In this document: positions 1-64,000 of the stretch, piece after piece
How positions within the stretch are numbered: the stretch's first letter is position 1
Layout of the letters: each line of letters starts with the position of its first letter
Assembly (NCBI GenBank): GCA_958496175.1
Contig: OY292277.1
Location: forward strand, 21,718,282-21,782,281
From: Sisyra terminalis
Lineage: Eukaryota; Arthropoda; Insecta; Neuroptera; Sisyridae
Reading direction: 5' to 3'
DNA: 64,000 nucleotides
The notes under the pieces: model-generated
What the model saw: the letters and a program-made list of their open reading frames with translations, nothing else
Databases searched by the model: none
What the model was told of the DNA's origin: nothing
Made by a program: the position numbers and the translations under genes

Positions 1-1080
1 GAAATAAACTATTTTGCCTTAGCTAGAAATGTGTAAGATTCTTCAGAATTTTACGAATATTTTAACGTGAATTTGTTAGAAGGAATACACTTCAAACCAA
101 AGAGCTTAAAACCTAACTTGCTTGATTAATGACTATGATTTTAAAGAACAAAAGATTTAATTGAATTAATTAGAGGAAATAAAATCCATTACACAAATAA
201 AAAAAAATTGTGCTAAAAAGCTTCAGATATTACTTTAAATGATTGAGAAGGGTAATTTAAGATATTGACCAATTTTACCCAATCGTATACACAAACTTTA
301 TAAAAAGTAGATTTAATATTCTAAACTAGAGAAATCTCGACGCTTAGACAGAAATGTTTTATTATTTCTTTAATTTTGTCGGTAATAAATCTTCTTATTA
401 AAAATGATCGTGCGTAATGTATACGAGCATCTTCTCATATTCATGCAAAAATTGTGGCCTTTAAAAATGGGCAATGTTTGGGCGCACGATGAGATTGAAG
501 TTTTTATGCGAATTTCCATACAAAAAGAAAATGATTATTGATGATAATCCGTGCTGAAATATCACCAAGCTATAAATAAAACACCCACCCCCGCTGTGAC
601 ACTAAAAGATTTACACCGATTTTTTTTCACGTTATTAAATTTAATGAAAAATTCATACTCTCTCTATACGTGACAGAATGAGTGTAAAAAAATTTAGACC
701 AATATTTTGTTTAAAAAATAACATTGCATTAAAAACGAAAACACCCGCGCTAAAACTTGAATTAAATTCAATTGTTTCGTAACAATTGAATTGTGGCTTT
801 CTATGCGATTTCATTATGTGTTTGAAGAAAAAAAGCTTTTTTGATCATAGAAACGAATGGAATTACTAATGTACACCCAACACGAAGATAAACCGATCTA
901 ATTTATTAAATTATTAAATTCTATGGCACTAAAGTGAAAATTGATTTTAAAAATTTACGACACGAACATCAAAAAAAAAAACACTTGCCAAAAAACTTTA
1001 CCAACAAAATAGGTAGTTAAAATCAAAGTTGAAAATAAAATCGAATGAAATGACGAAAGCTAAAGTTACCGAAACTTTCC
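1..1080. other. AT-rich non-coding stretch
   Basis: Low-complexity A/T sequence with many short A tracts. I see no open frame of note, no transposase or RT remnant and no inverted repeat. Confidence 0.5.
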
Positions 1081-1111
1081 CGAGACAAATTGAATTTGTA
1101 TTGAAAGGATG

Positions 1112-1130
1112 TGGTGGCGCCATCTCTCCG
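1112..1130 (+). promoter_or_regulatory. CTCF-like motif
   Basis: The core GTGGCGCCATCTCTCC resembles the insect CTCF consensus, which contains GCGCC-A/C-TCTAG-C/T-GG. It is a compact GC-rich block in an AT-rich context. A single short motif is weak evidence. Similar cores occur near 6505 and 34698. Confidence 0.3.
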
Positions 1131-1564
1131 CAAATCACGTAACTAAAATTGATTTTCAAAGCTTTTTCGTTGAATAAACAAAATTAAAGCTGCAAAACTT
1201 TGCTTTGAAATTCTTTGCGCAATTTAATTTCTTTTTGTGTTTTTGAGGTGAAACTTTTAATCAATTTTTATTAAAAATTAATCTCGTTTAATATGCCATT
1301 GCAAGAAGAATGGAATGTAAGAGACGATGGAATGGAATACGTACAAGGGTTAAAAAGAAATTTAAGGGTTAGTTATGTTTTTGTGCACACAGGGTTAAAA
1401 ACTCACGCCCTGATATGAGGGAGTTCAATAGAGTTAAAAATCCTCCATTTCCCACCCGCATCTCTGATTTTCTTTTTCTATTTCTTTTGATCTATATTGA
1501 AAAGAAAAGCAAGACGACGTCAAATTGGCACAGAAAATAATTATTTAATGTGCGGCTGATTCCT

Positions 1565-1612
1565 ATATGAATGCATATGTATGTATGTTTTTTTATGCAA
1601 ATGCATATTAAT
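1565..1612. promoter_or_regulatory. Clustered POU octamer-like sites
   Basis: An exact ATGCAAAT octamer at 1595-1602 runs straight into ATGCATATTAA, and ATGCATATGTATG lies about 20 bases upstream. Such clustered octamer half-sites are what POU-domain factors bind. The region is AT-rich, so chance occurrence is quite possible. Confidence 0.25.
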
Positions 1613-2560
1613 ATAGCATCTTTATAAATTTCGCATGCGAGCAACAAAGACATACTGATATTAGGTTTTATATGCAACTGTGCAATCGAGTTTCCCCGTG
1701 CACAATTCTTTGTTTTCTCTGAGGGCATTGCTTTGCTTTTTAGTATTCAGAAAGCGCCGATATTTAATCCCTAATCTCACCCCGACGTCATTAGTCACTA
1801 AACTCACCCTCGCACTTTTCTAGACGAATCCTAGTTTTCAGTTAGGCCTTTAAAGCACATACATATGAAGAAGATCTCTGCTCAACGAAATAGACGGAAA
1901 TAAATCGGTAAAGGCAAGGAAATTGGAAATGTTTTGATTAAATTTGCTAATTCAATTCAAAAAGTTTTCAATTAAAATTGATTCGAGATTAGAAATTAAC
2001 CTTACCTCAACAAAATCATTTTAAAATTGGTAAATTGCCAAAGGCCAAAATAACTAAGGGGAAATTTAATCAATCAATTAATAACATCTATATGCCATTA
2101 ATATTTTAAAAGCCAAAATCAATAAATAATTTCTAGTTTGTTTGTTTATTTACGTAATATGAATTTGTCCCCTATTATGTAGGTGGGTTATAATAAGGCA
2201 GATCACAAACAACACGTGTTCTCTAAACATAATAACACTAGTGACACATGTGGTTGACCAACATCAACCCTTAACAAAACATCCAATGCAATCATTATCT
2301 AAAATACACATAGAATAGGATTTATCAATTTTACGAATGTTACCAATGAAATGCACTGAAAATATTACCTGTTCTGCTATCTTATAAAAGAAAATAAGCA
2401 ATAGTTGTAATAAGATTACAATATCTACATGATAGATCGATCTATTTTGACAGACAAGTGACAACTATAGATGAGAGGGTGGATTGCTCAATGTGGGGAT
2501 TCGATTTCGCTAAAGTCAATTTAGGGGTGGTAACGACGCTGCACTAGCTTGCATGCGACA

Positions 2561-5500
2561 CGCAACAAACCAACTTACACACATTTTTTTTTATTACACT
2601 TCGTAATGCATGTAATTTTTTTGAATTTTCAAAGATTTTCCAATATTTTCTATTCTGTAAAACACCTGTCAGTTGTGAAAATAAAATTATAATTAAATAT
2701 TGTATCCATTTTGCACTTACTAGAGTATGTTGAATATTGTTCGAGAGTTGAGCTTAATAACGAAGGTACTACAAAAAATTTATATTTTTTATTAAACTTT
2801 CAAAATGTGTATATGTTGAAGTATATTTTCTGAAAATTTCAAACTGATCCAGTCAAAATTATTGGAAAAACAGGAACATTTCTAAGTACAATTTAACGAT
2901 GTGTAAACGTCTTTTGAAACTTTCAATGCACTTTTCTGTAGACGGTGTTTTCAAAGTCGGTAAGTATGGTTATACGGTTACGCAAAAACAGCTTAACCGA
3001 TCGATCGGAAATTTTAACACAATCTTTTAAGATATATTATTCCAGAATTGATTGAAGGACTAAAATTTGCGATAAAGATTTATATTTTTTTTTTAAAAAA
3101 ATATGGTCATAAATCGCAATTTTTCAAAAATGTGTTGTTTCCTTCAACTAAGATCTAAATATATCGATTTACTAAAAGAAACTTCTATTTATTGTTGTCT
3201 TGAATAATCTAAACAAGAGATTTTTCTCACCACCAGATACTTTTTTTTATTGCTCTTCCAAGAGTCCGTCCACAAGAGCCAACAGGAACAGTAAAAATCA
3301 ATATTTTAAAAAATTTAAAATTCCAAATTTTAATAGTCAATCAGTCTTTGGCAAATTTCTATACGTCAAGCTTCTACTAAAACCGATGAAATTTCTTCAA
3401 GACTATCTTCTTCTCCAATTGAACTTATTTTTGTAGAAAAAAAATAAGTACTTTAAGACTATAAGTACGTAATCTGCTCATAGACATGGAAAATTATTAA
3501 AATCTTGGTAACCACAAATGACCTCATATAGTGTGCTCGTATAACTTCGGATCTTTCGATATTCATCGGTCATCGCTCTTAAACATGCGTTGCGCAACAA
3601 CGGTTGACAATACCAGTTGCGTACGATAAAGAGAATATCTTCTAAAATTTATATGACGATAAAGTTACATCTGATATTTGACAAAGAAAATCGCTTTTCA
3701 GAAAAAATAAACAACTTTTTTGGCTTTGCAACTCCGTATAAGTAACCCCTTAAATAAAAGTTATAATATATTCGATAACAATTGAAAAATTCTATACTTT
3801 GTCAAACCGTTTAGCTTGGGGAATTAAGTTGAGCACCATATTGATAAATCTAAGTCATTCACCAGTAAAACTTTTAACTATTTTTGTTCAAATTTTAATT
3901 TACCTAGTGGTACTAGATAATCCATAAAAACAGCTTTCCTTACCTGAAACTCTGTTCATTAAATCGCCCACATTCTTCAAGTCGCACAAAAATAAATCTC
4001 GTATTCGCCGCTGATTAAATTTTTTAAAATTCCTTTTTAGTGGATGTTTTTACAACTTTTAAAAGTGATACATCCTCAAAACTTTATGTCCCCAGCTTAA
4101 GTAGTTTTATGTTAGTATTTTTGTCGTTTTACGCGAATACAACTACCTCTAATATTGTGTGAGCTTTAGTTTAACACTCTTTTATTAGGTGTACTTCTCC
4201 CTCATTTTCTTGTGCAACACAATGTCAAAATAAACGTACTTCTTCAAGTTCATTTGATAAAATGAACAAAAAATGCAATCTTAATATAAATTAAAAAAAA
4301 ATATATTGTCTTTATTACTTTCTTTTACATTGATGATGTTAACTACCAGTTACTTATTGGGGGTGAGGAAAAATGGGAAAAAAATCGTTTATTTGGTTTG
4401 CGTGTTTCAACAAAATAATAGAAAAGTGTAAGACGAGAAATGAAGTTGAAAAAAAAACTAATAAAAGAAATCACGGGGTTTGCACCATGTATGATTGAAT
4501 TGATTGTATTTTTCTATTTCCGTAATTTCTGTTATTATTTATTTTATAATATTGAGTCTTGTATTAGAATGTAATGTATTCAAAAAATATTGACATTATG
4601 TGTTTCCACTTCAATTATAATGAAACGGATTGAATTATTTGAATAAATATTAACCCATTTTCATGATATTGAGGGTTCAAGAGAAAAGCGTCGAAAGATG
4701 ACTAGTTGAGGTCCCATGACTATAATTGGATAAGTGAACCAAGAAAACATGATTATTGTTAAACAACGATGAAAATGAATCGAAAAGGTAAGGAAAAGGA
4801 CAAAAAAGTGAGTTAGTGTAATGAGAACAAATAATACCGTAACCAATATGAATCCAGGAGAAATGGAATAGGAATGAAAAATAGACAGGGGAGAAAAGCA
4901 AGAGTATACTGTTCAAACAATGAATATTATTTCTACTCATAGAAGTATTATAATTTATTTGCACCGATTCCGTACCTAGTTTTGTTAACACAAGAACTTT
5001 ACTCGTAATTTTTTTGCTAGAACTAGCATGAAATCGTCGCATCGTTTTGCTAAAATAAGTCTATAATTTTTCATTAGAACTGTTTTAATTAGCTTGAAAA
5101 TTAGCATTAATCAAAAGGTGGAACTTTCTACATACGGTAATCTGATCTGAATTTTATGCTGAAAATGAATTTATTACGGCTTAAGGGTGAATTTAAGAAT
5201 TTATATTTCTGAACATCTGATATACAAATATACTGACACCCCTATTAGAAATGTGTCGAAACGCAAAGAAAATGAGACGTGGTGCAGACGAAAGAAGACG
5301 CGTGGTAGTGGTAAAAGGTGCCGAGCTTTGAAATCCGAATAAAGTCTTTTGTATCAAATAAGAATATCAATTGTGTAAACAGTAAAGATCGCGTACGTTT
5401 CGCTTTGGTAAAACAAACCAAAGTCACTGTTTCGAATAATCTGTTCATTCCCAAACCAAACTCTGGCGCATTCAACCCGCTATCATTTCAGCGCCAATAC

Positions 5501-6820
5501 CGCCCTTATTCCAATTGACAATAAGTCAATTATCATGCCTGGAATTTCCCATTCCAGTTCTCGGTTGTTTTATCGAATCCCATCATACGTTTTATTATAA
5601 ACTCAACCGTATAAAATAATATTTGCTCAAGAAATCATCGTAACCTTATTATTTCTTACGTTTAAACGTGGAAAACTTGATTCGATGTTTTACCGACCGC
5701 AACGGCCAACCCTCACCCGCTGTCATATTGATTCAAATTTATTATACCGAAAATTTTCTATTCATCAAATATTTTAACGATAAGATTCACCCCACACACA
5801 CACTCCAGCACTACCACCGTACTACCATCACTGACTTTCTAGAGAACTTCTAAAATTTCTTTCCGAATTGTCTTTGAATTCGATTTATAATAGGCTTACG
5901 GTTTTATATCGTGGCAAAACAAATAATTTATTTCTCTTAAATAATAATTGTAGCAAAGTTTCTGACAATAATTCATAAGACTCTGCAAGAGTTCTTGCGT
6001 TAATTACAAGAATAATCCAGTTCGCAATGAAAAAAACAAATATCGTTGTTTAATCAAAAAGTTTCGAGAAACTTTATCAAATAGAATTCATTTATGATTA
6101 TTTATTTGTTTTGTGAGAGAAAATAATGATGAGATGACTAAAAAGCAATCTTAGAATTATACCAACCATCCGATTTGTTTTAATTGAACGTTTTCAAATA
6201 CTCACTTTGTTAAAACTAATTTACCAGCCGTAAAGAAAAAATTGTAATGCCGAATCAAAATTTTCTTTTTTGTATTATAACTGGAAGTAGAGTTTCTTTT
6301 TTAACTTTATTACTTATATAGTGGTTTATTATACGAGCTATTCTTGTATGTTTGTGTTATGGTTTCTGAAAACAGTCTTAACAATTTTCATAAAAATCAG
6401 CAATTCAATAACGTTTTACTTTTTATATTTATCTGTAAAGTTGTCTTCTAAGAAAAACAGCAAATTTCCACGAAAAACGGAAAAAAATTTAAAAAAAAAT
6501 TGTTGCGCCACCTGTTAATGTAAATTTTAACTATGTACCGGTATGAATATAGACTAATATAACAATTAGTTTCAATTGTTATTTTTAAAGTAAAATATTT
6601 TTAAAGAAATCAAATAATCTCTTATCAAGTTACAGTATCAAAACAAAATTTGAAATTTTGGACAGAAATTACAAAAAATATGCGTCTTGATATAGAACAG
6701 CAGCTATTTGTGAAGGAAATTGGAAGAACTAACGAAAAAAATTGAGTCAATTCAAAATAGAAAAAGACTAATTTTATCGGAAGAATCTTATCTTAACTAA
6801 ATATGTTTCGTCTCATGTTC
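2561..6820. other. AT-rich stretch, no supported gene
   Basis: Long A/T runs with scattered short open frames on both strands (for example 4677-5042, 121 codons on the minus strand) that have no recognisable domain and low-complexity composition. A CTCF-like core, TTGCGCCACCTG, lies at 6504-6515. Nothing else is recognised. Confidence 0.45.
6504..6515 (+). promoter_or_regulatory. CTCF-like motif
   Basis: TTGCGCCACCTG contains GCGCCACCT, the reverse of the AGGTGGCGC core described for fly CTCF. It stands out in a flank that is almost pure A/T. Motif-level evidence only. Confidence 0.25.
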
Positions 6821-6826
6821 CTTATA

Positions 6827-7650
6827 AATTAATTAATAATTATGTATATCCTATGACTCAATTTCTATCCTATGACATAGTTCATAATCTTTCGTTTTAA
6901 TATCCCAAATGTAATACTTTCAATAGGTTTTTTAGAGTGTTAAATGAAGTTTTTCTTATTGCATCATCTAGAGCAAACTTGTTTAAGCTGGAAAACTAAT
7001 TGAAAAATTTTAGAAGCAGAGAAGTGATAAAAAGTAAACCAACAAAATAGTGTCATTTATCATATTATCATATGATAGCTATGAAACAAAAGCTCATGTT
7101 CTTTCTGGAACCATCAAAACTGGCAACGTTGCATTTTCTCATTCGATTTTTACCCCATTCGCGATTTTTTATTAATTCAATTCTAATATAGTATAATTTA
7201 CTCTTTCGTGGCTAAACTTTCGTTATGGGCTGATTTATTTACGAATTAAAATTAAAAAAAATACTAGAAAATGCAACGATGCCAAATTTAATAGTTCCAG
7301 AAAGGACATGCGCTTTTGTTTCATTGCAATCAATTCTCTATCATATGATAAGATGATAAATGACATTTCTTTACATACTTGTAATCACTTCTTTGATTCC
7401 TAAATGTTTCAATTGGTTTTCTAGCTTAAACAAGTTTACTCTAGATGAAATTTTGCAGTAAAAAAAATTCCATTTAACACCCAAAAAAAAACCTATTGAA
7501 AGTATTGCATTTGGGATAATAGAATAAAAGATTATGACTTATGTCATAGGATATAAATTGAGTCGTGAGATAGACATAATAATTAATTAACTTATTAATT
7601 GTGACTCGGAAATAATAAATAAGCTATTTATCAATGTTAAACTAAATGTT
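6827..7650. repeat. Large imperfect palindrome, copy 1
   Basis: The left arm (about 6827-7150) matches the reverse complement of the right arm (about 7255-7595). Matching stretches include TCCTATGACTCAATTT, the ACTTTCAATAGGTTTTTT block, AACTTGTTTAAGCT, TATCATATGATAG, and a 'GTCCTTTCTGGAAC' versus 'GTTCTTTCTGGAACC' pair. By eye the arms are about 80 percent alike, with a loop of about 100 bases. A tail at 7596-7650 containing TGACTCGGAAATAATAAAT is also found beside the second palindrome near 48811-48855, so the two are relatives. No coding capacity is visible. It is probably an old inverted or fold-back mobile element. Confidence 0.7.
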
Positions 7651-8380
7651 AGTCTGTAAATTTCCGAATCAATTAAAAATCATAAATAGAGAAAAAAGTA
7701 CCACATGAAGGAGATGGGTACAGGGGAAAAGTAAAACAAACTTCTATCAAACTTTTTTTTAATTCAAATTTTTCAAAGATATTAAATTAAAATTGCTTCA
7801 AATTTCAGCTGAAGTCAGGGAAATTTCTCGGTAGAACATATAAGCTATTACAGTTAAATAGAAAGCTTCATTGTTTTCGAATTCAATTTTTGCATATACC
7901 TATACTTTTGAATTATTTAGCAGTCGAAAGTGTCGAGTACCCAAGAAACTTTTGACTTTTTTTTAGAAATTTGTTTTGAGAAAACTTTTTTGACAAATCT
8001 TTATAATCTGAACTTCAAAACAATACCACCTGCCGATGACAGCTAGCCGCTGTTATAATGCGTTGTGAAAACAGAAAATTCAGTCATACGATATAATACA
8101 TATTATATATTAATTAGTTAATTCATTAATGGTATTTTCTTGAATTTGTATGTTTTTTTTAATATCAAGCTTAACGTTTGTGTCATAAATGTTCTAATTA
8201 CAATCTGTGCTATTAGCTAAAACATAAAAATCTTAAAGGCTTACCAATTTCATAACAGTAATTATAGTATTAATGATTTCAATGAAGGTTTTTCCTAATG
8301 TGTTCTATAGGGAATAAACGAAAATATTTCAAAAGGGGCAGAGAATATTGGTTAAGCGCAGGATGTTTCAAATGATTATC
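7651..8380. other. AT-rich stretch
   Basis: Non-coding, AT-rich, with no repeat or domain recognised. Confidence 0.4.
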
Positions 8381-10500
8381 ATGAATTTCATGAGTGACGT
8401 TTAAACCTCTGACCGCATCCCAGACATACAAACACACAGTCGCAGACAAACAGACAGACGTGTATTCAACATTACCCCTTTAGTCAGTTTCCTGGATTAT
8501 TGTATTTTCGGTGGCCAAAGGTGTAACTAACACGAACAATAATTTCCCTAATGATAGGAGTACATATACCTGACATTGGTTAAAGCACAGCAAGTCGCCG
8601 ATCAAGTGCACTGATGATACATACAACCAAAGACCAATATATCCTAAGGGTAACTTGCAATTAAGCTTACTTATCATATTGGATGATTTTTTTTCTAAAG
8701 ACTACACGATTTTTTTATTTACTAACCGAAATTAAAAGTCATTTATCAAAGCTTTAGTAACATATTTCTAATCAAGTGAACCGCAAGAGTATAGTTTGAA
8801 GTGTTATCATATAACTTCTTGCAGACTTTCTCTTACGAAGGGAATAAATCAAAGCTCTCATAGTCTTTAATTTTTTAATATTTAAATCAAAGTCATTTTG
8901 AAGTAATGGGGTAGTCAAGATGATAATCTTCGCAAAGAAAAGGAAAAGATGGGAATGAGAAATTTGTTTTTTTTTATATATAAAAAAGAAAAGATCAATC
9001 GTTTGCGATGAAGTCTTGTATAAAAATGATATCAAACTTAACTGCCTTTGTGAATCTATCGCTATCGTTCGTTTGATATTCGACCAAATAAATCCCGGAG
9101 GCCGTCGCGTTTGAGACAAACACACTCATCCCCATGGACGATTGTACCCTGCTTATCCGTTTATTAAGCCATTTTTCTCTTGAGTGATCGCCGTAAAGCG
9201 TATAAAATATTTGAAAAATTGATTATTATATTCCGCTTTTATCGTTCTATTTCCTCACATTTTATGTTGAATATTATGTGCATTACATATTAAATATATA
9301 CAAGAACATAAGGGATTGGGGTGGTGGTTGTATATTGGGGAAATGATGCGCCCAGAACGACACAATCATGCTAATAAGTCGAGCCGCGTTCCTTTGTCAT
9401 CTAAATTTTCCTTCATTTTTTAATCCACCGAATATTAAAAATCAATTGAAAATTCCCATATTCTTTTCGTTTAGTACGAAATATCAAGGCACAAGCCACC
9501 CCTTGTGTTTTAATAAAATATCGATACTGCTATTTGAAAGGACATCACGCGCTTCATAAACGACGTTTGACATCAATTTGTACCATCGTAGAAACAACAT
9601 AATCTTCCCCTACTATTTGTCAAACCCTAAAAATCAAATCTCCCTTGAAAATTGAAATGTCCCACCTCAATTTTATGCAGTATTTGTAATATTTCTGAAA
9701 TTTGATATTCAGTAATCGTTGGGAGATGTTGAAGTGGAGGCCGACGGTATATTGAGAAGGCAAATGTTTGTACATTTGTGCATTTAAACAACATTGAAAC
9801 AACACTACTTTAGAGTATTCAAAACGGTGAATATTTACATTTCAAAGACGATTAGATATTTACTGTGTGCAGTATAGACTGAAGAGTTAAGAGATGTATG
9901 TAGAGTGGGAATGTTTCAGGAATTGGAGCAAATTTACGCCCGTTTTTGATTGTAATAGTTCACGAACAAGACGACAGCAACATCATCACCATCAACCTCA
10001 TCCAACATCACCTATTATAACAAACATTACAAATTCTAAGGATCTCTCCTTATCTTTGATACTCGAGTCCACTATTGCACCTTTAGAGAGATTCATCTCC
10101 TACACGTGTGTACAACATATACCTACGTTTAAATGTAATTACCGAAACCACCAACGGGGCTGGGCTTTATGTACAAATACACAGTAAATAATCACAGATA
10201 AATAAACCGTTTCATATATATACAATATAAACACACTAATGAAACACCTGTGTATTTGAATCCATAAGATAAATCTTAAAAACCTAATAATTCAAATTAC
10301 GTTCTATGCTAAATTTAGTTATCACCAAACGTGGGCCATAAAGTGTAAATATGTAACATAGTATGATATAATAGATGTCTTTAATACATGACCATGTTAA
10401 ATACTTAATCAAATTATAAGATTTCGTATGAAAAACGAAAAAAAAAAAAAAGTAATATGTAAAAATTTTACACAAACTTTTGTGGGAAAAAAATTTCATG
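8381..10500. other. Higher-complexity non-coding island
   Basis: Mixed-composition sequence with several short frames on opposite strands. A CAT/CAC-rich patch around 9975-10015 gives a His-rich reading (part of a 97-codon frame at 9894-10187), but there is no domain and no splice context. I treat it as non-coding. Confidence 0.35.
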
Positions 10501-13380
10501 GCACCACAAAATTTTTGGTTTGAAAACTCTGAAATTAGTTATTTTATGACTGTCGTCAAAAACTTTTTTAAAACTATTATCTTAATTTATAAGTTAGTTC
10601 CCTGAAAACATTTTTCTTCTTTTTCTTGAATTGAATTCACACTACCAAAACTGTTAATATCAATAATGCGTTTTACGCAATTGTATTTGGTTATTGGTTT
10701 TTCTATACAAACTTATAATTAAAAACAGAAATCTTCTTTCTTATTACAAAAAGTAACTTTTCACATTGAAGTTTAAAATTTCAAAACTAATTAAGTTTAA
10801 AATTAAATAATTAGTATAAAGCTCACTTTAAAATGATGGAATATTTGCTGGTGCTTCCAAATCAAAAACAATGTCTATCAAGTGGCATGCACCCTCCAGA
10901 CAGGGTAAGAAATTGAGACTTTGAATTAGTCTTTATCAACGTTTTAAAATATTTTACATCATTTGTGATGAAAACTGGTTCCAAAAAATAAAATCTGATA
11001 CTAGAATTTTTCTGCCTTTTAAACTCTCTACACCAAAAGCTTGCTAATCGAGGATAAGGTCTCAAATGGTTGGTCTGCTAAAAATAAGTCTCTCGTCAAG
11101 TTTGAAAACAAAATATTCTTATAAAAAAGTGGTTTTTTGAACCATTTTCGGAAGCAATACCGAAACCGTTAAATTTATCAAAATTGTCAACGGAAATGTC
11201 AATAAAGATCATTTGGCAGATCTTCTAATGGTTTCGATATTATGTCGATAAACTTTTGAGAAAATCAAGTTTTTTGTATGATCAATAAACAGTTTATTTT
11301 TATTTTATGGGAGCAATTGTTCCATCAGATGCAAAAGTTAACGCCATTTTCAGTAATTGTTTCAAAAAAGGAATAATATTTGAGCTGAATAGTTTTTGGG
11401 TATCAAATCGATCGTCGATTAAAGAGTGCGAATAGAATAGTGCGAAATGACACCATAAAATGTATATACAGATTTATTCATACTCGCAATTTTCAAGCTC
11501 TTATAGAGGACACATGTCGGATTTTTAGCATATGGTGTCTCAGACTTCTTTGGTCCTCGAACCATCAACAATTACTAATTTAACCACCGACATGGTTAAT
11601 ATTGGATTAGGTATAAGATTTTAACTGATCCATTATATTTCATAATAATTCAAATGGAATGTTAATTAAATCATCACTAGATTAATTATGATGATATTGC
11701 GGTGCTGAATTGTTTGGAATCAATTTTCCTCACAATATTATCTTCTTCTTTGTCAGCTCTTAGTTACCCACTCCAAAATATGAGCCTACTCCAAGTACTT
11801 TCATTACGCTCCTAGGTTGCATTTAACACCTTCTCCCAGCAACTCTTTTTATGATCTTGCTGGATTACAATTTTTCTGACCACACAGAAAAACGAGTGAA
11901 GGATATGATTAATGTATTCAGTTTGGAAATACTTTTGCATGTGGCTTATTTGCATCCATAGAACACGCACTTACTGAGCAGCGCTTCACATTTTTGCTCA
12001 AAAAGGAACAATTTTTTTAGAATGCTATCCACAAATTGACCGAAAAATGGCATAAATTTATAGTTTATAGAGGGAATAATTTTGAATAAAATAAGTTTTC
12101 TTACGGAAAAATAATCAAAACTTATTTTTTCAGAAAAAAATCTGATTTCATATTAACACACCAAGCATATTGCAAATTTTGATTTTTTTAATTCATACAC
12201 CGAAAATTAAAACATTCTTCCAACCCCATATCATTTAAAAAATAAATATCACTTTACATATTTCTTTCCTTCTAGCTACCTTCTACACAAGGGATTTAAA
12301 CCTCTAACAAAAAATACATCAATAAAAATGGTTTCGTGACTCAAATAAATAGATAATCATATCAAACAGCCGATATTACAACAATATTTTATTATACTGA
12401 AATTAATTCTATTTAAATTTGATCGAAAGATAATTTCATGTATTGGGAAATATATTATAGACATTAAAGCCCATTTCTCTCTACCCAGTTCTAGATTCTA
12501 TAATATGCTATCAAGAGACAAAAACGATAAAATTTTTTTGGTCCCACTGCGCCTACTCGATTATTTGTTCATATACAATAATATCCCTTTTTTCATATTA
12601 TTTTGAAATATTATCGTCCAATTAGATCTAGTTAGTCATGTTACATGCTAACACCATCTGTCATATTTGATAAGTATCAGTGATAGGCTATAACTTTTTA
12701 TGACTTGTAATATTTGCCTTAAATATTTAATAATCACAATGAAGGGAAAGGGGGTGGAAAACCACTATTACAAAATACTATTGAACTAGGGAATGGAAAA
12801 TGTTAACACAATATTCGAATAATATGCAAATGAAATTTTTACAGTTGGTAATAACACGTGTATTCGTGAGCTCAAAATTTGGTAATATTAATTTAATTAA
12901 GAAATTTTTTCCTTCATTTTTCCTTAATCAAGCATAAAGTAAAAAATTATTAATGACCAAATACCTGAATATTTATCAGGCAATAAATTGAAAAAAATAT
13001 TCACATTTGACAGAAAATAAGGGTGGCTCCAAATAGGTTTACATGGCACTTAATTAAGCGTAAAAGCACACCCAAAACTCGAAAATTTAATAAATATAAA
13101 AAAAATATTAACGTACATGACAGGCCCCAGTAAAAGCACGAAATCTGAAAAATAGAAAAAAAAATTCAGACAAAATATAACAGAACTATTATGGTATAAA
13201 CCTTAACGAGTAATTAATCTATTGAGCTTGGAAAATTTATTCACAACTCCTTTTTATATCCTTAAATAAAAAGACAAATTAGCCACCCTCCACTTAAGCC
13301 ACATTCAATTATCTAATTAGACATATTTTTTATGTCATACTTAAAATATCATTTATTATCCGAGAAATGAACAACTAACG
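10501..13380. other. AT-rich stretch
   Basis: Decayed AT-rich sequence. I find no transposon ends, RT or transposase remnants. Confidence 0.4.
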
Positions 13381-15000
13381 CCTATTTTATTTATTATTAT
13401 AGCCCAAAGAGTGGCCTTTAAACCCCCGTCCAGTGGGGCTCACCCCGAAACTCTTAACGTAATAAGTAGTCAGTCAATTTTATCATAAAATCATTTGGTT
13501 TCATTTCTCATTCTTAAACGAGTTAATAAAAATTCAGATAGTTACGGGTGGAAGGAATTAAAGGATGCTACTAGCTAGAGGGGTGGGAGCATTAATTTGA
13601 CTAATTGTATGTAGCGTGGGATTATTTAATGAGTGTCCTGGTGCTCACATTTATTTTCATACCTAAGTATTTTTTCGTTTTTCTTTTTTTTTAATTATAT
13701 AATATATATTATATTTATTTATCTAAGGGTAGTTTACTTTATTCATATATACCTAATACAATATGGTGAAGTAGAAAGTGGTCAGGGGAAATTCTACCAC
13801 AAATGTGCCATTAGGGAGTTATATTGTATTTAGTAAATAAATGATCATGACCCCCCTTAAGTATCATTATTAAACGAAAAAAAACGTAAAAAATGCATAC
13901 CTTACGATTATTATCGTTATTCTTTCTCTCTCCATTTATTATACGTATAATTGTCTATTTCTTCATAAAAAAAACGAAACACGTGAGATATGCTAAATTG
14001 TGATTGAAAAATTTAATTTAAAATATTATATTCGTTCATTTCTCTTGGAAATTTTACAAAGATTTGCTTGAACTGATAGTGTTGAATGTATATAGTTAAT
14101 AATGATAATGATAAAGTGGGTGGAGGCACCAAGTAAATGTTTCAGATTTCTCTTACACCTCCTTAGTAAGTTTTGACAACATAGCACCATTAAAATCTGC
14201 CTATTATTTTAGGTAATAATAATTTTAATCATACTTTATCTGTCTCTCAATTACGGAATTTGCCAACGGTGAACCTGGAATGGTTTGGGAAGATGGCAGG
14301 AAGTCGAACAATAGACTAAAGGGTTGAATGTTTAAAATCCAACAGTGAAAGGTAAAATTCCTCACCTATTGGAGTTTTTCTTAGCAATAAAAACTGTATT
14401 TGAGTTTTTCAAGTTTTTTGTCTTGATGATTTTTTTTTGACGAAATTAAGAAAAAAAAAACGGGAAAAATAATTTCTCTATTAGTCCAACGTCTAATCCG
14501 TAAGTCTATGTTTATATTTGCGGTTGCGGATTTGGAACCTCTTTTGAACACTTTCTCCGCCTTATATATATTAAACTTTCACTTAACGACTCTCCTGACG
14601 ATATATCGTTACCGCCAAAGATGTAAAACCACGACGACGGCTACGCAACACCCTATTTCTCTCTTTCATCGAATGAAGAAGAAAATTCGACAAGCCCAAG
14701 ATAGTGCTGGTACAGTAACAGCACGCGTTTGCTGAAACCAAAGAATCAGAACCCGCCATCAACATCTTCTGGCTGTCCCTCATATCCCTCACTCACATTC
14801 GCTAATAATCATAATAATAATTTTCGACATTTGTAAGTCTCTCTTTCATTACGATCTACTATGTATAAACTTTCGTATGATAATAATAATAATATGTTGA
14901 GAATACGGAGATTGAAGATAGGGGTGAGAGGATAAGACAACAGGGAGAACTCCAAGATATGGCAAATTAGAAAAGCTCGACACTAAATAGGGGTGAGGGC
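13381..15000. other. Non-coding island with short ATA and TA microsatellites
   Basis: More complex sequence with a TA-rich patch near 13697-13720 and ATA triplet runs near 14805-14895. The overlapping frames at 14508-14735 (+) and 14583-14792 (-) occupy the same bases on opposite strands and show no domain. Confidence 0.35.
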
Positions 15001-15339
15001 AAACGAAGATGCAGATAAAATATTTTTACTAAAATATTCATAACTTTAAATATTTTGCTAACAAAAAAAGCTTACTGTATTAACTCAACACCCTTATCTT
15101 TTTCTTTTATAAATTTCATTTTGAAATAACTTAAAATATTTTGTAGTTGGAAAATAAAACGGTTCCTAATTTAATTGGTTATGATAACAACTCTTAAATT
15201 TATCGCAAAATATTAGTTTATCCTATTGTAGCTTTACGTTGCCTTGTGATTGCACATTTTACAATTTGATATAGTTTATTACCTGTACCAACCTGTTTTT
15301 TATAATAAACCTATTTTTTTATTGTTATTTATCATCGTT

Positions 15340-15480
15340 TTATAACTACTCTCTTATCGCGACTCCAGAGTTAATAAAAATCTGTAAATTGAGAAATATT
15401 GAAAATTTACTCGATACGAAATTCGATCCCAACACCTATCAGTTTTGGAGCGGTCACCTTAACCACTCGACCACTGGTAT
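15340..15480 (-). mobile_element. tRNA-derived SINE fragment 1
   Basis: Read on the minus strand, the head at 15415-15478 is tRNA-like. GGTCGAGTGGTTAAGG resembles a D-arm and A box, and GGTGTTGGGATCGAA resembles a B box. The downstream body includes AAATTTTCAATA. The same layout (TAGGTGTTGGG-T-TCAAAT, then AAATTTTCAATA) occurs at 49640-49772, also on the minus strand. That two-copy pattern is why I call it a SINE rather than a tRNA gene. The acceptor stem is not intact and the 3-prime boundary is uncertain. Confidence 0.6.
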
Positions 15481-16630
15481 GTATTATCCATATGTATTCT
15501 TCCCTTATTTCTGAGTGATTCTATTTTTCATTGAATATCACCCGATATCAACTATTTTTTCCTCAAAATCCAGTAGGTTTTTTTCACACCTTCATCAATA
15601 TTTACAGTACCTATTTTTGAAAGATATCTATGCAATAAAAGATCTCTTTAAAACTTAATGGTTTGTCCCAGCAGGAAACCCATTCTTTCATACATAATTA
15701 CATTAGCTACGTTTTAACTTTAAAGCTTATAAATTAAAAAAATATCTATAAATTATCACCTTTCTACCACAGTCGCTATATCATGATTAGGTTCTACTTC
15801 TGGCATCTTTTCCGTCTTTAATAGGTATATGTAAAATTAACTAATATCATTTAGTTATCTAAAGCATTGAAATTTAGGCATTATATCCAAAGCACTTGTT
15901 CATATTTAACATTTCATCTAGGTTTCCGGCTTTTTCACACGTGTCAGTACTTTTGAATGGTATTTATACGATTAGCAATCATAATAACGCATAATATAAT
16001 CTAGTAGTTTACAAAACTTGCAAATTGCTATTTAAAAATCAACAATTAGTAACATTTTTAAAGATCCTCAGGATTTAGGTGATTTTCTGCATCGAAAATT
16101 ATGATTCCTCAAGAGAGGCAAAAAGGAAAAAAAATCTGCAAAGATTACTAATTTAGTAGGAAACAATGGTAATTTTTGAATCAAATTTGATTTTTTTGCT
16201 GGCTTTAAACTTTGTATAAACAGTGGTTATTTTTGGTTTTTCAGTTTAAAATCATCACACCAAAACGATTGGGAGTGTCATGGGGTCGCTTGAAACGTCA
16301 TATTTGTGCACTTAACTATACATAAACTAATTTAAATTATCTTAGTGATAATATTGACTAATTTTGCTGTGCTGACATTTTCATTTCTCAATTAAAGCTG
16401 CTTAAATATTTTCTTAGAACATATTGAAAAGTGAAGGTATTATTTACTTATGAAACTGTTTTTTTGAACGTTCTAAATAACGTAAGAAAGAATAAAATGA
16501 AAATGCAAACGATAATGATATCAGACCGCATGGCTAGGTTATCCCCATCACTGTGTTCCCATCTGATAAATATGGTTCATCTTGTTTCAATACATTTGCT
16601 TACTCAATTATGTCGTCACTCAATCTGATT
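15481..16630. other. AT-rich stretch
   Basis: AT-rich non-coding sequence. No feature recognised. Confidence 0.4.
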
Positions 16631-16639
16631 GGTATTCAG

Positions 16640-16909
16640 TATATGACTCGTTTATTTTTAAAGTGGCGTAAGTCCATTTCAAGGACGGTCTATATGGGGG
16701 TTTTTCTTCTTGTAACTAGAACAAAGTATGTTTATTATTTAACTGCTAAGGTTTGACAAATTACTGATTTCATTTTAGCTGTGAACAAAAACGCCAATTA
16801 TTCCCTCCTCCTTAGTATCTTATGTTCCTATGGTTAAAAATTATAACACTATAGGGATTGTTCTAAAAATGGACTTAACTCACTTTCAAAATAAACGGTT
16901 CATGTCATA
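16640..16909. mobile_element. Short inverted-repeat element (MITE-like)
   Basis: The left arm, 16640-16682, has CGTTTATTTTTAAAGTGG and AAGTCCATTTC. The right arm, 16863-16909, carries on its complement CGTTTATTTTGAAAGTGA and AAGTCCATTTTTA. The arms face inward about 180 bases apart, and the interior has no transposase. It is probably a non-autonomous DNA element. Exact ends and a target duplication are not clear. Confidence 0.5.
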
Positions 16910-17249
16910 GTTTATTGCCGATTTTTAAAGTTTTATTTAGTCTTAAGATTTATTAATCTCGCTTTTAATAAAATAATAGATGCATGTTTATATTACCTGG
17001 CTCTATTTTTATTTAAATAAATACAAGATTTAAGTGATTTTTAAGTTACTGTCATCATGTCAATATCTATATCTATATCATGTCATATAGCTATATTCTT
17101 TACGCGCACATCTTACAAAAACATTTTTTTATTTTTTTACAAATGTGCAACCTTAATTGAAACAAAAATTTGGTTAAATGATCCCATTTAATACCACATC
17201 ATGGAGAATACTAAACATGATAGACTCTGCAACAACAAAAATTAGGCCG

Positions 17250-20200
17250 GCACCCTAATACACTATATCCACAAATTACCGAAATATTCTGAATGATTTT
17301 TTCTTATTATAGCAAAAAGCAATAGAGCGTGGGTAAATGGCAGAAAATGTTTTATTATTGAAGTTGTTATCACCAAGTTAGTAGATAACAGATAGATTAT
17401 ACTCTTGTTCTTAATATTATTTTTATTGTTTACCCCCAAGTATATAAAAATCACATTAATCATAAAGAAAAGAACAGCTTCCAAATGTCACCGTTCATCC
17501 CTCCCATATAAGTTGCCATTTTCACCCTATCCAACTCATAAATATTACCAAAAAAACATTTCTTTTTTCATTCATCGACTTTCCGTGAAACTCGAACGGC
17601 AAACCAAAATATTATTAATTTCCCATACAACTTGAAAAAATTCGAAAACATTTCTTCCCCATTTATCCATTTCCATCTACCTCCTAATTCTCCGAGCACG
17701 ATAATCTCCCGAACTACATTATTTATGATCTATATGTCGCAAAACGATTACAGACATAATGTCCAAAACGATATTCCAACTTTTCGAGGAAAAAAAAACT
17801 TTTGTCTCATGTTCGAGCGAAATTAATGCGACGCCAAAGAAAAACTTTTCCATTTATCAAACATTCCCACATCTCTATCTCTATGCGTTTAAAATTCATC
17901 CAAAAATCAAACCATATTTAACGATTAAATATTTATAAGGGTTGCAAATGGATGAAAGCTTAAGTGAGCATATGCTGAAAATTCTTGATCTCAAAATCAA
18001 ACATTTGAATTTACCACCATATACGAAGATGGGGTTAAATCGTAAATGAAAGCGGACGTCGGTCGAGGGTTGAAGATGTGTTGTTCTTATCCCAAGTATC
18101 ACCACCCATCACACATATATACACTACAAATATCAGTCGTCTAAAAACTAACCCTCTCGTCCTCCTACAACTACCCCACTTGGTAAATACCCGCACACCA
18201 ACAAATATCTTTGTGTGCGTGGTAACGCAACTTCTCTAACGGGTCTGTGAATGTCTTCGCCTTCAATTAATTTATTCCAACACCTCATCTTTGTTTGCGG
18301 CATTATGGGCGTCCCGTTATACCAAAAGGGTTGTTTCTTAAATACACAGTGCCGTATCACCAAATTTGGCTACATCAAAATCAAAAAATTAAGAAAAACG
18401 GGTATATAAGGGCTCCAGTAGCCACTTAATAGTAGGGAGACAAAAAAATAATTTAATTTCTGCTGAAGAAAAGTTTTAATTGTCGGAAAATTTCACGCAA
18501 ATTTTCATCTGAAAATTTTAAGTCGGTTCTGATAAATAAAATGGAAAGGCCATCTTAAGACACTATGCGTGTGAATTACCGCCCTATGGATATATTTACA
18601 CGTATGAAACAGAACTTAATGGGATGAGAATTGAAGAAAGCTTGGAGATGGGAATTCAGTTCTGGATAATAAGACCTATCGCTGATGCGAGAACGGAACA
18701 ACACGCACAAACTCTAATGAACAGAATCTTGAATGTATCCCACGGGAACATATCAACGAGCTTAGATTATTGTTTGCAAAACTTCTCTAATACGGGCACA
18801 CACCTAAAAACCACGTGAACTTTGGCTCAATTTTGATTTTTCCCGAACTCCACAATTGCATGCACCTTGTTAACATGCATTGGATTAATAACTCCAAATA
18901 ATTTCACCCACCCCCTCATTTTCGATTAGCTCTCATTCCACCCAAAACGCACCACACGATCATAAATAATATTAAATTAATTATTATTGTCGTTGAACAC
19001 ACAGTAAAAATGATCATCACGTGTTCATATTTTAAAATGAAAACTCATTAAAAATTAATGACTAAACTTTGGCAATAAATAACCCGAAAGTAATTATCAG
19101 ACTCGCATTGATTACTGTTTCAAAAACGAAAGAAAATGTTCCCATTTATTTCGGTATTTATAAAATATCGTTTCATCAAATGGAATAATTTTACATTTTA
19201 ATCAATTTCGATTCGTTTATTTCCATGAAATTATAAAATAATGGACTGATTAAAAAGGTTGCTTTTAATTTTATCATTTATTCAAAAATAATCTACCCCA
19301 AAAAGTTTTATTAATTTAAAATTGAATAAAAATACAAATAGAAAACGAGAAAATTGTGTCTTTATGATTAATTTATACCAGGGGGTGCCTTTTTTCTTGG
19401 GTTTAATACGAGATTGGGACTAATAGAGGCCAAAACCATTTCGTGACTGCAACAACGGGCAAATATCTACTTAGGCCTTTATTATCAGAAACATCTCCGA
19501 TATAGTTAGCGTGTCTATTTCAAATATACGATCGTCCCAATCAACCCCCCACATCAAACATTATGTCTTATTCAGAGAAACCAAACGACACGCGTTTCAT
19601 TGATTTTCCCCGAACAAAAAAAAAATACTTTTAGAAAATCAAAGTTGCAAATCTAAAAATAGTTGTTGCAAATCGTACGAGACAGCGGAAAATCGGATTT
19701 GAAAGAAGTCCATGTCAGAGCGGGTGGAAAAATGTGGCAAAAAAAATCCGCGTATTTTCCTGCCGGTGTACACATGCAAATAGTGGGCGAATCCATCAAA
19801 TGGAACATAGTCTTTGACGAGAAACTGAGTGGCGAGAGGATGAGCATTGAATTGTGTATTTACTACCGAAGTTCATAAAATATGTCAAAACATTGCACAC
19901 ATGAAGCCGCAATACCTACGTATAAAAATATATGTCTGTACACACACGTCAAAAGTTATTCCGTCTCGCAAAAGAAAAGTTAGTCTGTAAAACACGTATC
20001 AAACTAAAAACTGACGAGTCACAAATAGCGATATAATAGTATTCAAATATTCCGACACATGTCGGAAACGTCAGCGCTAGATGCGCCATTGTAGAGGCCT
20101 CACGCTTTCGGGGGCTAACAAACCGAATCATAGACATGGGGATTTTTTTCCATTTCACGTTCTTAAACTATTTAAATCAAACAATCATCTCTCTATTTAC

Positions 20201-20420
20201 CTATGAACCTATAAAACCTAAAACTTTCACACAAAAGCCTCAATTCACTCGAATGTATTCATCCACATATTTCACATACGATATTCCATTTGTGAGTTTA
20301 AACTTTTTTCCAATTGAAAAGTTACATACCCGAGAGACTTGTTCCCTCTTCATTTACCAGTATCTATTTTTATAGACAACTACCTTTATTTTATACCAAT
20401 TTCTATTCTTTATATTACTA
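17250..20420. other. Large higher-complexity non-coding island
   Basis: Several kilobases of balanced, non-repetitive sequence with many short frames on both strands, none with a recognisable domain. It includes a block at 19650-19880 where both strands are open at once. Best read as unique intergenic or intronic sequence, possibly regulatory. Confidence 0.35.
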
Positions 20421-21360
20421 TCAAAACTACAAAATTGTAACACTAGACTAATCTTTTTACAAGAAAGAGAATTCAACTAGTGCTGAAGCATTTCTCATTT
20501 AATTATTTCTGATGAAATTGTAATTTTCCATCATTATGCAAAAACAAAGCGTAGATTATGAAATATAGAACTTTACTTTCATAAAAGTACAACAAATCAT
20601 TAAATTTTGTTGGGTTAGGCTTATTTTATGCTAAAAGTATACAGACCTAAAAGTATATCAAGTTCAAATACTGAGCCTAAATATGTTTTCCCCGTCTGAT
20701 TACTATAATACATACACTTAAAATTTAAGGTTTTTCCGGTTGATTTTAATCAAATTACCAAATCTTTAGTGAAGCTTTTGGATCCAAAACCGTGCGTTGA
20801 TTCGATGGACGATGTCGCCAATGTTTTGCAACCTCTCCGGGTCACATCTTTATGTCGTAATATGTTCCAAAACAATAATATACTTTTGGCTAATGGGCGT
20901 GACTAACTTAACGTCTCTGGATCCTCTTAATATAAATAAGCCTTAAATTTTAACTTTATTATTTACCGTTTATAATCAATTATTCTTTGAATATATGTCC
21001 TCTAAGTTATTCAAAGCTTAATCCTAAAAAAAATTAAAGAATATCTGCGCGATCTTGGTGCGGGATTCCCGCAACATTTGAATTTTTGAAGGGAAGAAAT
21101 TTGATAAGATATTCATAGAAGCTTTTCGTATTTTAGCACCCTTAATTATATAAAACTATTAATTTATAGGAAATCATGATTTTGTGCTTTCGAAAATCTT
21201 TTGAATCGCTTACTTTTAATTTTAAAGTTTTTTTGATAAAGCTTATCATAAGTCAAAAACAACTAAGACCCAAAAACCAATCTTAAACTAATTTTATTAT
21301 ATAAAAGTAATTTCAACTTTGTTAAAAAAACCATTTTTATCTCCGAATATTTTTAACAGA
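20421..21360. other. AT-rich stretch with one GC-richer patch
   Basis: Mostly AT-rich. The patch at 20770-20900 is GC-richer but shows no domain in any frame. No gene is supported. Confidence 0.35.
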
Positions 21361-21760
21361 AACATCAATATATAGAGAGTGTATTACCGAGTCCAGAAGA
21401 TAGCTTGGAAAAATCACGTGCGAAATAAACCAGTACTAATTAAACTAATCACCAAAAAACCTCTTATAATTTTCATAAAGAACAGAAAGTTACTGTACTT
21501 TGTCCACATTATACGTAGCAAGAAATATCATCTACTCCAACTTATCATTCAGGCTCAAATTGATGGGAGAAGAGCTTTGGAAAGACAGAGGACATCCTGG
21601 CTGCACAATCTTTGTGGATGGTTCGGCAAAAGTAAGAGAAGCTCTTCCGCGATATATTATCTATAATTAAAATAACTATGCTGGTCGCCAATCTTCAGCA
21701 TTGAAGAGGCACCAGAAAAAGATAAAGAAAATACAAAATTAAGGTCAAAATGAATACAAT
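21361..21760 (+). pseudogene. LINE reverse transcriptase C-terminal fragment
   Basis: The open frame at 21379-21666 ends in the C-terminal tail typical of many insect non-LTR retrotransposon polymerases. The order seen is a basic 'KNRKLLYFVHIIR' block (family pattern: KLxYFGHIxR), then KYHLLQLIIQ, then a 'GRRxxxRQRTSWL' block, then WFG. After a frame change the reading TMLVANLQH-stop-RGTRKR near 21677-21724 matches the usual end of such ORFs. The endonuclease and catalytic RT domains are absent, so this is a 5-prime-truncated, frame-broken dead copy. AT-rich sequence follows, with no clear poly-A tail. Confidence 0.75.
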
Positions 21761-22840
21761 TCAATGCAATAAAAGTAAAGCCTTATTATTTGTTTACAAA
21801 AAATTAACTATTAATATATTTAAAGAGGTAGAAAGTTGTAATAGGCTGTAAAATGGCCACTAATGTTACTAGTAGCAATAAAGGGGAATTATAAAATGTA
21901 TAAAAGGTTGTATAAGCACAAAAACGGTGTATATGCCACTAAATATTGATAATATTTTTTTGTTATAAATCATTTTGTAATTGATCGTAATTTAACAAAA
22001 CATAACAAAACAGAACACCACCACTACTAAAATTCTAATTATGCTTGTCAAGTATGTACTTCGAAACTCGTAAGTTTTAAAAAAATATACTTGCGAGATA
22101 TAGATGTCTTTCGGGAAAGAACGCAAGAAAAATTAAACTTGAACTTTACATAAGTAAGATATGTTCTTTTATTTCATTGTTCTGTTTTTCATACACCATT
22201 TTTTGTTAGTGCAGTTCTGTTTTGTCTCGCCAAAACAAAAATTGTATTATGAAACTAAGTCATTATTATTATTATTTTTAATGTACGATCAATCATTTTG
22301 AATATTCTAGCAAACAACAATGATGTAATTGTTTTCAGGAATTGTATTCACAATATTGTTTCGCACAATTATTCTTAAATTGTACACGTAGTAGATAACG
22401 ACTAACTAGAACTAACATACAGCTAACATGCTTACGGAACTCATCACATTGAAGCCTACATAGGTTAATTTTTTGCAAAAATTTCTAAACTAAACTTTAA
22501 ATTTTCAAAATTTGATAAAAATTGAACATAGGTACTAAATATTAAATTATAAATTGTACGCACATTTATTTAATAAAATTTCATTTTTAAGAAATCAAAA
22601 GAAACAACAAGGAGATTAAGCTTGAACAAAATCAGATTAGATCATTTGTCTATAATTTCATACTATTTAACCATCAAAAAGATAATTAATTCTCATTATT
22701 TAGTTAAAAAATTTTAATTTATATTGATTTATAACGGCTTAATTATTTATTTAGTGAATATTTTAATATAATTTATTCATTGTCATGAAAACCCTTGAAA
22801 GATTCTAATCCACAGGAATTTTTCATTGATAATTCTCATT
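21761..22840. other. AT-rich stretch
   Basis: AT-rich, non-coding. It holds a weak inverted pair, ACAAAACAGAAC near 22005-22016 and GTTCTGTTTTGT near 22214-22225, which could be ends of a small non-autonomous element but lacks a clear target duplication. Confidence 0.35.
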
Positions 22841-24100
22841 GACGAAAAATCAAAATAAAAAATATGTAAAAATAGAATGATGAAAGTGATGGGAAATTGA
22901 GGAATAGAAAGGTTTTACAAAGACACTTACACAAACAAGCGAGCCAGTTAACCACGCAAGAGGCTCAGCAAGGAAATGAGAATGGAGAATGCTTTTCAGT
23001 TCGAGAACTGGCGATGTTGACCATTGATTAGCAATGTGTCCTGCACGCCTCAAGGATCAGGGAAGCCCGCAGGACACCACTAAAGGACCTCACATATTAC
23101 AGGCTTCAATGCACTAACTGCACACCATCCTCTATCCCATACAACATTCATTGCTTTTGTGCCCCGACCCATTCAACAGAGTTTCTCAAATTTATTACAT
23201 TTTGCCGTTTTAGTCCCTGATAATCTATTGTAATTGTATTTGTTAGTTTTCCAGAGGACTAAAAGTTTTTCAACAACAAATTTACATTCAAGCAAATAAA
23301 ATCAAACGAAAAATATTTACTTTGCCCCTTGTAACCGTATTAAATGATTGAAAAGTTTAGCAACTGCTGTGTCTTACGTCTGATTGAGATCCCGTTGTGA
23401 GACTGTCTTTAATTAGCGAAGACAAAGAGAATATACGAGAAGTATAGTGCTGGGGGGTGAGAACTAGAGAGAACGTGGGGTGGAATGTGGTTTGAGGAGC
23501 TTTTACGCCCGTATATATATATTGTCAATGATTAGGCCGAGGAGACATGTACCCGGAATGAATGTTGGCCAGCATCGCCTGGACCGCTTCAACCGCCTAA
23601 CCAACCAAGTTACAAGAAGACGACAACGATAATGGTTCGCTCAACCGAAACATTTGTGCACTCAGCTGAACAGGAGGCGGTGGTGAACGCTTTTCTCTTC
23701 TGACCAACACCTCCACCACTTTATCCAAACAATTTCTTGTTAAAACGTTCAATAAAACGATCATTATCGCACAGAAACATCTAATCAGATTGGAAATGCA
23801 ATTTCCCTATAGAACCTCACACAAGAGTGAGTCCTTCGACTTTCATTTCATCTCTGCCCTCTTTTCGTTCGACTATTGACATGTTTTTGAATATTGTATG
23901 AAGCCGAATAATGAGACACAAATAATAATAGATGGAAATCGTCGACAGACAAACATCATTCCAAAACGTCGGATAAGGATAAGGAGACTGAAATGTATAG
24001 ATAGAGAGAATACTGCGCTATTTTCATTCATTGGAACCTATTAATAATTCACTATATCATTACTGGTTTTGAATAGCGCGCGCTTTTGAAATCATTGAGG
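22841..24100. other. Higher-complexity non-coding island
   Basis: Relatively GC-rich, non-repetitive sequence, including a short palindrome-like pair around 23040-23076 (CCTGC and GCAGG). No protein domain was recognised in any frame. Confidence 0.35.
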
Positions 24101-24249
24101 AGGTTACTTGATCCCTAGTCTATATAACATTCTGATAATATGTTCTTTTATGCTTGCTTAGTATCAGTACAGAACGTTTATCAAGCGGTTCTAAACAAGT
24201 CGATTTCCTTCTTATTTTTTACAACCCCACCAAAATGCCTTATTTATTA

Positions 24250-25140
24250 GGTGTACTGAAAAAGAATGCCGTTACTAAACCAATAGTCATTCAACTGTCA
24301 TTTATCTACTCATAAGTTATTTCAAAGTGGTACTAAAGATATTTTATGATAAGAGTAATTTATCAACTTAGTAAAAATTACAAAATATTTTTTATTCCGA
24401 AATCTATATTGAAATGGTAGGACCACAAACCCGGAAAAATATAAATTTGGTGTTGTATGCTCATCGAGTTTCACAGGATAGCAACGCAAAGTTGTTATTT
24501 AAAAACATTTCCAATGTTTATCTAAGTGCATTAGAAGTTCATTAATGACAAATGAGTTTTTTTAATTCAAATTCGATAATTTTCATTTGTTAAAATGGTA
24601 CCAACGAAATATAACAAAAAATTTAACAAACATAAAGTTATGGGGGGAATGGTGTCAAATATATGCCAGAAAGTCGAAGAGCTGTCAAATAGTCCCAATC
24701 AATCTCAATCGATCGGCCAAATGCTCAAAAGTGTCCGAAAACTGTTAACAGATAAAATTCTATGCTACAATAGGGTAATTTAAGACCCCTCTGTTGAAAA
24801 GTCCTGGAAAAATACTAATTAACTGAGGAGGAGGTGATATTGCCGTACCCACTGTAATCGTCCAAAGTTATTTCATCGGATTTCTTTTATTTCAATCGTT
24901 ACCACATTTACTAAGTGGTAAAAAATTGAAAACTTAAGTGATGATCAAAATGTATTTTTTTCATATTGTCCTTAGTAATCAATTGATTTTTACTAATATG
25001 GCATTAAAAATTTGCACACTACCTGTCAAAACGTTGATAATATCGGGGCTGATTTTATCATTGTTTTAAAATCAATAGTTGTAACAAAATTTTGTGTTTA
25101 AACTGTATATTGAAAAATCGACATTCTTTTCCGGTACACC
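24250..25140. mobile_element. Tc1/mariner-type element, internally deleted
   Basis: The left end GGTGTACTGAAAAAGAATG (24250-24268) and the complement of the right end GGTGTACCGGAAAAGAATG (25122-25140) agree at 17 of 19 positions. Both are bordered by TA (24248-24249 and 25141-25142). Terminal repeats with a TA duplication are the hallmark of the Tc1/mariner superfamily. At 891 bp it is about half a full Tc1-like element. The interior has one 62-codon frame (24595-24783, +) with no recognised HTH or DDE motif, so it is non-autonomous. Confidence 0.8.
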
Positions 25141-25142
25141 TA

Positions 25143-27171
25143 TCATATACCGAAAGCCATAAATAATCTAACCGTTTTTAAATATCCTAGGAAATATTGA
25201 AAGTTTAATATTGAATCATGAATTCCACTGGAGGGATGGAAGGTTTTTATTTCATGGTATTTTCTCATAAATATGAAATTATATATTTATTGCAGGTGTT
25301 AAAAGTTGGGGCTCTGTTAAGTTTCCATTTAAACTGACGAAAAGTTTCAGGGGATGTATATACTTGTGGACTTTATTGGTGGGAATGATGTAATAAAACG
25401 TGGTGCCGCACATTTGAAATGAGAGTTGTATTATTGGAACATTGAACAATATCAATAATAAATGCAAAGTTATTCAATTTTAAGTTTAACTTTTCTCATT
25501 TTTCCACCCCAATTTTCGCTCGCACTTTTCTCATATTTACGAATTTCAGTTTACGTGATAACTTCATAAATATAACAAAAGTCCAATAACGTTTCAATAA
25601 TTTTGATTTATTTTTTTCAATTGCTCTTTGATATTTCATTTTCTTGTCATTCCTAATCCGTAAACCACCGAAAGGAAATTATTATTTCCGTCACATATTT
25701 CAGTCACTAATCAATTGTCATATGAAAAATGACAGCATCCTATTCTCCTGAATGAAAGATAAATAACACGAAGACAAACAAACGTCAGAATCGGATGATT
25801 TGAGATGGGGGTCCACTGTGGCACGGTATAGGGGTGGGCCTCAATCAACATAATTTCTATTTGGCGATGAAAAATGTACCACTTTCCGAAATGACAAATA
25901 AATCAATCGAACAAGCACAGCCAAAAACGGAGAAACAAAGCCAGACGTAAAAATGAGGGTTGAAAGCTAAGGATAAAGCTCGCGCACACACTTTTTTAAT
26001 ACACACGAGCCTTTGGCATGTGCATCACCTACTATTTCATCCCTCTAAACGAAAAACGAAAGATAAGTGCACATATTTCAATGTCTTAACCATTCATTTA
26101 TAATTCCATAAAACAATACAATGAGAAACACGGAAGAAACTGAATAAAATCTAGAGGAAAAAAATCAATATAATTTTTTTACTTTTATAAAAAAAAAAAC
26201 GACAAAATCCTTCAACCCTTCACCATTTAATTTAAGGGTGACTGTGTATGTGTGTTATCTTATTCGCTTTCACTCTTTCGTTAGTCGCTTGCCCATAATT
26301 ATGTATATCATCGTATAGCGCTCTACGATAGCTACGATAATTTCGATGCAAATTTTCTTCCAACTTTCGACTGTAAAGGTAATACAGTATTTAGTATTTT
26401 ACTGATACCGCCGCCCTCACTAAGCAGTTAAAGCACATCAGGCCTAATCAACTCCCGACATTCCCACCGACATTATCCACACGAAAATTTTACTCATTCG
26501 CAAATTCACGTCACTTCCTCCAATTCGCCAAATACAAAAATTGTAAATTTTATAAAATTCACGGAATATGATAGGGTTATAAGGCCCATTGAGGAAGAAC
26601 AAAGATGAATTTATTTAGCACACGTAAGATAAGAAGCCAATAATAATTGCCCCAAACGCATTCACATTCTAACTGTTAAGATTTTCTTCTTGCCTTGTCC
26701 CTACGGTGACATCATCGTTTCTTAACGATACATTATTATAATAACGAAGGATTAATTTTATACATATCATAAGGCCTAGCGATGTATATTTATAGTCTCC
26801 GATAATATTAAACACACACCGGAGTATATTCTTCTGCTTATCCTTCTTATATTCCTTCCACCATCATTCCAGACAATTAAACGAATAAAACGTCTTCCAT
26901 CCACGCAAAATTCCACTCATTGTAAAATTGACAAATAAAATTATCATTTAAATACGAAATTCATTCGGAGAAAATCAATTTTTTCGGTTGAAAACTTCCA
27001 AGAGCCACCCTCGTATTTTCATAGTAACGACCAAGAATCGTGTTTGCAGGGTTGGACCATAAATAATTCTAATTAATAAATAAGATGATGACATCGTTGA
27101 GATATGTTTGCCATACGTTAGGCATATATCGTCTCATGAATCATAGACGAGTATTTTCTAGGTTAGAACGA
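25143..27171. other. Mostly higher-complexity non-coding island
   Basis: From about 25480 the sequence becomes non-repetitive and moderately complex, with no open frame over about 62 codons. No domain or RNA gene recognised. It is interrupted by the SINE-like head at 27172. Confidence 0.35.
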
Positions 27172-27250
27172 GGCTACGTGGCAGGCTAATGCTCTTGCCT
27201 TCAAACCATGAGGGTAGTATGGGCGGTTTACGTTCAAGCATCCTCTACAT
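27172..27250 (+). mobile_element. tRNA-like SINE head (possible)
   Basis: TGGCAGGCTAATGCTCTTGC followed by CTTCAAACCATGAGG and, about 20 bases on, TTACGTTCAAGCATCC resembles the D-arm, anticodon-arm and B-box order of tRNA-derived SINEs common in insects. The T-loop core GTTCAAGC is imperfect and an insertion separates it from the anticodon arm, so this is not a functional tRNA gene. Confidence 0.4.
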
Positions 27251-27950
27251 CTCTCGGTCTCTTACGAACCTCCACCTACCATCTTACACTTACCGTCTAC
27301 AACATCTCAAGTATAGAATTTCTTAAACACTATAAATCTAAAACGTGGTATGTGTATGTGTGAGAGTGGAACAATCTAACGTCTTGCCGGTAACACGGGG
27401 TCATTGTAAACTGATGAGGGATGTAAATAATCACACCACCCACCGAAGAAATCTTAAGCCGTATTTTGCAATCATTAACGACCAACCTGATCAGTGACAC
27501 TAACGTGGGAAGTTTCACGAAAAAAATCATAACTTTAATTAACTCTTTTTAATTGAGTCCCATAAAGCCTATTTTCTTCGCCACCGTCTTAACTTGGCTA
27601 TTGGGTTGAAAGGGTTTGTGGGCTGGCCGGTATTTCTTAACACAAATCGTGGGAGTTTGAGTCACAATAGGGTGATAGCTTTTTGAAATAGAAGGGGTAT
27701 ATTTATGTTCAGTGTACAAGAGATACATGGATAAGGAATTTGATCTTTCGGGGTTGTTTAATTAAAATTTGCTGTTAGGCATGTGCTCATGTGTGATTTA
27801 TATTCCGTTCTTATGGCTTTCGTAACGACCTTCATAACAATGAATTGGGACATTGTTATTTGTTAGGTTATAATAATAACAATAATAATATTCAACAATG
27901 AACAAACGGCAACCTCATTATCATAAATTAACTCTATTGACCAGAAACTC
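27251..27950. other. Non-coding island, right part
   Basis: Balanced non-repetitive sequence, with ATA/ACA triplet runs near 27870-27890. No gene supported. Confidence 0.3.
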
Positions 27951-30900
27951 ACACATATTTTTTACAACAGTAATAAAGTATCGCACTATTTTGAAGAAAT
28001 AGGTCATTCATAAGAGTAATTTTAAGGATTTATATGTCATTGGATTGCATTTTTAGGATCTTGCCTTCAATCTACAATACCTGTACAATGTATGGGTTTA
28101 TATAATAAGTATGCGTATTTGCTTATATGCTGATGCTTAAATACGTACCATATGTGTATAGTGTAAATATTATGCTCTTTTATTGTAACTTGGTACTAGC
28201 GAATACCCAAGACTACATCTAAATTTGATAGTTTTTAAAAATAATTATGTTAACAAAAATATTATTAAATACCTAAACAAATGATATTTAAATATTATTT
28301 ATTTTTAAGCTACTTATACTGAAGAATATCTTAAATAAAAAATTAGAAAACTTTTGTAATTTCCCATCAATTTGTATATAAATATCTTTTGAGAACAAAA
28401 GATTGTTAAAAGATTTCAATGCCTGATTTTCCACAATATTTTTATGTTAAAAATTTGTTTTTCAAAATTTTATAATTTCGTTACTATACAGAATATTGAA
28501 TAAGTTGTAATATCTTATTGTAAAATACTAAAATATTGAAAACCACTTACAATTAAAAATGATCTCCAGTTATATGACATCCACGATTACCCAAGTTTCC
28601 AGTGAATCCAATGATAAAGTAAATTGTTTACATCACAATCATTTTTTTTAATTTCAAGTCAAATCTAAAATCTAATGAACAATAAAAATTATTAATTAAA
28701 AAAAAGTATAATTATTGCATTATTTAATTACCGAATGTGCAATGATAGCATTCCGTTGGCCGATGGTCTGCGACACTTCTGACAACAACAACATTATATC
28801 AAAAGTTTAAACACAATAACTCAAACAATGAACCCAAAAGGTTCATAAAAAGTAATTAAATACTTTCAATAAGTTTTTCCAAAAAAACAAATCCACAATC
28901 AAATCATCGTTTTGAAGTATTTTCTAGATATTACACGTAAAATCTAAGACGCTTTATTGCAAATGTACCGGAGCGTCGTTGATCTTCAATTGTTTTTTCG
29001 AAACGAAAATCTATTGGTAATACAATGGTGGAAAAAAAAGTTCCTAAAAATGCAAGAAAACTAGTGTTAAATTTTAACTGTGTTTTCACTAAAAAAATTT
29101 CTTTTTTTTTCGATATAATTTAAAATAATTATATTTTTTATACTAAATAATAGCTGTTTAATAAAAAGCTTGGTTTAAAGAAAAATGTAGATGTAGCTGG
29201 TTATAATACTTTTTTATAACTTAAAGATTTTGTCGAAATTTTTTCACAAAAACTATTTTTTTAAAAAAAAAATATTTACATATACTCGTACAAAAACAAG
29301 AAATAAAATTTTGGGAATTTTTTTTCGATTGTATACCTAGATACAGAAATCTATTGGTTATGCAATAATTGGGAAAAAGATTATTTAAAATGCAACAAAA
29401 CTTTGATAATTAAACAATGTCGTTGAAGATCTTTTTCTATGTGACATTAGGACTTATTATACACTCGCCAATACCCACAGCTTCATCTGTGTGGCATAAT
29501 AATGTGTCGATATTAGTATTATTTAAATTTGCCAACTACTGTTAAATACGTGCGAATCATTTCATGTTCTCATTAGCTTTTGAGTAGATAATATTTAAAC
29601 AACGGATTCGGCTATCTTTTTTATTTATAAAAGAAAATTGACAAGCTCATTGCAATATAATCTTATGGTTTTTAAACAAAAATGATTTATTTTTGTTTTT
29701 GGATTATCAGAATTACAAAATTTAAAAAAAAAAGGTAATGTACACTATGCGCAGAAACTTTATAAGTTTTTTTTAAGACTCCATTTTATTTCTTCTTAAA
29801 GAATGAACTTTTTAAGAAGGTTTGTAATTATAATGTATGACAACAGTTTCAAAATAGCGAAAAACATTCAGACGATCCTGTTTTATTTATACTACAAGAG
29901 TATTTGGTTGTATACCTAGTTAAATTGAAAAAGTTTGAAAATAAGGATATATTAGTTCAACGAAAAAATTTACAAAATATTTGTTTGCATCTTCAAAAAT
30001 TATTGAAATCAAGCAAAGTGCCAAGTGCTGAGTACATAAATGTGAAATACCATTGATGGACTTCAAATCTTTAAGTCCTAGTATAAGTTATAATTTGATA
30101 TATTACTCTTTTTTATTTCTTGTGAAGATATCCAATTAATTGGATTTGATACTTCTAAAAATTTAACTTTGGATTTTATAATTTTTTAATTCTTTAGGAC
30201 AAATCGGAAAAGCTAGAATCATATTTTTTTCAAAACAAATAAAAATATAAACGCCTCAATTCGCTGCGGGTACATTTTTCAATTATTAGCTTATGACTTT
30301 CGACAAATTTTCGATAACGATGAAACTCGATAATTTCGAATTATTTATTCATTTTACGGCGAGAAAACTACCCTTAGCTTTTAAAGGAAAAATACTGACA
30401 ACAAATAAAAACTTTCTGTTTCTTCTTCTTTTTTTAGATTAATCAATTATGCATTGTAATTCTAAATAATTCCATTATATCATTTATACGAATAAACGAA
30501 TAAAATGATTGTATACAATTAATTTTAAAGTCTCCAGGTACGTTTTTATAACAGTTTTCTTTACTTTTAATACTACACTTTACTTTTAATAAGTCAACGA
30601 TAAATAAATATGCTTGTTATCATGTTTTGTTTTTTCTTGGAAATTTAGTTTTTAAAATTTTAGCTAAATGAAAACTGCTTGAAAACTTTTCTACCAGTTT
30701 TTATGGATTTACCTATCATATTTGAACTTCTCCATGAAAGATGGATTTGGATTTGTCGAAGAACACAATAACTTATATTTCTACTGTTTTCATATTTTCG
30801 ATATTGAAAATAACTATTTATTATTAAAGCATAGTAAAATTCAATAAAATATTCGTCGAAGTAAATATCGTATATTGAGAAATACTATTTATTTTCATGA

Positions 30901-31550
30901 ACATAGAAGCCAACGATTAATTTTAAGAACTTCATTGAAGATAAAGAACATTTTGTAACTTTTGTAAATTTCAATTAGATATATATTCTTTATACTTACA
31001 ATTCACAAGCCAGTAATAAAATTAAAATGTATATTCAAAGTTTGTCTATGTTGGTATTTTGATAGATATTTTTTTAACAAATTTTACTTTTTTCCATTAT
31101 ATCAAAGATGTGTGGGATGTGTGGGATTAATACAAAGTTGCACATATTAATGCATTAAAAGACTTAAGAAGGGCATTTTTGAGATACGTGCATTGTTTTT
31201 ATTAAAAAAAAGGAAATTATTATATTTATGAATTTATGATATTTACCTCTCAAAAGTCAGTAAAACTATGCAATAACATTGTTGGCATATTATGATATTA
31301 CGCTAATTGACAGGTATTGGCTAGTTTTGAATAAAAAATATCTATTGCCTACCTTTTCTTCTAATTAATACAAACGAACCAAATTGACCAAAAAGTTTAA
31401 AATAGGCCTAGAAAAGTTTAAATCATAAAATAAGCTACAGCATATCTCTAAACACATCTATTTCTTTTTTCTTGTTCACTAGCATTTATTGTACATGACA
31501 CAACTGTACAAGTAACACAAAATTCAAACCAAAAAATTTGATCAATTATT
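27951..31550. other. Very AT-rich desert
   Basis: Three and a half kilobases of A/T runs without a notable open frame. A weak duplication is visible: a block beginning TCTATTGGTAATACAATGG at about 29010 recurs as TCTATTGGTTATGCAATAAT at about 29350. Nothing else is recognised. Confidence 0.45.
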
Positions 31551-33215
31551 ACGTCCATCAACTTAGCACTTTACTTTTAGAATTTGTTCAAATTAACTAC
31601 GAAATATTTTGTTGTTTCTGTATCGTTCATGAGTTTTGTAAAAAAATATCGCTCCCATATTTTACAGAAAATCTTATGTAGTGCTAAATTAACGTGTAGA
31701 GCTTTAAGTGTTTTATTTGCGATTGAAAAAATTTAAAAAAAAATTGGAATAAAAAGTTCTTGCCACTTGCAAATTTTCCAGGTAAACGCTATTTAAAGAA
31801 AAAGCTCGATTAAGACCATACTTCTAACATAGAAATTTTGAGCTTTTATCAGTGCTATTCTTGGTGTTTTTGTCACTCGAGAGCTTCGAAAGAAAATGCT
31901 TAATGACTTGCATATTTTCCCGGAAAACACTATGTCAATAAAATGCTCTTATAAGACATTATTTTACATTAAAACTTCGAAATTTGTATTAGCAAGCGAA
32001 GAATATTATATATGAAAGCGATTGAATTTTTTCTTTCAGAAATCTCGAGAATCAAAAACACCTACTAGTAGCGCAAAAAAAAACAAATTTTCTATATTTG
32101 AGACTTGCTCCAATTTGAGCTTTTTCTTTGTAAAGCGTTTTTCCAGAATATATGCGAGCGAAAATGTTTTCCTTACTTTGGGAGACAAAAAAATACCAAT
32201 TAATGGTGGAAAAAAAAGATAATTTAGTTTTTGAAAACTGCTCCAAAATGTCTTTTTCATTAAACAGCGCTTTTTGGGAAAATATACAAGCTATAAAAAA
32301 AAATTCTTTCAAAATTCAACGACCACAAAAACACCAATTAATGATATAAAGAATCGAAATTTCAATATATGAGAAATAGAGCTTCTTCTTTCAGTGATAT
32401 TTTCGGGGAAAATAAGCAAGTTATAAACTTTTTTATTTCAAAACTCACGAGAAACAAAGAAACACCAAATAATGACGCATCAAAAAGTTCAAAATAACAA
32501 TATTTGGAAAATGTTCCAAATAGAGCTTTTTCTTTAAATGGCATTTACCCTGGAAAATATGCAAACAACTAGTATAATATATCAAAATCTAGTAAAATAT
32601 TGTAACAGAAAAGAACAAACCTGTCTCTCTCTTTGTGCCATGCCGGCACGCAATTGGCTGAGTGACTTCTTTATCTCTCCCACCAACGCGAATGCACATA
32701 TAGATTACTCGAGAAATGTCTAGTGAAGTCTAGGGAAAGCTAGAACATTCTGGAATGTTGGATTGCGAGTATATAGGGCGCTCAGCTTAAGCCAAAAGAA
32801 AAGTTCTGTATCGAAGTTCACCTTGAAATTCGATTTAAAAGTGATTATTGTCATTTAAGTGATTGTTTTGGCAAGTGTAATTGTGTAATAAAAAGTGTAT
32901 ACAAGTGTTATAAAAAAAAGTGATTGTTAAGTGTGAAAGTGATTATTTATTTTCAAAAGAAATTAAAGAACGAATAACGTCATTTCAATACAGTTTTGAG
33001 ACGTGTTAGAATATCAATTAAAAGCACAAAACAAATTGAAACATTAATATTCTTAGAAAAGCTCTAAACGTCAACTTAGCACTATATAGGGTTTTTCTGG
33101 AATAGAAATGATGGACAATTGTTTTTCCAGAACTAATGAACAACAAAAAAATACTACAGTATTTAGTAGTTATATTTTACTAATTCCAAAATTGTAGTAA
33201 TCACTCGATGGACGT
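31551..33215. mobile_element. Fold-back element A1 carrying a captured promoter
   Basis: The ends are inverted copies. The left begins ACGTCCATCAACTTAGCAC (31551) and the right ends in the complement of ACGTCCATCGAGTGATTAC (33215). Similarity continues inward about 150 bases, including TAGTGCTAA and GAGCTTT. Inside are diverged units of about 130-150 bp, each with a CGAGA...AAAGAAA-type block, a GCATATTTTCC block and an AATTGGTGTT block. One faces right (near 31870-31940) and about four face left (32020-32570). Between the last unit and the right end sit about 490 bp unrelated to the repeats (about 32570-33062), which carry a heat-shock-type promoter. No transposase. The same ends occur in A2 (52978) and A3 (55139). 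Confidence 0.75.
32624..33106 (+). promoter_or_regulatory. hsp70-like heat-shock promoter and leader inside element A1
   Basis: In order: TCTCTCTCT (32624-32632, GAGA-factor type), ATTGG (inverted CCAAT, 32653-32657), GAA repeats at 32713, 32725 and 32735, then the heat-shock element GAAcaTTCtgGAAtgTTG (32743-32760), with three perfect alternating 5-bp modules and a fourth one base off. TATATA follows at 32770-32775 and GGGCGCTC just after it. Transcription would be expected to start about 30 bases downstream, near 32800. The following 300 bases contain no ATG until 33107 and have repeated AAGTGATT-like words. This matches the layout of insect hsp70 promoters and their unstructured leaders. 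No hsp coding sequence follows; the first ATG opens only a short frame. The parent gene identity is inferred from layout. Confidence 0.8.
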
Positions 33216-36150
33216 AAATCGTTTAGGAATGCTATATGAAGAATAAATCTACAAAAAATTGATATTAGTCTCATGTAGTTATTAAATGGAGGTGAAAGGT
33301 AGAAAGTTTACTGCCGTATTATAAATTATACACGAAGCTTAGGATATTTACTAAAGAAATACCGGTCAAAACAGTATGGATCATAGATAGACAATATAGA
33401 TGTTGAGGGCTACACTCATTTCAACGACAAGTTTAAATTGCTTACGAATAGAATTTAGAGGGTGCGCTAAGTTGTTTGGAGCGTACAAAATATATATAAA
33501 GTTTAGAACGTTTCGAAACCCCGTATCGGAGTTGACTCGTCGCATGGACAACAATACAATAAATTGAATGTCCGTTGGTTGAGAATATTTATGTGTTTAG
33601 TTGTAAGTGACCCGTGACAAAAGAGAGCTTCGCCAACTTCTATATAGACAAACCGAACGACTGCCGCATTTCTAAATTAAATACATCGTCTTTGGAGTAA
33701 AGAAACATGAAAGATTCACACCATCGAACTAAGAATTTCCTGAAATTGTCCTTCTCTCATTTCAGAGGAAAATCTTCAAGATTTATTAACGCGCCAAGTT
33801 TAAAAGTTAACCGAATAATAGACGGGCATTCAACAATTATTTAAGGGATAGCTCACAAAAAGTGTAAGCCCATCGTTGCCCAGAACATACACACACCAAA
33901 TTATATTGTACGACCACAAAACATAGTCGAGGTGTATATTATCTTGAGCACAATATAACACAGCGTGAGGGGATGAATTAAGAGACGAAGACGCGAAATG
34001 GGCTGTTGATTTCAAGAATGTGTGGTGAGTAGGAAGAACGAGAAGGGTTGTTTGTCGCGTAAGATCCTAAGGGATGATTGTGTGGGTATTCTTCGCCATA
34101 TAAACATACTCTCCCATACATACCCATAAGAAACAACTTGTAAGATGTTGACCAATAAATTTGGTAGCCTTGTCGTTTGGTGTAATTAAACACATAGACC
34201 TCCACCGCCTTCCACCTATCCCGGTTCCAAGTTTTGCCTTTGTATTTCTCGTGCCATACGACATTCGTCCATCACTATCAACTCCCTATTCCACCCCGGC
34301 TTCTTTAACATACGACAAACAATACTCAATTTACACAATACACCCTCGGGAACCCACCAATATCATTATATAATCGCATATGGTAAACTTAGGTCGTTTA
34401 GTATGTTTACGCGTTTACTTATAAAACAAGTACGTGACAAATAATAAATATATGAAAATTTTTAATAATTTTTAATTTTCTTTGATACCCACATAACTCA
34501 AACGCCACATAACAAAATAGCAATAATGTTAAAGCATGTCATTTTATATCATTTCTATATGTCACGAGGCGGGAAAAATAGCTATTACTGTATTGCATTC
34601 ATAGGGGTGAGAATGTGACTGATATTCTATTTGGACAAAAATATCAAGCCCAATAAAGTTTCAATGATACAATATTGTCAGTGACATATTGTCTGTTCGC
34701 CACCTAATGGAAACCGATATTCTCACATATATGCCACCACACTTCCTGAATTCCTTTATTAATCTTTTTTTTTACAAAGAAAAAGGATTACGAATATTTT
34801 CACCAATTCTTTCAATTAAGCGTATAAAAAGAATGGAAAGAAATTAGGTATTGATGAAACGAGACAAAAATATAAAGAATGAACTTCCATCTTAAGAATG
34901 ATGGTAGAATAGCGGATGAGCGAAATGCTATACAATGACACAATGCCATCCATTTTATGATATATTGATACCATTCCCAATAGACAATTGTACCTGACCC
35001 GAGTATCAATATGAGATGACAACACGCGTTACTGCCATTTAAGGGATGTGTAAAAGAGGGTTGGCGCTGACAGGTTTCAGTGTTTCATTTCGCTTGATGT
35101 CTAATAATTTATAAATATAACGACGTATACCGAAAAACGAACAAACTCAGGCCACTTTTTTTTCTTCTGTCGACAAGAAACATAAATGATCGTATTTGTA
35201 TTAATGTAGGAGGGTTAATTTCGAATCGATAAATTAGTAAGTTCGGATCACTAGCATAAAGGGATGATTGCTCAGTCTCGAAATGAGCACGAATTTTAAA
35301 TGAAATGAGGGTGAGAATGTGGTCGTCTTACGATAGATTGTCTTATATTCCTGATATAGTACAAGGTTTCGTTTCATTTATCTACATGTGTTTGTATTGG
35401 TTGTATGTGTGTGTTCCCGAAGGAACAGGAGCAACCGAAATTTAGGCCCTGTTGGCTACAGAGTGTGATAAACCACCATTGGGATTATATTGTTGTGTGT
35501 TTTGCCTACTTATATCTTAAGAAATGTATCCCTCTGGACTCGATGTCCCTCCTATATTAGATTAAATCGATTTCAATTGATTGGCAACAGTAAATCACAA
35601 TTTTCAAACAACTAAAACAAACTCCAATTTCATTTTAATATTAAATTTGTAGTGGAGGTAAATATAATTTCTATGTTAATAATAGACTGTCATAAATTAT
35701 CGTAGTGGTAAGTTCGCTTGTTAATTTGTAGTAATATTTTGTCTTAAAATTAACAATAAAACTGCCGTCATTATGTTTTCATTTCATCCTATACTGTATA
35801 TTCCCCCCATTTAACATATACATATGGACATTACGATAGTGAAACAATAAGTCATATATGTGTATATATGTCTTATTACAATAATAAGGTTTGTTTTGTG
35901 CAAATAAGAGATAAGGAATAGAAATATAGACAGACATTTCCTTACAACCTTACCGTGTATTCCATGTTTCCTTGTCCTTACCGTCTACCATTTGTATCCA
36001 TACCGGTTTCCTCTTGCACTGCGCGCGTCTCTCATTATTATAACCATTTATTGTCTCTGAAATTTACAGTAAAAGTTTATATATACGTATATTATATTAT
36101 TATTATTACTATTCTAATACATACTTATCTATTTCTAAAACAATAACACA
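33216..36150. other. Higher-complexity non-coding island
   Basis: Non-repetitive, moderately complex sequence with short overlapping frames on both strands (for example 33830-34373), which argues against coding. It holds a CTCF-like core at 34697-34710. Confidence 0.35.
34697..34710 (+). promoter_or_regulatory. CTCF-like motif
   Basis: TTCGCCACCTAATGG differs at about two positions from the GCGCCACCTAGTGG form of the insect CTCF consensus. It is the best of the three matches in the window, but still only a motif. Confidence 0.3.
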
Positions 36151-36849
36151 AGGCAAGGGGGAAATATGTACGAAGAACCTTGTCTCGTCCGGCAAGCTCC
36201 CATTCTTCTCTCAAATCAAGCTATAAGTGTGGAAGTTTGCCGTTAGAAAATCTCAGTACATTTTGATGTTACGATAATAATGATAATAATAACAATAATG
36301 GTAGTGTTTTAACTAAGAGTATGACAATATGTAGTCGTAAAATTAGTTGTTAAAACATAGTTAAATACAGATTTTCACGTAGTTTCTCATTGCGTCTTAT
36401 ATATAGTAGCCTAGTTCAGGCATTTGAACAAATTTTATGATTAGGACGAAAACTATTTGTGGATAAACAAAATTAATATTGCGTTATCTATAATTTAATT
36501 TTATTTTAAAGTGACTATAAAGACTAGATCTCAAAGAATTGAGATAAAGAGAAAGCGTTATAGGCCTTCTTACATTTACGTAGTTGTTACATTTAATATG
36601 AAAAATATTTAGGAAATGATAATATAGTTTGAGATTGCTTAATAAATCTGAATTTTATTAGAATTTGATTAAAGTTTTACACTACTTTTTAACTTAAATA
36701 TTACTACATAAGTATCCCGACGTACATTATTGTAGGTACTTGTACTTACAGTCCTCAGATTCTCGTAAGCGTTTCGTTGAAATAATTGGAGTACTGATTG
36801 AAATCTATAATGCTTAATTATTTTGTTTCAAGAGTTTTTGAAGGCCTAT
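36151..36849. other. AT-rich stretch
   Basis: AT-rich and non-coding, with ATA/ACA runs near 36275-36300. Nothing recognised. Confidence 0.4.
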
Positions 36850-36985
36850 ACTGTATGGTAGACTAAGAAGGAAGCAAACAAACAGTTTGGTGAATGTGGT
36901 TGGTAGGAATTAGGTCCAAGCAGCCGAAGATCGAGAGGCGTGAATGCCCTGAATACGGGATTGCTCAGGAGGACGAGAGTAGAGT
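36850..36985 (+). pseudogene. LINE ORF2 C-terminal scrap
   Basis: A reading from about 36857 gives GRLRRKQTNSLVNVVGRN, a stop, then VQAAEDREA, a stop. This follows the pattern of the last residues of many non-LTR retrotransposon polymerases (GRPRxRWxD...V...xNWxxxAxDRExW). The stops at both tryptophan positions (TAG and TGA in place of TGG) suggest a dead copy. It is short, GC-richer than its flanks and not joined to other RT sequence. Confidence 0.5.
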
Positions 36986-39359
36986 AGTTTTTAAAGTTTA
37001 TAAACGAAATAACTAAAACTTTAATTTTGAGAATGTATCTTGTTTTCTTAAAATATGAATATTCATAATTGGTTTATGATTTACTTATTCTTTCATAGAA
37101 ATTTGGCATTGAAAATGAAATCAAGCTCATACTTTTATACTACTTAAATCAGTATTGTGTAGTTGGTTTCTGTTTTCATACATTAACGAATAAAAATTTT
37201 TACTTAAAGTGATAGAGACTATAGACTAAGATGATGTTAGACGGGTTTCAAAATTTCATTCCAACAATAATATTATTGATGTTTCGAACTATTTCTACTT
37301 CAAGAGCATCGTTACTAAGTGTACTTAAGGGACATAAAGTATTTAAACTCTGTAAGACTTTTGTCATTAGGCGCTTTTACAAATACCAAGTTCCTTTCAA
37401 ATCGGCAACTAATTTGAGGTACTTCATACTTCCATAGCTAAATTTTGAATGTATGCACCAAAATTTAAGTTTCTACACTAATATAAGGTGGCTTACTATA
37501 TAATCTAATCTTTGTATTTAACCATGAGGTAACTGAAATAGAAGATTATCATAAATGGTCTATCGGTTTTCTCAGAATTATATAAATGGTTTAATATTAG
37601 GTTTTAACAATTTAAAAAAAACGTTCCCATTAAATTTTAATGTAGCGATCATTGAATTTAATCTGACCCACTTATAATGACAACCGAAAAAATAACTACA
37701 TTTCAAATACTGTGAATTATCGTAAAAACATTAATTATTTTTTATTTTTTTTGTTCAGGATTGGAAAAGAAAGTTGAATGCATTAATTAATTATCTCAAA
37801 ATACATACATTGAATTAAATTATTGATTTGCAAATTTTACTATACTTTACTTTTAAAATATAAAACATTTTAAACGGAGATTTGGAATATGGGCTATTAA
37901 TATTATGTTACATCTTTAATAACAGAAATATGGTATCTTAATTATCTATTATCTATAAAAATAAATTATTTATAATTTATTAGAGCAATAATCAACAATT
38001 CTTTTACAATCACGTCTTACTAAGAGTAAACAGCAAAAATTCAAAATTGAAAATTGAAAACTTCAAACCAAAAAGCTCAGATCAAAATTCCAACACTTTG
38101 CCATCATTTTTATTAGCAATCGAACAGAAATTATGCCTATAACACTGTAGGTGCCATACGTTTATCAACTTTTGGCAAAGCATTGGTAATTTTGTTCGTT
38201 TGTTCCTAGCTGCTAAGAAAAAAAAAATGCCTTTTTTCTTAAAATCATCATACTTTTTGGCTTAATGTTTTTATTTTTTATACTTTTTTACAACTATTCG
38301 TTTATATAATAATAACTGGCTAACTATTAATCATTGTTTCCAGAATAATTTATTTTATTTTTTTGATTTTTGTGTTTCTTTTTACATTTACAGTAATATT
38401 GAATCATTTGATGTTGCGACTGATATCAAATGCTGTGAATGAAAGCAGGAAAATAATGATTAATTCATGGGTGGCTTTTGCTCGTCTTTTGGCTTCTGGT
38501 AGCACTTCCCCTGCCTCTTCATATATTTTTCTTAATCGGAAAAGAATGCAATTTTCATAAATGTTTTCAATTATCTTTGAAATACAAATCAAATTATTTT
38601 CATTTGATTCATAGAAAAATCATAAGTTTTATTTTACATATGTGAATTTGATATACAATTGAAAATATAATAGATATAATATGAAGGGAAACTTCGTCTT
38701 CATCATGTTATATTTTGCACTAATTTCCACCTTGTTAATAGGAGTGATCTCTGTTTTAGTAAGTAAGTAATAATTTATAATAATTGCTGTAAAATAAATA
38801 TTTATTAACCCAAACCAATGAAATTCACTCTAAAACATTGGTTTTGATTAAAAAAAAATGAATTTCAATAGTTATATCGCAGAAATTCTAATTGCTTTCT
38901 GTCTGATGATATTTTTATCTCAGCAATGCAAAATCTACATTTATAATTTTTCTCAATAGCTTTAATGATGTTAAAATTCTTTAACTTCCTCTTTCATCAC
39001 AATTACTATCATAAAAATAATTCTTTGAAGGATTGTTATTACAATTGGAATAAAATAGATTTAGGAAGTCGTTGGGATCCATGATCATAGCGATTTTTAA
39101 ATTGGAGTTTTTTTAATTGTCATTGTTATAATTAGAACTTGCATTTTATTAGGATGATCACCTAGCGCTCTAAATGTAGGTAGACTTTAAGTACATATTA
39201 TATAGGTACTCTCGATTTCCTTTATCGTTACATTACAGTCATTCTATACAAATAATCTTTAAATTGTGTTTTAAAGAAATTAGTCGAAATCATGATTTGT
39301 AAAAATTAAATCATTGATTAAAAATTAATTTGATTATTTAATATTTGCTTGAAATAACT
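36986..39359. other. AT-rich stretch with one exon-like block
   Basis: Mostly AT-rich. Around 38354-38393 there is a strong pyrimidine tract ending in TTTACAG, followed by a GC-richer open block to 38560 (+, stop TAA). The complementary strand is open too (38404-38592). I cannot assign a product to either strand, so no gene is called. Confidence 0.35.
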
Positions 39360-39578
39360 TTACGAAAAACTTTTCTCGTTATGGAGAGCTTTATTCACCC
39401 GAGGCATTAACCAAATTTGAGCGCCGATAGCGCTGTCCTCTATGGACAAATCCCATAAGTCATGCAATTCACAAACCATTATCGTGCAGACGGTAAACAC
39501 GCTAGAAAACCCGGCATGATCTTGTAATGTCAAAACAAAATTAAAATTTGTTCCTACTGTAATTTTTAAAAGAATATC
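39360..39578 (+). promoter_or_regulatory. Probable 5-prime UTR and core promoter of the Nup88-like exon
   Basis: GC-richer than the AT-rich flank, with a short GC motif (GCGCCGATAGCGCTGTCCTC, 39421-39440), and directly upstream of the ATG at 39579. No TATA box stands out, as is usual for housekeeping genes. The minus strand is also open across this segment (39360-39614), but that frame shows no domain. Confidence 0.4.
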
Positions 39579-39782
39579 ATGTCGCGCACCGATGTTTTGG
39601 CTCTTAATGAGCATAAAATTATTAAAACTATTCGTGAAACGCTACCAGAAAATGTTAAGAATTCTACAAATATATTAACAGTGCGCGATGATATATTATT
39701 CCTATGGAATTCAAAAGACTGTTGTGTATTTGCATTGAATTTACGGCTGTATCATGACAAAAAACAAGATGTTCCGTTTCAG
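39579..39782 (+). CDS. Nup88: Nup88/mbo nucleoporin, first coding exon (partial gene)
   Basis: An ATG-initiated frame of exactly 68 codons runs into a consensus donor (TTTCAG|GTAAGC at 39782/39783), so the exon ends in phase 0. The peptide starts MSRTDVLALN, then a basic helix IIKTIRETLPENVKN, then the segment ILTVRDDILFLWNSKDCCVF followed by ALNLR. The pattern of a 'DDxLFxW' strand, a 'xDCC' turn and a 'hxLxLR' strand is what I remember at the start of the beta-propeller of Nup88 and fly members only. Nup88 is a nuclear-pore component on the cytoplasmic side that works with Nup214 in CRM1-dependent export. The rest of the propeller and the C-terminal coiled coil (about 600-700 residues) should follow on the plus strand, but no second exon is visible before the window ends. 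Identity rests on 68 residues. Confidence 0.65.
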
Positions 39783-40029
39783 GTAAGCTATTTGATATTT
39801 TTTCATATGTTTTTATTAATTTTCTTAATATTTTTCGACTTACGTAGAAAATATAACCTCACAATTTTGTGCAGTTATTAGCCTAATATAAAAATGAAAT
39901 TTGTGGATTCGTTATTGCTTTAACTTTTGGAATTATTTATTTTTATTGTTTTGAATGTGCTCTAGTTATTATGTTTTTTTGTGTTATTGCGTTGTTTGAA
40001 TGTTTAAATTTAATGTTAGTCTATCAAAG
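39783..40029 (+). other. Start of presumed Nup88 intron 1
   Basis: AT-rich sequence directly after the GTAAGC donor. A pyrimidine tract ending in GTGCAG lies near 39865-39876, but the following bases reach a stop within a few codons in every frame, so I do not accept it as exon 2. Confidence 0.35.
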
Positions 40030-41500
40030 GATATTTCAAATTCAAGACCAATTCAGTGAATAATTGATTGGGTGTATGTCGAATCGTTGAACATTTCAAA
40101 AAGTATGAATTTTGTCTATAGAACCATAACAAAAAAGGGAAAGGAAAATAAAAAACTATAAAGCCACGAAAAAAACAATAAATTATGTATGTTAACGATG
40201 CACATAGTGAAAAATAAATGCACCGCGCGGGAATACAAAAATATCTATATGTATACACATTTGATTCCATTTGTCACCTTCATATGCAAAATATAAAACG
40301 GGAGGCAGCTACAAACGTCGATTTGCGTGTCGAATAATGTCGATTTTCTCTATATTCGGCCCACACCAGGCAACGACAACGAATGCATTTATTCACGGAA
40401 AAACCACACTCTATATTCGGCTCCATCGTCATCGAAATCTATGGGGGATCATTCATACGAAAAGTTATGGCAAAATAATGTCGAATTTTTCACCAATAAA
40501 ATATACGTCGACAACTCACTCATATATCTCCAAGAAAAAGTCTCGAAATTTTTTATAGCCGCTCGGCATTGTAATTTGCCATTCACATTCAATTCTTCCG
40601 AGGCGCTCTTTTGTTGCATTCCATTTCATCTCCATCAAATTTCATGTGAAAAGTTTCACACACCCGTAACTATTAATTTAAATTAATAATATTAAAATGG
40701 AAAGAAAGTCCAATTTTCCAGGGCGACTCTAATCTAGAATTATTTCAGATTTAAGGGTTGTCTGGTCTTGAGGGTATACTTTACACGGTTGATACGATGA
40801 GAATGTTTCGGGATGCGATGCCTTTTAAATGGAACGGGGATAATTGGGGATGCTAATCCAGAGTGTGGGGCTAGGTCACATATAATACTAGCATCATACA
40901 AATCATAACGACTTGTTAAAATTATAATGTGAGTGAATGAGAAAAGGCCACATGCGAGAGAGAAAAAGAAATGAAGTAGGACATAAATTTTAAAACGGGA
41001 ACGTGTAATGAGGGGGGTATATGCATATTAATTACGGAATAATATTTATATTTCCTACTTTAAAGTTGTTTTGTTCTATCCTCACACACCATTCCGCCAT
41101 TTCGCAGGTCTCGCGTTTGCTACGAACGAACGAATGGCTAGGACTCGAAAAAGACATTAGTATATTTTGTTAAATATGTGGCATCCTTTCGTAATGTATT
41201 ACGTTAACAAGAGAGACCTCCTTAGTTACGACGTGTTGTGTTTATTATGTTTATATGGGGATGGTCTGTCGTTTGTCTGTGCCTGCTTGCCCGAGCTTTG
41301 GATGTTGAGCAAAGTTATTCAAATAAATAACAATTATAACTCGCGGTGACGCTCTTATAGAGTAAATTAACGTTTCTAATGTCGGTGATGAAGGGGCACC
41401 TACCGTAGGACTCCTACAACGCGAAAATGACGATGGGCGTCCCACCTATGTAACCGCACCATCAACATCAAAACGAGCTTTTCGCACTCTTTAAATTAAT
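40030..41500. other. Higher-complexity non-coding island
   Basis: Contains the 119-codon frame 40327-40686 (+), overlapped by a 95-codon frame in another register. It has no domain and an internal short repeat (TCTATATTCGGC at about 40350 and 40411). I regard it as unique non-coding sequence. If the Nup88 model holds, it is intronic. Confidence 0.35.
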
Positions 41501-43149
41501 ATATGAGACCCAAGCTTACCGTCAACAACTTTTACTTAATATCATTATTATTAAAAATATATACATTTTGGTATTTAATTCGCTTCCATCCCGATTTTTC
41601 AGAAAATTTTCCGTCTCCAGAGAGATTTTAATAAGACCCAAAAGTTCATCTCATTCTGCGTATATACCTACACTCAGAAAACATAATATATTTAAAATAC
41701 TCAAATCGTAAATTACTTTTAATGTTGAAAAGAATAATTTTCGTATCAAACACAATAGACAAGGAATTGTAGGGAGATACTGTGTTTTTAATTGAAAAGT
41801 GAAGTAAGTTGTTTCTAAATGGCAGTGTGGGTCGGAGCATTGGCGGAAGTCACTAACTCGACAGGAAGCGCTATCCAGAGTTGTGATGTAGCGTCTCTTA
41901 AGACGCAGGAAACAGAGTCAGTGCTCGACTCATCCAAAGCTCGTAAGAGCTTCGAAAATGGGAATATGCATACAATACATACTCGTGAACCCTATCACCA
42001 CATCCCATTATTTAAATTATCATATTCATAAACCCTCCAAAAACGAAACTGAAAATCTAAAGTAATATTTAATGTCTTATATGCTAAGATATATATGAAA
42101 AATCAAAAAGCTATAGGGGAATAGGAACGTATGTATAAGTATTTACATACACCAGTTAATACCCGCGACTTCGTCAAAATAACACTTTAATTCGTCAACT
42201 ATTAATTAGTTTTACCGACTTAGTTTTCCGAGAAATACCTATCATAATAAATTTAATGGCTCTTTCTTAAATAAAAAAATTGTCCATACCTCAAAAATAC
42301 CTTTGTAACACTCTTTATAACTTATGTAATCGTTTGTAAGAATAACCTTCACATCTTCGATTCAATAAAAAATACAAAATTATTAAAAGTAATTACAAGG
42401 AAACAAATACAACAAATCAATGTTAGTAAATATACCAGTTACACCTGTCAGTTATTACTTAGCTAAATTTTAAAAATTGAATATGATTAATCAAACATTT
42501 TCTTATCATTGAAATATTAAGAACAAATATTTAGTTCAATTTATTCCAAATTATATACATTAGATTTACGAATGATGTAACACCATGCAGGTGGCTATGT
42601 TACCTGTACATGGCCTGGATTACTTATCACTAAACTTATAAACTAAATAAAATACAAAAAAAATTAACATATTTTTTATATATTATTTGCATAACGGTGA
42701 TAGTTTTTCTTAGTTATTATTATCTTATTTTTTATCATAATTATTTATCCATACTTAATTTAGTTCCTAGAAATGGTTTCTGATGACAATTATACAATTT
42801 TAACTTAATGAAAAATCCTGACACTAAATTTGTGTTGCATATAAATATTCTTTACATTTATTTAAGTTTTCTTGACAAAATATCCGATTTCTTTGTTAAT
42901 TATTATAAATCTACAATATTATTATTAGTTTGTACGCACGCTTTCGCGTTGCAATGCCGTGCGGTTGAGTTTTAAACTAGTGTAAATTGTTAACTGAATT
43001 TTTTAATTATTATTTTTATCGAAAAATTATTTATTTTTTAATGAAATTTTATATATCGTGGAAGTTTTTTTTATTGTTTTAACCAACTGTACCGTGTCTA
43101 CAAAAATAAATTATGACAACGATAATTATTAACAAAGTTAAAACGATTA
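41501..43149. other. Mostly AT-rich, with a GC-richer open block at 41819-41960
   Basis: The block at 41819-42031 reads as a 70-codon frame starting MAVWVGALAEVTNSTGSA, preceded immediately by an in-frame stop. It is more coding-like in composition than its flanks, but I recognise no family. The rest is AT-rich and featureless. Confidence 0.3.
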
Positions 43150-43235
43150 TTTACGAACGTCTGAGGAAGACTAAATAAAGAGCCGAAACGTCGCATGTAA
43201 TAAATCAAGTTTTAACCGATTATTTTTGATCCTAG
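43150..43235 (+). mobile_element. Penelope-like retroelement end relic
   Basis: ACGTCTGAGGAAGACTAAAT then AGAGCCGAAACGTCGCATG, followed by AATAAATCAAGTTTTAACCG. The CTGAGGA...GAAACGTCG signature is common at the ends of Penelope-like and related retroelements, several of which carry hammerhead-type ribozyme cores (CTGANGA - stem II - GAAA). Here the stem II arms are degraded. No RT or GIY-YIG coding remains nearby. Assignment is from motif only. Confidence 0.45.
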
Positions 43236-43789
43236 TCCTCTGTGAATTTTATCAATCTATTATATATCATCGAGGATCTGAAATTTTACAATAATATCTA
43301 AAGACTTATAAATCAACTATATAGGTGCTATCATTTTATTCGTGAATTAATGATAGTGGATTTTTAAAAATAAAAAATAAATCGGTGTTTTCATTTAGTC
43401 TGACAATTGTTGAATTAAAATTTTTGCAAATTTGAATTGGCTCCTGCTCGGAAAGCTTCCACCACTTACCTTACAAACTTTCAGTCTAGTTTCTTCGAGT
43501 TGTTTTCATTTAATACTACATAGTGGTGCCCAATCTTATACCTAGTCAAGTGATTTAACTTCAGTCAATGTGTTTTTAAATAGACTTCTTTTGAATATAG
43601 AGATGATTATTTTAGTCCCGTCTAGTGTGTTGAAACAATGGAAGAATTTCCTTGCATTTGTTTTAACAATTAAAGTTGTTTCTTAAAAAAAATAGGACTA
43701 AAAAATAATCACAAAATACTATTATCATCCACTACCTTCTTAATCCAAACTTCGTTGTCGATGTATGATGATTACTATGGCTGTCACTA

Positions 43790-44230
43790 GGGGTATTTTA
43801 AATTTCTCAGGACCTGCTGTATTATCCTTCTCCATCGATTACGCTCATTTGTTTATCATGCTGCGGACGTGAAGCTCTTCCACCACATCAATCCAACGGG
43901 TCGGTGATCGTCCGTGTTGTCTTTTCCCTTCAGGGTATCCTTGTACCATTAGTTTTTCCATGGTATCTTAGCGTGCAATAGGTCCGAAAAATCTGAGGGT
44001 TTATCCATACGTTAGTGAAGAGTTTCTGAATGTTTCTGATAGAAACAGTTGTTCTTCTAACCATCTATGGCATCCTTCTCCAAACCTTCATTTCAGAGGC
44101 ATAATTTCGTTGCTTATTAGTTACATGTATAGTACAAGTCTCCGAAGGATGGGAAAAAATAGGAAAAACCAGCGTATTAGCCATCCATTCTACAGTCCAT
44201 TAACTGTTGTTAGTTTGAAACTTTGATAAA
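43790..44230 (-). pseudogene. LINE reverse transcriptase C-terminal remnant
   Basis: On the minus strand, stop-interrupted readings follow the C-terminal order of insect non-LTR polymerases. 'MANTLVFPIFSHPSETCTIH' (family: an LxxPIxLYGxETWT strand) comes first, then SEMKVWRRMP, then RRTTVSI, then RFFGPIA, then EKLMVQGYPEGKRQHGRSPT and RWIDVVEEL, then NRWRRIIQQVLRN near 43810-43850. The 33-codon run from EKLMVQ to VRSM is uninterrupted. Elsewhere frameshifts and stops show it is dead. Endonuclease and catalytic RT motifs are missing, so the copy is 5-prime truncated. It is a different lineage from the fragment at 21361. Confidence 0.7.
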
Positions 44231-44839
44231 ACTCCCCCTTTCGTGGTCCATAATTTTCTTGCAAACTATTATTTGCTTCCAAAAATTTCACGACTAAAGA
44301 TGTTTTAGATTTCTAAACGGCCAACTAGATTCTGTTGTTACAGTTATAATTTTTAAAGGGATGAAATTTCCTATAGAAGTAATGGATACCGTTCTCTTCC
44401 CAACTTTCTTTAAATTAAATTTGCATTTTTTCCAAGCAAAGGATAAATATATGGTTTTGAAAGACAAAAATATTTTCTATGGTCCCGTGCTAGTTGCTGG
44501 ATGCGGAGACCAGTAATGATTCTTAAAAACCAGTCTTAAAAAAATTTCGTTAGACAAGCCTTAACATTTCCTTCACACTGTGGTTAAAACGAATTAACGA
44601 GGATACTTTCGGACAATAAATATTATGCTTATATATGCAAATATATAAATTTTAAAATGCCTTTTTAGAAAATTTCATTTTCATAAAATCAAATTAATTT
44701 TTTTCGCTGACTTTGAACAGTTATACTGTTTATACAAAATATAAAATATATTGTGGTCTTATGTATGTAATATAATTTAACAAAAGTTGGGTATACTATA
44801 AACATAAATTTGAACCAAGGTTCAAACAAATGTATTTTT
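44231..44839. other. AT-rich stretch
   Basis: AT-rich. No domain or repeat identified. Confidence 0.3.
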
Positions 44840-44905
44840 GACGTGTAACCCAGATACGTATTTCGATTGCCAAGCAATCTTCCTCAGTGGTCATCAAGTA
44901 GTATT
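44840..44905 (-). mobile_element. Penelope-like end relic with intact hairpin
   Basis: On the minus strand: ACCACTGAGGAAGATTGC then TTGGCAATCGAAATACG. Between CTGAGGA and GAAA is one A and a perfect 5-bp hairpin, GATTG/CAATC, with loop CTTGG. This is the same arrangement as at 43161 and 48724, so the three are probably ends of related retroelements. The extra base between CTGAGGA and the stem departs from an active hammerhead. Confidence 0.45.
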
Positions 44906-45909
44906 CGATCGCGCCATAACTGCTATGTGATGGGTCATTTTGGAAACTGGACCACGTAATATGTAATCAAATATTTTAATGTTTGATGCTAATTTTAATT
45001 TTAACAAAAAATAGAAGCATGATAATTTTCAAAGCATTTAAATCATACTTATAAATAGTTCTGATTTGACATAATAATGTTTTCTTACAATTTTTAACAC
45101 CTATGGTTCAGACAGGATACATTTTAGGAAAAAAATTTATAAAAAATCAAATTTATCCCAAAATTACCCACTGAGTTGAACCAGGTTACGTCAAACAAAG
45201 TACTGTGGACAATTTTGGTGGGAATATCAAATTATAAAGTTATATTAATTACCGTATTTTGAAAGTGAATTTTAAGGGCTGCAACCTTACAAATCTTTAT
45301 TTTATATCAATAGCAATGATTCCAAAAATCTCTTCATTATATGCGGGAGCTTGATATACCCTTACTTATTTTCATATAGCCTTCACACTCCTTTCATTAT
45401 TTGGTATTTGTCCCTTGACTAAATATGGAGTATGGCTTAATTATAATTTTTAATATGACCGTCTCTATTGGATGAACAAATAATTTTCTATGTTATCTCC
45501 TTACCTTGCTCGAATAGTTGGGGAAAATCACTTGTTGGACAAGGATAAAATACCAAATGAGTTTTCAGGGTAAAATGTTGATAGTTGTGTCAGTCAGAGT
45601 AATGGTCGGCTTTTAAAAAGGTGGCAATCTAGCTTCAGTAATTATTCAGTGCAGAATTAAGTAAGGCTTGACCAGCAACATCGCCTTGTAGTACATTCGT
45701 CATTCTCATCCCTTATCAATTATTTATTGCACAGATTGACGACTTGGCCAGTTTTAGATTTATTGATAAAAAGATAAAAGAGCCTAACTTATTAAGAGGA
45801 ATTTTGAAAGAGTTTACAAAAGTGGATATATATATTTTTTTTAAAAAAGAGGTACACGCGCATTGAGGTTTACAATTTTCAATTCAATTTACTACGATTC
45901 ATTGTAGAG
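44906..45909. other. AT-rich stretch
   Basis: No gene, RNA or repeat that I can support. Confidence 0.35.
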
Positions 45910-46085
45910 TAGATGAAAGGACGTCTCTCTTGGGGGCGGGTCGGCGTCGCGGCGGTCACCGCCTCTCGATGCAGGCTCTACAAAGCACCCAATCTTAGCT
46001 GCTTTACCGGTGTACTCGACGGTAGTTTGAAATTTTTGATTGGGATAGAAAATTCGACGCTCGATTCGGCTCGAGACCTAATTTA
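45910..46085. other. Isolated GC-rich block
   Basis: GGGGGCGGGTCGGCGTCGCG at 45932-45951 and GGCGGTCACCGCC at 45951-45963 (a near-perfect palindrome) make this the most GC- and CpG-rich spot in the window. It is open on the plus strand (45913-46113, starting MKGRLSWGRVGVAAVTASRC) but matches no family I know. It may be an exon fragment, a CpG-rich promoter or transferred sequence. Confidence 0.35.
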
Positions 46086-47600
46086 CTTTCTGGCGACAAT
46101 TTATTTTTTTTAAATTTAAATTTTATTTCAATATCACACTTGCTGGATTAATTAAAAAAAACAAAAAAAAATGCGAACAAAGTTACGAAAATGTCCTTTA
46201 ACTTTTCTTCATCTACGGTTCAAATAATAACAATTTTACATAATTAGTGAATAAATTAACCGTATTTTTACATAAAAGATAATTCAGATTCAAAAAGTTT
46301 GCAAAACTTTTTTTTGTATTCCCCATTCAAGAAAACTTTCGTTTTAAACGACCGACAATGTGTTAGCTTTGTATACATTTCATAGTGTTATTTCTTAATT
46401 ATTTCACTTTAACTTTTAGGCGATCCTTTCATTTCGTTTTAAAGAGGTCGCGCTGATGTGATGACGGCGTCTTCGAGAATGGGGAAGGTGAACGTCCGGT
46501 TTTTTTTCGCAAATTTTATTATTTCAACTTGTTTGAAATGGAAGGTTTAGTTGGATGGCTCCGATGGCTGAATGCCTAACTCGGCGCTAATTCGTTGATA
46601 ATGTTCCTCCAACAGGAACTGGGGGAACCTATAAATCTGTCCAAGGATGTATGACACAAGAACGACGATGAGACTCGGGGTGGCTAGAACGGTTTGCTCA
46701 TCCCTCCGTAGCAAAACAGAAATTCATACTCTTAAACTTCATAATCAAGGAAATGGCCATTATACAATTGCGAGCCAGAATCTACCTCTATTATTACATA
46801 ATAAGTCCCGTATAAATCCATTGTAGCGCTTGCTGTGTGCAACGGATGTCTTGTAAGGAAGTCATATCGTCACAATTATTATTACAACACCACCAACTCC
46901 ATCCCTACATCAGCCATGTATAAGAGATGTACTAACTTGATCCTCCACCACTCCATAGGGTTCATCCCTGTATGTTTTATATAATAAAGTACATTATTAT
47001 TAGGTGGAATATTATCTTCGTACATCCGATTTTCAGCGGAACTGGCATATTTATAGGCGTAGTTATGATATATTCCCGGATAATTTTCTTGGACGCCATT
47101 GCGTTCCACGAGTCTCCCACCAATTCCCAAAACCATTTTTGAAATGGCAATTTCACCGCTCGAAACTTCACATCACTGAATTGATTGTCTTGAGGTTTTA
47201 TGCGAAAATGAAAAAAATCGGACCAATTACGTAAGGACAGCTTTGAAAGTTAATATGGAAGCTTAAGATGAATTGTGTGGTCCGAATGTGTCTATTGAAT
47301 TTCATGTGTGCGGAGTTTCCACTCTAATAAATGGTTTTCACTTAATCTGAATGTAAGTGCTGACCACAATATTGACTAAAGAAACGAATCAGGGTCGGGG
47401 CTAAATTTTTATAAGAACCACTTAATACAGAGGTGGTCGAATAATCTTTCAAATATTTCACTTTACAAATGCATTACCTCAATTTATTTGTTCCTGACTT
47501 CTATAAACAAAAAAGCCCAAATTATGAGGCCTTAATACTCAAATTAATACTCCCCCTCATTACAGTTTCCCATTTTGTGTAGTTGCATGAAAAAAATCAG
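46086..47600. other. Higher-complexity non-coding island
   Basis: Balanced sequence with GC-richer patches near 46446-46500 and 46555-46690. Frames at 46882-47234 overlap on opposite strands and show no domain. Confidence 0.35.
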
Positions 47601-48604
47601 TGACACTAGTTAATCAACAGAAAGAAAGCAATATATATATTTGTGTAGAACATATTATTGTTCTACAAAAATGTTCTCTTAACGTTTCAATCATTCAAAT
47701 AATATTAGAACTCAAAACTTTAAAAATTATAAAAAATATTGCATTGACCAAAGTACCATAAAAGCGCTATTAACCAATTGGTTACTAATAAACTTATAAA
47801 CCTTGAACAAAAGATCTACATCAATTTGTTTTAGATTAAACTAGGGGTTGGCAATAAAAATTGAAAATTTCCTAGATTTTAAAGTTCTGGTGACATAGGT
47901 TGGACTAAGGACAAGGGATATTTTCATTTTACTGCTTTACGACCAAAGTGATTTGTGTTTTCTCGTAAATTCTTGATTTGAAAGTGCTTTATTCTATTGA
48001 GCTTTAGCAATTTCTCGAACGTTTATGTGGATATATAATTAATATTAGCCAATTCGTAAAGTTGATTTTCATACTTGAGTGAGGCATGTAATCTTTAGTA
48101 ATGCAATTATTACTTAGGATCGGTATTTTTTCTCATCGGTTGATAGACTATATTCTTAAGATAACTATTTAATGAATAAAAGTTTCCCTGTTTGATAAAT
48201 TGTATACATTTATTCTACACATATCACTATTCTTAGAGGAAAATACGCACGTTTTCTCTATCCTTTGGATAAAATTTTGTCTAGAAGATAAATGGCATTA
48301 CCTAAATGTGAAAATACCGACTCTTAATGTAAATAAATAGTAGTTCTAGAGTTTTTTTTTTTAATTCTTGTGAATTATAGTTGTAGGTTCCAAAATATAT
48401 TTATTCATAAGTACATTAGTTGTAAAAATAATGCATTTGTTTCATCCTTTGAAAAACTTTGAGTGCTTATCAATAAATAAACAATAGGAATAAATTAACA
48501 GGAATATCTTATAGCATATGAACTGATCTATAACAATGATCTATTTTACTTAATCGATAAGTTTAAGCATTTTAAAATGAATTGCTTGAAACTGTGCTCC
48601 AATA
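47601..48604. other. AT-rich stretch
   Basis: AT-rich. A small perfect hairpin, TGTAGAACA / TGTTCTACA, lies at 47644-47667. Nothing else recognised. Confidence 0.35.
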
Positions 48605-48855
48605 TATTAATGAATAATTATGTATGTCCTATGACTCAATTTCTTTATTGAAAACTATGCGTTTCAACAGTCTTTGGCTGTCATCATCAGGTAATTAATT
48701 GGTCTTAATAATCAGATAATTACCTGATGATGACAGCGAAATACTCTTGAAACGCGTCGTATTCAATAAAGAAATTGAGTCATAGGACATACATAATTAT
48801 TAATTTATTTATTAACTGTGACTCGGAAATAATAAATTAACTATTTATCAATGTT
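48605..48855. repeat. Palindrome copy 2 with Penelope-like end motif
   Basis: The left arm, 48605-48698, and right arm, 48715-48812, are inverted copies: GTCCTATGACTCAATTTC, TTTATTGAA, GTTTCAA, GCTGTCATCATCAGGTAATT. In each arm CTGATGA is followed by one T, a GACAG-type half-stem and then TTGAAACGC. The left arm keeps a paired ACAG/CTGT stem. The outer GTCCTATGACTCAATTT block and the tail TGACTCGGAAATAATAAAT (about 48817-48835) are shared with the larger palindrome at 6827-7650. It is probably a head-to-head pair of retroelement ends or a fold-back derivative. Confidence 0.7.
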
Positions 48856-49639
48856 AAAGCTCCAATGTTATTTGAAATTCTGAATTATTTTATTGGGAAT
48901 TAATCACTTTGGTCACGACGTCTGGTGGCCCAAAAAGTACTAGTTTTTATGTGCTCTTTTATAGACAACTATATCAAGTAGTTGATTATAATGAAATTTA
49001 AAATTAAATACCAATTTTGTAATTGAAATAAACGTTATTAAGTCCTTGTATAAAAAAATAGTAGAGTTTAGTACTATGAATGGTTATGATAGTAAATTTC
49101 ATGAAAATGTAGGAATAAGTTTTCTCGCTATTCTCAAGTCTGGTAGCAACTTTGTTGAGGTCAAAAATTGGTTCGGAAAGAAACCAAAAAAAAAATCTAC
49201 TTTCGAAACTGATCCTTATATTTCGTGAAGTTTTTTATATGAAATATTTATAAACAAAATGCTATAAAACTCTTCACATTCCTCCTTGTAGTTTCATTAT
49301 TTTACCACATTTCGTTGGCACATAAATGGCAAGCTTAAAGAATTTTTTTCTGAATTCATAACCTTTTCGGACATTGATTTGGTTCAATCTAGTCGAAAAC
49401 TTATTTAAAGAAAATAAAAATAAATTAAAATACTAACCCAAACTCAATTTAAACTTAAGAGCAATTATTTGGTTGCACACAATATGTAGCCATGTTTTTA
49501 AGCCGCGCCTACTGGTCAGTTCTCAATTTAAAAAAAAATACTGAGTAAGTTTGATTTATAATTAAATTTTCTCGACCGTATTTAGTGACTTTTTTATTTT
49601 TGTTGATAGTGACAAATGATTTTTTTCCCTGTTAATTTA
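48856..49639. other. AT-rich stretch
   Basis: AT-rich. A 60-codon frame at 49046-49228 has no recognised domain. No gene supported. Confidence 0.35.
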
Positions 49640-49772
49640 AAGAATTAAGGAAACTGGAGTGTGGGTGGTTAATATAAATTTTTAGTTATTTTTATTGAAA
49701 ATTTTTTACGAGATTTGAACCCAACACCTATTGGTGTGGAGTGGGCAACTTGACCAATCGTCCACTAGTAAG
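49640..49772 (-). mobile_element. tRNA-derived SINE fragment 2
   Basis: Minus-strand head at 49708-49770: GGACGATTGGTCAAGTTGCC resembles the D-arm, and ATAGGTGTTGGGTTCAAATC resembles a T-arm with B box GGTTCAAATC-like core. The adjoining body, AAATTTTCAATAAAAATAAC, matches the body of the copy at 15340-15480. The tRNA part has no normal acceptor stem. Confidence 0.6.
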
Positions 49773-50200
49773 CTAAGTTAATATTAAAAGCTCTTAATTT
49801 GAGGATTTTGTTTCAAGTGTCATGGAACCAATTGTCTGAAAACGAAAACAAAAAAATGTGATTTTTTTCCACCCACCCTAACTCTCATATCTGATTTCTT
49901 ACCAAAATATTGTACAAAATGAATGTACCTAGTCAAATTAAAATGAATCTCTCGGGATGAGTCGTACGGTGGTCAATTCTGATCTAATATTTAAGTCGGA
50001 TTATGGACAGGAGCAAAAAATTTAGGTAGATTCTCGAAAGAAATTGTATTTTTTTTTCTGAGGATTCATCGTAATAAATCACTGGAAAAAATAAATAAAT
50101 CTCTGTACGGGCCTGCAATAAATTTATACGAAAACCGATTTTTCTTCATATTTTCACTTTTGTACTGGTCACATTAAAACTGATCGCTGTTGTGCCATTT
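49773..50200. other. AT-rich stretch
   Basis: No feature recognised. Confidence 0.3.
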
Positions 50201-52969
50201 GTAGTCTTTGTTTTATCTACGGTGCTATTCGCTAGTCTGTCTTTCTCATGTGTGACGGTGAAGATTAGATCTAATCTTTAGAGGATTGGTATATATTGTA
50301 TTCGGGTTATGGATGAGTAGTAATTTAACGTTTATAACCAACACCCCTGTCTCAACCTCACCGTACTGTACACGCTTTTTGTTTCTCACCCTTTGAAGGA
50401 GTTTTTCGTATTGAGGGAGAATTCGGAGCCAACTCCGTTTATTACAAAGCACCAAGTGAAAAGATAGTTAATGATTTTTTGACCCTGTTGGATTTGATCT
50501 GTCCATTATCCCAAATAAACCATATGTCAGATATACAGGAACTGGGATGTTCCCGTTCCCCTTTTATATTTTTTGTCGTTGTCTTAAGACGGTCTCGTTG
50601 TTATTACATCGTCCAAAATACATTAATTTTACTCGAGAGAAAATTTAATCAAGTGACTCGCATCGTAGATTAAATACCGTTTGTATTGGAACAGAAATAG
50701 TAAAAACTTAGGAAACTATTTCTGGGAAATTAAACTCGACAGTTTAAAAAATATAGATTTTAAACTATTTTTGCAATAGAGTAGTAGATGGGATAAGTTG
50801 AGTTGAATGAAGGAACTGCACGAAGACTGATGATCGAAATTCCCATTGGGATTGCGTGATGGACATTCAGTACCAAGAGCATATTTTTCTTTGGGACGCT
50901 TTTATTCATTGTCGTTTTTCCCATCTAAATTGTGACAACAAAGAATATGGATCCATTAACTTCAACTTATTAAAATCAATAATGCAAAATTTAAGATATT
51001 TTATACTAAATGAATTTTTAACGATATTTTTTTCTATATTCCTTTACTATAAATGCATATTCGTATTTTATTCTTCTTTCAGTTTCATGAGAACTATTTA
51101 CATTTACTAGCCACTTGTGGGGTATAAAACGTATAAATAAAACGAAACGCGTTGACATCTTTATTTTTTGGACTTGTGATCTTTTGGCATTTTTACCATC
51201 TTGAGAAAAATAAAGAGAAGTTAGATACCTTAACATACATTTATTAGAAATTTTTATGATGTTGATCGATAATGTCGCATCATTTCACCCAATACACCCT
51301 GACTTTGCATCTTTTTCTGTCATTTGTGAATGAAAAGGGAGTACTTTGATAATTATGGGATATGGAAAACGTATTCAGAACACCGTGAAAGGTTACAATA
51401 ATTTTTTTTCGTATTAATATTAAAAGGTTATACCACAAAACGTTGAACCTCTCTATATTTGTATAATATAAAAATCGTCCATGTCCCCTGATATATTTAA
51501 AATTTTATTCGTACAATTCTGGTTTCGGTTTTAATTTATTTAATTTATGAGCCAAAGACGAACTGATGACAAATTTATGAGAGTTTGGAAAAAAATGTCA
51601 GAATATTTTCAGTTGCGAATACGCCATGACATTTGAAAAATATCGACTTGCGTTTATGCAAATATTTTCAGGAGAAGTTTGTTGGTTTTTTTTGCTTGTG
51701 TGAATAATAAATCGCGTATATGTCTTATTAATTTTGCATGGATAAAAATAAAAATGAAAATTCCCGATTTGTATTAAATATTAACGATTGACTGGGATTC
51801 GGGAAATTATTTTCAATTTTTTTCCCTTGTCCACTATCAATTTTTCACACACATACATTGGCTACAATGAGCTCGCGCACAACCATAAAATATAGGGATG
51901 AATTTTCTTGTGTCAAATTCTCCAGGCACCCATTAGGGAATATGATTCACTCCGAAGCCCCCGTGTAGAAAATTTTATTTGGCGAACGACTTGATTTCTT
52001 GACTCTATCTTAGTTTCGCACATTCACTATATGTCAGCCGTCCAAATGCATTTGTCTTTATCATCCCATAAACAATGTATCGAAATTTGTCTTTATCAAA
52101 ACGAAATTTATACCATTACCGAGCGCAACAATGATTTACACAATCTCACCTTTTGTAAAAAGGGCGTTAATGTAATTTCATCAAAATGAAAAAAGGAATA
52201 ACCCTCAAAGCACAAAATAACGAAATTAATTCGCCTTCTAACAATACTTTCATTAATATTTTTAAACAATGAATTTAAGTATTTTTTTTTCTTTCAAACA
52301 ATAAACTTTTTGTCAGTAATTTCCATTTTTAATGGAAACTGTTAAGGATTTGTCTCTTGGCATGGTTCTCTAGCTAATATTTACATCCTAATTTTATTAA
52401 TCATGTTATAGACATGTATTTTCATGTTGTCTATAAGCTCAGTCTTAGGTAAGAGTATAAAAATTATGTAAATAATAAGCCCAATATTAAAAAAGGGGGC
52501 GATACTGCATCCCTCTTTAGCGGTAAGTTTTCTGGGAATATAGTTTTGAAAACTGGGGAAATAACAGAACAGGTCAGACTACCTGCTGTATTTAAACAAT
52601 TTACTAAGCGAAAAAAAGAAATTTACTAGGATTCCTTTAACAAAAACGAGCAAATTAGGATGAGTCCAGCACTAATTCTAATGATCGGTGAATGATCACT
52701 TGGGAAATGTAAGGTATGAAAGAATCGAATTCAACCTGTTATCGACCGATGAATTCTAGTCCTTCTGGAATGAGATCATTTACCCAGAGAAAGTATTAGA
52801 CCCGTACTAATCATTGCTTATGGGTTTACAGGTGGATTTCTCTTTAAAGTCGAGTTGCATGAGAGTGCAACTCTAAGTAGGTGGTAAACTTCTAAAGCTA
52901 AATATAACCACCACGAGACCAATAGCGAAAAAATATCGTGATTTAACAAACATATGAGGAGCACTTGTT
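50201..52969. other. Higher-complexity island grading into AT-rich sequence
   Basis: Unique, moderately complex sequence to about 52200, then more AT-rich. Frames of up to 84 codons occur on both strands without recognised domains. Confidence 0.35.
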
Positions 52970-52977
52970 GTAAATAA

Positions 52978-54022
52978 AAGTCCATCAAGTTAGCACTATA
53001 CTTTTGGAATTTCGAAAAAATAACTACGGAATATTTTGGTGGTTTTTGGCGTTCAAAAATTCTGAAAAAAAAACATTTTCGCTCGCATATTTTCCATGAA
53101 AACCCTATGTAATGCTAACTTGACGTTTTGGGCTTTTCTGTAAAATTTCGTATTTTTTTTTGTGTCATTAATTGGTGTTTTTTGTTGATCGAGAATTCCG
53201 AAAGAAAATTTTTTGTAGGTTGCATATTTTTCCGAATATAGATATAGATTCCATTTGAAGGAAAAGCTCAATTTGGGTGATTTTCCAAATATTGAACTTT
53301 GATCTTTTTTTTTGCGCAATTAGTTGGTGTGTTATTGTCGTTCGAGAATTCCGAAAGAAAATTTTTCATAGCTTGTATATTTTTCCGGATATAGACATTT
53401 GAAGAAAAAAGCTCGATTTTAGTAATTTTTTAGTAAGTTTGAATTTTTTTTCGCCATTAGCTGGTATTTTTTTGTCTTTCGAGAGTTTTGAAAGAAAAAA
53501 TGCAAGCTATTGCATTTTTTTCCGGGAAACGCTAGTTAAAGAAAAAGCTCTATCTACTTAGACATACCATATCTAATATAGAACCTTCAATACTTATGAA
53601 AGCAAGTAACGAATATTATATAGGTATGCGCGTAAAGAAATTATTTCTTTCAGAACTTTGAACGACAAAACAACACCAATTAATGGTGAGAAAAAGTTAT
53701 GGAAAGTTCAATATTTGAAAAATAATCCAAATCGAGCTTTTTTTTATAATAGCGTTTCCCGGGAAAATATGCAAGCTATGAAATTTTTTCTTTGGAAGTC
53801 TCGAACGATAAAAAACACCAACTAATGGCGAAAAATTTTTCTAAATTACAATATTTGGTAAATTACTAAAATCGAGCTTTCTTCTTCAAATGGCTATATC
53901 CGGGAAAATATGCAAACTATGAAATTTTTCTTTCAGAATTCTTGAACGACAAAAAAATACCAAAATATTCCGTAGTTATTTTTTCGAAATTCCAAAAATG
54001 TAGTGCTAATTTGATGGACGTC
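52978..54022. mobile_element. Fold-back element A2
   Basis: Inverted ends: left AAGTCCATCAAGTTAGCACT (52978), right complement GACGTCCATCAAATTAGCAC (54022). Both continue GGAATTTCGAAAAAATAACT and then ACGGAATATTTTGG almost perfectly. It is flanked by GTAAATAA (52970-52977) and GTGAATAA (54023-54030), an 8-bp target duplication with one difference. Inside, units of about 140-155 bp, each with CGAGAATTCCGAAAGAAAAT-like, GCATATTTTTCCG-like and AATTGGTG-like blocks, run forward three times (near 53168, 53327 and 53466). They recur inverted twice (about 53650-53960) around a centre near 53600. No transposase. Fold-back elements with inner tandem units are built this way. Confidence 0.8.
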
Positions 54023-55138
54023 GTGAATAAGTATGATTTTTTCCTTTATAGGTATCTAGTACAATGAACCCCTATGAGCCTATGCAGCTTATAAGCCTTT
54101 TTTTTCATAAAAATTTTGAAACTTATTGTCGCTAAAGATAGTTGCTCAAAATGTTTAGTTACCCATTAAATCTCATACCAAAGTTCCTCCAAACTTCCGA
54201 AAAACTTATGAACAATGTCTTGTTTTCTTAGCCATGATTCTTCTTATTTCTTATTGGTACTTACAAAAGGAAGAAGTTTTAAAGTATTCTTTACTTTTGA
54301 ACCCAAAAAAATCGCACTGAATCATATCTGGCAAATTTGGTGTTTACTTTATAATATTGTTGTGCCTAGCCAATTAGGCTAAAATTTACAAAGAAGTATT
54401 GAAATGAGAAGACGCATTATAATGATATAAAAATCTTAAATTTTTTCGCTTAAAAATTTTTAGCAAAAAATCGCATTTGTTTTCGAATTTTTTTAGCAAA
54501 CGGTGTCAAACATAGCGATACGTTTTGATTGATAAAGTAGTTATTAACTATTAAAATAAAGGAATCCGAAATATTTGATGGTCAAACTCCTTTTCGTGTA
54601 TGAGTATCATTTGATTCGTTGTATTGTAATAACTTTTTTTGAGTTCTCTCCATTAATTTTTCATATTATTATAAATGAGGATTGAACAGTAAAATTGATT
54701 TAGGTCTTTTAGGTTTTTAATTTGTTAACTGGCTGCAAAAAAGCAACCTATCGATGGCAATTTCGATTTTTAATTTGATATTCCGAAATACGTTATTGTA
54801 ATGATAATACACAAATAAAAAACTTAAATTTTGGAATTCGACGCTACATTTATACAAAAAAAATGGATTATATTTTTAGAATCCAATTAGTAAAGAGAGC
54901 TAAGAGTGCCATCACCCGTATCTATTTTTTGTCCTGTGTATGGTATAAATTGTATAATAAATTATGATATACCATATAGATTGTCGTTATTTTTGACAAT
55001 ATAAAACATACTGTATTGCAACTAGATATTCTAACAACATTAGTTGACTCTATTTCTCACTTCCTATCTTTTACACCATCTATCTGTTCCATGGAACATT
55101 TAATATTCCCTCTGGATCCCAATATCGAAAATATTGAC

Positions 55139-55466
55139 TGCTATCAAGTTAGCATTATACTATTGAAACTTATAAAGACAAAGCCTTTTGCATATTTTCC
55201 AGAAAACCTCATGCATTGCTTAGCTGACGTTGAAAACTTTTCTACAGGCGATAAAATTTCGTTTTTTTATACGCTATTAATTGTGTTTTTTTTTTTTTGT
55301 CGTTTAAGAGTTCTGGAAAAAAAGTTTGTTACTATTATATTTTCCGAGGAAATAATATTTATTGAAAAACTCGATTTGAAAATTTTTTAAATATTGATAT
55401 TTTTCTCCTTTGCGATAAATTGATAGTAATTAGCTCCTGGAAAGAAGTTCCCTGAATGTTTTTTCA
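55139..55466. mobile_element. Fold-back fragment A3
   Basis: Begins TGCTATCAAGTTAGCATTAT and continues with TTTGCATATTTTCCAGAAAA, TAGCTGACGTTG and TTTTTGTCGTTTAAGAGTTC, all diverged versions of the A1/A2 end and first inner unit. No right end is visible, because the mariner copy at 55469 starts here. The 124-codon frame through it (55016-55390) is repeat sequence, not a gene. Confidence 0.6.
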
Positions 55467-55528
55467 TACTATGTGTGATCAAAAAGTAAGGAGACTTTTC
55501 ATTTTTTTAAAAAAAATCATTTACTCAT

Positions 55529-56124
55529 TTAATTTTTTTTATCCTCCTCAAAATAACCCCTATTTGATACAATGCACTTGTACCAGCGTTTTTTACAGTC
55601 GTCAAAGCACTTTTGAAATGCACTTTTTGGTATTGCCTTAAGCTCCTCCGGCGATGCAGCCTTAATGTCCTCAATCGTTGCGAATCTTCGTTCTTTCATG
55701 TTACGTTTCAATTTTGGGAAGAGGAAAAAATCACAGGAGGCCAAGTCCGGTGATTACGGTAGTTGAGGCATGATGGAACTAGTATTTTGGCCCAATAAGT
55801 ACCCACTAATAACGACTTGTGTGCAGGAACATTATCATGGTGCATAATCCATGAATTTTCTTTCCACAATTCCGCCCGTTTTTTTTTTCACGCAAACGCC
55901 GCATAGCCTCCAGGTAATACTCCTTGTTTACCATATGACCTTCTAGAAGAAATTCTTGATGCACAACGCCTTGGTAATCAAAGAAAACTGTTATCAAAAC
56001 CTTCACATCCAAACGATCTTGGCGTGCCTTTTTCGGTCTTGGCTCTTCTAGACGCTTCCATCGGCATGATTGGACTTTGGTTTCAATGTCATAACCATAT
56101 GCCCATGACTCATCACCAGTTATA
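55529..56124 (-). pseudogene. mariner transposase, broken C-terminal two-thirds
   Basis: On the minus strand the catalytic part is readable: TVITGDESWAYGYDIETKVQ (first D of the DDD triad), then RPKKARQDRLDVKVLITVFF, DYQGVVHQEF, VNKEYYLEAMRRLRE. After a one-base shift in an A run near 55885 comes WIMHHDNVPAH (second D). After a second shift, PQLP, a stop (TAA where a Tyr codon is expected), then SPDLASCDFFLFPKLKRNMK (third D) and KSAFQKCFDDCKKRWYKCI. It belongs to the D34D mariner group. The N-terminal paired HTH DNA-binding domain is absent, replaced by the antisense of the inverted right arm. Two frameshifts and a stop make it non-functional. Confidence 0.85.
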
Positions 56125-56420
56125 ACCGTATTCACCGGACTTGGCCCCCTGTGACTTTTTCCGCTTCCCAAAATTAAAAAGTAACATGGAAGAACAGAGA
56201 TTCGCAACGATTTAGAAGATTAAGGCTGCATCACTGGAGTAGCTTAAGACAATACCAAAAAGTGCATTTTAAAAGTGCTTTGACGACTGGAAAAAGTGCT
56301 GGCACAACTGCATTGTATCAAAGAGGGGTTATTTTGAAAGGGATAAAAAAAATTTAGACGAATAAATGAATAATTTTTTTTAAAAAGGAAAAAGTCTCCT
56401 TATTTTTTGATGATGCCTCG
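56125..56420 (+). repeat. Inverted right arm of the palindromic mariner
   Basis: Plus-strand copy of the transposase 3-prime end: CCGGACTTGGCCCCCTGTGA, AAGTAACATGGAAGAACAGA, AATACCAAAAAGTGCATTTT, down to AAAAAGTCTCCTTATTTTTT. It pairs with 55469-55760. Stops (for example TAG in GATTTAGAAG and GGAGTAGC) show it is not coding either. Confidence 0.8.
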
Positions 56421-56422
56421 TA

Positions 56423-59200
56423 TTTCTGCAAACTTTTAGAATATCAGCGACATTCCTACATGCTTTATTTAAAAAATTCCTAAAATATCAATTTTTTGTT
56501 GAAAAATATGTGGTATTCTCATTGTTGAAATCATCTTTTAATTCCTAATGTTGTCTTTGGACTCTGCCATTGATTAATTAAATAAAATTTACGATACACG
56601 ACGACGAAGAACACGCCCTCTGAAATAACATTATCATTAATTAAACTATATGCAATATAAAAAAGTTGTGCGACATTCTTTTTAAAATGTACCATCCCTC
56701 AGTCGTGGAAGAACGGGACAACTTCCCGACATAGTCATGTAGCATCCCCGTAAGCGCGGCGCCCATTTTTCCCACCCCGTTTTATTCGATGGGGGACGAG
56801 CGAAAAAAAATCAGCTACTGGTTTTAAAAATAATTTAAGTAACACGAGAGATTCTAACAGCAGTTTATACAAAAGTAATTAGTGATATCTCGTGTTAATG
56901 TGCTCTATAATTTCGCCTCATCCCCATCACCCATCCTCTCCAAATGGATACGAATCCCTCGATATAAATTTCACTCATACCCACGTGTATTTTTCGCCGG
57001 GGTTGTCACGTTATTCGAACGAAAAATTTCGGTCTATGATACCTGGACGTTTTCCAGCCTTAAGTCTATTTAATTAATAACCAGGATAACTCCCATCCGG
57101 GTTGGGAAAATATTGTCGTCACAGAACTCACGAGCAAACGAGGCTGAGTTTTCTTTTATTTTTCCTCTCGTTCCCGGTTTCGACTTTGAAGGGATCGTTA
57201 CCGTATAAAAAAGTGAGTTTGGACGTGTGTCCTCTTAAAAAATACGCCATTAATCGTTAAAAAGCTCAAGTTAAATGTTGCATGGTTTATGTCTGTCGTT
57301 AGCTCGTTCTTCATTAATGCTTTCACGTTAGGCATCCATTCATTTCTCATCCCCCAACCACCACCCATGGGAATTCGACCCGATAGCCCAACTAAACCAT
57401 ATTGCTTCGTTTTTACACCCTAGATTTATGCCCCGTTTTTCTCTTTGTAATTAGCTGAAAATTGTTATTACGATTTAAAACGGCCTTTTTTATTGAATAC
57501 GACTTTAAAAAAGCAACCTCGAAAGCTTTGTATTGTTATTTCTGCAGGTTTTTCTTCAGCTGTTTGATTGGATTTATGTCGAGGGTATATAGAGGAAAAC
57601 CAATAAATCAAAGTAAATCTAGAAATAAGGAAGTACGATCTGGCACGTATAAATAATCCAATTAATCAATAATATATGCTCAAGGGAGAGGAAAAAAACA
57701 CAAAAATTTATATGTAGAAAGCGAAGGCAATCTAAATGGTGGGCGCACATCTGGAATTGACATCTCAATAAATCTGTATAAAACCACAAATCATTTGAAT
57801 GAAATTGTAACCTCGTATCCGGCAAATGGAGCAGAACTACATTAGATGCGATCTAAGACGATTTAAACGAGGTTTATTCTAACGTCGTCGCCTTAAAAAT
57901 AAAACAAATCCAATGGGGTAGGACGAATAGTTGAAGACGTGCAATTTATTTCACCGTGACACACAATATTGGATTTCATATTTGAAACAAATCGCCTATT
58001 AAATCTCGATTATCTCCCGGAATTCCACTCACAATTTCGGAATAATGGGAAATGATTGTTTTCAAAACACATATTGTACGCGAAATATGAAACCTGTTGC
58101 ATCGTAATAGGACATGGGTCAGATAGGGTTGGTCAGCTTATCGGAGGGAAGACAATACCGAATATATTAAATTTGTCACTTAACTGAAACGAATTATTTC
58201 ACACAATTCGTATACATTTTATCTTTTGTGCGATACTATCTTGAGGGTAATAAAAATTATTCATTTTTCAAATTTTACGTATTCATTTTATTCAAGTGTA
58301 AGATATGTTCGGTTTAATATATCAAAACGAACAAATTTGTACGCAAATATAGAGAACAGGCCGCCCAGAAATGATAATATTACATCATCCCCTAATTTCT
58401 AAGATAATAATAATAATAACGGCCGCTTAAGGGTACATATATCAATTTTTTATGTGCCATTAAAGCGAATTATTAATCGTTACGTCGAAAATAAATGGTA
58501 AAATGGCAATTTGTGGGCGCTTACAGGAAATATACATTTTATAGGAAAGATGCTAAAGAATACGGTGGGAGATCTTAAATTTTTTTTTAAAGATAAAATT
58601 TATAATCGCAGTCGTAGTCACTTCGAACGTGTTCGTTAGTTTCAACCAATCGTACAGGAATGAATCAAAGAAATCGTTCGCTTTCCAGAAAATTTCCAGA
58701 TAAGAAATTAAAATGTCCCGCTGTGCACAAAATACACAGTCACACTGTTTTCAATCTTGAAACAATTATTTCCATATACACGTCATCCCTTAATTTGTTT
58801 TAAGGGTACGCGATTTTCGAGCTTTGTTGATTTTAATTTAGTGTAACAGATCAGTTATTATGTATAATTTGACTACACGCTTCTTTAGTTGATTGAATGA
58901 ACTCGACGAATTCATTAGAAGTGATTTTTTTGCGAAAATATTGGTTTTGTTTAATGAGGCGTGAAGGTTGTGAAGTTCACCTTTTACTCTTTCATTTCCG
59001 TTTCATTAAAATCTAATTTAGTCGGTTGATTATTTTGTTTGATTTAATTCAAATTAATGTATTGTGACATTAGTAATGAGAAACATTTCAAACATGTCTC
59101 GAAATAAATCAACATTCCAAAGACCAAAGAAAACGGTGACGGCAAAGTGAAACAATGCAAATGTCTTTGTGTTGTGCCCATTTCTCCCATGTCTGTTATT
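56423..59200. other. Non-coding, mostly higher-complexity island
   Basis: After a short AT-rich flank, 56600-59200 is balanced non-repetitive sequence, with a GC-rich patch near 56745-56780 (GCGCGGCGCCC). Short frames overlap in several registers and none has a domain. Confidence 0.35.
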
Positions 59201-59661
59201 TGTCTATGGGGAGAGCTTTAGTTTTTTTGGTGGAAACTGAAAGAAGAAATTTGCCTTCTGCAAATTCAATAAACATTTTGAACAACAGATATGAAACACT
59301 CGAAAAGATTGGTTTTGTATTTTCTTGAGATTAAATTTGAAGAAAAAAAAATCGAAACAATAACTCATTTTTACTTCTGTGGCGTTTTATTATTTATGAA
59401 AAGTTTGTTACAGTCCAAATCAAAAATAGCTTACATATTTTGTTTTATTTTTGGTTTTATTTTTACAAAATTTAACCAAAAAAAAAACAATTTACAATAT
59501 CTTAAGTTTGTATTTTTGTCTGTAACCCAGAATGTAAACAACTAATGGACTGAAATTGCAAAAGTACTTGCCAAAAATTTTAAACGAATCTTCCGTACAT
59601 TTAAGGGGTCCGTCTAATCATTAATGTGGTTAAGAACGACCGATTTTTTCCCTCAATTTTG
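59201..59661. other. AT-rich stretch
   Basis: An 84-codon frame at 59291-59545 is low-complexity (K, F and I rich) and unassigned. Confidence 0.3.
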
Positions 59662-60298
59662 CTCAAAAATTGCTTTATTGATCGCAAGACTGTTTTCAGT
59701 AAAGGAAAAACTAAAAAAAAAAGTAATTAAAACCAACATGCATTCCATATGTTTAAAGAAATACAGTAAGCCCCTCGAGTTTTGCACTTAAATGAATGTT
59801 GAATGTTTGAAAGTAGAGGAATGGAAGAAAATATGTGACAAACACTGCGTTTTAAAGTATTTATTTATCAATATCTTCTTTTTTGGTAAAAATGTCTATA
59901 ATATGCGGTATCTTTCTTAACTGCCCTATATACTGGAGATATACGTTCTCTATTGGGATCACATTTTTTCTCAAAAATTGCTTTATTGGTCGCAAGACTG
60001 TCTTCAGTATAGGGAGGAACTAAAAGAAAAAAAATAAAACCAACATGCTTTCCATATGTTTAAAGAAATACAGTAGGCCCTCGAGTTTTGCACTTAATTT
60101 GAATGTTGAAGTGAATGTAGAATGTTTGAAAATAAAGGAATGTAAAAAAATATGTGACAAACACTGCGTTTTAAAGTATTTATTTATCAATATCTTCTTT
60201 TCTTGGCAAAAATGTCTATAACATGCGGTGTCTTTCTCAACTGCCCTATGTAGATACTTGAGGTATACGTTCTCCATTGGTATCACATTCTTCCATGA
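59662..60298. repeat. Tandem duplication, two units of about 308-328 bp
   Basis: Unit 1 (59662-59969) and unit 2 (59970-60298) both begin CTCAAAAATTGCTTTATTG and share GTTTAAAGAAATACAGTA, CTCGAGTTTTGCACTTAA, TGACAAACACTGCGTTTTAA and TGCGGT-A/G-TCTTTCT-T/C-AACTG in the same order, at roughly 85-90 percent identity by eye. Unit 2 has small insertions. No coding sense. Both lie just upstream of the hAT remnant. Confidence 0.85.
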
Positions 60299-60506
60299 AA
60301 GTCATTCCTTGCTTGAAATACCATGTTAGAATCTTCATTTAATGGTCTTCCAATCCTTTATGCAAACTAAAAGCCTTAGTTTGAATAATTGAATAACTTA
60401 AAGGGACATTATTTTGTTGTTTATTATTGATCCTAGATGACAAAGATCTTTATATTTTGTCCATCACTATGTCGTGTCTTTTGGTGTCATTAGTGTCAAT
60501 TAGACT

Positions 60507-60956
60507 GTGAATACAAAGTTGGAAAAAACAAAATTAAAAAATGTCCTAAGGTATTTACGTAACTATAAAGATTTCAAAAATGAAAAAGAAGAAAAGAGAC
60601 TACTCAATTCGAATTTGATCAAATTTATCGAAGTTATCGAAGATGATGATGGCACTTGTGTTGATAGTGAAAAGGAATTGTCTCTTGAACAAAAATTAGA
60701 GTTATCGATAACTAAAAAAGTTTGAACAAACTAAAACACCATATCGAAATCAATTATATCCAAAACCATCTTATGGGCATTCGATTAATTTGAAGATGAG
60801 GGATTTTAAAGTAAATACTTTCAAAAGGTATATCGCGCCTTTCTAACAGTACCACCAACTAGGGTAGATACTGAAAGAGCCTCTACGTCAGGTAATAAAG
60901 GCACAAAATTACGTATCAGTCTTAATGTCAGTACAACTGATTCATTATTTTTATAA
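60507..60956 (+). pseudogene. hAT transposase C-terminal remnant
   Basis: The frame at 60507-60725 gives 'NVLRYLRNYKDFKNEKEEKR', an acidic segment (VIEDDDG) and 'LSLEQKLELSITKKV'. This matches the linker before the dimerisation domain in a common arthropod hAT group. After a break, 60828-60956 gives FLTVPPTRVDTERASTSGNK, then GTKLRISLNVSTTDSLFL and a stop. That is the hAT C-terminal dimerisation signature (family: PPTSVxxERxFSxxG...TKLRxxLxxxTxDALxFL). The F of the ERxFS core is missing and the frame is broken, so the copy is dead. The catalytic domain and terminal repeats were not found. Confidence 0.75.
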
Positions 60957-61073
60957 AGATCACATTTCAAAAATGTGTAATAGTACCATAGACTGAATAG
61001 TGATATTTACTCATTTTTTGTGATTTAAATTCATACCTACGTTGTTTGTTGTTTCTTTACTTTTTTGTGATTT

Positions 61074-62200
61074 CCCGACTAGAATCTCATAAAGACTTGT
61101 TGGGATCCGATTGGGTTCCCAATTGGGAACCCAACATTGGGATGTAACGCAAAACTGAAAAGGATCTCAACAGGACTAGTCCTATAGGGTTCCAATAGGG
61201 TAAACCCAACAGTATTCCAATTGTAGGTATACCTCACAGGATTGTATTTTCTCACAGTGTCTATTTTCATCAGTCCGTTCAGGTAAATTTTCAGTACCAC
61301 TAGAACTAGATGATGTGTCTCGAACATCATTAGCAGCTTGATTATCTTCATCTTGTAACTGAAATGTTTCCCGATACCGTCTAGTTCTCAAACGTCCTAG
61401 CTCACGTCTAACGTATTCACGGTCCCCAATAGACATTTTGTATACACACTATTTACACAGTTACAAAAAGTAAATTAAAAATTACCAACAACTTATAATA
61501 ATTAAAAATAATAATATTTGTGGTTTAACAGAATGTTTAATTAATATTTTAAATGGTAATATTAATTTATAAAGCAGCAAGAAAAATTTTAAATGAAGGA
61601 TTTGACCACTTTTACTACATGGTTTAACATAAATTTTAGGTCATAGTCATTTCAGAGAAACAAAGAGGGAAAAAAAGAGCGAGAAACCCTATTTAAAATA
61701 AAACATTGAAGAGATCACTCAATGCTTTTATATCTATTAGTTTATCTCTATACTAATATAATGAAGATATAAAATTTGAAAAAAACCAATACTATTCAAT
61801 TTTTGTCAACGGTTTTTTTAAACATAGTGTTAAAAATAATTGTAACGACATAAAAGTGATACTTATGAAAACTAAATAAAAAACAAAAATATGAAAATAT
61901 TTATTAATTCGTTAAAAAAAAAATTGTATTGACTTTTTATGTTAGGATATGCCGATGAGTTTCCAATCATATCCCTATTGGGCCAACCCGAGAGCGAGAT
62001 ATTAATTTTAATGTTGATCTTGCCCAACAAGTTCCCAATTATATCCCATTTGGGTAAGCCCAACCAAAAATTTTTCATCTTCATAGTGGGCTTACCCGAC
62101 AGGTACCCGATTATATCCCAATAGGAATAACCCAATAGGGCTTGCCCCATCAATGCCCAGTTGGGTCCCTACATAAGTATGGGGACAATTTCTAGTCGGG
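61074..62200 (-). mobile_element. DNA transposon with CCCGACTAGAA ends, internally deleted
   Basis: The left end CCCGACTAGAA (61074) and the complement of the right end CCCGACTAGAA (62200) match over 11 bp. Flanking TTT on both sides is compatible with a 3-bp target duplication. The right third holds three units of about 71 bp (starting near 61949, 62019 and 62091). Each has a 'CC-C/G-A-T/C-A/G-A-G-T/G-T-T/A-CCCAATTATATCCCA'-like core and neighbouring GGGC-TTACCC words. The left part has a perfect 24-bp palindrome at 61111-61134. Subterminal repeats of this kind are typical of CACTA-type elements, but the ends do not start CAC, so I leave the superfamily open. Confidence 0.7.
61182..61436 (-). 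CDS. Transposon-encoded N-terminal exon remnant (unknown)
   Basis: Lies inside the CCCGACTAGAA element. It starts MSIGDREYVRRELGRLRTRR, continues YRETFQLQDEDNQAANDVRD and a Ser-rich acidic stretch (TSSSSSGTENLPERTDENRH). It then passes at about CEV into sequence that belongs to the element end. A possible splice donor, GAG|GTATAC, sits at that border (about 61230). A basic start followed by an acidic Ser-rich linker looks like the first exon of a transposase gene whose remainder was deleted, but I do not recognise the family. Codon composition is coding-like up to that border, and the remaining frame to 61182 is probably not coding. Confidence 0.45.
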   Translation of the reverse strand: MSIGDREYVRRELGRLRTRRYRETFQLQDEDNQAANDVRDTSSSSSGTENLPERTDENRHCEKIQSCEVYLQLEYCWVYPIGTL

Positions 62201-63074
62201 TTTTTATCTACTGTTAATATGTATAAGTTACAAATGATTTTTTGTGATAACTGACAAAATCAAAAACAAACAAAAAAACACTTGTGTTTATTAAAACTGG
62301 TATTCCGGTATTAAGATCTAAAAAATACCGAAAACCAGTATTGAGCTTTTGCTCAGTCGCGTATTGCAATCTCTAATCATAGGCTACTTCGTGTTATATA
62401 TGGTTACCAATATAATAAAATAGATAGTTTTGAATTGATAGTTTTGAAAATTCGTTTTTTTATGTAATTCACAAAAGTAAATTCCTTTGCTTCATTTCAC
62501 TAGAATAGTCGTAATTATTGATGTAAATTGTTGAATTGTAAAAGTAGCTATAAATTCCTCCGTATAATTTGTATCTATATAACTGTACTTAACACATTAA
62601 CAAAAGGCAAAAGCCTTACAATTTTCGTAAAATTTCAATAGATATGTGGATCATAATGGTACTGAAATTTATAGATATTTATCATAAAAGTTTACAATCA
62701 AATATTAATGAGGGTTTATTTAATAATTAATAGATATTTTCCACGACAGACTGGTCATAATTGTCATTATTTCTCGTAGAGGGTCTTTTCAACGACATAG
62801 TCATCATATGTTGTATGTCATGTGATAATTATTATATCGTGAACAAAAGGGCGGTATTACAACGACCGTCGTAATCATCATCGTAGTCGTCATTGCATTC
62901 TAAATAACCCACCCTCAAATAATAATAAGGTGGACCCGAACCGGTGGAGAGCTAGAGATCTCGACATTGTACGACATCGGCTACGATTACAACAATGAAT
63001 TTTCACATGCTCCAAACTCTTGTTACACTTATTATGTGTATATGTGAATTGTTTTGTATGCATTCAAGGGTTGG
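62201..63074. other. Intergenic, AT-rich then island
   Basis: AT-rich to about 62740, then more complex sequence (GTCGTCAT words near 62860-62895). No gene supported. Confidence 0.3.
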
Positions 63075-63362
63075 TTAATGATGTTTAAAGATTTCTTCAG
63101 TTTTCAAGTGACTTGTACCTACGCCCTTAACAAATGTTCTATAATTTAAGTCTGAGGGATTTCTTTCCTGATTTATTTCTTGATACAAATTAACAAATGG
63201 GGAGGAAGAATTAAATTCTATATAATTTGTACTTGACCTTTGATTTAAAATTGCTGATGGAGTGTTTAGTGAATTTGTTCTTTGGTTGGGTGTATAACTA
63301 CCGTTTTTTTTCTGATTTATCTTTTTAAATCTAAACTCTAATTTTCTCTGTGTTAATTCATT
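63075..63362 (-). CDS. Candidate 3-prime terminal exon, unknown protein
   Basis: On the minus strand a possible acceptor (TTGTTTGAAACAG at about 63363-63375, with a weak T-rich tract upstream) is followed by an uninterrupted reading to a stop at 63075. The reading is NELTQRKLEFRFKKINQKKN, then a Ser/Asn-rich stretch with NSLNTPSAILNQRSSTNYIE, FNSSSPFVNLYQEINQERNP, ending HLKTEEIFKHH. Amino-acid use is protein-like (polar, disordered), unlike the A/T-run frames elsewhere. I recognise no domain. It could be a lineage-specific gene tail or retroelement ORF1 debris. Confidence 0.3.
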   Translation of the reverse strand, partial: NELTQRKLEFRFKKINQKKNGSYTPNQRTNSLNTPSAILNQRSSTNYIEFNSSSPFVNLYQEINQERNPSDLNYRTFVKGVGTSHLKTEEIFKHH

Positions 63363-63383
63363 CTGTTTCAAACAAGAGCGCAA

Positions 63384-64000
63384 TGATGGTGTAAAGCAGA
63401 AAAAAGAAGTATTTTCCTTCTGTACCTACCTTTTACAATACAACACGCAAGAAGTACCCAAACCGACCACTTGGGTTGCACAATCTTTGTATGGTTGGAA
63501 AGAGTGGAAACGTCGTCGACCATACGGGCGCTATAATTATGTTTTAAGTACGTAGTCAAAGCTCTGCTGCCTTTATTATACACTTTAAAGTGAATATTTC
63601 AATGAACAAATTATCTCTGATTTCATATTTAATTACTATATACCTGCAGGTATTGTGTCCCAGTACTACCGCACCACCACCATTGATCATTCCTACAAAC
63701 TCCCCAATGCCATTCAACCAAAACAATTTTAACCCCTGTATTTATTTTATTTGTAAACGGTACGACAAATGTAATGGGTACGATGAAGATGAAGGATTTG
63801 TAAAAGACCACTATCGCATTTAAATTTTCTACATCCCTTTAAAATAAACCCCCATCTATGTCTTGTTTTTATCCCATCCAACCTAACAAAACACACATGT
63901 TCCGAACTACAAAAAATAATCGAGTCCTTTGCATTTAAACCGTAGCAAAATTGAGTGAAAACCTGCAAATTGAATTTCTCCACGACCGTGAAAGGAAATT
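63384..64000. other. Higher-complexity non-coding end of window
   Basis: Balanced sequence open in short runs on both strands (for example 63590-63823 plus and 63629-63811 minus over the same bases). No domain recognised. Confidence 0.3.

Follow-up and report, generated by a model that had tools for sequence, protein, structure and literature searches.

The right arm of a fold-back element, A1, is interrupted by a segment with the motif layout of a heat-shock promoter, and this segment is probably an insect heat-shock promoter fragment, together with most of its 5' leader, that an old non-autonomous element captured in one of its arms. The features are collected in Table 1, where positions refer to the window, namely the whole 64-kb stretch of DNA that was analysed. 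It is AT-rich (G+C 0.31) and, judging by its gene content and promoter type, probably of insect kind.

Table 1. Features of the A1 locus, of the sister element A2 and of the nearest downstream exon
Feature	Position	Strand	Basis or remark
Fold-back element A1, right arm interrupted	~31549-33217	.	Self-comparison and arm alignments
A1 left terminal arm	31549-31705	+	73% identity to reverse complement of right arm, 157 aligned bases
A1 inner modules, inverted relative to each other, partly tandem	31706-32592	.	31708 pairs with 32620 in self-comparison
Inserted hsp-type promoter segment (one best-fit border pair)	32593-33012	+	Two-flank alignment to A2 and A1 left arms
GAGA tract (CTCTCTCT on +)	32625-32632	-	Motif search
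Inverted CCAAT (ATTGG on +)	32653-32657	-	Motif search
Four-module heat-shock element (HSE) AGAACATTCTGGAATGTTGG	32742-32761	+	11/12 core bases match
TATATA box within GAGTATATAGGGCGCT	32770-32775	+	8 bp past the HSE
Predicted transcription start (AGT, 32802-32804) and ATG-free leader rich in AAGTG	32802-33012	+	Inferred by analogy with soldier-fly hsp70 and from ATG count
A1 right terminal arm	33053-33217	-	Contains first ATG (33108, 29-codon frame)
First AATAAA past the insert, possible 3' end signal	33242-33247	+	Motif; transcript putative
Nup88 exon, ATG to splice donor	39579-39782	+	Pfam PF10168, E 2.7e-14 (frame 39570-39881); canonical donor AG/GTAAGC
Sister element A2, without the insert	52980-54021	.	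Self-comparison and arm alignment

Structure of the element and borders of the insert

Self-comparison and arm alignments revealed that A1 consists of long inverted arms with internal sub-repeats, as expected of a fold-back element. Its outer ends, read from the sequence, are perfect over 11 bp (TTACGTCCATC at 31549-31559 and GATGGACGTAA at 33207-33217), and no clear target-site duplication was seen by eye at either A1 or A2. The terminal arms of A2 are 92% identical over 77 bases and this element looks younger than A1; fragments related to both are found at 55128-55437.

A split of about 390-490 bp separates the parts of the A1 right arm. The intervening segment sits between the inner repeats and the right terminal arm, as the earlier note had claimed and the arm alignments confirm, albeit with uncertain borders, and homology to A-type arms picks up again on either side of it. 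The same note described A2 as lacking the insert, and self-comparison and arm alignment agree: the segment is missing from A2 as well as from A1's own left arm. In the two-flank alignment, the top fits with the left arms as templates placed the left border at 32558-32623 and the right border at 33007-33057. With the A2 left arm, three of five fits delimited 32593-33012 and two delimited 32558-33007; the A1 left arm returned 32623-33057. Between these two templates the left border shifts by about 65 bp and the right border by about 50 bp. The shift is larger with the A2 right arm, a shorter template that delimits the insert as 32572-33116, and lower-ranked fits extend to 32549 (left) and to 32987-33058 (right). 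Since an A-type module motif is faintly traceable near both borders, the insert probably has a true length near 400 bp. Elsewhere in the window, the core common to the top fits (32623-33007) has no match at E 1e-3.

The segment was also evaluated as a small transposon in its own right, a candidate that was rejected: its best end-to-end inverted match is just 10 of 11 bases (P 0.14), the best direct match is likewise 10/11 (P 0.18), neither being significant, and no target duplication was found at the insert.

We infer that the promoter entered the element, and capture in A1 or in a sublineage, as proposed in the earlier note, stands as the best reading given the absence of the segment from A2, with the hsp origin indicated by motifs. 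In the reverse order of events, the promoter would be what is left in place of a heat-shock gene that broke or moved, and A-type elements would have inserted on both sides of it so as to mimic one interrupted element. The A1 left arm is nearer to the A2 left arm (80%) than to the A1 right arm (73%), which may point to different histories of the two halves; moreover, hsp promoters are insertion hot spots, and of the gene sets compared, Drosophila Hsp70 had the most transposon insertions per promoter, 11 of 19 being the small INE-1 (excerpts of PMC2793543). However, the left and right parts of A1 form one element in which nothing is duplicated and at most about 60 bp are missing, and an Hsp70 coding match is absent from the window, so that we regard this flanking insertion as doubtful.

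Several other repeats occur in the window. A2 has inner 141-bp tandem modules. Another inverted-repeat family is represented at 6824-7641 and 48601-48858, with 87-bp stretches common to both at 87% identity, and two direct repeats, 81% and 90% identical, lie about 310-320 bp apart at 59654-60211. A mariner transposase relic (Pfam Transposase_1) on the minus strand at 55806-56219 overlaps an inverted repeat (55531-55760 / 56125-56354) whose arms are 89% complementary.

Promoter motifs and their chance expectation

The GAGA tract, inverted CCAAT, five GAA modules, near-perfect four-module HSE, TATATA box and long leader listed in the earlier note were all recovered, at tighter coordinates. The five GAA triplets are located at 32713, 32725, 32735, 32743 and 32753, with a TTC at 32748, and the resulting alternating nGAAn/nTTCn array (four modules, 11/12 core bases) directly upstream of the TATA box is the arrangement of an hsp70-type promoter. 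The AGT at the predicted start lies about 26 bp beyond TATATA and is followed by no ATG until 33108. Depending on the border, the leader spans about 205-255 nt, and the segment ends close to the expected place of a start codon.

Such motifs are common in AT-rich DNA and could have been assembled by chance in decayed transposon sequence. Taken one at a time, they fit this explanation. HSEs with at least 11 of 12 core bases number one in the window vs a mean of 0.9 in 60 Markov-1 simulations, which alone is unexceptional, and perfect three-module arrays number two vs a mean of 1.25 in Markov-1 simulations; counted on both strands, the HSE mean of 100 Markov-2 simulations is 2.3 per 64 kb vs two in the window, both being the same site. 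The leader has no ATG where about 6 are expected from its own dinucleotides (P ~0.002), which alone is just moderately unusual, and ATG gaps of at least 340 bp on the plus strand are not rare (seven in the window, the leader gap among them). The non-significant alignment to Hsp70 reported below also favours chance. The joint layout, defined as an HSE followed by a TATA box, preceded by a 7-base GAGA tract and followed by a 200-nt ATG-free leader, argues against it: the window holds one instance at each step, whereas the Markov-2 means per 64 kb are 0.25 for HSE and TATA, 0.01 when GAGA is added and 0 with the leader (0/100 simulations), although the true surprise is smaller than these means imply because the motif criteria were fixed post hoc, after the sequence had been seen. 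Furthermore, the segment carrying the motifs is the part unmatched to the element family. The motif layout is real, and its origin by chance is unlikely.

Parentage of the segment

The TATATA-type box, the AGT near the expected start and the leader length of the captured segment are all reminiscent of the hsp70 genes of Stratiomyidae (excerpts of PMC3071340 and PMC4336284). In S. singularior hsp70, the start AGT follows a TATATATA box by 24 bp and precedes the start codon by 230 bp, and the hsp70 leaders of O. pardalina measure 252-260 bp (both in excerpts of PMC3071340); TATATA occurs in soldier-fly hsp70 as well (excerpts of PMC4336284). These genes differ from the A1 segment, with which they were compared by description and not by alignment, in that a coding gene is present there and none here. 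According to the excerpts of both papers, S. singularior is without canonical GAGA, whereas the A1 insert has CTCTCTCT.

Alignment was performed with D. melanogaster Hsp70, the sole comparison species, the letters of which were taken from PMC5972414 and PMC10184743 (both in part). The best core alignment, GAGTATA..TAG.GGCGCT, has P 0.18 (1000 shuffles, composition-weighted scoring), and the likeness between GAGTATATAGGGCGCT in the insert and GAGTATAAATAGAGGCGCT in the D. melanogaster gene, which requires two gaps, is a resemblance only at P 0.18 vs shuffled queries. The Hsp70 leader and the core plus leader gave P 0.20 and 0.31, respectively, against the insert (1000 shuffles). When the entire window was scanned with three Hsp70 queries, the insert site fell outside the five best matches for each. 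Homology to D. melanogaster Hsp70 was unsupported under plain scoring, where the best window score was 27 and shuffled queries reached 29 with AT-rich matches, and was likewise unsupported under composition-weighted scoring. The earlier note had called the promoter hsp70-style: the hsp-type layout stands, but no significant alignment supports the hsp70 origin. Since the layout is hsp70-like but the alignment is not significant, the motif layout suggests an hsp-type segment that we do not assign to hsp70 or to any other named parent gene.

A search of contigs from viruses and prokaryotes with exact promoter strings of 27 and 24 bases gave no match, which is what an insect-like locus should show, and none of the papers returned by a text search contained strings of the insert.

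Coding content of the window

An intact hsp gene directly downstream of the segment, which the earlier note had named as evidence against its proposal, was not found: tblastn with an Hsp70 query gave no match at E 5 in the 64-kb window, and no frame exceeds 137 aa, the length of the longest stop-to-stop frame, which is the mariner relic. Among the 27 frames of at least 90 aa, 20 were scanned with Pfam and two scored above the cut-off (the Nup88 exon and the mariner transposase), neither being hsp; with this coverage, a gene from a different hsp family, split by introns, could still lie within the window. Matches to DUF997, DUF2678 and EVI2A were weak, below cut-off and discarded as chance. The nearest coding exon recognised downstream on the plus strand is that of the Nup88 homologue, 6.8 kb past the predicted start; no further exons of this gene were located. 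Rfam returned no match at gathering score.

A promoter of heat-shock type that lacks a long coding frame downstream would also suit an hsr-omega-like noncoding heat-shock gene with a transposon in its vicinity. The hallmark of hsr-omega is a long tandem array with the nonamer ATAGGTAGG. This nonamer is missing on both strands, and among the tandem arrays listed there is none at 33.2-39.3 kb, while those from there to 53.6 kb all have periods of at most 22 bp, which makes such a gene highly unlikely here.

Age and decay

The arms of A1 (73% identical over 157 bases) are separated by K 0.336 in all. If they were alike at the last move, this corresponds to about K 0.17 per arm (half of the total), or, when the A2 left arm is used to split the distance three ways, to 0.13 and 0.20. 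However, as the A1 left arm is closer to that of A2 than to its own right arm, the arms of A1 may never have been alike. We simulated decay with 4000 runs per distance, K being given per lineage: all four promoter features were retained in 29% of runs at K 0.03, 14% at 0.05, 2.3% at 0.10, 0.5% at 0.15 and 0.2% at 0.18. These values concern features chosen because they are present, and they presume that the arms matched when A1 last moved, a premise that the arm distances make doubtful. On that premise the promoter features should mostly have decayed, and their persistence despite the high K of the arms speaks against a mobile, spreading element. At high K, it hints that the promoter either entered a dead A1 later or is under selection.

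Proposed mechanism

If the captured promoter is still active, HSF activated by heat would bind the HSE at 32742-32761, at a site that GAGA factor would hold open through CTCTCTCT. Pol II would then start near 32802 and transcribe the leader, followed by the right terminal arm. The product would be a noncoding RNA of about 460 nt with a first reading frame of 29 codons, located within the arm. The AATAAA at 33242 could mark its 3' end; a further AATAAA inside the leader, at 32887, could end the RNA sooner. Read-through towards Nup88 would be possible but is unsupported. A more far-reaching scenario, in which a fold-back sublineage carries a whole working hsp promoter, has moved it genome-wide and recruits genes such as Nup88 to the heat-shock response, appears very improbable to us.

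An active segment would be a further case, in a different class of element, of an hsp promoter split from its gene and driving transposon sequence. One could then ask whether fold-back elements carry complete promoters, and whether heat yields arm-containing RNA that feeds small-RNA silencing. If inactive, the segment would be a fossil of promoter shuffling that could be dated in relatives.

Comparison with known systems

The Galileo and FB fold-back elements of Drosophila consist almost entirely of very long modular arms in mutually inverted orientation. A1 and A2 have long modular inverted arms as well, a likeness drawn from the general features of the class and not from sequence. Both Drosophila elements are named in excerpts of PMC3355041 and PMC1794594. 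Among the matches listed in our literature search there was no prior description of an hsp promoter inside a fold-back element, which is weak evidence of novelty as few subscription journals were covered.

The Helitrons of Caenorhabditis carry many HSEs, at which occupancy by HSF-1 (after heat) and by Pol II was shown (excerpts of PMC6927752). They share with A1 the presence of HSF binding sites, predicted in our case, inside a DNA transposon that could thereby render its neighbours heat-inducible. They differ in the number of HSEs, whereas the A1 insert is single copy in the window and possesses a TATA box and a putative leader in addition.

Closest to A1 is the alpha-gamma element of D. melanogaster (87C; CR32865), in which an Hsp70 promoter fragment drives heat-induced Dm88/invader1 RNA (excerpts of PMC1794594 and PMC1308810). 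As described there, an hsp promoter fragment without coding gene is joined to transposon sequence, with a noncoding chimeric RNA as the product; A1 is similar, the hsp fragment and the RNA being putative in its case. At A1 we found junctions of the alpha-gamma type and no Hsp70 coding sequence, the hsp parentage of the fragment being read from its motifs. In contrast, alpha-gamma involves LTR elements nested between Hsp70 genes and documented heat induction, while A1 is a fold-back DNA element with a predicted promoter. We thus consider the alpha-gamma element a close precedent for the A1 insert, which would represent a variation on the known hsp-promoter/transposon chimeras, here in a fold-back element.
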